A stretch of 64,000 bases of DNA from positions 7,877,501 through 7,941,500 of the forward strand of contig JAXDDX010000001.1 of assembly GCA_034670405.1 (NCBI GenBank). The letters run 5' to 3'. Position 1 is the stretch's first letter. Every line of letters begins with the position of its first letter. Source of the stretch: Hoplostethus atlanticus. Taxonomy: Eukaryota; Chordata; Actinopteri; Trachichthyiformes; Trachichthyidae. This document shows positions 1 to 64,000 of this stretch, in pieces. The notes beneath the pieces were generated by a model. It had not been told where the DNA came from. It worked only from the letters and a program-made list of their open reading frames with translations, and ran no database searches. The position numbers were made by a program, and so were the translations under genes.

Positions 1-3000
1 CACATCATGTAATAATAAAAAGCAGGCAGTAGGCAGCATCCCACCTACTCATACAAGGAAAAGATTGAATGTCTCTTGTGAAATGCATTGTTGGGCGTAT
101 TCTCAAAACAACCAAGAAACTACAATAAATTGTCGTGTTTTATCTTGTCACTCTTTGCAAACAGGAATCACAATAGCTCATCACATCGATCCTAACAGTG
201 AAAACAACATGCTGTAACTGTCTGTAACAAAGGAGGAGGAAAGGACAGCGTTCCTATATGTCGCCGTGGCCGACAAAGAGAGCCCTTCTCTCTCTGTTTT
301 CACCATACACATCCGTAAGTCCTCATTTATTTTTAGGTATTTTGTCCCACTGCACTATCCTCAAAATAGACTCTGGTCTCTGGTGCTGCGGAAATACTGT
401 GCGTTTGTTTTGACTGCACGCTGGCAACATAGGTTCACTCTGGACCTGACCTGACCCGAAATACGTGCCAAAAGTGAAGTGTCCGCTCTGAAGTAAACAA
501 AACACGCTGTTCACAACCTGCTGAAGAGGCTGCAATTTACAAACAAATAAATCAATGGCTGCCCGTGCTGTTACTTCACCAAACCCTCCAGAGAGACAGT
601 AAACAGGGACCATCAAAAACTCAGTGTGTGTTTACAGTAACATACAGTAGAGGCAGAAACTTCTTCCTCATTACAAACCAAACTTGCTACAAATGCATCA
701 TACAGTTACAATTACACTAACTTTTATTCAACTTATTAGTAACAGATTAATATCACACCATACAAAAGGTCATTCATGAAGTAAAAACTATGCAATCTAG
801 CATAACATAATATAAAAATACAGAAAAATAAATTCATATCACTCCAATAAATCACAGCAGCCCAAAATTACATATTTGTTTTTCTTCTATAATATTAAAA
901 ATGGGCAGGCAGAGCAGTTCACATATATTGCAATGCCCTGGAAAACCAACATCAACCCAATAAGTCTATGTCAATACCAATGACATTTGATTTAGCTTAA
1001 GAGGCATTTCTCACCACTACTGCTGTGAGCTAGCTATAGCAAAAAATACCAGTACGGACAGGAGGGTTGCTTAATGGAAAGGAAGTGAGTGAAGAAATTG
1101 GTGATGTACTGGAAGTTAAATTGTGTTTACAGACTGGTCTATACGAAGAGGATAGCTGTAGGGACAATGCAACTTCAGCATTAAGTTTATTTCAAAATGT
1201 AGTCGTGAAATGGAAAAACAATACATGTTATACAATACAAATTATAGTTTACAGTGATATATAAAAAAATATATCATGACAAAAACTAACCAGCTCTATT
1301 GAAATTTACTTTAAAGTAATAATCTGTGACATTTTCATGTAAATAAATGCTACTCAAAGAATAGACAAAGAAAAAGATCTGTACCTACAGAAACTCAAAC
1401 TTCATCAACACAACAGAAAAAGACCAGTACTGTCCACACGGTTTGACTGCCAAACAGGGAAATGCAGTGCAAAAACACCACAGCAACGATCGCTTATCAC
1501 CACAGATGTCGCCCCAAAATCCACAAAAACAACTTCTTAGCAAATTTCAACCACCGTGCCTAAACTTCAGTGATACTTACAACATGCTACCCTTCACTAA
1601 TCTAATTCATTGGTTAACTAACAATAAAAACCAACAATAATCATACTAGTTAACTCCAATGTAAACAAATGGACATCCACTCCAATACTGGTTAGCGAAA
1701 AAGTAGTCAAGTCATAGTCAAGTCACTAAGTTGAACACTTTCTGATTAAAAGTGTTGTAAAAATGTTTTATCATTTTTGCATTCTAAACAAAAGCAAGGA
1801 CGACCGCTGGCTAAATATTTTTTTTGCCTAATTTGCGATAATAACCTAGTCTTTAGACAAGTCACTGACATCAGTACAGTGTCCTAAACTGCATGAGCCA
1901 CCAGCCACCAGCATACAACTTACAGCAGGTAAGACCTATCAGCATACCGCAGCCTCGTGTATCTAATTCTGCAACACTTACAGCACCACAGTGACTTTTC
2001 ATTGGTTCATGCTAACATCCAAGCCGCCTTTGACTAATGAAACTGACCGTGCACTTGGGTAGATTAATGATGATTGTCGCAATCAGTTCTGTGACCCTGT
2101 GTGCTGGAACATTGATTTTCATTCCATTAGATACACAATTATTGAAGAGAAAATTATACAGCTGCCCTTTTTTGAAATCCAGTGTTTTTTTCTCAAAATC
2201 TTCTGCCCAATGTGTAGATTTATACAGTAAATACAATTTATTGTCCAGATAGGTAATAGTCAAGTTGCATAAAAGGACGTGAGAGCAGTGACAAGTTCCT
2301 TTCCTTTTTTCCTTTGACTGTACGTATTATTTTTTGTATGTACAATGTACAATTGGAAATACACCCCACTCAGGACAATCTGCCTCTGATACTCCAAACA
2401 CCGGAGTCTCACCCGTGTGTTTTGATATTTAAGGAACGTGCTTACTATTACAAAACCAAACAAGCTGAGCATCATAAAATCCTCGATAGAATTAATACTT
2501 GAAAGCGTCCTGATCTATATGTGCCTGGCTCAAGTTCAGTTCTCACAGGAATATTTGTTCTAACACAGTATTCTGCTGATGGAGAATGAGAGTGAGATTT
2601 ACAATGCAAATTTTGCTTTTTTGTTAAAGTATAATTGATGTATTACAATGGGAATGCCAACACAAAATACACAAACAAAATCAGTGAAGAAAAATATATT
2701 TTCAGCATTGCCAAAATTACAGCTTGATTCATTATTCTCGGTGATTACACAATAAGAACCTTTCAACTAAAAATTATAACCATTAACCTTTAGAGGCCAC
2801 TTATGTGCAGTAATTATTAATTATTATAACAACTATTACTCAGTATTCACCTCCGCCATTATCACCGTCTGATCTTCAACCAACCTTTTATAAGGTACTC
2901 AATATAATGGCCTTTGTTCAAAGTTCAGAATATTTTCAAAGATAACATAACAATGCTTTTAATTACATTTGTCGCAGTCTATTTTTAAGGAATGTACATT

Positions 3001-4563
3001 AAAGTGAAAGTCCCCTTTGAATCAAATCAAATTCCATTATTGTTTTGAGTCTAATCAAATAAAGAATCTGTATTTTGATGGATTTAGTGAAGGTTTTTAG
3101 ACAGTTCTTCATTCTTTTATCCCATTCGTTCTCTGTCTCTCAGTCTACCCCCTACCCCCCACCCCCCACCCATTTCCCAGCTTCCATTTCCAGAGAGCCA
3201 CCAGGAGGGGGATAATTGATCAATCATGCTAATTGAAGAGTCTGGACAGCTAGCCCACCATAGCAGATGTGCCAATTTGCATTCATTAAGATAGAAATGA
3301 GTCTTAATCACTGCTCAAGCTTTGATTGACAACATAAACACCCCTGTCTCCAATTCCTGGTGCCCATTCACAGTCCACAGCTCTGTAAGGAATTCATTCC
3401 ATAACTGGTAATAAGACGGGTGATTTCATTTTCTTTGAAAATCAGTGGAAATACATTTAAAACGTGCCAGCTCGTACTGTATGATCTCTATCGGTCAAAA
3501 CCTCAGCATTAAGGACAGCAAGATAAAGAATAAGGGAGATGAGGACACATGCAATCATTCAGTGTGATAATTGTGTATATGGCTTTTGTTAAAACCTGCA
3601 AAAGGCGGTAGCCAATGTCAGCTACATAATGATCAATGGGAAGAAAGGGCCTGACATTCTGTAATGGTCAAAATCTACATATCTTATTGAATCTAGGAGG
3701 ATAATGAAATAAAACCTAATGGAAATTACATGATATTTTAATGCTGATTTGCTCTCAGTGAAGAGAGAGGGAAACTATTTATCATAAAAGTTAAAATACA
3801 GAGGGATATTATTTGTATTTTCCAAATCACAATAACAATGGCCAGTCCTCTTCAGTATGAATGAGATGGGCAGAATCTCCCTATGAATGCTCTTGGGTTG
3901 TTTACTCTCATATGGGCAGAATAAAAGACATGCAAAAGAGGAGTAAAAAGTCAATTATTTGCATCCACTGCAGTCCAGTTATTTACAATATTTGACTTAA
4001 ATTGCATTCCCAAATTGGGTTAAGCCCTTATATTCACCACCCCTGTCTTATGTGATTATTTCAAAGTGTTTGTGTCAATTCCTTGTACGTGCAAACCTAA
4101 TTAATCCTAGCCTTTCTGTATACCTTAATTGTATTGAATTGCTCAAAGAGAGGACAGATAGATGCCAAAGGATGCCTGTGAAATTGCTATCTGATTTCAA
4201 GGTATCTTCTGGAGACAGTGGTCTTTCTGTGTCCAGGATAACAGCGTGAGGTTATAGAGGAGCTTGAGCAAAATCTTATTACCTCCACTAGTGGAGAGGG
4301 GAGGAAGAATAAACATTATTAGATTAATCTAATGACTAACTGCAGCATTTTCATTTGTGGTACAAATGGAATTCCACAAGAAACACAACAGAAACTGCAC
4401 TGTAAAAAAAAATCCCACTGGCTACACTGTAAAACATTTATATAACATTAAATACCATGTTTATTTCTAGGCTGACTCAAATCATCAAGAGTAGAATGCT
4501 GAGAATGCTTGCCACGAGCTCTGAGAAAACAGAATGACATTCCAGAGCTTCTCCTCAGTATGT

Positions 4564-4564
4564 A

Positions 4565-4603
<39 letters not shown>

Positions 4604-4606
4604 ATA
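4564..4606. repeat. (AAAT)n microsatellite
   Basis: About eleven uninterrupted copies of the tetranucleotide lie within the mef2 intron. Confidence 0.97.
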
Positions 4607-4755
4607 GAAGATTATTTTTTTAATTCCTTTTTAGTTGTGGCTTTTTACAATTAGAAAGAGATGAAATTAGGAACACTTGTAATCACACACAAGTGAATGC
4701 AATCAACAAAGAGATTTCATGCAACAGTTCACCTGCAGTGCTGCTAAGGTTAAGA

Positions 4756-4756
<1 letters not shown>

Positions 4757-4815
<59 letters not shown>
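4757..4815. repeat. (CA)n microsatellite
   Basis: An uninterrupted CA run of about 29 units. Open frames across it code only for Thr-His or Val-Cys repeats and are not genes. Confidence 0.98.
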
Positions 4816-4818
<3 letters not shown>

Positions 4819-7217
4819 GACTTGGACTGTTAGCCAAATTTGAGACAAAGTCCATAGCCCTCCACTGGGTTATCAGGCATGCATCCATCTGTGGAAAACA
4901 TGGAGACTGTTCTCCCACACTGCACAGCCCACCCTTTATCTACAGATGGTACTACTGAGCAGGAATGTGACCTTTGATTTGGTTTCTCACACGGAATGAG
5001 AGCGTATGCTGCCCAATGAAAATTGGGAAAGGATTTGCTGGCCTCCCAAACCAGGAAAATGAGCACATGATTGTTTGCATGGCAAATATTGGTTTAATGC
5101 AATTTGAAAATTTAGGAGAGTGTCCAGTGTAAGTGTCTTCAAGTGAGGCCCATTTCACTAGATAAATGGGGGGAGCATCTTCCCATCATTACAAATGCAT
5201 GGCCTCTTCATCCAAGTAGTGTACAAGGACCTCTATAGCTGTAGAGAACAATGCCATCCTATACTAGGCAGTCAGCACACAAACAAATTTGTTGTGCATT
5301 TCTTTTCTACAACTACAAACACGAAAATTCAAGTTAAGGTGAATGCCTTAAATGTAATAAAATAAATGTCCATTCTCTCTATACAACAGCTCATGGCATC
5401 AGGATTTTTCCAAACTCTTGCCTAGACAAAACCACAGCTTCTGAGCTCTTTCTGGTGCCTCTAACATTTGCCCTTGTGCGACTCTCTGGCGTGAATAGTG
5501 GGGTTGTGTGGTAATGTTCTGAAGTGGAGCCTGGACTGGGTTGGTTACTTCTGCTCTGCTTCTTCACTTCTGAACCCTGACCACATAGCCAGCAGGCCGA
5601 GGGGGATTTGCGCATATCTGCACAGATGCTGGCCGAGTGAGCAGGGACAACGCTACATTGTTCTCGCCTTTCGTGCAGCGGGGCAGCCTCCTTGAGAGTA
5701 GCCATGGGGGCTAAGTGGGAAATGAACAGATCACTACCAGTTTGTCCTCTATTTTGGTTGGCAATGGCCCACCGGTGCTCCTTGTGCAGATATTATGTAC
5801 CATGCACATGCCAATTACATCATATTGTGAAACATCAGCAGACCACAGGTTTAAAGGGCACTGTAGGGAACTGATAGGTAGTAAATAACCCATAATGATT
5901 CTGACTATGGGAGTCTTGGTTAGAATAAGAAGGCTTCCCAAGTCACGACAAAAACAAATTTGTGGTTACTGTTACATAAGTAAGGAATGTATCCATGTAT
6001 ATTTTACGCAGGTGAGCCCCTGCTCTGCTCTGAGGGCCCCTGATGGAGGACTAACTGCATGGGTCTACAGGATGCCAGAGCACTCTTTTGCAGCTCTGCC
6101 AAGCAGGTAATTCACAAGCAGCAGCAGCATGAATAAAAGATAACGGGCCACAGCTGACTCCTTTATGCTGCATGTAATTTTACTCATTCCTCCAAGTGAA
6201 AGGCTTTTCCAAATTGAAGATTCTTGAAATATTTCAGTCTCACCCATCTTAAACCCTTAATGTGTCTTTGTTGGGCAGCAATAACAATGAGGTATGTTTC
6301 AGTGGACGTGAGCCAGAAGTGCAGAAATCTGGGGAAAATCTGCATTGTCTAATAAAAATACCTCAGTCAAAACATAAAACACAAGACCCAGTCTACTTCA
6401 AATATTGGCTATAATAATAAGTAGTGCTGTGTTTTTCTTGTCAAGATATTAATGTTTGCTTTTCAGTCAGAATGAAGAAACTACTAGCTTCTGAAAGCAG
6501 ATCCTGAATAAGTTGAGAAACCACAAGAGTGTCATTGAATGACATTCGAGGCCAGGGTGTATCACCAATCATCCCCATTTACTTTTCATTGACTTTTCAA
6601 CAATTTTGTAGGCTGGTATAATAAGTGTCTTCTTCTTCTGCTGGTGCTTGGGCATGTAATGGGACAATAGCTACCAGGAAGACCAAGTTCTTCGACCAAG
6701 TTTCACCGCAAACTACTACAGTTAACAGCCAAGCTAACTGTCATATAAGCAATGGTACAGAACGGCTGCAAGAGGACTAAGTCATGCAGGTACAATATCT
6801 ATGGGAAACAGGGTAGCCATGGTGGTCAGCAGCTACTGTGTGCAGGCCTGTGCAGAGATAGGTTTTCCATGTCAGTTGAGTGGCCACAGAGGAGCAGGAC
6901 TTATCAGGGAATGCAGACCTCCTGTGCCCTATCTGAATGGTGGCTAGAAGGAAACTGTTACTTGTTCCCCACTTTCATATGAAACATTACCCTTGCAGCA
7001 CGGGTATAACAAAGGTTTATGCCTATTAGTTTAGATCCTATGAGCATACTTTTGTCACTGCTGGTCTGAAGTCAATACCGTAGAAAAATGTTTCAGTGAT
7101 TTATGTGGCCTGAATAGGAATATAAGATTGTGCTTGTGTAACAATTTGTCTGTTGAAAAGAGAAAATAGTCGAGCTCAGCGAGGAAAAATGGATGGAAGA
7201 ATGAATGAGTTTTCTCA

Positions 7218-7520
<303 letters not shown>

Positions 7521-10500
7521 TCAAATTTAAATTGACAAAATGTTAAATTGTTAACATTATTGTATACTTTATTGTGCACAATGTATTCATTTATGTGTCA
7601 TTTTTTTATGCAACTAATCTAATAAACAAATACTCTCATTTGGAGTGTATACAATGTTGGCTAGGCTTGGAAAATATATGGTAAAAACATTCATTACACA
7701 AATGTTAAATGAATTTACTACAACCACTGTAACAGATATCATATATCAGCCATATCAGCTCTCCCTCAGGAGTTATTGTAATAACATGTGCAACTGTAAA
7801 ATATCTGTCTAGTTATCAGGCCAGAGGTCAGGGTTAGAGGAGCGAGTGAGCGAGCTGAGTCAGAGCTTTGGCAACAAACAGGGGTCCATACATTACTTTA
7901 GCCCCTGACTCCATATACGGAAAGCCATCTCTGTAGTGCAGCATAAGCCTTGTAACATGAGCCCTCAGATGGGACTTCAGGTCATACATCACTCCAGTGG
8001 TAACCCAACCCTCTCTGCAAAGTGACTTTATGTCCTGTATCTCTGCAGCTCTGTCTCTGTGGTCACTTCGGACCCATACACATGTCATTATGTTACACCG
8101 CCTCTATACTCCTTTCTCATGCTAAAAACATCATTCAGAAGTAGGGAACTTAGCAAAGCAGGCATTCTTTCCTTGGCTTTGTAATGGCTGTACATGTTTC
8201 CAGGAAATGTATTTAGAGATTGTGAAATGTGTATATTTGAAACCACTGCCTGAAGAGTTTTTTCCTACTCAGACAATGCTTCTTGTTAAACGTGCATTAT
8301 ACAGCGGGAGTTGTGAATGTGTTGGTAAAAGCTGTGCTTAGAGCCATGGAGGAGTGTATGTGTCTGTATTCTCTATCAATTTCACTGACCTACTAAGAGA
8401 GGAGTTGAGCAGATGAGCTGGCTTTGTTCAACTTTAATTGGTCACAGCTTGCGGCTATACCCTCATTTAAACCGGAATAATGTAGTATAATCCTATGTGT
8501 TGTATAGCATCTACGTAGCCACTCAGGCAGTGGGGTCACTCCAACTGTGAAAAATGAATTTCAAATCTTCCACACTACAGGTAATTACACAGGGCCATTA
8601 TTCCGGCTCTAGACACACAGGAGCCTCTCCTTGTGTCATTTTCTATTCAGTGTACCAGTGTTAGTTGAGCTCATGTGACAAACCAAATGCTAAAATGACA
8701 TTTCTCGAAATGACACAGTTTAAATGCAGGGCCAGCTAAATCTAATGACAAGTTTCCTTGCAAATCTCTGACACGTGAAGCCTCGGAGTAAGTATGGTTG
8801 AACAGGAAAAGCACTTGTGTGGTTTTGAGCATGTCATTCTGATAATGTTGTGAAGGTGGATCACTGCATGGAGGCAGACAAGGGTATATGCTGTGACCAA
8901 ATCCATGGCTGTTGAGGACTTGTTTCTACTCAGTTCTCATTAGAGCACAGTCCTTCCTGGTTCACCTGCAGGTCTAACCAGCTGATACAAGCCTCCTCTG
9001 ACTAAACACTAGGGCTGCCCGCTTGTTCACTCGTTTTACCCACTTGTATATTTGTTTGTTTTGCCTAACCATCTGGAAAGCGGGGACTGTCATGAGGGGA
9101 AGTGATTAACAAATTGTATGCTCTTTAGCAGATGAATGTGGCTGTTAAGCCATGGAGATGTCACCTTTCAGCAGGAAGCCTAGGGTGAGACGCTGAGCGA
9201 GGACTTTGTTCCACCTGGATGCATGGCAGAGTGCTGAGTGCGGGGCTGCTGACCCAGGCACCGCTTCATTTCACCCTCGGCAGCAGCACTGAGACTCAGT
9301 CCTCGCCCCAGCCCCAGCCACAGTACCTCTGCATAGACAGCTGCAGCTCACACTGCCATTAAGAGGTGAGGCAACTCTTCTGTGCTTAAGCAGTTGTCTT
9401 GCTAGGAAAAGAAGTCAGCTATTTTGTGTAAATGCGATCTTCTCTGCTTCTCTTAGAAGTGCAGCTTGGTTTGGTTTGACACAACACAGTTCAGAGCATA
9501 CAGATGTGTGGACATCAGGCCTTTCACCTCCCTCCACCCCCATGCTCTCTGAGACGGTGGAAAACCACAGACGTCCTTGAGGTCAAGTGGGAGGTTCACT
9601 GGCAGAGCTTTCCTATGGTTCACCAAGTCAAAGAGACTCGATGTCTTACAGTAAACATTATGTGAATCTAGTGCCCTGACTGATTCATATAATCCACAAT
9701 GACAGTTTAAGCATCGCCCCATACTGTAAAGCTGCATTAAACTACATAGTAGTGCATCTTACGGGTAGTTCCATGCTGAGACATCGAATGCCAGGACAAA
9801 AGAGAAGGGAGTACACATTTAAACTTCCAATAAACTGGAGTGATTCCAACTTTCCCAGCCTTTGATAAGGTCATTCTAACAACCCACACAATAGCAGTGA
9901 GATCGGCGATTATGCTAGTATTTCTTTTAGTCTGTGCCAGGCTGAAAACTCTGACCTTTTCAGATGCTCTCACAATGTGGAGCCGAGGTGCTAATTTTGT
10001 TCTTGCATTATACTTTCTACATATCCAACTTCTTCCCACGTGCCCCACCACCACCAACTCTTTTTACTGAGCTTGGTAATTCACTTCTTTGCCTATTTTC
10101 TTTTTACACTTTTGGTTTTTTTTTGTGTTTATAACCCATCTTGGCACTTTGCGACAGTGCTATTAAAGCTGCATTATACCGTTTTATCTGCCTAAATCAC
10201 AAAGTGGGGCTGCAACAGAGAAGAGCATGCCATCCCCCCTAACTGAGACGTGGAAGTGAGGAATTGAAACTTAAGAGCCAATTGCAAACTCCTAAACAAC
10301 AGCGAGACGGCGAGCACTCCCTCAAAAGAAAGCTGGAATCACCAATGTTTGTTGCCTGTTGCGTCCCTTTGGTATCCTTTGATATAAAGCCATCACAGAC
10401 CATCTGGGTTGGTAAATATGAGTGTGCTGTTCGGAGTTTACCAACGTCATGTTATATAGTCCCCAAAATTCAAACAGTTACCTCTCGCTACCATTTAGGG

Positions 10501-10632
10501 CTGCATCTTAAATAAAAGCATCTAAAACCTATAAATTGTTTTGTTAGTATAGCCAACTTTCTTGTTTTTCATCCTCTAATAGGCAGACACTACCATGCAA
10601 AGTTATAAAATATATAATAACTTATGCCACAA

Positions 10633-10636
<4 letters not shown>

Positions 10637-10664
<28 letters not shown>
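10637..10664. repeat. (CA)n microsatellite
   Basis: Fourteen CA units, followed by imperfect CA/GA sequence to about 10680. Confidence 0.97.
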
Positions 10665-10667
<3 letters not shown>

Positions 10668-12187
10668 ACACACACAGAGAGTAGACGTGTCAATCAAAGG
10701 GTCTATCAATGTCTGTCCCCAGGCAGAGGTGCCAAGATGACAAACAAGACATCTGGGACTGAGACTGAGGCTGGGGCTAGGGCATGGCAAGAGATGCCTG
10801 AGTCACTAACACCTTCAGAGGGGTGAGGAGCTAGCAGCCTTATGAGAGCCTCATGTCACCTCTGATGGCCCCTATGGCAGACATGAGAGTGGGCTTGAGA
10901 GACAGGGAGGCCTGGCACCAGCTGGCAGAGTGACCCAGGCCCTGTGGCTGGTGCCCTGGCTATGCAGTGCCAGTGTGCTGGCCAGGGCCACCCCTACTGT
11001 CTGCCCAGATCAGCTCTCACTGGGAGAGAGGACAGCCCCAGGATCCCCATGTGGACAACCGAGGGCACATAGGCCTCAACCATTGGGTGGGATTGACCTT
11101 GAAACCTAAAGTACCGGGGACTGATCCTGTCTTGTATAGGGGGTGACGTGCTAGTTAACAAAATATGTTTCCTTAAAATAGCTCCAATCGATAACAAGAA
11201 GGATAAAAAGACAATACTGCTCATTGTCACAGCTGGTGGTTGTTTAATTTAATGATAATTGTCATGAGAGACAGTGTGCTGTGTCAAGAAAATGTCCTGC
11301 CAAACTGTTAACAATTTAGCATCATCTAATAGTAATCATAGTCATAATAATAGTGAGCATTTTAGCAAAACATCAAGAGCAACCTCCCACTACTCAAGAG
11401 CACAAACACATCTCACCATTCTCCCTGCTTCATGTTTTGCTGCTTCAGTTGAGTTTTCTTTAAGGAAATTGCATATCATCATTAACAATAATAATATATG
11501 CTCTAGCTGTCACATTTAATAGTTTTCCTCTATTCGGTCCATTCTCTATCAACAAGCTTTTTACCTGTCAGAAAATAATGCTGACCTTTCAGAACTTCGG
11601 GAATAGGTGAGGGCTGAAAAATAGGAGGTATGTGCTGTGTTGCTCCCTTGAGAGAAAGAGAGAGAGAGCTGCTCTATGCCTACAGGCATTTGACATGCCA
11701 GAGCAAAATCCAAAATGAGCCACAGCAAGGGCAGGCAACCCTCCACCCAGCAGCAAAATCATCAAACTTTTAATGACTTGGGCAATTACCCCCAGTGAGC
11801 CTGCTTAATGGCATCCAAAGGACGTCACTAGACACTGCTCACTAGGCTACATCAGCCAGCCTCCTCTCCTACCCTGTTACAAGGCTAATGTGTACCCTGC
11901 CTTCCCCATCATCATTTCCCCTTCTCACTAGGTGAAAGACCCTGCCCATGCTCATAGAGAACAGCGCCATGGGCTCTGCTATTGTTATTTTGTACAGTTC
12001 ATGAGTCCCAAACCTGTCACAACACAATCAAGCCACAACAGCGGCCATCTGAGTCCAGACATAATAAAGACTTATTCTTCTTTGGGGGGCAGCTTATGTG
12101 TCTCCCGCCTTCTTTTAAATCGTCTGCCAGATTCTGCCTGATGAGATAGGTACTGTATGTGTGTGAGAAAGAAAGAGAGACACAGAG

Positions 12188-12189
<2 letters not shown>

Positions 12190-12244
<55 letters not shown>

Positions 12245-12252
12245 TGTGTGTG
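12190..12252. repeat. (GA)n followed by short (GT)n
   Basis: A pure GA run of about 26 units to 12241 is followed by a short GT run. It lies in the first mef2 coding-side intron. Confidence 0.97.
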
Positions 12253-15081
12253 TGTGGTTGTTATCTAGCATTCATCTCTTACACAGGTTTGCAATCAGTG
12301 TGTCAGTCAGGCTGATGACTGCCTCTGTGCTTCAGGCCCACTTAGGGGCTGGCTCAGGAACAGGCTCTGTACCATCCTACAGTATGCATGACAGGACCTC
12401 TGCTGTCCCCATGATTCACACCGTGCACACAGCAGATACACTAGGACTTGTGCGAACATCAAACTGTACAGTGAGGTCTTAGACATGATGCATGCAACTA
12501 CTGTACAGCGCCATACTTGTCCTACTTGTCATATCACACTTCCCTACTCCGAATTTTGAAAAATGTGTTATGATTAACAAGTTACATTCTACTGAGTAAC
12601 TTCGAGTCAGCTGTCTGGTGGCAAACAATATAAAAAATAAATAAAACAAGTTCACTGCCTGTCCTACGCTGCACTCACGGCTCCTGAAGTTAATGTTTTG
12701 ATAGATTGTGCAATTACAGACCTTCTCAGCCAGTGCCACACTCTGTGCTATAAATCTTGAAAGGTTAACAGCCCTTCCAAAGCACTAGCAGTGATAATGC
12801 AGGGAGCCCCCGCTGTCCTCACACAACATCCCATATTGCCATATTATTTAATTAGCCCACTTAAGGCCTTCTTTCATTTTAATGCTATGAATACGGATAG
12901 CTAGCGGCAGAGCCGGGTAGATAAAGATTCAAATTGTCTCCTGACAATGGGGCCCATATGCTAATGGCTATTCCCCGTTGGCTAGGAGCACACCCCAGGG
13001 AGACGATACCGTGTGCTTCATGGCCCATGGAAAAATAAGATACACACACATACATCATATTACACCAAAGCTTTATTTTAGCACAGTGGCCTATTGTCAC
13101 AGCAGACTCTCTGCTGAGCCAGCTAAACCCAACTAAACACAAGCTGTAGTGCCTGTGCTCTGCTGATAAACTTTCTCACCAATGATACAGTGAGACATTT
13201 CAAATCTGATGCAAACACCAGACTTGGAGGAGAGACACATTAATAATAAGCGATGTCTCTCTCCACAGCTCCACTTTTCTGTAAAACAATACAGCAAAGT
13301 TTCTTCCCCCGCTCAGTGAGCAGACATGAATCATTTCAAGGGTTAGCTTGCTCACGTAGCAATTGGTGACACCCTGATTCACATCGTTTCCTTTCTTTTT
13401 TTTTTTCCTTCTGATGTCACAGGTCATTGCATACAGTGTAGATAACAGCATTGTGCCAGGAGCGCTACCTCCCCTGCCCTCCTGTTTGGATCCCACCCAA
13501 AGCCAGGTGTTATGCTGATAATTGGCCCATCGTGTAGATTTTTGTTTCTCACTTGGCTGAACTGCTAGCCTCACAGTAACAGTTAGAGACACAGTCAGAC
13601 TAGCGATGGGCTTGTACCATGCTATCATGTTATCACCCTCAGGAGAGGAAGAACAACCTCCATTAGCTTTCTGTGTGCACAGCAAAAAAACGTTGTTCCA
13701 CCTGTGAGGGAGTGCAAATGATATTTCGGAGGGGTGTGAACAACATTTATGCTATTTGGCCAGGCAAGACGGACACATCTTCATTGCTGGGTATTATTTA
13801 TCAAAGTGTGTACTCACTGTTTCTAAACTTAGCGCTCAACTCACAGGGTGTATACTGCGGCTAAAAAAGAAATAGAAACATTCTTCCTACTATAGATATC
13901 CAGGCCCGTTATTCTTGTTCCAGACAGACCGAGGCTGTTTTCTACAGTGTTTTGCTGTTTAGGAGTTTATATTTAACAGGAGCAGACAGAGTGAATTCCA
14001 GCCCTCTCCCTCTCTGTGGCTGGCCAGAGCCAGTCTAGCTGAGGCAGAGAAGGGTGCTGTGTGTCCTGCTGACCCACCCTGCAAATGAGAGGGTGCTGTG
14101 GTGCAGTGGCCGCTCCTAATTACTACCAAGCAGCTGCAAACACATAGGGCTATAGCGAGGGGCCCCGCCATGCTGCCTGGCTAGGGGACAAGCCCTGCAG
14201 TGTGGAGAGGCCACAGGCGGCCCACTTTGCTCCTCTCTACTCTCGGTTCACTCCCACGCCATGAGGCCCCCACTGCAGCCCAGTGCTCCTGCTGCCTCAT
14301 CAACTTCTCTGGCTGAAATTGCAGGGTGGCAGGGGAATCATGTCTGTAAATACGACTACACTGACAAAGAAATGTCATGGTCCCTGTTCAGCTGGCTGGG
14401 ACTTTGGGGAGGGAGGTTTGTCTGTTTAGATCCATGCACTTCATGACAGCTGCTGAACTCTGGTCCAAGGCAGGAAGGAGAAAAGAAAAATGTAACCTTC
14501 AGACAGGTACAGTGCAAACATTTTTCCAAATAGAGCCAAAATAAAGAGACTAAGCTAACTGAATTTGAGCTTATCAGTCCATATAATGGATTACATTTTG
14601 TTTGAATTTATTTGAATCAATCCAAAAATAATAATAAAAAGTCTACTGACTACTGGGGCTTAAATGCAGTCAGAGAAGATAACATGATTACTTACTTGTC
14701 TTGTTTTTATGGACTGTGTGCAAAACAGTTTAGATATTTTTTGGAATATAATAATAATATATGGAATATAAACCTGGTTTTCACTAAGCCTGCTTATCCA
14801 ATCCTTTATTCTTGTAATTCACCCTTTTATTTTTCTTTTGATTTCTAAAGCATATCAAATAATAATAGTGCATTAAATGAATTGTTTTCATTGGCTTGAC
14901 AACACTGCATGTGGGCGTTCACTGAGATAAAAGAAATGATTAGTTCATATAAAAATGATCCTAGACAGTCAAAACGTTGAGGCCCATCCTGTTTAGCCTT
15001 ATTGAAACCAGTAGGAGATCTGTTTTCCCCGGTGTGTGTAGAGAGGTGTTTGTGTGTGAGACAAACTCGGACAACACTGAC

Positions 15082-15135
15082 CTGCCTGTTCCTCTCATCC
15101 ATGATCCTGGTGATCTGTATCTTCTTCCGCCCCAT
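15082..15135 (-). CDS. mef2a: mef2 coding exon 1: start codon and first 18 residues of the MADS box
   Basis: The start codon is at 15135-15133 and the exon encodes MGRKKIQITRIMDERNRQ, the invariant N-terminus of MEF2 proteins, whose basic arm contacts the DNA minor groove. It ends with CAG at 15082, followed by the donor gtcagt. It joins in phase 0 to the exon at 7454. The bases before the ATG (CAGCC) give an acceptable Kozak context. An acceptor, tgtcag, lies just upstream, so the exon probably begins near 15157 with about 22 untranslated bases. The open frame continues into the intron only by chance. Confidence 0.97.
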
Positions 15136-15157
15136 GGCTGCGTCCTGTCCGGTCTCT
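15136..15157 (-). other. mef2a: mef2 5' untranslated part of the first coding exon
   Basis: Reading the minus strand, a T-rich tract followed by gaggtgtcag stands 22 bases before the start codon. This fits a 3' splice site at 15158-15159, with the exon starting at 15157. The position is inferred from the splice signal only. Confidence 0.6.
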
Positions 15158-15297
15158 CTGACACCTCAACAATATCAGAAAAACAACAAGCTTTCTTCCT
15201 TCACTCTCTTAGCACATCGTACAACACTCTCTCTTCTCTTGTTGGCTCTCTCGCTCTTCACTCTTCACTAGACCGCACCGCAATCTGCAGGAAGACA

Positions 15298-15334
15298 AGG
15301 AGAGAGAGAGGGAGAGAGAAAGAGAGAGAGAGAG
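15298..15334. repeat. Imperfect (GA)n tract
   Basis: A purine-rich GA tract about 140 bases upstream of the mef2 start-codon exon, inside the adjacent intron. Confidence 0.9.
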
Positions 15335-16952
15335 TTAACATGGCACTCAATGATGTCTCCTTACGCACATCAAAGCACTGGATGGCTCTGTGTTCTGTTC
15401 TCAAGCACATCCAGAAAGCATGAGAGCCACATGATGTCTCCTTATCTCCCCTGCTGCACTTCCACCACGGCTGGAGTCAATGGGAGAGGGCTTTAGACTT
15501 ACAGGACAGCAGCTTATATAAGACCTGCTGAGTATAATTGAAACACTTTTTTGTACTGTATACAATTTCAAGTGGAACATGTCTGAAGTTAAACAATGAC
15601 AACAAAAAGCTGGTAACAGAAAATGTCCAAAATGATCTAAATGATCAAAATGTCTATTCAACAATTGTTGACTAATTAGAGGCTATTGTTTTTACAGTCA
15701 CCTTTGTTAATGCAAGTGGATTATTTGTTTCTCTATATCTGTTAATAAAGAGTTTTGCAAAGCCAAGTTCACCCAAAGTGAGAGAAAGTTTGTCTCCATT
15801 CTACGACTTGCAGCGACAGAGCAGCAACAATTCGTAGCTCTTCCACAACTGACCCACCCTGATGCACCAGCTTCGCTCCTAAAATGATTAAGAGAACACC
15901 CATTCTGGGGTTGACAGTGGTTGAAATCCCATGGGCCGGAGGAGAGGGAAGGGTATATTCCCACGTGAGCCTGTAACCTGGCCACTGGTTCAGACCAAAG
16001 TGTTTCCCCGGAGACACTTAACTCTGCTGTGTCTCCACTTCTCCGCAAGAAGAGATATAGCCCCCTCCCTGGAGGAGCATCCATCACTTACACCCAGACA
16101 CACAGCAAATAGAAAATATCTATACAACTACATTTCCCCTATGAGTACGAATGTAGAAAGGTTAACAACCCAGTAGTCCATACAGGCCGTAAAATACAGT
16201 CAGCAGTTATGAGCCGAGGAAGCCGAAGGCCGAGTTGGCAGCGAAAATGAAAATGACCAGTTCCAGTGGCACACAGTCATTATGGGTTACAGATGGACTG
16301 GCATTATGGTGTCTGGCTGTCTGAATCGGGGCTCCACTGTAGGCAAACTTGACTGAGATCACCTAGCTAACTACCCACGCGTGGCTGTCTAGGCTAGGAA
16401 AGTAACCGCCTGAACCCCACACAAAGAATTTCCCCAAACCACATCACAACAGGCCAGGGAGAATGACAGTGTTCGTGTTCATTCACCATTTCCAAGCACA
16501 CATACTGACACGGTGCGTACGTGTGTGGGGATGCATGCGTGTAAGCCCACATGCATTAGTGAAGTGTCTGTCTTGTTTAACTATCTGTTCCTCTAAAACG
16601 CCACGGCCTCTCTCATTTTACAACCGGACCGAGAACCCAGAGAATAACACAGCGCCACACACACACACACACACTCACACATAACCACGCCTGCACACAC
16701 TCTTTTGTGGCTTTATGCAGAGGAGCTGTCACAGCAGGACAGTTCAAGTCTAGAGGCATAATAGACTGTGTCATGACATTTCTCTTACACAAATATGAAA
16801 TGACAAGCTGAGAGGGCCCTCAGACTCCAGGTGTGCTGCACTCTCAACCTACTGGCCAAGTAACTTCCTACTGATAGCAGCTTTATTTGAGGATTTGAAA
16901 GACGTCTAATTGTCACACCCACCACATTGTGGCTCTAACACGTCATGATGTA

Positions 16953-17220
16953 TTACATTACATTACATTACATTACAGTCATTTAGCAGCCGCTTTTATC
17001 CAAAGTGACTTACAATGAGTGCATTCAACATAGGTAGGCAAGAAAACTACTAGTCACCAGAAATCGTAAGTGCATTTCCTTCCTAAACAAGCAACTAAGA
17101 GCATAACTAGTGTTAAGTTAAGAGTGCAATAAGTTAGCAACCTACTTTATCTTAAACAAATGAGACAAATAAGAGAATCAAATAAACAAGAGCTAAGACA
17201 AATAAGTGTATCAAATGTAT
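16953..17220 (-). repeat. Teleost interspersed repeat with (TTACA)n tail
   Basis: Five-base ATTAC units (about 16953-16977) run into AGTCATTTAGCAGCCGCTTT and TATCCAAAGTGACTTACAAT. This is the inverse of a 3'-tail motif shared by many fish retroposons. AT-rich sequence to about 17220 appears to belong to the same element; its left limit is not certain. Confidence 0.7.
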
Positions 17221-19556
17221 AATGTATATACTTTCAACCTCAAGAGCTAAGTGGCAGATTTCCAGTGAACTTGGTATCTACAGTAACTGTACTGTCCTTC
17301 GCGTGATGGCTAGGTGACACAACTGCCCTCGCAGATGTGTCAGAACAGAAGAATTATGAATGAGGACAATGTCTGTACTAAAATAGTTGTGCAAGCTGGA
17401 ATTTCTAGCAGAGTTCATGTTTGATGGAGCGTTAGAAAGAGGCTCAATAACTGTACGAGACCTGAATCCTACACTTGTATATGAGAGAGAGAGACAACAC
17501 AACACAAGAACACAAGGCCATCTCTAAACAGCTGTACACACATATGGGTAATACTTGTGCACACCATGTAAACAGGAATCTTGCACTAGTCCCACTTCAC
17601 TACGTGCAACCTATCACTAGTGGGTCTTATGCAACATTATGTCAACACAGACAGAATAATAGTTCAACCCATTAAACTTTGTTTGTACATACAACGCAGC
17701 GTGCTGTATAACATTATCTTATCACGTACTCTTTTAAAAGACCTTGATATGCTACACCTGGCCCACTTTGATATAAACCAGTCCAGCACTTCTGAAATGT
17801 GCTTACCAAACATTTGTACCACAGAGATCAATGCACGGAGAATATGTCTCCTTAGGAACGACCACATCAGCTTGACATAAAAATCAATACGACACGTCCG
17901 ACAGAATAAGCAAGCGAAAGCACGCCTCGCTCAGGATCCTCCGTCAAACATACGTATAACGTTGGACTATCACATGGGAAACTAAGCGCGATGATCGCTT
18001 TTGACCGAAGCCACAGTGATCGCCCCTGTGTGGTGTGAGACTGGTCCAGCGAGGGGAGGCCCTGTCTGTCTCTTCCTCCCTTAAGACAGACCTTTGAGAG
18101 ACTGGGAGGCTTGATGATGGGGCTGGTCCTTTCACACTCAATAAAACATGCTCAATTCCCAGTGTAATTACTGAATCCAGCACATCCTCCTCCCCTCTGC
18201 TAGTAAGCCTGTGTAAGCTCCACACATAGTCACAAAGATGGAGCATTACTTCCTCTAAAATTACATTCCCAACTGTTGTCCTATATAAACGGTAACAAAA
18301 TAGATTTATGTTACCAGGTTTACCTAATGAACAAAAAATGAGGCCAGTTTTATTGCACTAGCTATACCCTCCACACCTGAATGTGTAAAAAGTAATCTGA
18401 GAAAATCTATAAGCCTAAAATCCTTTAAAGTCTGCAAATAAAATGTCCCAGTAAAACCTAATAAAGCTAAAAAGTATCTGATTGTTTTAAAGAAACACTC
18501 ACTATGTGCTACGAGCATGCCTCCATTTCTCTGACGTTGATGGACAGCAGCCAAGTCCTGAGCATAGCCATGACAGTTGAGCTTCCTGTGCAAGGCAGCC
18601 TTAGCCTCAGTATCCTACCACAGGCCGTGGGCAGACAAGACTCAACTTCCTGCCTCTCCACTTCCTGTTATTCAGGACCCTTCTACATGACCTCTGCGCG
18701 GGAGTCAGAGGCAGTCGGAGAGAGGGAAAGGGAGAAGAAAGGGCGGGACCGCCTTGGGGACACCCTCTGATCCTTCCCCTTATTACCTTCCTGACTGTAA
18801 GTCTGAGACTAAACAACAACAGGAGCTCATCTCCTGTGGCTTCGCTCCGTGTGCTTATTATGTTTACTGGAAGCATCATTACACAGGCTGGACGACGTGC
18901 ACATGCTGCACTCTGCCATTCATTTTACAATTAGTAGGCAGAGGCCTTTCCTTGTTATGGCCAGAGCTGATAATGACTTCAAACATCAACCAGTAACCAC
19001 GGTTACATAAGGATGAATTTGCTCTTTCGCAAATAAATATATATTAAACAACATGCTCATGAAAAAGACTGAATTCCTGACAAGATAAACAACCACATTA
19101 TCTGAGGTGCATTGTTATCGGGGTTCTCTGAAATAACCCAAGACATTCGTAACTGCATTAATCTGAGTGTCAACAAATGGCTCAGTTCTGATCAGTTTTT
19201 TGGCAGACTTAGGACAAGCAGCAGAGTAGCCTAAAACCACGGTTATACTGAGTTATTTCAATGAAGCCTTGACATAAGTAGCAATAGGAAATGAACATCC
19301 ACCTCTTTGTTCTTCTTTTCATCAGGCTGCGCTGTACCTGTAAATGGGGCTGTTGGCCTGGGGCGGAGTGGAGGCAAGCCAGCCCTCTCGCGCTCTCCCT
19401 GTTCCCTTTGTGAGCGCTCGCTTATCTCCCTCTCCAGCAGTGAAAGGCAGGATTGTGGCCCCAGTAGCATCACTGGCGTTAATGTCTCCTGATGCTAATC
19501 TGACACATGGCTGATCCCTCAACAACCACTTTCTCCATTCCTCTTTTCATTCCCCT

Positions 19557-19585
19557 CTTTCTTTCTTTCTTTCTTTCTTTCTTTC
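19557..19585. repeat. (CTTT)n microsatellite
   Basis: About seven copies of the tetranucleotide in the long mef2 5' intron. Confidence 0.97.
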
Positions 19586-21915
19586 ATCTTGCACTATACA
19601 TTCCCTCACCTCAGTTTCCAAGGCAACTAATGAGATATAATTAATAAGATCTATCACAGGGTCATGTGAACAAAAAAAGTGATAAAAGAGGCTTTGAGAA
19701 ACTTACAGAGCTGGCAGGAGCTGGTTGGGTAGTGCACAAAGCAGCACATTCACTTCCTCTGTGAAACACTGCTTGGGGTGGCATTATTTTACCAGACAAT
19801 AATTTAACGCACATTCAAAAGAGAGGCCAGAATTATTACGATATGAGTACCATGACAGTGTTAAAGGAAAATCAAATGAAAATTCAACAGAAGAAAACTC
19901 AAAACGAAGACACGCAGATTCTGTAATTGAGATTGGTAAATATTAAATAGATTGCTTGTAGATTTAGAGCCATGTAAGAATGTCGTTGTGGACCGTCCTT
20001 GTCTTATTTCATTAAGTAATATGTTACTTAAATACATATTAAATCTGACTCCAAACTCCATCAAGTAAGAAATATGAATGCATTGTTCAGGAGGGGCTGT
20101 GACCTGCACAGTGGGGACAGCCACAAAGCCAGCAGTGAGAGCCTGTGCTGAAATGGCAGCCAAGCAGACAGTGAGTGGTTAATCTGCCCTGATGACTGCT
20201 AGCTCAGTCCAACTCTCCAATGACCCAGCTGTAATCCCACATTGGATCAATGCAAGTTCAAACAATCCTCCATGCTGCTAGCACCTTGCCTGGGCTGGGG
20301 GATGGTGCTGTAGACAGGGACCGGGAGACAGAAAGCTACTTATCACCTCCAAAATGACATCAAAAGAAGGGAAAACCCCACAGGATGAACCTGCTCTTGT
20401 ATCTCACTGAGAAAATGTTTCACTCCAGGCCACATTATACTATGGGCTGAATGGGAATGCTCTTCAGATAAATACTGGACATGTATCCTGTCTACAAAGT
20501 GGGAATGATGATGGGTGGATATAACAACCAATAACCAAAGGACATTGGATGCTGACAGCATTACCAGACAGACATCCTCCATCTCACTCTCACAGTACTG
20601 TCAGGGGATGAGAGGACTATGCAAGGTGACTTTGACTAAGTGCCTTGGGGTTCCATGAGAAAACGCCATTGACATTACATTAATTTCATGTCTCTTTTTT
20701 AACTGACTTAGCGCCATAGAGTCCTGGATACCGGGGGAAAAAAAATAAAACAGACATTTCACTTTGGCTTGAAGGCACTTGGACAAGGATCTAAGGCCAG
20801 AACGACAACAGTGACAAAAAGATGACATGTTCATGTACCCACTTTTTACTTTTTCTTATTGTAACATTCATTCAACAGAGCGACGAGAGGCTATCAGGGT
20901 AAATGTTAAAGTCCAAAACTTTCCACTGCACTTGTGTTTGTGTTTGATAGTTGCTAGTGTGTGTGTCTGTGTGATAGATAGACACAGAGACAGAAAGAGA
21001 ACAAGTGAGACACACAGAGAGAGAGAGTTAAACAGAGAGAGAGAGACAGTATGAGTAGGAGAGAGAGACAGCATGACTGTGTGTTAACTATGTGGAAAGA
21101 TGTAAGGGAAACAAGACTAAAAGAAGCACCCCGCGCCCATCCCATCCCACCTCTGTGGTAGTGTGCGGTAGCAGCGTTGTAACATAATTACTGCTGGGAC
21201 ACTTCTATTCCCAATGATCCATTTGCGTCAGTCAGGTTTTCGAGCCCAGCCAATGAATGGATTCTCAGTTTCTCAAGGATAAAGAGATGACCCTCTCCTA
21301 ACAGTTATATCCATTTCATGTAGAAAAGCTACTCTCCTTCTCAAGGTAAATCCCTTGATGCGTATTTGAGTGAAACTTTCATGAACAAAGAAAATGATGA
21401 TAACTTCCTTGATGCAAGGGTAGGCTGATGAATTATGTCTCATTAAAAATGAATGTGCTTGACAACTGAGAAATCGTATATGTATGGTACAGTTTCTGTA
21501 GTCCGCTGCTACAGATTTGGAAGGTTAAGTCTACAGTATTTCTCATTCATATTTCCACAGGACCGTACCGGAGAGTAAGGTAGTTGTTGCTATATCATTG
21601 TTACCAGAGTAACTTCCCTATTACGTGAATCTTTTTCACCCTCAGAAATCATTTCTAATCAACCAATCTACAGTCATGCTACATCACTAAAATGCAATTG
21701 ACAGAGTAATGGCTAACTACTCACTTCACATTAACACCACTGGTTTAACAAACTATGTCTCTGAGCAAAGGCCCTCCATCACTAACATTCCTTATGACAG
21801 TATGTCAGTTTAACAAGTCAATTTCTTGACATGGCACAAAGTCAGTATTCAACATTCTTTATGGATGAACACTTCCTGTCACACTTTGCTGAGGAGGTTA
21901 TATGTAACTTATCTG

Positions 21916-21918
<3 letters not shown>

Positions 21919-21990
<72 letters not shown>

Positions 21991-21991
21991 T

Positions 21992-22030
<39 letters not shown>
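21919..22030. repeat. Compound (CT)n(CA)n microsatellite
   Basis: Twenty-five CT units run directly into CA units, which are interrupted once by TCTC at 21991-21994. Confidence 0.98.
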
Positions 22031-22032
<2 letters not shown>

Positions 22033-23412
22033 TATGTATTGTATGCATGATCCTAGAAGTTTAGGCGCTGGTGCTGTGGTCTGATACTGTATGATGGTAT
22101 GTGTCCATTTGCATGGACTTCTCACCAGGGAACAATAATAACGCCAACACAGTTGGGAGCCCCCCACCCTCCCAGGAACCCTGCAAGCTGTGTTAAGTGG
22201 CATGGCAGCTTTTTGATGTTACGCAGACCGCAATTCGGAAATGGTAAACAGCAAAGATGAATCAAGATCTTCCTCCTGGGGGAATCCACAGTGTAAGGAT
22301 ATTAAGAACGTCATGCATTAATGTGTCTCAGCAGCAGCACGTTTACCCGAAACTCACTGCCTCTCTGAAAACACCAAGGATCCAGATTAGACATTCAGAT
22401 TGCAGATACTCAATTCACCCTCAAATATGTTGTTTGATCATCAGCAGGCAGATTTAACAAAATAAACAGTGAGTGTTGCAGGAAGACAACATTTTGTGTT
22501 TCACATAGGCCACATTGTTTAAGACTGTAGTTCCTGTGTGCCTTCAGAGAATGGGTGCTTCTTTTAATGCCAAACAAAAGTAAAAAGACTTTGAATAAAT
22601 ATTTGATTTTCTCTTCCCATTTTTATCTTCCACTCGATCCCTCTTTCCCACAGTGTTCCATTACATAAAAGGTTTATGCAATCCAAGCAGCAAGGATGGC
22701 CATGACTCATAACAACACTGAAAGGGCTAGCATTGATTTATTTCATTTTATTTTTTTTCTATGTTATAAAATTAGTCTATCGACGATCCCATGCTGCCTT
22801 GAATAAAGGATAATGGAGCTGTACCTTTTGGGTTATACGATAGCTTCCTACTATGTTCAAACAACTTACACATTACCATTCCATGTAAACTATTACACAT
22901 TTTCAAGTAAAAAAAAATTAACTCCTTATCCATTTCTGGATCAAATAAAATACTGTGTATAGTATGACAAATTAAACAGGTTTGTAATGGACTTCTTATC
23001 TGTTTTGTTAAAACCAGGCCAAAGCTGAGAGACAATCTTCACTTTGAATTATAGATCTCCATTCTGACATAAATATCTGCTTTGTGAACAACAATTGTTT
23101 TTGCAGTAAAATATAAGTATCAAGAACCTATCCCTACGGCCTATAACCCTGTGGTCTCAAAGGGCAAATAGGACAAAAGATGGGAGGGGCTTATTGCAGT
23201 GTCTTTATCATTGATACTGGTTGGTAAACTGATCTGAAAGATGATGGAATCCATTCTCTCTCTCTTGCCAACTTTTGAGATCAATGATTGGCATTCACTA
23301 AGCAATTATTGTGAGGGGTATTTCTGCAGCTAGAGTCCAGAAATTCTGCCAAATCAGATGATGTGTACTAGACATCACGTGAACACTGTATGCAAACACT
23401 GAGCTAGTTGAA

Positions 23413-23483
<71 letters not shown>
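23413..23483. repeat. (GA)n microsatellite with GGA interruptions
   Basis: About 70 bases of GA broken by two GGA steps near 23434 and 23442. Confidence 0.97.
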
Positions 23484-23485
<2 letters not shown>

Positions 23486-26400
23486 CTGCTGCTTGCCTCT
23501 CCAGGAATCTTTTCAGTCAAACTGTTCTCTGATAGCCTGTGGTCCTGAGTGGGGCCCAATGGCTGATGATGGATGCCTCTCCCCCCATACATGTTCTAAA
23601 CACCGCTGGCAGTTGGACCAGTGACAGAGGTTGAGGGGAGGGGGAAAAAAATCAAGAGCAACACAGTCTGACATGAGTACAGGCAGGCATCAGCTCACCA
23701 GTGGTAACGCTACTCCATTTTCACCTGCATTTGCAGCCCACGGCACAGATGGAAAGTGGACTGGGAGAAAAAGAGAGGACAGACGGAAAGACACACAAAC
23801 AGCAGGCAGACTCAACACCTCAGTCACAATCACAGTCACACTATAGAGAGCTGTGCTCTAGAGGCTGAGGATGCAAGGACAATATTGTATGAATGCCCTT
23901 GTTTAAAAATGACTTTAAATCCATGTTATAACGTGTTTTGAGCATTGCCACCATGGAAAGTCATTTTGAAACTGTGTGTAAGTGGTGTAATGTTTTCCCC
24001 GTTAGGATGCCGTCATAACTGTTAAGGCCCTGAGATGATGTCATGGCTTGTAAAAATGATATCTCCCTGTGTACTTCTCCTAAAATGGGCGAAGTCAAGA
24101 CATCATCTTGAATCTGCATTCACTGTACACACTGCACAACCACAATGAGTGGAGACAAAAGGAATCTAAAAGGTGCTGTAGTTTTGACGTCCTCAAAGCC
24201 TCACCCTCATTTACAGACATGATTGTATGTGTTGGGTAGTTAAAAGGAAAATGCATAAAACAATGCAGTGTCCGTGCTGCTGGAGCACAGCCCTGACAGC
24301 AGAGAGGAACACAACTTTGAACTGTAGTTTGAGCCCTGCGGTGGATTACAGCAGCTTTCAGAGCAGAGGGGCTGCTGGGTCACTTCCCTTCCCTGTTCAT
24401 AAAGCTGGTGTGTGCTTCAGGATAATGGGAGGAATCACATCCCCCCAGCTGTCCTGGTTCAGAGGGCTTCTCAGACAGACAGAAAAACAAGGATATAGCA
24501 GGCCAGGCCCCCTTCCTTCAGCCCACGGGGCCACAGGGCCAGTCCAGCTGCAGGAGACCCAACTCTTCCTATCAGCAGCTACTGGACTTACTAAATGGGC
24601 TCGCCATAGGGACTGTGACCCTGGGGTCCTACAGCTGCATTCACTACACCAAACAATGAGGAACACTAACTCACATGGACTTTATTTCACAACATGTAGG
24701 TCAAATTAAATGGTGATAAAGGCTGGAACTGATGATGAAGATCCAACTACAGTCACAACAGAGAAAATAACTTTCTTTAAAATAATGTTTTATTCTAGTG
24801 ACAGAAATATGCACTGTTTCATCACGCAGAGCGCAGCAGACTTTGAAGAAAGTTGACTTTGTACATAATTCAATTGTCAATTTGTTTGCTCATCATGCAG
24901 AGCCAGAGATCTTAATTCTCTCGTGAGAGATGCTTTTTAAAATGTACAGTAGTGCATCAGGAATTCAATACAGTAGGGTGTATTAGCAATCACAGGAGAT
25001 CTTTTGATCTAGTAAATTAGATTATAATATATTCCTTTGATTTATGTTTTTTCAAAGTCTCATTAAAATTCAGTCAAAATGCAACTCAGCAAAGAGATGT
25101 CTTCCTTAACTTCCTGGGCACAATCCAACTATCTATTCTGCCCTATGCATGATGCGACTTCATAGGTATCTCTACAGTACTGTGCAGAAACACAGGCATT
25201 ACGTGTTATTGCTTCTCCATGCAGGCAGATGTGTTTTTCCTGTAAACAACAACAGGTTAAAAAAACTACCCAAAACCACTGTTCAGACACCTTTGGGTTG
25301 TATGTCTTATGAGTGTGGCTCAGACACTTTCGAAATGATGCACAGCATGAGTCTGTGGTTTTTCACTAGCACTCCAGAAAGCCAAAGAAGCAGAAGGCAT
25401 TTTACAAAGGTGCTAAATGACTTGACTTCTGAAAGCCATCACCTTTGCTCCACCACATGCTTCCACAGTCTGCCCTCGCAAACCACACTTACTGCATGTA
25501 CATATGCTATTCTTTCTTCGAGGAAATGACCAAACTTGACAATAGCCGGCAATGAGGGACCAAGAAATGATGTACTGTGCTTATATAAATGTGGTAAATG
25601 GCATATATAATGGTAAGATACACATTATAATTGGAAACTACCATAGGAATATTGGGTCTTATATATAAAGTCTTAAACTTTAAGGACACTACTATGTGTC
25701 AGCTATATGTCTACAACTACAGTATAACACAATACATTTGTTTGTCTTCAGAGTTCATGTGACACTCTCAACCCGGCGAGGACCAGTATGGATGTGGAGT
25801 GAAGGAGAGACTAGGATCATAGTGTTGAAAGAGGATTAGCAGCAGATTTAGGCTGCTGCTTTGCTGGAGGATCTTACTGCTGATTTTCCTGTGTGGCCCA
25901 GGCTGAGGGGGTGAGAGGACCTCCAGTCAGGCCTCGTATGGAAGAGCAGGGGAGACAGGAAAAGACGGTGCAGCCTTAAGCCGCTCTGCCCTGCTCAGCA
26001 GCACATGTGCTGAGTGGGCCGAATGGGGTGGCTTACCACCAGAGGTCTCAGTCAAGGGCAGGACAGTTGAAAGGTCACTGCTAGCTGTCTTGCTAGACAA
26101 ACAGTGCCTCAGCGAGTCATGCATTCACACTCCTAGCTTACACGTGGCTATTAGAGGAACTAAGCCACTACAGTTACTGACACCTTAAGGATATTGGTGA
26201 TTCTCAACAGAGTTTCAATTAGTTGTCAATTATTTCACAAGAGGTTTATCTACACTTTTGTGGCATTCATTAAATTTTAGATGGTAGAAGCGTTAAAAGC
26301 ACTTGCGAAGACAAGTAGTTCTCAGTGACCTTAGTTACATTTTAGCATCCTTTTCCTTTTAACATCCAACGCCAGCTCTGGATGTTAGTACCCTAGCCAA

Positions 26401-27488
26401 CGGTTTGTCATCACAGTGCATTAAGGGCATGCCTAATACAGTTAAAACTGTACGGCCTCACAACCTGATTGACCATTTCATTTAGCGCCCTCCTGATATG
26501 TGCAGGAGTTTGTGTGAATGGACATTAAAAAAATAGAAACATCTAAAATGATAAGCTTGTTCATTGAACCTTATAGGGTGACCCATTTAGCATTAAACAT
26601 AAAACACATGTGGCCCTCTGGTTACTGTGCCAGAATGGGAATAATCAAACAATATATTTACATGGTTTGCTGTAAATAAAATAACTTCATCCGCAGGTCA
26701 GCTATTTGTTTATGAAAAGTAATACGAGTGCTTTCCCTTTTGTCTCCAGGGGACTCAAGTTAACTGGGGTCTAAGACATTATCTGCCGGGCTCAAGATTC
26801 TGCATCCAGCCTCCAGGTCTCACAGGAGAACGCTGGAATCTTCATATTGATGATGGAGATCCAATAAACAATGAATCATGTTGCTAAGAGGCCTTTTCGT
26901 AGTTAAAGAGAAAGTAACATGGACACAGAGTGATGCTGAGTATTGTCCATGCCAGTGATCTATAAAAGTACCATGGACACCATTGCATGTGTGTCTTAAC
27001 ACAAAAATTTGAGTATAAAAGTACAAATGGTTACAAAAACATTAAGATGAGAGATAAATAGCCCGACAAATTATTCACTTGAAAGAAAAAAAAAAAGAGT
27101 CTGTTGTCACCTTGAAGTTCTTTTTTATCAGAGATCTGACAACATTTCTGATGTTAGATTCTAGATAATTCTAGTGTAGTGCACCTATTACCTGAAGTAT
27201 CTTATTATAGACTGTCTTACTACCAACTAACAACACCATTTTTTTTTTTAAATATGAGCAGTGCCTTATAGGACACCTGCAGTTGACACCAGCTCAGCTG
27301 CCCAACGTACAGTGGTCTAACTTGGTGATAATTAGCTGCTGCTGTCAACGCTGCACAACATATGTAATATAAAGCATATAGATACAAACAGACTCATGTC
27401 AAAGATTGAAAAAATATAGAATTGCATTACGTAAATTGTTGTAATATTGTTGAAAAAATCTACAGTATAAAAGAATATTTTGGCTTAC

Positions 27489-27590
27489 CAAACAATCAAA
27501 GAATTGATATCCTCTTTTTTGGACCAAGAATATCTTCAATGTATCCTTTTCTTTCAGCTTTCTGCGTTTTGTCCTCCTTGGGAAAATGCC
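27489..27590 (-). other. mef2a: Probable non-coding 5' exon of mef2
   Basis: On the minus strand a long pyrimidine tract ending in ctcctcccag precedes 27590, and 102 bases later TTTG is followed by the consensus donor gtaagc (27488-27483). The enclosed sequence has no ATG, as expected for a 5' untranslated exon, and it lies between the promoter-proximal exon and the start-codon exon. MEF2 genes commonly have several non-coding 5' exons with alternative use. Identification rests on splice signals, length and position, not on a recognised protein, so it could be a chance pair of sites. Confidence 0.5.
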
Positions 27591-30255
27591 CTGGGAGGAG
27601 GAGAGTGGAGGAGAAAGAGTTGCACTCAGTGATTCAGAGGCATCATGTAAACGCCAGCATTCTCTTTCTGACAACCAGCGTTAATTGCAGATCCGACTCG
27701 CCCACACACTCCACATTTCTCCTGGAAGGAGAAGCTGAGACCAGGCTGTGAGATTCAAGTGCTATGAGGAGTGCAGTAAAAGATGCTGCAGCTGCCCGTT
27801 CCTCACACCAGTCGCCACCTATCATTTGGCCCTTTCCGCTCAGAACTTAACCCAAATACTAAAAGATGCACTTACACACATTTACAGAGACATGCAGGGT
27901 GCACGAACATAACATGTAACAAGGCTAAAATATGTCATAAACATTGTGCACACTAGTAGTCATCATAGTCCACTGCCATGCCTCTATCTTGCATTAACAT
28001 TGCAAAGGATACACCATCCTATTCTTATTTGTGTGTTACCGGGTAGAATTTAATGGTCATATTCTCATGCTTCTGAAATGACTGATTATATGTTTGGATA
28101 ACAGCAAAGGTAAAATATCCCAAAAAAAAATCCTCTTTGAGAATGGCGCAAGAGTTCAGTGCATGCATTTAAAAGGCATTCACGACGACTGTATCTGTAT
28201 TTTCACTGACATTAATTCGTTTGACTAATATGTAACATAAATTGTTAAAATGATATTCATTTTCAGCAGCATTGAAAGAACCCCCTCATCCACACATTAG
28301 ACATAAGAGCTCACGTGATGTGGAACATGAGCAACAAGGCCCATTACTGGTTAGGCCTGGGGCAGCACAGAAGCTAATGACTGCAGATTGTAAGGGGCTT
28401 TACTGCTTTGGTTTACAAATCACTACGAACCTACTGGTATGGTTACACAAATGACATCAACGAACAATGGTAAGCTAAAATATACAATGAAAAACATGTA
28501 CAGGTATGCCGTATAGCACCGCTGACACAACGCCTGTCCCTGAAAAATGATTAAAACAAATTCCCATTACACTAGGAGCTGTTCACCCTGATCACTGGGG
28601 GGTGTAAGTGGTAATAGATGATCACTGTTAGGGTAGATACCAAATGAAGATGCCATAAAGGGTGATCCTCATGCTACAGTTGACAATGACAGTAAATTAC
28701 ACCAATAAAATCAAATGCAACCAACCAACCAAACTAAACAATAGATTTAATTCACAGCTTAAAGTGATGTAGGTCCAAACTTTGTGTATACTTCTACAAA
28801 CAAATTGAATGAAGGATTATTTTTCATCCACAGGAAACACATTTTACAGCATGTGAGACAATCGTAAATTACCAAAGACCAAATTCATTCATTCATAATA
28901 ACTAGTGTAGAAATAGTTAGTAGAAATAGAAAGAAGTATTGGGAATGGTATTTTCTTGTCTGTTAAAATACTAATAAAAATAAAACCTTAGCTGAAATAT
29001 GAATTAGCAGTGTATGTATAATTGACCTGAAGATAAACATTTGAGAAGGTCAGGTTGCTGTTGGCCATTGCTCACGCTGGCCAGGGGTTAAGGTCACAAG
29101 TGTCAAAGATCCACCACTCACAGGCTCAGTCCCCTTCATGCCACATTACTTGAAGTAAACAGTGGGATCCTCCATTGTATTTCTTATTGAAAAGTCTATG
29201 GAGTCCCAAATAATGTGAGCTGAGCACGAAAATTAATCTTTAAGCATCATCTCCGTTAAGCACTTAGTCAAATAATATGCTACCACATATATGTATTTTG
29301 ATCATCACGTATCATGCAATAGATACCAACTTTCAAAATGTCTGGTAGATTAGGTCTGACTTTGTGCATCTCAACCCTAGAAATACTTTTAACTGGCAGA
29401 AGTTGAACATGCTAAATTGTGTTCTTCACATAAGAAACAAGCATGCAAGCAAAAGCAAGTTTAGTGATAGCAGTGCACCAGCTGACTAGCACCATCTAGA
29501 TTTCAACACCAACAATATCAAGCACTTATTAAAGAGACATTGCAGCCATTCCCACACATACACAAAACATAAAATAAAGTTTAAAAAAGAAGCCTACTGT
29601 TCCTGAGGGGTGGGGGTCTACATTTTCCGAAAGTTACTTAGAGTTGTGTTAAAATGTCAGCATTTATTTACAGTAAACTCTACAGAAGAGTGGGTGGATT
29701 GTAGCCTAATGCTGTTGTGATGGTTTGGTGACAGTACTATGAAATAAATAAAAAAATATACTGTTTTGCCAAAACAATAGACCTACACTACAAAGTAAGC
29801 GCAACATTTCACACTCTGGATCAGAATACTCCCAATAAACACCAAATAACTTTTATGATATAATAATTCGCAACAAAAAAAAAAAAAATCACCCCATTTT
29901 GAAGAACCCAAAGAGCTCGCCGTCGCTTCACTGTCTACGATGAATCCTATAAAAGTTTATCACAATTATCTGATATCAACAGTGCGCAGTCTGCCCGGAC
30001 CCTGAAAGACCCCGGACGCTTACAGCTTGAGTGCTTATTGATAATTCAACGTTAATGGTGTTAAATGTCACCGTACAGTATTCACAACACGGCAGACGCG
30101 CAATCCCATATTGTGCATGTACCCCTACAGTGGATAGGTAATGTCTTCGTTTACCCCCAAATCCACTCTACGTCTCCCTCTTGCGCCTTTTCCCTCTGAC
30201 CTAACTGTGCCGCCGCCACACTCCGCACAACATTGTTTCTATTTCCGTTACTCAC
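27591..30255 (-). other. First mef2 intron
   Basis: AT-rich sequence without simple repeats longer than about 15 bases except an A run near 29875-29888. CpG density rises from about 29900 toward the promoter. Confidence 0.5.
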
Positions 30256-30450
30256 CTTTACTCCCAAGTCAGTCGCTGTATATAGACACTCTATATCGGT
30301 TGCTCCGGTGGATAAACGTAATTTCAGTTCACATTTACACACTGACTGCTATTTTAGGTGTGGGGGGGGGAGCTGACAAACTCAGAAAAAGCCAGTCGTC
30401 CTCTTGTCAGTGAGAGACTCCTCCCCTTATCTGACGAATAGTCCCCCCCC
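30256..30450 (-). other. mef2a: Probable first (non-coding) exon of mef2, start approximate
   Basis: The minus strand has a strong donor, TAAAG followed by gtgagt, with the last exon base at 30256. Upstream of it is CpG-containing sequence leading into a CT- and CG-rich promoter block. The transcription start cannot be fixed from sequence; 30450 is an estimate. The exon appears to have no initiator codon in use, because translation starts about 15 kb downstream. Confidence 0.5.
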
Positions 30451-30700
30451 GCCTCTCTCTCTCTCGCTCTCGCTCTATCTCTCTCTCTGTGAGTCTCACG
30501 ATCTCTCGCTCTCGCGCTCGCGCTCGCTCTCTCTCTCGCGCGCGCTATCAAAACATTAGAACAAGTATAATAAAGCTGTCAAATAAGAGGAAAACAGTTC
30601 AGTCCTTTACACGCAGTTACATTAAGTCAAAAGTTAACTAAAACAGTATGAATGTTGTGGATTTAAAATATATTACCCCCTTTTGATATTATATTTATCA
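30430..30700 (-). promoter_or_regulatory. Candidate mef2 promoter, CpG- and GA/CT-rich
   Basis: A run of C at about 30442-30451 is followed by pyrimidine repeats broken by CG steps, then by an alternating CGCGCGCG block near 30537-30546. This is the only dense CpG stretch between about 19 and 44 kb and sits just upstream of a strong minus-strand donor. A weak TATA-like AT run lies near 30570 in the minus orientation. Many vertebrate developmental genes have such TATA-poor, CpG- and GA-rich promoters. The exact start is not determined. Confidence 0.45.
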
Positions 30701-31910
30701 TAATAACTCTTTGTTCTAAATCAGACTGAAGGGTGAGGGAGTGGCAGTGTAATAATCCATTACAGACAAACTTAAGGAAACTTTGACAGATTTAAACCTA
30801 TCAGATGGACACTGCAGGCAAGAGAAGTAGGAAAAGTGTGACCAATACTGGGCTAATTTGTAGTATGATAATAACTACTGGCGTATATCGTGTTTATTCA
30901 AAGTATAGTGTGATTTCTGGTTTGGTACAACCGCTTTTCCAAATTATTCGGCGCAGCCTCATCACATTAGATCAATTGACGTCATTTCTCTAAGACAACA
31001 GCGAAGGAATTTGATTTAAAGGGCATTTCCCTGATCCAACCGCAATCTGCAGCGTCTCTGGAGCAGCCAATTAGAGAAGGAAGGCGGGATCTGTTTGACT
31101 CGCGGATGGAAATGTCACGTGTAGATGCAGGATCTGAGGAGGAGGAGGTGTTGTGCTGGTCTCCGATTGTTTTTACTGGGACTTAAAGAAGCAGGTGGGA
31201 TAGAAATCCAACACAATCGACATCTACTGTTGCAGTTACATGGATGGTATGCTTATTGGTTAAAAAAAAACAACTATATTAAGCCAACAAGTGACTAGGT
31301 GTACACAGGATAGTAACAGAAGCAACTAACAATAAGGAGATGTGCAGGGGCATCTTCTGTAGCAATTTAATTTGGCAAATTTTCCAGGCTGTGAGAAATA
31401 ATAACCTTTAGTTGATTACAAGGTAATATAAGTTATTTACCTTTTTAACAGATATCTTCACTTTTCCCCGGTTTACCTGCTAATTCAGAGGGGGACTCAG
31501 ATGACTTGGGGAAGTTGCACAAAAGTTGTACACATTACTGGTTACTTTGTGTGACAGTTGTAGTTTCTTACCACCTACAGCCACAAAACATAGGCGACCC
31601 TGCATTAAACATATTTGAAAATACTCTTGAGAAAGCCCTGGCTATGTAATGTGATTCTTCAATATTGAGCAAATAGCAGTCAAACAACCAGAAGTGTTTT
31701 GATTATACCGTAGCAGTGATTGAATAATAAAATAATGTTGTTGTTTTTTAACTACTTTGACAACGTAACTAGTACTTTATTGGAGAAACATCCTGTTACA
31801 TTACAGTGCATGCTCACTAATAAGGGAAAAAAAATGTTTAAAGAAAGTATGAATGCGACTGTATCTATATGAGTATAAACTGTTATTTAACCAGGAAAGA
31901 CTCATTGAGA

Positions 31911-32199
31911 TTAAACTTTTATGCACTCTGTATAAGCTGCTTGCCCAAACTCGGCATCTATTGCACGGCCGACCATCCTGCTAGGGGATCCCTCTCTGAG
32001 TAGCCCCTCCAGAGGTTTCCTTCCATTTTTTCCTAAAAGGTTTTGTGGGAGTTTTTCCTTGTCCTCTGTTGAGGGTCCAAGGCTGAGGGATGTTGTGTAC
32101 TAACCATTTATTGTTTTCACACTTTGGGCACTGTGAAGCCCTTTGAGACTGTAACGGTGATTAAGGGCTATACAAATAAAATGTGATTTGATTTGATTA
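31911..32199 (+). repeat. Interspersed retroposon-like repeat, copy A (plus orientation)
   Basis: The block runs from TTAAACTTTTATGCA through GGAGTTTTTCCTTGTCCTCT and CCCTTTGAGACTGTAA to a short tandem tail of (TGATT)n type. This looks like the 3' end of a LINE or a SINE sharing such an end, of a kind widespread in fish. A near-identical inverted copy lies at 33093-33373. The bases just before (TTATTTAACCAGGAAAG, near 31882) resemble another common fish repeat motif. The family name is not assigned. Confidence 0.8.
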
Positions 32200-33092
32200 A
32201 AAATCAGTGAACTGGCCAAGATAGGTCTATTACATTACCTTTTGTAACCATTTACTCTCAAGAGAAAAGTTGTGCTCTCCCTCCTCAGGGCTCTTGGCCA
32301 AGGGGCCAAAACTGGCCTTGGCTTTTGAAGCCAACACCAAAGTCCTGTCTCTCTATTACCCTCTACTCGTTGGCTGCAGAACAGCTTGAAACTCTACACA
32401 CCTCAATATAAGTCAATTGGACTAAGGCCCAGTTTCAGTGTAGAAATGTAAAGTCATTAATTTTTGTTCTACAAGAAGTTAAATTCACAATAGCTAATTT
32501 CATTTATTGTTGTGTCCCCTTTATGTGATTTACTGTTCCAGTAGAATGATATTTGCGGGAATTTTAGTGCATGCAAGGGGGTGTGTCTGCATAATCCTGC
32601 TCTTGGCAATGATACCGGCTCCAGGTGACATGGGGGTGTGCTTCACAGCCATATAAGGCCATACGGGCTGGCTCTTCCTGTAGTTGTGGGCTTCACCTTG
32701 GCTCCACCTGCTCCACCCTTTTACTCTACCGCATAAATGTTGACGCCTCCAGAAATCTCACTTCCCAGGCTTCAACTGGACCAGTAGAACAGGTAACATT
32801 TGTCCATCATTTTCTACAATCTATGCCTGTTGAGGCCTGAACTGTGCTTCAGTTTAATATATGAATCACATTTACATGCCCATGCAAGAAAGAAGAAAAC
32901 GTGTAAATACTTGTTCAATAATGGCACTGTCACTGTCCTTATTCTCCAGGTGATGCCATCCTCATTTCTAGTTTCATTGAATTCTATGACTTTCCCTGAA
33001 ACTGACTGAGACTGGTCATTTATTGTTATGTTTTATGTTTTCTACAGGTAAAGATAAGCTCATGATATAGGCCTATAATACTGATTCAACAT

Positions 33093-33373
33093 ATCAAATC
33101 AAATCACATTTATTTGTATAGCCCTTGATCACCGTTACAGTCTCTAAGGGCTTCACAGTAACATGTGAAACAATAAATGGTTAGTACACAACATCCCCCA
33201 GCCTTGGACCCTCAACAGAGGACAAGGAAAAACTCCCACAAAACCTTTTAGGAAAAAATGGAAGAAACCTCGGGAGGGGCTACTCCGAGAGGGATCCCCC
33301 TACCAGGACGGTTGGGTGTGTAATAGATGCTGAGTTTGGGCAAGCAGCGTATACACAATGCATAAGAGTTTAT
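33093..33373 (-). repeat. Interspersed retroposon-like repeat, copy B (minus orientation)
   Basis: This copy begins with the inverted tail ATCAAATCAAATCACATT and ends near the counterpart of the 5' limit of copy A. It has roughly nine in ten bases in common with copy A over about 280 bases, with a few small indels. The two copies face each other across about 890 bases. Confidence 0.8.
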
Positions 33374-33425
33374 TGTGGTGGGACGTCCAGATCTGATGTG
33401 GGGCATCACAGCAAACAGCAGCTCA

Positions 33426-33476
33426 GTCAGTGTCATCATACTGACACTGACTATATCACATATCTTGTGATATAGT
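33426..33476. repeat. Two adjacent perfect hairpins
   Basis: GTCAGTGTCA (33426-33435) pairs with TGACACTGAC (33442-33451) over a six-base loop. ACTATATCACA (33450-33460) pairs with TGTGATATAGT (33466-33476) over a five-base loop. The stems have no mismatches and share two bases. They lie about 50 bases beyond repeat copy B. Function unknown. Confidence 0.85.
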
Positions 33477-36400
33477 TCTCATTCCCTTATAACTCTGTAT
33501 ATATGTACCATCCATTCACTCACAAGCTGCTTCTTCTTCTCAGTCCTTATACTCACCATAAACTTGTACATGTGTAAATATGCCATCCATCCGCTGTACA
33601 TCCTGGTTCTACTTCATGTTTATTGTGTATTCTATTGTATTTAAGCCTTGTATTTTATATTGTTATATTGTGCTTTTTGTGATACTGTTATGCTGCTGCA
33701 ACCCCAGAAAGTCCGCCTACTGCTATATGTTTACTGACTCTGAGGGTGTATTTTCTTGCTCTCTGTCTCTCTCTCTGTCACTCTCTTGATCAATCTCTCT
33801 CTCTCTCCCTCTCTGCAGCTCCTTTTTGTATTTTTCAAATACATTTTTACAGCAAACACTTTTTATGACCAAAATACGCTGATTTTTTTCAAGAAATACT
33901 AAATTATACACAATGAAACAGAGTACAAAGCATAGAGCACAAATCAGGAAGTTATTTTAGTGTGAGAATTCATCATCCCGAGCAATTTCACAGTGATAAA
34001 TTAATGAGAGAATCCTACACATTTTAATGATGTATCACTGAAAGTGCTGTACAACACAGGGAAGTGTCATTATTACAGTTTGTGCTACCCTACCCCACAC
34101 CCATGCAGAAAGCTGTATATTTCGATTAGGAGCACATGCATGTTATTCCATTCACCCATTCCAGTGCATCAATAGTCACAACAATAAAGAATTACAGAGA
34201 AACAGTCCCCAGTTATTTTGTTGGAGAATTGGAAGTTTCTGAAGAAGTTTCTGTCATCTGGTTGTTGTTTATTAGTTGATGTGAGTTCAAGCTGATGCCA
34301 TCTGACAACAGTGGATCTCTGCCATGAAATTACTTTCAGCATGTCCTTAGCAGCACTTTTGTGTCCACATACAGAGAGCACACCCTGCATGCACAATGCT
34401 CCTCCCACTCCTGCAGTAGGAAAAGTGATGCTAGCAAAAATGTTAACTTTACTCAGAAAGTTAAGGCCTCGACTGTTTTAAGCCTCGACTGAACATGACA
34501 CTGTACGTGGCTCAGTATTTTGCACCCACATAAGCACACAACACAATATGTAATATGTAATATTGCATATTTGATTCACTGTAAAAAGCTGATGCTAACT
34601 TTTCACAGGAATTGACATTAGTAGGCATTAGCAAACATTTGGCATCACATTTTCATCATGTGCCGAGTCCAGACCTTTCCTGGCACCTGTATCTCTCACC
34701 TGTTTGGTGTTGTTGCAAAAATGCCTTCACAGAACCTGCTGTTAGACTCCAGTTTTTTTTTTCTCTGCAACTGACTTTCCTTAGCTCTTATTTACGTCCT
34801 GTCTAAAACTGTTCCTCTTCTTTCTCCTACCTTTATTTCACTCTGCCCCTTGATTTACCTCAAAGCCAGACCAGCTGGCTTTGGATGCTTTCCTTCGAGC
34901 CCGTAAGAGGCCCGACTTCACACCCTGTTCCTCCTCTTGTCCCTTGGTCTTTCTGCCGGGAGAGAGCAGGGGGGCAGGGGGGCAGGGGTTTGAAGGGTAG
35001 GACCCCAGATGGACGTAGACATGTCGGGCATGCGTTATGTGACGGGGCTTGGCTCACGGCTCTCCGGGCCAGCCACAGCTGTCAGTCATAACTACAGAAG
35101 GTGTTGAGGATTTTTCCTCCCTCTATTCATGGATTAAAAGTATGGAAAAATGCCAACAATGTAATTTCCTAAAAACAGAGGACTGAATGTTCACAAGCCC
35201 ATTCAAGTTTCTCTTTGGCTGGTAGTGTACTGTGGTTTACAGTTGTACAGTAAGATTAGTCTTCATAGTCGTTGGATTAAATACAGACATACCATATTTA
35301 GTTTGTATTAATTTGAGATAGTTTGCCATCTCAAATTAAGAACATTAAAAAACATAACATGACATAGTAAGTGAATATTTCAACAAGTTGCAGGGACACG
35401 CGAGATAAGGGTTTGTTCCAGCAGGGCTTTGATGGGAGACAGCTGGCATTTCCAACATTGCACCAGACCACAAATAGACCCAGACACTCTCTCTCTCCAA
35501 TTAAAAAAGAGACTAAAACCCGTGCAGTGAGCTTTATTAGTCTATATAAACCGAGTTTGATCTACTATATGATATAGGGAAAGAAATAGATGTTTATTTT
35601 GTAAATGAGAACAGCACAAACAGATCCCTGTGTCACACTATTTTTTGAGACTGCAGTCTGGCCACGGAGCTCTGAAATAACATTTCATTATCTGAGGCTC
35701 ATTAAACAGCCTTTCTGAAAAGCCCTCAACACCCCTCTCCAATCTCTAGTCCTTCACCCGCTGCACACTACACATTCAATCATGGGACAAATACTGCCAA
35801 CATATCCCATACTGCAGCATGGCCAGTGATTTCATCCATTTCATCCAGTTCTTTACATATCCTACCAGTTGGGTTTATTAAACAAATATGGTGGTTATTT
35901 CTACAGTAATTTAGATCGAGAGCACAACAACATGCAGGCCTAGAAGGCTGGTTACAGGGTGGTATCTAAAAAAGTATGTTGATCTCTTTTAATTGATGAT
36001 AAAACGGTCCATTCACAGTGACGAAAAGTAATAATCATATCCACTGAAAAACAGTGCAACAGTCTTCCAACAAAGTTGTATCTGAGCAGACTGCAGCTAT
36101 GTGTTAGATAATCAAGTTGAGGATCTAAAAATACTTCATGTCTCACAGTCTGGATCCCTTCTCTCATTACCCACTGTAATTAAAACTAACCAAGGCGTGC
36201 CAGCTCCAAATAGCATAGAATAGCACACAACTGTTAATGTGGAGGTATGACATTTGAAATGAAAACCTTTGTGTTATCAGTTCCCTGAGGAAGGTGGAGC
36301 AGATATAACGGTGAGAATACCATTAAATGTGGGTCAATGGAAAGGTGCTCAGTAAAGCATGATGGTCAAATGTGGTCCTCAAATGACTTAATAGGGCAGC

Positions 36401-39189
36401 ATCTACTTAGATGTGTCTTTGAAAATCAAGACAATGCTGTATCAAAATTGTTAGAACGGTTTAATGATAGAACCGACTTCCAAAGTGTTGTGTGATGTTG
36501 TTTTCTCCCAGTTGTTTATATCTGCGGCGCAGCACAACTTCGACACTCCGCAGCAGGTTTGTACAAGCATCTGTGCTCTTCTTGAGGGAGAGTGTGGTGG
36601 CATACAAAGGTTCCTATGATGAGTTGATGATCTCTCTTGAGATTCCCAATCTCCCGGGACTCGGTTTCTGAAAGTGTTTGGCTCTGTTTATCACACCGCT
36701 GAATGTTTATCGACTGCAAGGTGGAGTAGCCCAAACATCCTCTTGTCTTGTTTGCTTTGGATGGACCCATTCTCCTACAGAGGTACAGAGATCCAGATAA
36801 TAACACAAGCTCCTTAATTATCTCCAACATTCACAGACCCTATAGCTCCATTTATAAAATGTAGTCTCTGTCGTACTGAGCTCATTAAAAATTGAACAAG
36901 GTCAGAAATGAAACCGCTCTTGCCATTATTCATTTTGTCCCTAATTTCAAGTATTATTTAATTAATCACCTGGAATGACTGTCAAATAATTCACAATGTC
37001 ATATGTTGCTAGGCGAAGTTAGCTGATTTCAGCAACAAATATACTTTGATCTATTGAAATGGAACAAGACACCTTCTCTGGTTTGACTATTGATTTTTTT
37101 CAAAATAAGAACAAGATGTAAACTCCTTGTATTCACAAAAAAAGTATTGATCAAGGTTTCAATAACCATTCTGCCATATTCCACTTTTGAATTGCATGGA
37201 TATCCAACTCCAAACGATGAGAGGATTGCATCATGAGCGAAAAAGAAAAGTGGCTGTGTCTGTGTGTTGCTGTCATCGCCTTAGCTAGTCAGCAGGTGCC
37301 ATCACTTCACATTCCCACCATTTTCAGTGTAAAGACATGTTGAGGAGGAGCAGGAACAAGGGAGTCTGCCAAAGGGAATGTGTGGGAGAGACCACTCTAA
37401 TTTCTGCCTTTCAACCAATTGGCATTTCAGCTATGACTCCACATCAAGCCATTGCTGCTGTAATTCATGTTGTCAGATTGTATAGCAAGAAAGCTGAAGA
37501 TATCACATATACATACTGTCACTGTTTACCTACAGGCAGTGTTTAGAAAAGACATGGTGTTCTAGGTTTCAAATGATGTTATATTTCTTGAAATGTTAGG
37601 CCATTTCAACTGAACATTGGTACACTAACGGGGCTCCAAAGACTAAGGAGATTGCACCTGAAGTATAATATGACCTGTAGGTCTTTGCAACTCATCTTCA
37701 GAATTTCATCACATTATTTTTCTCATGCTGGCTTTTGTGTTTGTGTGTTTGCTAAAGTACATTCTGAAGTGTCCGCTGCTTTAACATGGAGCGTGATATC
37801 ACATGCATATTCCTTCACAATGCTCTATTACTGGATGATGTTTGTTTAAAAACCTACTCTATCGTGCAGTTGTAGTAGGTGCCCAGTTCCCACTAAGCAT
37901 TGTGACTCATACCAGGCATAGAGCAGCTATCCAACGCTAATCCACAGGAGATAATTTGGTATTCATGTTTTACAAATGTGCTTGAGAAAAATCCCTAAAT
38001 CTTTTTGGCAAGTGCAGTCGAGAAAGTCGCGCAAGCATGTCATCCACCATGAAAAGGCAACGAAATGGTTGAGCAAAGCAGGGCTTTGTCTCATGAGTTC
38101 AGCTGAAAGACACCACCGTCGTCAGCTTTCTTTGTTCTAGACTTTGTCTTTCCAGTGTTTTACTGGTTTCTCAAAGGTAAATAGAGGCTTGACTCAGTGG
38201 GGCACATGCAGTTTTCCTACAACAGGTAATAAATTTGTGTGTCAGGCCTGCACGTCACAGATTAAACATGCTTTGTTTAGGATGATTTATGAGTGTGATG
38301 TCGTGCTGGGTGCACTTGGCTGTGAGGAGCTGAAGGTTTGATGGTAGTGAGGGGGTAGCAGGTGGGGCGGTGGGTTGGTGAGTGTCAGATTTGTCTTACA
38401 GGAAGACTGATCTGTAGCTGCTCCGAGGGTGCCCACTGCAACACACACCTCTGTCATTAATCACACACAGCCTCGGAGTACAGAGTGCTTTGTCTTCTCT
38501 TCCTCTCAGACCAGTGCTGCAAGCTGTCACCTCCCTTAGAAAAGCTTACTTCAGAACAACTATCAAGGAGTAAAAGAAACTGACTGCGCCTTCTGAAGCA
38601 GTGGGGTATAAATGTATTCCCACAGAGAAAGATATAAAGTTGCAGTACTGAAACAGGACCCCTTACTCATTCTTCCGCTTCACAACATCCCAGCTGTTTT
38701 ATGGCAGAAGTCCTACCATTCACCACCCTTATCCCTATTTGTCACCTCATGAAGAGAAAAAGAAAGAGAAAAAGAAAACCAGAGATAAATGACCCCTAAG
38801 AGTTTAACTCATCTATTGCATTCAGATGTTGTGGTGTTTGTCTGGCACTGCCTGACAATACAATCTGCATCACTTTCATGTTCCTCCTCCTTCAGAGAAT
38901 GTCCCCTGGATACACAGGATTGAGATAATTCACTACCTTTAGGAGGAAAGAGCTGATTCAGCAGGCAGCGCAGCTAAAAGCATGTTGAATTATAAGCTAA
39001 ACACAATTGGCTGCTGATGCTCCACTTTTTCCTGATCACACACACTCTCCTCTTGTATTCTGAGCTTGTAGTGGCGCTGTGTCATATAGCACAACAAGTA
39101 TCAAATGACTGATGATTGATTTTAGGCTGAATAGTTGTTCTCGGACTAAAAGTTGAACATTGAGGAGAGACATATTGTTTCTAATGGTC

Positions 39190-39658
39190 TAATGCTGCGT
39201 TCCATACATATCGGAAAGTTGGAAATCCTGACTTGCTACTAGTATAAATGCAATGCAACGGCACTTCAAGTCGGAATTCCAAGTAGGAAACTCTCCAAGT
39301 TTTCTGTTATGTGTTAAGTTATGTGACATCACGTTAACGGCAGCGTACATTGATAACGGTAAACAACTCATTTTTACCTTGTTTATAATCTTTAGAACAC
39401 ATTCTATGTTCAACATCAAATCCTGACATTGAAATGTAAAGTTTCAATTACGGCTGCTTAATGTACGTTATGCTAACTAGCTAACATGACCAAACATCAA
39501 GCTACTTTTCCTTGTTGACATATGTTAGCTATCTTAGCTATTGAATTCATTTATGTTAGTTATTATATTAACTAACAAAATTAACGTATATCTCACAGTA
39601 ATTACGACCCTCGAACTGGGAACTTCCGACTTCTGATTTTGAATGGAACGTAGCATTA
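39190..39658. mobile_element. Non-autonomous DNA transposon (MITE-like) with GCGTTCCAT terminal repeats
   Basis: The left end TAATGCTGCGTTCCAT (39190-39205) and the right end ATGGAACGTAGCATTA (39643-39658) are inverted copies with one mismatch. The similarity continues inward as diverged gGAAGTCGGAA-like motifs. The target duplication may be the outer TA, but the exact limits are unclear. No transposase is present. Similar 'ctgcgttcca' elements recur in fish genomes; the superfamily cannot be assigned here. Confidence 0.75.
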
Positions 39659-40936
39659 TAAGATCCACTCAGACTGAACTATTGTCGCTCTGGAATCTCC
39701 ACGATTGAGTTTCACCATCCCATTTTTACACTCACAGTTTGATGCCGGGTGCCAAAGCTCTGATGATAAAGGTCCATAAACCCTTGTCCAATGCAGAAAC
39801 CTCCCTTTTATAATGTATTGTAATAGGTGATGGTCCTAATACTGTGGCAGAGCAGAAAAAGACCTTTAAATGATGCTGAAAGGTGTAAAATGATACAACC
39901 AGAGAGAGAAATAAACCTTAAGATGGCTTAGTGTTGTTCACCATTGCCTGTTGGTGGAGTCATAGTGAGGGAATAGGGAGAGAATACAGAAAACATAATC
40001 ACACTGGCAGAAGGGAAAGAAGGAAAGGAGGAGAACATACATGATTCTGGGGCTGAAGAGCTAATTTTCAGAAAAGAGGGAAAGCTCAGAAAATAGAGGC
40101 AAGCTAACAGAGCTAAGAGGTACAGGAACAGCTCAGACCTATGAGTAGACTCTGTCTATGGCTTTTAAGACTTGTATGAAACAGGTACCTGTTTTCCCAA
40201 TGCATTTACTCTACTCCCTGAAACTGTGAAATGTTCATGTCAAAATGTATATTTTCATCACATTGAAATATGGGCTAGAATTTGCCATCTACCCTGAGCA
40301 TCTCATAAACAGTTAATTTTTGAACGTGACCCTAGGTGGTCAGGAAGGGGAATAACGATCTGTCAAAATAGAGCTTAGGTCCACAAAGGCATGCTTTCAG
40401 TGTGCAGGGCCAGATATGTGAAGTATATAATTGCATGCACTGTTTAACATTTATTACATTCAGTACACCATTGCGGTTTGTTTATCGTAACATACCAGGC
40501 AAACAGAGTTAATGTGTGCCTAAGCAAATATTTGCAGCACTATATCAAATTCTGCTACCAAATTAAGGATATCAGAGAGGCCAAATAGGGTCGCGTGTGA
40601 AATAACAACGTTGTTAGGCCATCCACTGTTCCATACACAGATTGCCCTATCACAGGAGTGGTTGAAGTGTTTGCACACAGAGCTTTGCCGCCTGCGGGCT
40701 CATATATCACACTGTGCCTTATTAAGAGCTTTAACAAAATCTGGCTTTCAGTAGCCCCCCTTAGTCACCACTCTAAGGCCAGCAGTCTTCAGGACCTCCG
40801 TTTGTACACAGCCCTGACTAAATGCCTAGTCTCCCTAAACAGATTGGAGCAGTGTAAATTTGCTCTGATAGATAAAGGAAAGAATGAAGATGTTATGGCT
40901 GAGCTCAATAAGCTCCAGACAGAATTGGTCCAAACT

Positions 40937-41132
<196 letters not shown>

Positions 41133-42001
41133 CCCCTTTCTTTCCATCCTCTATACCCCCTTCTCTAACTCTTGAGAGGAGCAAGAGATCAGACACGGAG
41201 AAACATGATTGATACAGGCAGCTCAGAGAGAGACAAACACAAACCGCTCAGCTGTAGGGGATGTCATGGCTTGACGTGATTCAATTTTATAATTCAATAT
41301 ATTGAACTGACTATTTATATGTGCACCACAAATGCTACTCATTATGCTACTGAAATTCAGAGGGAGGAAACTATTGAACAATCTTTTTTTTCCTCTGAAA
41401 ATCTTATTTGTGACCTATGGAAGTATTTGAAAGCCATGAAGAGAACGGAGGCTGTTTTACGACGTGGTACCACGTGGTCGTCGCTTTACTGTACAAGTTC
41501 AACAGTCAGTGAGACAAGCCATTTACTTATCTTCAAAAGCAATGAGCAGTGGTCCATAATACTGAACCACCGACCAATAATCTGATTATCTCCAGCTACA
41601 TGCTGACCCACTGAAATGAATACATTTTGATCACTGAAAATGATGATGTATTCTGGGCGTAGCCTACAGTCCTATTCCTCCAATCACCAAAATAGAAGAC
41701 TCCATTTTATTATAGCATGCTAGGAATTCCCCTCCATTTCCCATGCTCTTGACCTCCCACCCTCCATTGTATGTGTGAGGAGCGGGTTTGGGGCCGAGCA
41801 GCCCATGCAGCTCTGCCAGGCTGACAGATCGGCTCTTCGTGCCCTCTGCTGCTCCGTCTGCACTGCGGCTCCATTGTTCTGCCCTTCCAGGCCCGGCCAT
41901 GGGGCACACCTCACCATTGTGTCTGACAGACCTGCAACCTGATACCATGGCAGCAGGCGCCTGCCTCCATCCCCATGGAGCAGTGATGCAGCATGTATGT
42001 A

Positions 42002-42005
42002 TGTG

Positions 42006-42066
<61 letters not shown>

Positions 42067-42072
42067 GCGTGC
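42002..42072. repeat. (GT)n microsatellite
   Basis: A GT run with GCGT variants near both ends, about 140 bases left of the mariner-type MITE. Confidence 0.97.
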
Positions 42073-42215
42073 GGCCGTGCGTGTATGTTTATAGTAGGTT
42101 TGATACATTTTAAAAGTGACTACTTCTAAAGATTTAGTTGTATTTTCAACACATTCATGTGTGCAGTTTTGGATTTGTCTGACTTTTTGACAATATATAT
42201 TAATAACAACATATA

Positions 42216-42680
42216 CAGTGGGGTCCAAAAGTCTGAGTCCACTACCAAGGACTGTTTGTTTTACTCAGTTGATACTTATTATTCAAGATTACATTATTTA
42301 GAACTGATTCAAAGCAACATTTTTAGATTAGAAATTGAAATATATCTGAATATCTTGTTGGCACACCATTTGCTAAGATTTTCTCATATTGTTGTCACAC
42401 CATATATTTCATTCCAATATTATTGTTTTGGTGTTTTAACAACTAATACCAGATATCGAATCAATATGGTCATTTGTGTGTTATTGTTGCTACTGCTAGT
42501 GCTTTACTTAATTAAATTAATTAAATCATTAAATCATTTGAAATGGCTAATTAAATTATTTTTGAATTTTGTAATCTTGTTTGACAAATATCATTTGAAA
42601 ATTTGTATTTGTAAAAATATTAGTATTTGATAAATGATGAAACAAACAAGTTCTTGATAGTGGACTTTTGGACCCCACTG
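42216..42680. mobile_element. MITE of Tc1/mariner type with TA target duplication (465 bp)
   Basis: The left end reads CAGTGGGGTCCAAAAGTC and the right end is its inverse complement, each flanked by TA (42214-42215 and 42681-42682). The left arm carries five extra bases (TGAGT or equivalent) before the arms realign as CCACTAYCAAGRAC. The interior is very AT-rich and encodes no transposase. Ends of this kind are common on non-autonomous mariner-like elements in fish. An open frame of about 157 codons spanning its left part is a chance product. Confidence 0.88.
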
Positions 42681-45600
42681 TACTTACTGACATATTGTCG
42701 CTGTCAGGTGAAAATAACTCCAAACTTGAAGGATTACATGTTCCTCTCTAGGATGAGAAAAGTCTACAATCCGCTGGTGCATAAAACTCTCCACCCTCCG
42801 GATGAACTAAAACATGTATGGTGGTCAAAAAAGAAACTGTTTTTCTTAGTTTCTGGAAAGTTGACATTTTGGAGATACAAGGCTTTCACCCGGCAACAGT
42901 GACATGTTATTAACACATATTTTCCACAAGACTGTAAATGAGCAGTTGTAAAGATGTGTATTATAAGAAGGGGACTGTACAAGTTATATTCCTTCACATA
43001 CTCACAAAGGACAAGTGAATGCGTTCAAGGCACCATAGACACAGGGATAAACCTGGGACTACACTGTAACAGGATATATGTCTACACAGGCCCACTGTTC
43101 CCACTTAGAGAAAAAAACACTATACACTCCAAGTCACATCTTCACTTCAACAACACGAAGACTGACATCTTCTCTCACCTCCGCAGAGAAATGGAAAAAA
43201 ACTGAACCTGAGGAACCTGAAGAAGCCTGTAGTGCAGACTTAACACAACAGCCTATACACATCAAAGCAAGCCCCAACCAAGCTGAGCATGCTGTTGTGT
43301 TTCACAGAGGAATAGTCCTCTTTTTATGTAACACACAGATGATTAAAGAGTTCAACACAGCAAGCAGACTAATGACTCCACTGGGTTGCAGGGGAACTCA
43401 GGAGAGAAGAAGGCAGGGCCTCTGGAGGATACTTGCTGAAACGGGGATAGGCTCTAAAATATACAAATTTATTCATCAAAAAGCTTTCTTTTTATGTCAT
43501 CGATGTGTGTGTGCGTGTGTGAGTGTGTGAGTGTGAGTGTGTGTGCAGGTGGCGGAGAATGAGAGTGAGCGAGGGAGGGAGAAGAGAGAGAAAGAGAGAG
43601 ATAGGAGGTCTGATAGTGTCAGTCTCCTCTGAGCTAAAAAACACCAACCACCACGAAACAAAAAAATTGCAACTTCAACTTCCATTTCTGTGCTTTCTTC
43701 CTCTCTGTAGTAATATAATGGATATTGTCAGTGTCATTTCTAACTGATCCTAAACCATTTAAACAGGCTTAAAATAACACACGTTACAATATTATTCCTT
43801 TCCCTGCCATCTCCGCAGTTTTCCATACATACATACTCATGGAGGCTCCGGCTTGAATGTACACAGTCTGATTTTTTTTTCCAGTGGATAAATGGACACC
43901 ACTGGGTCCCTTGCGAGAGGTGACAGAGTGATGAATGGTTGTGGTGTCTCCGGGACAAAGTGCAGGGATTATTGTCAGTCACTATAGGGAAAGGGATTAA
44001 TGACCACAACCTCGTGGCAAAGGGTAATCATAGGAGATTAAGAACAAGCAATCTTCCAGGCATGGAAAGTGGGAACTGTAACCCTGTAATCAGGTGTAGG
44101 AGGATAGAGCTTTACATATGACATCAAGATCCATGCTGGTAAATCTCAGTAACACGCTGAGATACCGTGTGTGTGTGGGGTTTGTTTCCAAAATACGATA
44201 CATCCATTTTGGAAACATTTTGATACCTGAAATTCAAGTTTGTCAATATTGCAAAAATACAGACTCCCAAATGTTCTTTACTTTCATGACAACAATCATT
44301 TTGTCAGAGAATGTGTTGTTGTTGTTTTTTCAAATGGTGGACGATTCATTTTGGAAATTTAGATAGGGTTTTCAAATTGTTTCTTTCCTTTCATTCAAGT
44401 AAGAGTGAGTGAGTACGCAAGAGACAAAGCGATTTGAAATGAAAGAGAAAAACTGAAATAAATAAAGTGTTTTTAAAGCAAACCATTTTAATCAAGTTTC
44501 ATTCCAGCTGATTCCATTTGAGCCCGTTCTCAATTCAATCGGACTATTTTTAATTCAAGGTTCAACGTGTCTAATAGAGCTGCGCGGCCCCCTCCTACTC
44601 TTTAGTTCATGGCCTCTTTAGAAACAGAACATAATACACCAAGCATCATTTCAGGGGACTGTTTTTCATCCCTGGATATGGCATGGAAATAGTAAACGCA
44701 AATCCTCTAAAATGGTTTCTCTCCCATGAGTAAGATCCAGCAGGGATGACAATATAAACAATGGTGCAGATACTTGTTCAAACCAGCTCCACTGTGCTGT
44801 TGTTAGGATTAGCATCATAATCTCAAGGCTGGAAAGGCTCGCTGCGGAGACACCTGATCAGGGTGGATAAGTGTTTGTTCCTTTCACAATTCGCACAATT
44901 CTTACAAACAGCGTTCATCCGTTTTTTTTGAGATTCCTAAACTGCTGAGACGGTTACATGAAGTCGAACGTAGAGACGACACCGTAGCGCAGGAGAGAAA
45001 CGATGCGAGAAACAACGTAGAGGACTGAGGCAGAGAGAAGGAAAGTAACAAGGAAGAAACAAGAGAGCAGAGTGAGAGCCTGTGTCTCTGTCTGGATGGG
45101 CAGAAGGCCTGCAGAGCTTGGCAGGAGTCCTGCTCCTGACAGCAGCTGCGGCCTCAGCTTTATATCTTAAGGTGGTGCCTCTACTCTGGACCAGCCATCC
45201 TATCTCCAGCTCTCGTGTTTTAAATCAGAGGGGACCATAAATTATTGTCAGCAGTAATCACAGCTGTCCACTGCGGGCCTGCTGAGGGGTCCCAGCCTGT
45301 CCTGGTGCATCAAGTCACGCCGGTTCCTGGCACCTCTGAAATGGGCAGTGGGAAGGACCTGCGAGCAGGGCAAAGACAGCAGAACACAAAAGTTGAAAAG
45401 AAGTGCTGCATATCTGAGGACCTGGAGCTAATGAAAACAATTACCCTGTCTGTTGGAATGGTATGACCGAACGAGGTCTTAATTCTGTTGCCTTGGAAAG
45501 CCGCACGAGGAAACCTATTATCTAAAAACACAATAGGTTGCCGCGTTGGAAGATGTCTTCGTTGAACTCTCACCCCGAACAGAATCGGAGAGGGCCTGTT

Positions 45601-46206
45601 ACAATTCCACTAAATGCTGGCGCAGCTCTCCTCCCTAAAGTCGTAAGGCAGACCGAGTGGGTTTTCCCTCCTTTCTTCTGTCCACAAAACTCATCTGGCT
45701 GCTTTGGCAAGCTGCCCGGGTAATCGTGGCACGGTCTGTGTTTTTCACGACAGTACTGTTATTTTGCTGTGAAAACTCTCAGCATGGGGTGGCACACCCA
45801 CCTCTGGCAAGACACTGCTGTCAGAGCTGATCAGCAGAGAGCAGCCTTCCCTTTCAATTAGCCTTGTCTGTCTAAGAACAGGGCCAGGAGCACCGGCACA
45901 CAGCCACGCAGGCACCCAGTGAAGGAACAGCAAGGCGAGCAGGTGGGAGGAGAGGGGAGAGCTGGAGAAGTAAGCCCCAAAACTCCAGACGGGGACTGAA
46001 ATACCCTGCACTGCTGTGCGCTAAGTCCCTCTGTACCAGAGAGGGCCCTGCCATGGCACGTCACAGTAAACACAGGCAGGCTCCATGGAAACACAGCCGT
46101 TTGGCACAAAAGCATGGGATGAGATATGGCACCAATGAGGCAGATAATTCCCTGAATGACTGTATCTTCCCCCTCATGTGCTATCACAGTGATAAACAGT
46201 GAATGT

Positions 46207-46231
46207 CCGTGTGTGTGTGTGTGTGTGTGTG
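46207..46231. repeat. (TG)n microsatellite
   Basis: About twelve TG units followed by GA-rich sequence to 46275. Confidence 0.95.
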
Positions 46232-48696
46232 AGTGAAAGAGAGAGTGGGAGACAGAGAGGGCAGAGAGAGAGAGTAGTGCAGGGCAGGCGTTGCATTGAA
46301 ATAGCCTGTGTCACATGTTACCAATGGAGTAAGAGGGAAAAAAAACCACAACACAATATATATGGCACTAATCAGGCGACAAAAGAGTATCTGTTTGCGG
46401 AGCTTGTAACGAGTTGTATGAGGGGAAGGGGCTCGAGGAGGAGCGCTGGGAGTGAGATGAGGGAGGGTGGCAGCCATGCCCCTAGGTTGTTTATTACAAA
46501 TGCCACATCCAGGTGGGATTTGCAGAGTTGCACCCTAGCCAGCACTCATTCTCTCAGTGGAAAGAGCCTGAGGTGGAGGATGGTAAACACGGGCAGCTGT
46601 AGCACAAGCACAAACATCCCAGCGGGCACTGCTGCGAATTTTCATTGGAGAATCGGCCAGGGGGAAATACTGCATCGATAACCTCACCAAATCTTAGCGT
46701 TCAGTATACTGCTCCAAGTGACATAAAGCAAGCCCTACTGCCAACACAGTGCTGTGAAAGTGCAGCTTCATTCTAAGCAAGTTTATGGAGAACTTTGAGG
46801 CTACTTGAGAGCCCATTTTAATGCAGCACAGAAGACTTGTCTCAGTCTCAACACCTTGAGCCGTTCCTTCCTGCTTCATTTCATACCACGTTTAGCCCAC
46901 CAGCGCCAAGTGGGCTGAATAGAACCAGGCTATTAGAAGTCACAGGGAGGAAGTGTGTGATATGCTGCTCCAATTTCCCAAGCTCCATTTTTTCCCCCAG
47001 CAGCTGAAGAGATGTTCTGCTGTAATGAGTATCATGTGTTTAAAGCCGTTGCAAAGGCCCATTGTACCAATAACACCAGCAGCTCTATCACCAGCAGACC
47101 GCCACCTGGAAAACACATCCCTGACCTGTATTTGCAAAACTCACATGTGAGGACTGCAAATTCTTGATGCTCGTGGAGTTTACAGAGAAAGGGCTAAGAC
47201 TGTAAGAAGTAAGAAATGTGGTGAACAGACAAAGTGGCCTTAGATTGGTTCATTCTCTGACTGTTTTTCATTATTCTTAAACCCTTTCTCATTGCAGAGC
47301 TTTAATTGGGGTACAGCCCCTTTAATTCACGTGGTTAAATGAGAACCAGGCAACATCTTGTCTACATGGGAGTTGGTAATAAGACCATTCATTGATCTAG
47401 GCTTAATGTTATTGTTCCTGCTGTGCATACTGATGCATACATCCCATATTTGTTGTCAGAGCTGTTGAAAGGAGTGACACCGGGTATTGCTCAGTTTGCA
47501 GTGATGGAATATGACTTTGTATTGATGAGAATCGGTGAGATGAATGAATGTGATCCTTTTAGCAGTGCAAGGCAATACCAAATAGCAAAACCAATTAACA
47601 CTGGTTTTATCAAACAGTGTTACCAGACAGACACGTTGCTATGAATGTTAAGGCGGTTGGGTGCCTCTGTCTAGGTTATGCTTCTTTTTTTTTTTGTTAT
47701 GGACTAAACACAATATCTCAGCCCACTTTCAAGCCATGCCAAACTCCAAAATCCATCTGCTTTCTCATCTCTCTGGTTCCATGTGCATCCTGTTCAATCC
47801 ATATGTAACTCAGGATATGTCTCTCTCTTTCTCTCTTTGTTCCTTTGCCATTCACAAAATATCGATAAGACATTTGGTGGATTCTTCATTTCATCGGCGG
47901 ACCAAACATATGATGCTGATGTGGTTTGACTTTCACTGCTGGACAAAAGATTGTACTCTGAATCCTGATGAGGTAGAGTACAGAACAAATATGGTGGGAT
48001 AAATATATCCATATCTCTTCTATGCATCTGTGTATCAATGAATCCATCCGTTGTGCAGATGCCAGATTGCGTCATCTGAGGTGATAAAAGGTCTAGATGT
48101 TAAATTCCAGATGTAGAAATGTGTAGATATGATCGTTTTGTAACTTTGTAAGTCGTTTTTGTAAGTAGCTGAGCTGTGTACCGGCATACTTTGAAAGAAA
48201 ATCGAGGGGATACGGAGAAAAAAAAACGTATGGGAGAAAATAGAAGAACATAGAAGAAGAGAAAAAGTATGAATATGAGTACAGGGGGAAGGACAACATC
48301 CTCTGTTGCCTTTCCAGCTGATGTGTATGATGGGGGCCCCTTTGGTGAGCACTGTTGTCAGCCGAGACAAACTGCAGCTCCTGGGAGTGCCCCAGATCTG
48401 ACAGAATCCTCCCCCTCCATCAGTCACGTCATCTGAGTCAGTGAAGGAGTCTGCGCCCTGCTCGCGGTCACACTAACCAGGAGACACAAGCTGTTCCTCT
48501 CCAGGTGCTCATTAATGCACTTGTCCTTGATACCTCCACCATACAACAACACAAAGACAAACAGAGGCCTGCCGTGTTCTAATTACACTTACACGCGCAC
48601 ACACAAGGATATGCATCATGCATTTCACTAAGAGACTTGTAAATGTCAAACAATGGCAGATGCCCCGTTACTTCCCCCCTCCTGCTGTTGCTGCCG

Positions 48697-48709
48697 CCGC
48701 CGCCGCCGC
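48697..48709. repeat. Short (CCG)n run
   Basis: GCCGCCGCCGCCGCC within a locally GC-rich block (about 48660-48850). It is in no supported coding frame. Confidence 0.8.
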
Positions 48710-51700
48710 TATTGTTCTTGTTTTGAGGTATCGTTGTCCCACTCCGGCGCTGATAGCGGCCGCTGTTGCGAAGCGGAGGGAGAAACGGAGAATGCACTGC
48801 CGATGTAAAAGATGGTGGGAGCCTTTGAAGTGTGGGGGGGGGTGGGACGTTAGGGACAGCTGATAGGACTGCCAGCGTCAGAGCAGAGAGCCGGGCTGGA
48901 GGAATTCATCAAGCTTCCTCAGCAATTAGCACATGGGCCTAATTATCATATGAAACCAATCCTCCATAACCAGTCTCTCCTGCAGTATGACTTCCTATCC
49001 CTCCGCATTATCACCCATCCCACTGAAGAATGGCGAGCGCGGGTGACCCCGGCGTTTTCTTGCACCTCCTCTCCGAGGCCCGCTTGAATAACTACCATAC
49101 CTCCAATGTTCCTTTTTTCCATTATACAGTTAAGCCAGACAGTTAATTATCCAGGAGCAGGGAGGCCGGGGCTCTTTGCTGGCTGAGATAACGATATGCT
49201 TTGCTGGGCAGAGAATGAAGAGGGCCAGCCCATAGGGAGCCATGCTGATGTCAGGCAATCTTTCAAAAAAAGGCCTAGGCAATTAGATGCACCAGTGCTA
49301 CCAGGGATGACTAGTGTTATTGAGGATACTGGCTAGCTTCTCTAATGGGGGTATTTAGGGCAATTATGATAAAGATGTCAGGGCGACCTCACCGCGACTG
49401 CTGCTCTTACATGTGGTGCCTCTAAGTGCAAGATCACAGAGCAGAAATAGAGAGTGACTAAAGATGTGGCCGTTCCTATGCGGAAGTCCTGCCACCAGCA
49501 GAACTACTCTAAATATTTGTCTCACTTTGAAAACACTGTCTAGCGTCGGTAAGTGGGATAAGTGGAGCCTTTCAATTGGAATTTTTTAGACTATTGTGAT
49601 AGTGAAAAAAAAGTAAATAAACACTCCAGTGGCCAATCAAAGTGTAAAGCCTGGCTAAGCTGTTTCCCCATAACACCGTTCAGATTGAGCACATCTGGCC
49701 TGGGGAGAGATCGGAGGACTGTTATTATTTAATGGACACGGGAAGCTGACCATCTGCGAGGTAGCGCAGCACCACAAAGACGCCTTTCATGTGGCTACTG
49801 TTGAGTACGCTGCTTGCGTCTGAATTGTTTCCATCCACCCCTTTGCCTCAGTCATCACCTTTCCACCACTGGCACCCACCCCCTTAGATTAAAGTCACAG
49901 CTCAGGGACATGACCAAGAGCTGCCGGTGTCACCAGAGAGACCTTTAACTGGCCAGCACAATGCTTTTACATCACAATGTTCGCATACGCCCTCCACATG
50001 GCTGGCATGACACGAAACACACGCCGTCCATTGGCTATTGTTTGAAGTGGGTTCAAAGAGGCAATAGCAGAGACAAAGTGCAACAGGAAGCAACAGGAAC
50101 ACCCACCCCCCCCACCTCCCTCACACACACACACACACACTCACACAGGACAAACATGACAAATGGAATTATTTCCTGGTCATAATACATGTGATTGTTT
50201 TTTATATTATGTCGGTGAGTTTTCAATCTCTGAAATAACCGCTCTGGATGGATCAGCATGGAAACTGCAAGTCCCACTCTCCAGACGAAGAAAGGCTCTC
50301 CAGAAGAAAAAGCACATTCCAAAAGTAAGTGTTTCTGTAGCAGGTTGATCTTATATTGGCACGCTCTCGTAGATGATGGAACAGAGCCATGCACTATTCA
50401 GGAGAGACTGGTGAGATTAGATATAGAGTGCAATAAAACCCTCAAAACACAATGAGCCTCTCGTAGCCATCCTGTAATGAAGGGGTGCTGCTAGAGGCAA
50501 TTAGCCAGATGAGAGAAATGGAAGGTTTAGCAAAATAAAACAATAATTATGTGTGTTTGTTTTTGTGTGCAGGTTTTTTTTAAATAATATTTCTGTCACT
50601 GGCTTTGATATATCAGATGCATTCAGATTTGTGTATTGTTTGGTATGATATTGCTGCAGTTTTATTTTACATTTACCATATGTGAGTTATATCAGTAGAC
50701 GTGGCACCGTGGTCATGAAGAACTGTGAAGTAGATTGAATGTTACCCATGAAACACCTGCACCTTGTCCTGCAAACTGAAATATGAGCACAACCAAGAAG
50801 CATTGGAGTTTTATAGTGCACTCGTTCTGCTTAAATCATGGAAATACCAGCATTAGAGAGTTTTCTTCCTTCTCGCTGATTCCTCAACTCACATCGGCTA
50901 CTTTTCATGATTTGTCTCCTGCTAGAAAAGCATTCCAGCATCATAAGCAAATGGGCATGGGGCCCCTCTGAAATACTAGCCAATCAATCAGGCCAGGTAT
51001 GCCCTTCTGAGCAACAAGCCCCCATCCCGCCCAGCCATCAGTCATGCCCCACCTCTGGTTGTCCTCTTGCCTATTTTCACACCATCTCTTTCACTCCACC
51101 GCTAACATGATGACTTATTATGTTTTCCAACTTGATTCCCCTCAATGTTTGCACTCTAACTCTCGCTCACTGCCTGTGAGTTTCAATCCCATCCGCCGAT
51201 TGAGCTGGAGAATTAGCTCCAAATGTCTGGCAGGGTGTCAAATACAAGCGGGGGAACTGGGAGAGAAAAAGAGTACTGCTTTGAGAGATTTTGATCTTAA
51301 TTGTACAGCTATTTGCCTCTGTCAGTAATATTCATCATGACAAGAAAAAAACCCAAACATCTGTCCCTTTGCAATACCTACAGAGGGGGTTGTGGCGAGG
51401 ATATTATAACAGCACTCTTACAACTGCTGCTTTACCTTCACTTGGCCTCAATGAAAAGTTCAGTGGGGACTTAAAAAGTTTCCATGAACTATTCTGCAGT
51501 CAAAAAGGACGGCCTGTTAAAAAGCATTCAGTGACAAATTGCCACTTGCGCAAATCATTTTTTAATGCCAGTATTGGGAGGGGGTGTATTGTGTTCTTGA
51601 GCATAAGGCCTCATCCCAGTGTAATAAAAATGAAACAAAAGTCAAAGCTTTTCCCAAAAGGGTGATACTTACGCCTGTGCTGTGTGAGGTCACCTTTAAG

Positions 51701-51741
51701 GCTGCTATACTACATTACACACACGACAAGGAGGTACATTT

Positions 51742-51766
51742 AATAGAATAGAATAGAATAGAATAG
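51742..51766. repeat. (AATAG)5 pentanucleotide repeat
   Basis: Five exact copies of AATAG. Confidence 0.97.
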
Positions 51767-52322
51767 ATCTTGAACATTTCTGAAAGCCTCACAGATAGCC
51801 ATACCATCAAAAGGAAAGCATGCCTCACACATTGCAACAATGTGAGTTGTTTACTTACATTCGGGAGGGGAGTTCTCTTAATGAAAATGGGTGATCAGGA
51901 GCGCTGCAGCAGGTGTGGACAGACGACCAGCACGGCCTGCTGTGTGTACATAAACCACAGCTGTAGTGATGGATGGCCTGCTTGACAACGTGTTGTTCTG
52001 TGATGCAGTGGAAGAAGGTTCCCACTGTGTCCTGTCGCCCATACACCATCACACACACACACACACACCTCTGCTGACGTTCAAACCACCACATGCCAAT
52101 ATCAGTAGATGCTGGATTGAAGATTTGGGCTCATGGCAAAAAAAAACATGTTTGAACTTGTACTTCCAATGAAAGGTTAACACGGTGTGTGGTGCTGCTG
52201 CATAGACAGGAGTGCATACGGCTCACCTGTGTGATTACACGAGTGACACAACAGGAGCCGACAACACAGTCAGCTTGGCTACACAGTCTCTACTGCTGTG
52301 GTCACCGGAGGGATAACAAAAG

Positions 52323-52323
52323 C

Positions 52324-52353
<30 letters not shown>
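52323..52353. repeat. (GA)n microsatellite
   Basis: About fourteen GA units with one AAG step near the right end. Confidence 0.95.
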
Positions 52354-52357
<4 letters not shown>

Positions 52358-53368
52358 CAAGATCCACCATCCTTCCAGGAAGGACCCTGAAGGGTTTGGG
52401 GCCCTGAAAAATAAGGCTAATTTGAAGGTCGTTTAAAGAGCGCCAGGCTGTGCGGCTCAGGAGGGGGGCTGTGAGCAAGTGCAAGGGGAGCGGCTTGGGT
52501 TGCACTGCTCTGAGGCAGGCGCTCCGACGCGCTCCCTGGTGCTCTTCATCAATCTCCCCCATCCGCTGAGAGCCTCCTCTGACCCACATAGAAGCCAGAG
52601 GGAGGGGGTTGCCTTTCTTCCATTATTGATACCACTGCATCACACAACCTGCACTTACCTGAACCAAGTCAGCAGAGGAGCCAAAAAGGTCAGAGGACCA
52701 TGGGCAGACATTTAGCCTCTCATTCACAGTCACAAAGCAAGTGACAAAAATCCCCCATTGAGATTACTATTGTATACAAACTATTCATACAGCAGGCAGG
52801 TTCTTAAGGGGGAAAAGCTTAGATGTATATTCTGTTAAAAAGTCATTTAACTTTATAGCAGGGATCAATTTATTGTATTGTGTCATTTATTTTGCATTCA
52901 GCATCTTGCTCAAAGGGCAGTGCCATTCACATGTGATGTCTTTGTAGGTACTGAGGAAAAGTCATTTTTGGACATTAAGTCTCCATCTCTGATGCCACGC
53001 TACGTAAATTCAGAGAGAAAACACAAACTGCTGAAACGGCCACACTTTTGGACGAAGAGGTCTCTTTGTTTCTCTTTGGGTTTCTTTTTTTTTTTTTTGC
53101 CTGGTCAGATGCCACACATTCTGCACATGTAGTTAAACAAACAGGTGAAATGTGTATAGCTTGCAGTGTGCTTATGCTACATCCTCTGTGGTATAAGCAT
53201 AATAAACGGTGAATTCCAGCACTATGAGCAAGCGAATAAGCATCTTGCACATTTTCCTGTGGTTAACATCGGGTTGACAGGGGGTGTAGGGTCGGACCAC
53301 AGTGTACCAAGGACAAGAAGCTGCACCGTACTCTCATCATTTTGAGGGATGTCCTTGACAGTGATATC

Positions 53369-53406
53369 TGTGTGTGTGTGTGTGTGTGTGTGTGCATGTG
53401 TGTGTT
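53369..53406. repeat. (TG)n microsatellite
   Basis: TG units interrupted by a CATG step at 53395. Confidence 0.95.
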
Positions 53407-56400
53407 TGTTTCTGTTTTGGTTGTGGGGGTGCAGGGATACAGACACACCGCTCAACACAGTTTTGGAAATGTCTGGCGAATGGTTGCTGATCTGTCTGTG
53501 TTTCAGCAGCTAAGGCTTAATTGCAGAGACGTCGGTCGGTGACAAAACTCCCCAATACACATATCTCCCTGTCACAATGTTGCTAAAACTGCCATTATAA
53601 AGGAATGTACACGCTGTCAGCAAACAAAACACAGTTATTGGTTTAGCACACTATTGTCAAAACAAAGAAAGGCAATATCACCTCCAAAGCTCTCCATAAT
53701 CTTTGATTTTGACACTGAATGGGAGAGAAGAAGCTTTAGTGGTGAAACAATGGTAGATCTGTTCTCTGCATATGCCTCAAATTAGGCCAGGGTTTGGGTA
53801 AGGATAAACATGAGTTTAAGCCATTCTAAGTCTTTGCCACAGCGGTGAACAATTCACATTTGAGCTATTGTCAAACAAAATACAGGAATGGGACGATGCT
53901 GCCGGATGGAAAGACAGTTTATCTTATCACACTCTAACTATCATGTCTTTGCTGCGGACAGTCTCACTCAGTTTGAAGCAAGGGGCGCCCGGCTGAAGTG
54001 TCTGGCTTTTGTTTCCTCTTCTTCTCCGCTGCTGCATTACTTGCACAAATACTTTGATTAAGGTACTGGAGCACATTACTCATCCTATGTGTGAATAACA
54101 AGCTTTATCTGAAGTGCAGCAGCTGTGAAGACATTAGCATATTTGCTGTGAGTCAGAATAAGACACCTTTGTTGGCGTGTTAAACCACTTATGCAATTTT
54201 ACAGCGACAAAATTTGTGCCAGTTTTTTTTCCGAAATTTGGAATTTCGGTTGAAAACGAATGATCATAAGATGGATATAGCGTAAACTCTTCCTCAAATC
54301 AGAGAGTTGATTCCCTTTCCCGGTCTCGGACGGGCAGTACTATGTTGTAACATGAACACTGCTGTAATGTCAGAGTTAAAAAAGATATGGCAGATCTGTT
54401 CAGGTTTTGATAGTGAGCTGTATTTAAAAGTCTTCTATCCAAGCATCAGCACGGTGTTTCATTTCCCTCACATCCAATCGAAGTGCTATACAATGAATTT
54501 AATGCAACAGTGTATATAACAGTACAACCTGTGATAGTGTATCAGTCTCTACGCTGAACTCTCTTTTTTGTAGGTTGACAAGGGGATCATGTACATTGCT
54601 AAGGGTTGGGTGTCTGTGGGATAACTTACACAGGAAGTGGGGACAGCTGTATGAAAGTTAGGTGCTACTCTGTGGTTTTGACAAATAACTGTGACATATT
54701 TGACAAGCATGAACAAAATGATCAATCATTCTTGTAAACTGAATAATACTCAAAGAGGAGTACAGTTTGTAGGTGTTCAGGTTTTGAAATTGGCATTTAT
54801 CTCATGGTTTTATCCTCTGTAAACTATTTTGTTGAAATTCAACATTACGAACATTAAGAAGTCATCATAACTGATCTCAATTGCCTTGCTAGCCCACAAT
54901 AAATGTGAAGAATGAAACAACCTTAACTATTTCTTCATGAAGTTGCTAAGAGACAACTTATTTTTTCAATTGCCAATATTGAAGTTTATTATCAATATCT
55001 GCAGTGCGCAGCAAGGAAACTTATATCAAAAACAAATGACCCTCCTTGATGAAATGTAGATGAATTCAAAGCTCGAAATGATGCAATGACAATTCGACTA
55101 GAAAATAAAAATGTTGTGCGATTCTTTACATCTTGATTCAGCTCAATAAAGAGAATCTTGCTTTCAAAGCTGCTCCAGTTAGGTGAATCATACTGCAAGC
55201 CTACAGAACTGTTCCTTGCTATTTTGCACATGCTGGGGACAGTGTGGCTTGTCAGCTAGCTGTCTGTGACTGGGTAGCTGTGTGGTTCAGAGCACCACCA
55301 CATCAGGTGAGAGATGACATGCAGACAAGAACGCAGGTTTTCATGAGAACATAAACACAAGAGGTGGAACTCACCAAAGGTTCCTGTGCAATCATTTGCA
55401 GGACTAATAATTTCATTTTCTTTCGTTTGGTTACTTTTCAATGAACTGATGAGACTCTGCTGTGATGGCACGGCTGGCAGCTGTTACCCCGTCTGCAGAT
55501 TCTCTGAGTGCTTCTGCTGCTGCCACCTTCCAACAGACTAGGAGGATTTCTCTTTTCATTTGGAGCTTTGGGGTGTGCAAGTGAAGTTGACAAGGTTGCC
55601 ATGAGCCTCTTGAACTGTGAACAGGAAGGGCAAGTGCTAAAGTGCTTGAAGGCAGATTTCTATGGTAGGGTGTCTTGACAGATGAAAATGGTACATTTGC
55701 AAGCACGTGATAACTGGCGAGTCTGTGGGACTTCTATTGCAATGACGCAATGAAATGACAGCTCTCGCCCCACGCAGATTGCAATTCAATTCGATTGGTG
55801 ACTTATTTTAAAGCAAGCCTCAGAAATCAGAAATTAACTTTTCAAAAGGGATTTTCAATTTTCTGGCACCACTTCTCCTGTCTCTCACCAAAGGTCAGGT
55901 CATTCATTGTCCATGCTAGTTGCAATGGGTCCATGTAAAACCGACTTTGAGGTTCTGTGGTGTAAAGGGTAAACTGACACACTTAAAAAGATGTTTTTTT
56001 TTATTCCACTTCCACTACCCACTAAAGGGGGTTCCCCTACAGGGCCAAGCAACTACTAAGAGGCACCATATTTATTTACAGTGTGCAAACGTATCAACTC
56101 AAAACCATATTAAAATGTTTAGTTAATTGTCATAAATAACGGTGGTTGCAGGAAGATTCAAACGGCTCACCTAAAGATTATTTGAGAGATGCATGGCTTC
56201 AGTGGCTGAGGGGTTTTGACTGAACAGAGTCTTCTGGATACGTCATATTGTCACATCCTTCAAAAGTCCCTATGACATAAGGTAGGATGGAAAAATACTA
56301 ATAAAAACAAATTAACCTATAAAACTACTAAATTGCAAGTGAGATTGTGGGTCCCCAGCGACCCACTGCTGTAGATTGTAGAAAGTACCACCAGGTAGAA

Positions 56401-56773
56401 ACCTAAAAGAAAAACTCTTCCAACTATTTTTTCCAACTCTCAAAGTTTCATTACAGTCTCATCTGCCTTGGGGCTCCAGGTAACTCACAGCACACGCCGC
56501 GAGCAAGATTCTACCGCAGTGGACATCTATGCATCTGCGTCGTCTGCTCTAGGTATGCGTTGCAGACTCACCGTGGGGTTGGAGTAAAAGGAGAGAATGA
56601 TTAGAAGAGCTTGAATGGAGTTTGGCAAGGGTGAGAAATTTTAAGTGCTCACTCTGCACCCCCCAAACCCCCCCACCCTCCCTTGAACGTCTACACATAC
56701 ACACACACACAGATGTATGTATGAGAGGTCTGAGTGACTCTACTCCTGTCACTGGGTGCCTGCTGTGAAAACA

Positions 56774-56822
56774 GCACCCCCCCCTCTCTCCCCCTCCCCC
56801 CCCCCCCTCTCTCCCTCTTCCC
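56774..56822. repeat. C-rich low-complexity tract
   Basis: Runs of eight to twelve C separated by CTCT steps. The strand is polypyrimidine throughout. Confidence 0.95.
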
Positions 56823-57649
56823 TGGACGCCAGCCTGACATACCAGACCTTGTTCGTTAGCACATATTTTTACCCACCGTTACTAAATTAGGAAGCCAGAG
56901 AGAGCAAACGGAGTGTGGCTGCCAAGGCAGAAGAAGAAGGGTCTGATCAGGCCTGGGTTTGCTGAGGGCCCATGCCAGCCCTACCAGCTTCATTAAGAGC
57001 CACTTGGGTTTCAGAAATAGAAGCCCAACAGGGACCAGGGCCAAACAGAGCCCTGAATGGCCAGCCAAAAACTCACGGGACAAACAAACAAATAAACGGG
57101 TTGTCTCATGGGCTGCCAGAATCAACCGGCAGCAGCCACCCCAAGGAGCCATAAGAAGTTATCTTAGGCAGTCTTGCACACAAAGTGTGCCCTGCCCCAA
57201 GTTTAAAACCAGTGACAGCACACATACTGCCAGCCCCATACAGAATAAATTAACCTAGAAAGCTGTCTCCAGAGACCAATTTCTCAAAGCAGCCACAGAG
57301 ACGTTACTTCTTGTTTGTTTGGCATGGATTTTGGGCACTGATGTGAGAAAGGATATTTTCACAAGGAAATTTACATTTCCTGCTCTCTCTGTTGACATAT
57401 AGCATTCATGTCCTCTGAAAGTATGGAGTGATACATGGAAAACAGGTATTCCTTCTCTTCTCTCTTTCTGTTGACAAGACAATGTTGGTAGAACACTACA
57501 AAAAATGATGTCTTTTAAAGTAAAAGGGCTCTTGGTTGGGTAATATGGGTCTAATTATAAATCTTATATTTTCATCTGAGGGAAAAAAGCGTTCTGTGAA
57601 ACCTCTTGTAGGGTAAAAACCATGTTTTGTCCTTATTCGGAAAAGCCTT

Positions 57650-57900
57650 GGAAAATAAATAAAAACATAACTTTATTGTCCCTGTAGGGAAATTTGTCTT
57701 GGACACTGAATCCTTAGCAACAAGGACATAAAACCACTACATGAAAACAAACAGCAACAAAAGCATTGGATTCAAAAGATCACACACAAATCATCATTTC
57801 ATCAAAACACAACATACAGGCTAAATCAGGAATTTAAAAATGCATCATACAACCGTACAATCACTCAGTAAAAATAACTAAATAGAGAGGAAAGCAAGAT
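57650..57900. repeat. Possible retroposon remnant with 'TTTATTGTCCCTGTAGGGAAA' motif
   Basis: The bases at about 57671-57692 (ACTTTATTGTCCCTGTAGGG and onward) resemble a terminal motif frequent in fish retroelement ends. A-rich low-complexity sequence follows to about 57900. Family and limits are not resolved. Confidence 0.45.
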
Positions 57901-58689
57901 AGTGTGTTGAGGTGAGGAGAGATCCAGCCAATCGTTTTCTGTTAATAGGTTTTATTGGCAGGGGATTTGGATTGAAAACACCACCTGTAAGTGAATCAAA
58001 ATAATCTGACATCTGGTACTGGACCTTCAGAGGCTTACAAATAACCAGAATATGTTGCAGAATATGTTGTAGGAAAATGTGCTGTTTTGTCAGTACATCA
58101 AAACCTTGGGTTAGCTAGTCATATTGGTTGGCCTACGAGCTTCATCCACTGTTGCTCCTGGCAACACTCATCCTGCCCAGCACAGTGACAATCCCAAGGT
58201 TTATAGTTCAATCTATTTAACTTCCACCCATTACAACTAATGAGGCATTAGCACTTAATGACATTGAACAACTTCAAGATCACTGCTCAGCCCTGGATTT
58301 AAATCTGGGATCATGACTCTGATGTATTAACCAATGGAGATGCAGATACCAGGATGGTGGTGGGCATGCTATTCCTCACTAACTCCAGGTTTTTTATTGC
58401 CTGACAAAACTACACATTTTTCCTCCAAGGTTTTGATGGTTAGCTGGTTATTCACATGGCCCATGCAGTTACTAGTCTGTCTTTATGTTTGTCAGCATTA
58501 TAAAGTTATTAGGTCTAACCATTTTGGAGACAGCTGACAGTGTAGGTGACCAATTTATGTTAAAGTAACCATAGGTAACATCATGAGATGTCAGCAAAAA
58601 TATGAAATAGATGGTTTGATTTATTTCACTAATGATACAATTTCTGGATTGTGGATCATTCAAAAGCCACATTCTTAATCCAAATTTTA

Positions 58690-58790
58690 ATGAAAGTGCA
58701 GCTCCATCACAGAAAGTCCCGTACTTATTGCACGTTGTCCTGGATAAGAGCATTTGCAAAATGCCTACAATATGACATATAAACCAGGCA
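58690..58790 (+). repeat. Fragment with a teleost retroposon tail motif
   Basis: The segment CCTGGATAAGAGCATTTGC followed by AAAATGCC (about 58739-58766) is a diverged form of the 'ttggataaaagcgtctgctaaatg' tail. The upstream limit of the copy is unclear. Confidence 0.5.
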
Positions 58791-59499
58791 TCTAAGAATA
58801 TTATTTAATGATTTTACAGAAAGCAGTATGAAAACAAATGTTAAATAAACAAGAGACTCAAAAAGTTAAAGTTTGGAGCTTTTAAGTGAAAGTGAACCTG
58901 GATCAAACAAGCAGATTGATCCAGGTATCACTTATCGCTTACCTCAACTTTCTAGTTGAGATGTAGAAACACTGAGGAATTCTCAAAGAACACTCTCTCA
59001 CTCTCTCTTCTCTTAAAAAGATGTGAAATGTTTTTAAAAGGCACAACCATGAGACCTCTGTAACAACACGTTTGGAACCATTATGTTTGTGTTACTACAC
59101 TGACATCTTGTGGAATTATTAGAAAATTACAACTCTCCTGTTCAAACTCATGTTTAGGGGTATTCTTTTTTCTCATTGCTATGAACTAAATGTTATGAGA
59201 TAAATGCAATATATAATGTTAACATTACTGAACTGGTTTTTGAAGAAAGGTTATACTTTATATTGTACGTCAAGGAGTGTGGAAAATAAACACTACTCAG
59301 GGTATATCTAAGCCCACAAGTAAATAGAAGTAGAAGTGGATCGATTTCTGTATTTGATTATAATATTTGCTGTGTATATTTGTCGCATTCGGTCAATGTT
59401 ATACTTTAATGTTGCGAGAATTGTAGAAAACCCTTAATGACGAGTACTTTATAAAAGTGTTGCAGATTATTTAAGAACATCGTGGTTCTTGAATACACC

Positions 59500-59797
59500 C
59501 TTACTAGGTCTGCGCGTCCGCAACGTTACCCACCGATGTGCCTTTAGGACCCGATTTTCTAGTGATGAATGCTGTATGAAATGTCATGCTCAGACTTACT
59601 TTCATAGTATCTCCTGTCACTTCAGATGTTGTATTTACCTCGTCGTTTCTCCACATTAAATAACGGAAATGGATTCCTTCATATTCAAAGGGAATCTGTC
59701 GGTCACGCTAGCGCGCGCAGCGTTTCCACGGAAACTCGGAACAAGAAAACAAACGTGAAACGGCTGTTGTTGGTGATCCCACTGGCGGATTAGAAAA
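59500..59797. promoter_or_regulatory. Probable bidirectional promoter of ttc23 and a minus-strand transcript
   Basis: CpG dinucleotides cluster here (for example gcgcgtccg near 59512 and tagcgcgcgc near 59710), unlike the AT-rich flanks. On the minus strand two donor-like sites point away from ttc23: GAG followed by gtaaat (exon end 59639) and GAAA followed by gtaagt (exon end 59600). In human, TTC23 and LRRC28 start head to head, so a minus-strand first exon is expected here. The transcript itself is inferred. Confidence 0.5.
59722..59735. promoter_or_regulatory. RFX X-box in the ttc23 promoter
   Basis: The bases GTTTCC AC GGAAAC match the X-box consensus RYYNYY-N(1-3)-RRNRAC at every fixed position, with perfect six-base arms. 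The site lies 62 bases before the ttc23 start codon in a CpG-containing block. X-boxes bind RFX factors and are typical of ciliary gene promoters. Being nearly symmetric, it could serve both directions of a divergent promoter. Confidence 0.7.
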
Positions 59798-59859
59798 ATG
59801 GACGATTACCATCAAGCATTGACAAAAACACGATCCAATTCCTCCGATCTGGCCGAATC
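59798..59859 (+). CDS. ttc23: ttc23 exon 1 (residues 1-20)
   Basis: The exon starts with ATG at 59798 and encodes MDDYHQALTKTRSNSSDLAE plus two bases of the next codon. The donor is gtacgt at 59860. The phase-2 end fits exon 2, and reading on without splicing meets a stop within about a dozen codons. The N-terminus is not conserved, so the start rests on the ATG, the splice phase and the promoter 60 bases upstream. Confidence 0.75.
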
Positions 59860-59966
59860 GTACGTGCTTCTTCTTATTGACAAGCAGATGCCTTAGTAGT
59901 CTTCCCATCGCAGTCAATGTACCAAAGTGTAAACATTTTTTCTTTCCCTTGTGAGGCTAGATTCAG

Positions 59967-60201
59967 AAAAAGTAATGTAGGTGTTGATGATGATGATGAC
60001 TGTGCTATTGCTAATTTTTGTAGATCCACTGAAAGTACAGGAAGCACTAGTGGGGCCATAGGTGCATCTTCTGTCTGTGCTGCAGATGTGGTCAGTCCTT
60101 CACAAACAGGATATCCCGGGAAGGAATCTGTTCTAATGCCACCTGAGGAAAAGCTCAAACATTTTGACAGCCGAGCCCAAGCCCTGGCAGACAACCAGCT
60201 G
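59967..60201 (+). CDS. ttc23: ttc23 exon 2 (residues 21-99)
   Basis: The exon begins after attcag and ends before gtgggt, entering at phase 2 and leaving at phase 0. It encodes a low-complexity acidic and Ser/Thr/Gly-rich stretch, including five consecutive Asp at residues 28-32 and a STGSTSG segment. It ends with the conserved MPPEEKLKHFDSRAQALADN segment, which corresponds to the human TTC23 PPREKL region just before the first helical repeat. The intron before it is only about 107 bases. Confidence 0.85.
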
Positions 60202-60329
60202 GTGGGTAAAGGTTGATTGATAAAATAATATAGGATTCACATACTTATATTACTAGTTTTGCAGCTACAATGATGCTCAGACATGTTTGCACAACTAGTC
60301 CTGCAGAATTTTTGTCTTGTTTACAAGGT

Positions 60330-60331
<2 letters not shown>

Positions 60332-60380
<49 letters not shown>
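60332..60380. repeat. (CA)n microsatellite in ttc23 intron 2
   Basis: About 24 uninterrupted CA units between exons 2 and 3 of ttc23. Confidence 0.98.
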
Positions 60381-60382
<2 letters not shown>

Positions 60383-60624
60383 ATATTGAAAACAAAACAT
60401 AAGAGATAAAAGAACAATTAAAATAAGCAAGCTTCTAAGTGCTTTTAAAGAAGCTTATTCTGACTCACAAGAGCTTTAAGAAGTGCTTTTAAAAATGGTA
60501 CTAATTTTATTAGCCTCAGTTCATGATTCTTCTAACATGTTGTATGACCAATAGAGCTTTTGATGCACAGCACTGGTTCTACTACCATATCATGAGAAGT
60601 GATATTGATATGATGTCTACACAG

Positions 60625-60748
60625 TTTGATGCTTGCATCCAGGACCTGGTACGCTGTGTGGCCCTGACTAGGCTGGTGTATGGAGAGGGACATCTGAAAT
60701 TGGCCCAGGCCCATGCCAGGCTGGCAAAAGCATACCTCCAGTTTAAAG
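60625..60748 (+). CDS. ttc23: ttc23 exon 3: first TPR-like repeat (residues 100-140)
   Basis: This is the best conserved exon. It follows tctacacag and encodes QDLVRCVALTRLVYGEGHLK, then an LAQAHARLAKAYLQFKG helix, ending in a split Gly codon before gtaatt. The A-x-x-x-L-A-x-x-Y pattern is that of a TPR second helix. The match to human TTC23 (VRCVALTR, then KLAEAH and a YLQ-KG ending) is clear, whereas TTC23L differs at most of these positions. Confidence 0.93.
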
Positions 60749-61346
60749 GTAATTTCACAAAGATAATACTGTGAGAAAATCCTTCATTTTCAGGAAACTA
60801 TCATTCAGGTCAGAAATGCAAAGCATTTTGGAGTTTTTGTGACCGGTGCACCAGCTTACTATTTGGCCTATTTCACCCCTGTTACTTGCCTCATGTTGCT
60901 TTGAAAACTCATATAAAAGTGTTCAGACCTATTTTAATAATAATAGTAATAAACAGCATGAAAAGAGAGGGATTGAATAAATAAAACAAGGTTTTAAACA
61001 AGCAAGTGAAGAAGAAAAATACACAACACAGGTGCAAGAAAAAAACAAATGTAAGATAAGACAACAAAAATAAAAGTGCCAATTATAAAAAGGCTTGTTG
61101 AAAAAACTGACACATACTGCTAATTGGCAATCAACTTAATATAACTCACCTGTGTAGCTGCTGTTCTAATTGTGCTTTAATTACTTAAAACCTACTCATT
61201 TTGCATGTGGTGTTTTCGTTATTCTTCAAATACTAGCTAATAAAAGGATTGTTGTGGGTGAGTAATACTAATGTTAGCCTGACGTTCAGATTTAACGGTA
61301 ACAAACGGTTAAATTCTAACTCCGAGTCGGTCCGTTGCTCCTCCAG

Positions 61347-61503
61347 GCTGGGGTGTGCAGGCCCAGGAGCACTCAGCGCTGGCCAGAGAGCTGCTGCCCT
61401 TCTGCTCCCCAAACTTCAGCGGCAGAGATGAAAGGCTCCAGGTCCTCACATGTCTCCTCAGCATACATCTCACACAGGGAGGCGCTGCACTGCTCACAGC
61501 CAA
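61347..61503 (+). CDS. ttc23: ttc23 exon 4 (residues 141-192), ends at an AT-AC intron
   Basis: The acceptor ctccag precedes 61347. The exon encodes WGVQAQEHSALARELLPFCS and continues to LTQGGAALLTA, aligning with the human TTC23 segment that has LQAKQHAEKAR and then a QALLSLQ motif. No usable GT donor follows the end of this homology. The sequence that does follow is ATATCCTTC, the U12-type AT-AC donor. Ending the exon at 61503 leaves two bases (AA) of a split codon, which the next exon completes exactly. Confidence 0.85.
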
Positions 61504-61645
61504 ATATCCTTCTGGGAGAGGAGTCATATCACGGTTAAGAGTTGCCATGACATGACTGACTGTAAAGGTTTGACTGAATGAATGCCAGTTATTTTGAGGG
61601 TTGCATTTCATATAATAAAATAATGCCCTTGACTCTTGACCCAAC
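61504..61645 (+). other. ttc23: U12-type (minor spliceosome) AT-AC intron in ttc23
   Basis: This 142-base intron begins ATATCCTTC, matching the U12 5' splice site consensus (ATATCCTTT) at eight of nine positions. It contains GCCCTTGAC at 61625-61633, matching the U12 branch consensus TTCCTTRAC at seven of nine. The branch adenosine at 61632 lies 13 bases before the terminal AC, inside the usual short window for this class. Splicing here joins AA to T, giving Asn, and continues as LEEAE in frame. Confidence 0.85.
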
Positions 61646-61771
61646 TCTTGAGGAAGCAGAGTCCTGTTATCTGAAGGCAGAGCAAATACCGGAGGAGCTT
61701 CATCAACAGGGCGGCATCAACGAGGAAGAGAAGATGAAGACTAAGCTGGAAATATCCACTTGTCTATCCAG
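61646..61771 (+). CDS. ttc23: ttc23 exon 5 (residues 193-234)
   Basis: The exon begins after cccaac, the AC acceptor of the U12-type intron, and encodes LEEAESCYLKAEQIPEELHQ followed by a charged helix ending in TKLEISTCLS. The EA(S/E)-x-x-LxKAE pattern matches the human TTC23 segment after its QALLSLQ motif. The donor gtactg begins at 61772 with phase 2. All three borders agree in phase with the neighbouring exons. Confidence 0.88.
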
Positions 61772-63899
61772 GTACTGAAAAGTATTTGCTGTTTTTTTTT
61801 AACTTATTTTTAATCAAAACTGAAAATTCATCAAATAGTAAATGCACATTAAAAGGTTTCATGCAACAGTAACAGCTAACAGTATGTAATAACAGATGGT
61901 ACTTTGATATTTATTAGTGCTGTCTGGCTCTATTTATTTCCTGTGACGCTTATAGTATCATGTTCAAGCTGAGAGGCTAAATAACTTGGGGCCATCCCAA
62001 ATAAACAGTGACAGCTCAGGTCTTTCCAGTGGGGATTCAGAGTATAATCTGGATTATTTTACATTTGCATTGATAGTTATATCTTAATAAACTTTGACTA
62101 GTCTGGCTCATCATAATCACTAGCTACACTCGAGTAGATCATCGATTGTACCGCTGAGGTTACATTTAAGTTTGGCCACAAGATGGCGACAGCTTCCAGC
62201 AAATACAGTATGTGCAAAATCGGCCCCTTACAGTTCAGTTACATTGACTTATACTTCACATCTTGCACTGACGGTTTGTTGAGATTATGAACCGCCATCA
62301 TTTTAATGGTAAAACTGATCATGTTCTTTTGGAATTGACATGAAATACAAAAATCTCCTCCACGTTGTTGTCAAGTGGTCAAGTGTTTTGCGTTGCGTGG
62401 CTGCAGACCTGCTGGGTGGGGTTTCTGCATGTCCCACGCATTCAGTCACTGCTGGAGCAGAGGCACAGAGGGGAAGAAAGCATTCCCCTTCTTCTCTCTC
62501 TATCTCTGCCTCCCCATTACTGCTCTTCTTCCTCCTCAATCCGGTTCACTCCCTGAGATCTAGTGAATGACTCTCCACAAAGGGAAGCATCAGTTGTTTT
62601 GTTTACCTTTACACAGTTTACATCTTATTGATTTGTTTGCACCCTTTCACCGTGAGTGTTTGCAACCTACTGGTGATATTGACAGAAGAGGTCTCGAGGG
62701 CAATACTGGGCCAGGAAAAGATGAAAGAACTGGAGAGTCGTGGGTCGAGACACCGAGCACCGAACACTAACACTGCAGTGGAAACTGATATCCTGTCTGG
62801 GGAGTTGTACTGCTCTATGTGGACTTGTGAAATTGAATATATTTTGATCATGTCAGTATTTTCTGTGGTCAATGCAATAAATCACATCCCAGCGTTTCAT
62901 CATTGGGCGCCATTCTGCAGCTATGCATTGGGCATTTAAAGCTTAGACTTGGAGAGGAGAAACCCAAGTGAACGTCTTGATAACATTGTGGCGAGGTGAA
63001 GGCAACACTGAAGCAGCATTTGAACGAGCCTTATGGGGCGCTGAGGTGAGGCCCACTACAATACATTTGTAAATGATGCCACCTTGGGTCAGTTTCTATC
63101 GCTGCGACTTTGTTGACATGATATGTGCAATTGAAAAATGTGCAGACTCTGGCTGGTTTCTAAGCTTGCTAAATCTCTTTTGTGCGGTGATGACTAAGAA
63201 TTTGGCATGCTTCTATAGCGCCGTCAGTCAACACTGTTGTGATCGAGGGGAATGTTCCCACCAAAGCCTGGAACAATAAAGTAAGCTCGACCATGTTACG
63301 GATCCTGGTTCAAACATTCCATTCAGTTTCAGATTCATACTCAAGGTGTGCACTGATGACCAGCCAAACAGAGTATTGTCTCCAATGCAGCAAAATGAAA
63401 GTTTTATTGTTTGCTTTATAGTCGTCATGCACATCCATATTCTCAGAGTTGGGGCTGGTTTCTCAAAAGCATTTATTTGCTTTCAGTTTACAAATTATGT
63501 TTCTATTAACAAAACATGTGACGTATGTATTTCATAGAAGTCTGTCTAGTAGAATAATTTGGCCATGCACATCTTAGGTGATTACTTAGTCTACCTCTGG
63601 GTATCGACTTGTACAAATAGTTTCCAGAAGGTGTACTGTTGAGGTCATTATTGACCCTGTTCCCCTTATGGTTACATCACATTTCATGAATGCATAGCCT
63701 ATGGGCTGGTTTCACACACATGGAGCCATATCACAGCATGCCTAAGACTAAACAGTTGGCTTCATTGGTGAGCTCCACTGAGTACAAAACTAGACCAGCA
63801 CCAGCCGTAATCCACGCCCATGAAACCAATCCAGATGATACTTGATGTTACCTGAACCTACCAGAGGCTGTGTGAGTGAGGGTCTAATGTTAGGGGTGT
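61772..63899 (+). other. ttc23 intron after exon 5
   Basis: About 2.1 kb in which several acceptor-like sites (for example near 62404, 62682 and 63151) open only short frames with no similarity to the next TTC23 segment. The next exon is expected beyond the window. Confidence 0.55.
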
Positions 63900-64000
63900 C
63901 ATGTTTCGTCATGTACTGTTTTCATAATATGGGCGTTGTGAAGCCCTTTGAGACTAACTTTGATAACGGGCTACAAATAAACTTGACTCGACAATATAAA
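63900..64000 (+). repeat. Retroposon-like tail at the right edge
   Basis: GTGAAGCCCTTTGAGACTAA (from about 63938) followed by GGGCTACAAATAAACTTGAC is a diverged relative of the 3' end of the repeats at 31911-32199 and 33093-33373. Confidence 0.65.

Follow-up and report, generated by a model that had tools for sequence, protein, structure and literature searches.

U12-type introns have the 5' splice site consensus RTATCCTT and the branch consensus TTCCTTRAC; ATATCCTT in the donor is recognized by U11 and then by U6atac, and U12 pairs with the CCTTGAC core, leaving the branch A bulged. TTC23 is a cilium-linked protein whose human gene is reported to contain an intron of this class. The conserved 5' splice site has a defining role for U12-type introns, and their optimum distance from branch to 3' splice site is 11–13 nt (PMC3584512). 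AT-AC introns account for 22% of the U12-type introns in zebrafish, 26% in human and 12% in each of Tetraodon and Takifugu, and the share is 12–26% in 12 of the 13 vertebrates tabulated, with Xenopus at 8% (PMC7367187); their rarity among minor-class introns, as put forward in the original prediction for the locus described here, was therefore overstated. In human cells, depletion of CENATAC, on which A-type minor introns depend, is reported to affect 92% of them (PMC8280824). TTC23 is listed among "well-characterised model minor introns" in PMC12332006, which describes retention of the human TTC23 minor intron after RNPC3 knockdown in A549 cells and very similar results for PDCD7. Among the papers listed in a literature search, none besides this one concerned TTC23 and minor splicing (supplementary tables, the usual place of minor-intron lists, lay outside the search), and found no report in which TTC23L, TTC23 and EFCAB7 are treated together.

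The window analyzed here is a stretch of 64,000 nucleotides from Hoplostethus atlanticus (G000:C1:7877501-7941500), and the genome searched comprises 632.8 Mb in 1161 contigs. Five exons of a ttc23 gene are predicted on the forward strand close to the end of the window. The coding part of exon 1 (59798–59859) begins at an inferred ATG in an open frame and is followed by the donor GTACGT; exon 2 (60024–60201, with an alternative end at 60204) is followed by GTGGGT in the gene model; exon 3 (60625–60748) follows the acceptor ACACAG, encodes a segment beginning FDACIQDLVRCVALTR and is placed by a tblastn match that reaches upstream of 60643. Exon 4 (61347–61503) ends with GCC AA in phase 2, and exon 5 (61646–61771) is followed by the donor GTACTG, the gene continuing past the window. 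An early model in which exon 3 starts at 60643 supplied the protein queries for the comparisons with structures, Pfam, human TTC23 and viral_contigs. The product has 37% identity to human TTC23 (a provisional reference sequence) over 156 residues, and tblastn with the same reference located four more TTC23-like stretches downstream of the window (locus L005, 2035–2211, 2885–3013, 3286–3489 and 5381–5461), with 33–59% identity and E values of 1.1e-5 or better, of which the last runs to a stop after AVDMLAR. Residues 251–288 of the human protein have no match in this downstream locus; a full-length ttc23 is nevertheless likely.

Together with a MEF2-type MADS exon upstream, these similarities indicate that the name ttc23 given to the gene in the original prediction stands. 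The MADS exon (7215–7520, minus strand) is assigned to SRF-TF by Pfam; a second exon of MEF2 type on the same strand (14845–15165) reads MGRKKIQITRIMDERNRQ by eye and has no Pfam match. The gene of the first exon is taken to be mef2a; TTC23 and MEF2A are neighbors in the human genome. Searches with the ttc23 protein were uninformative in other respects. In Pfam, TPR_12 reached 15.6 bits against a cut-off of 30.1 and RecD_N was also below its cut-off; among solved structures there were nine weak matches (E values of 0.026 to 0.29), all to DNA ligases and none to a TTC23; and no relatives were confirmed from 13 pattern matches in viral_contigs. The five best candidates scored in the fish's own genome correspond to exons 1–5 and include no second ttc23 copy or paralogue (ttc23l), in a search that may miss a distant paralogue. 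A pseudogene or a wrong assembly, in which the splice signals discussed below would be relics, is extremely improbable: nothing was found for it, although human residues 251–288 are unmatched downstream, and against it the five exons join without a stop, the four downstream stretches are open and a second copy is absent from the candidates scored.

An intron is needed after exon 4 because the frame that reads through it, open from 61313 to 61555, ends in a stop at 61555. When 61503 is joined to 61646, the frame stays open and reads ALLTA-N-LEEAE, with the intron splitting the codon AA|T in phase 2 and exon 5 starting at LEEAE. The original prediction held that this is the sole junction that keeps the frame open and restores the family alignment, which is overstated as regards the open frame. 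Among the 44 open-frame junctions with GT-AG, GC-AG, AT-AC, GT-AC or AT-AG ends, the AT-AC pair 61504–61645 has the highest alignment score against the provisional human TTC23 reference (78, with the runner-up at 70). Many junctions are open, among them 22 of the 81 GT-AG or GC-AG pairs examined and 2460 of 10363 with any termini, and ten of these 2460 outscore the AT-AC pair (79 to 89, against the same reference). All ten are likewise 142 nt long and are displaced from it by between 1 and 11 bases; AT-TC, TC-CT and GG-AG are among their termini, and none has a U12 donor at its start. One of them is the GG-AG pair 61515–61656; GG-AG ends have been reported for a small number of U12-type introns (PMC2831892), but this pair starts with GGAGAGGAG, which is no U12 donor, and it was rejected. 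An AT-AA pair (61506–61644) that ties with the AT-AC junction in alignment score was also rejected, since its first bases, ATCCTTCT, are not in register with the U12 donor. Protein alignment alone thus leaves a span of about eleven bases for the predicted junction; the exact base, hence the putative AT-AC ends, is chosen by splice signals and not by the protein.

Conventional borders do not offer a convincing alternative. The donors of the 22 open GT-AG or GC-AG pairs score between -14.8 and 0.84 with a provisional U2 matrix, and the other ttc23 donors in the window score 2.63, 7.7, 8.23 and 3.9 with the same matrix. A U2-type GT-AG intron with other borders, for example 61534–61588, would be open in frame and give exons 4 and 5 a combined length of 122 residues, versus 93, but it would be only 55 nt long, its donor scores just 0.84, and the additional ~29 residues are, judging from the lengths, absent from the provisional human protein sequence. 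It would also leave a U12 donor and a branch site unexplained, and we regard it as very unlikely.

These signals lie in the interval from 61504 to 61645, at the positions assigned to them in the original prediction. The 5' splice site ATATCCTTC (61504–61512) matches the U12-type donor consensus RTATCCTT. The sequence CCCTTGAC (61626–61633) provides the U12-type branch sequence, although the nine bases GCCCTTGAC deviate from the branch consensus TTCCTTRAC at the first two. Its branch A, at 61632, is 13 nt from the end of the intron at 61645, inside the published optimum, and the 3' splice site is the terminal AC (61644–61645), so that AT-AC termini join an open frame. Units of CTTGAC and CTCTTGA are repeated at the intron end (CCCTTGACTCTTGACCCAACTCTTGAGG, 61626–61653) and give rise to tandem AC ends that are 12 nt apart and in frame (61633 and 61645). 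Use of the same donor with the upstream AC at 61633, by itself or as an alternative, would add four residues (ALLTANLDPTLEEAE). The frame of 61504–61633 is open and two CTTGAC copies adjoin at the intron end; by eye, however, there is nothing branch-like 10–16 nt upstream of this AC, and the alignment score is 64 versus 78, making such an end hardly probable. The interval 61504–61645 is almost certainly intron 4 of ttc23, a 142-nt intron on the forward strand that has AT-AC ends and belongs to the U12 (minor) class. Its borders, class and subtype, as originally proposed, are borne out by the U12-type donor, the core branch sequence at an optimal distance, the terminal AC and the minor intron reported for human TTC23, very probably in the same stretch.

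The background frequency of such signals was examined in the window. The forward strand has a single copy of ATATCCTT, and the reverse strand has six. The combination of this donor with CCTTRAC and an AC at 9–17 nt, in a total length of 60–1000, is found once on the forward strand, at ttc23 intron 4, and twice on the reverse. The two reverse-strand combinations, at 48612–47635 and 24496–24012, are outside any recognized gene and are taken as chance occurrences. In 300 first-order simulations of the window, the expectation per strand was 1.22 donors and 0.06 combinations; the real background exceeds the simulated one, which the simulations therefore understate, and the signal combination by itself would not prove an intron. 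The strong point is that the signals fall exactly where the gene requires a gap: in simulations of the required 147-nt interval, both signals were present in 6 of 200000 sequences with the composition of the interval and in 4 of 200000 with that of the window.

The same genome contains genes for the minor-spliceosome snRNAs, all with scores above the Rfam cut-offs: one for U12 (122.6 bits), one for U11 (112.7 bits), two U4atac loci (94.6 and 87 bits; L003, G000:C208:460364-460493, and L004, C92:999701-999827) and two U6atac loci (130.5 and 68.2 bits; L013, C38:3916052-3916179, and L014, C2:14149290-14149412), of which the lower-scoring may be a diverged copy. The presence of the minor spliceosome in this fish is thus documented at the level of its snRNA genes; the window gave no Rfam matches at gathering thresholds. 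When pairing was tested with U11 and U12 from this same genome, the donor and branch site of intron 4 did not stand out. U12 forms 6 of 8 pairs at CCCTTGAC, which is equaled at three other places in the intron, and the duplex energy of the U11 5' end is -4.0 at the donor as compared with -10.7 elsewhere in the intron. In the splicing pathway established for this class, U11 and then U6atac would bind at ATATCCTT, and U12 would pair with the CCTTGAC core, bulging the branch A. The two parts of the codon AA|T would then be joined by the minor spliceosome, allowing the TTC23 protein to be read through. By analogy with the human gene, removal of intron 4 would depend on the minor spliceosome.

For annotation, a gene finder restricted to GT-AG introns would probably break ttc23 or misjoin its exons 4 and 5. 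Intron 4 is a likely example of a minor intron kept from fish to human, and its A-type subtype leads to a testable prediction of CENATAC dependence for ttc23. A further proposal is improbable: the AT-AC subtype would make the output of ttc23 in this fish sensitive to the minor spliceosome and CENATAC, and the amount of TTC23 protein would be set by regulated intron 4 retention or by splicing to the tandem AC at 61633.

The closest described system is the human TTC23 minor intron of PMC12332006, which is in the same gene. Translation of the RT-PCR primers given there yields ARQILA and SKELLQC; in the alignment with the fish gene, the former falls on ARELLP of exon 4 and the latter on PEELHQQ of exon 5. 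Because the human primers are located in homologues of parts of these two exons, the stretch that holds intron 4 very probably also contains the human minor intron, although the primers could in principle flank more than one human intron. Most likely, intron 4 is orthologous to the human minor intron of that report, with exact positional identity predicted; it is a supported intron but, since a minor intron in TTC23 is known from human, not a new one. As compared with vertebrate U12-type AT-AC introns in general (PMC7367187, PMC2831892, PMC3584512), it has the ATATCCTT donor, the CCTTRAC core and the 13-nt distance to AC in common with them, and shows no essential difference.
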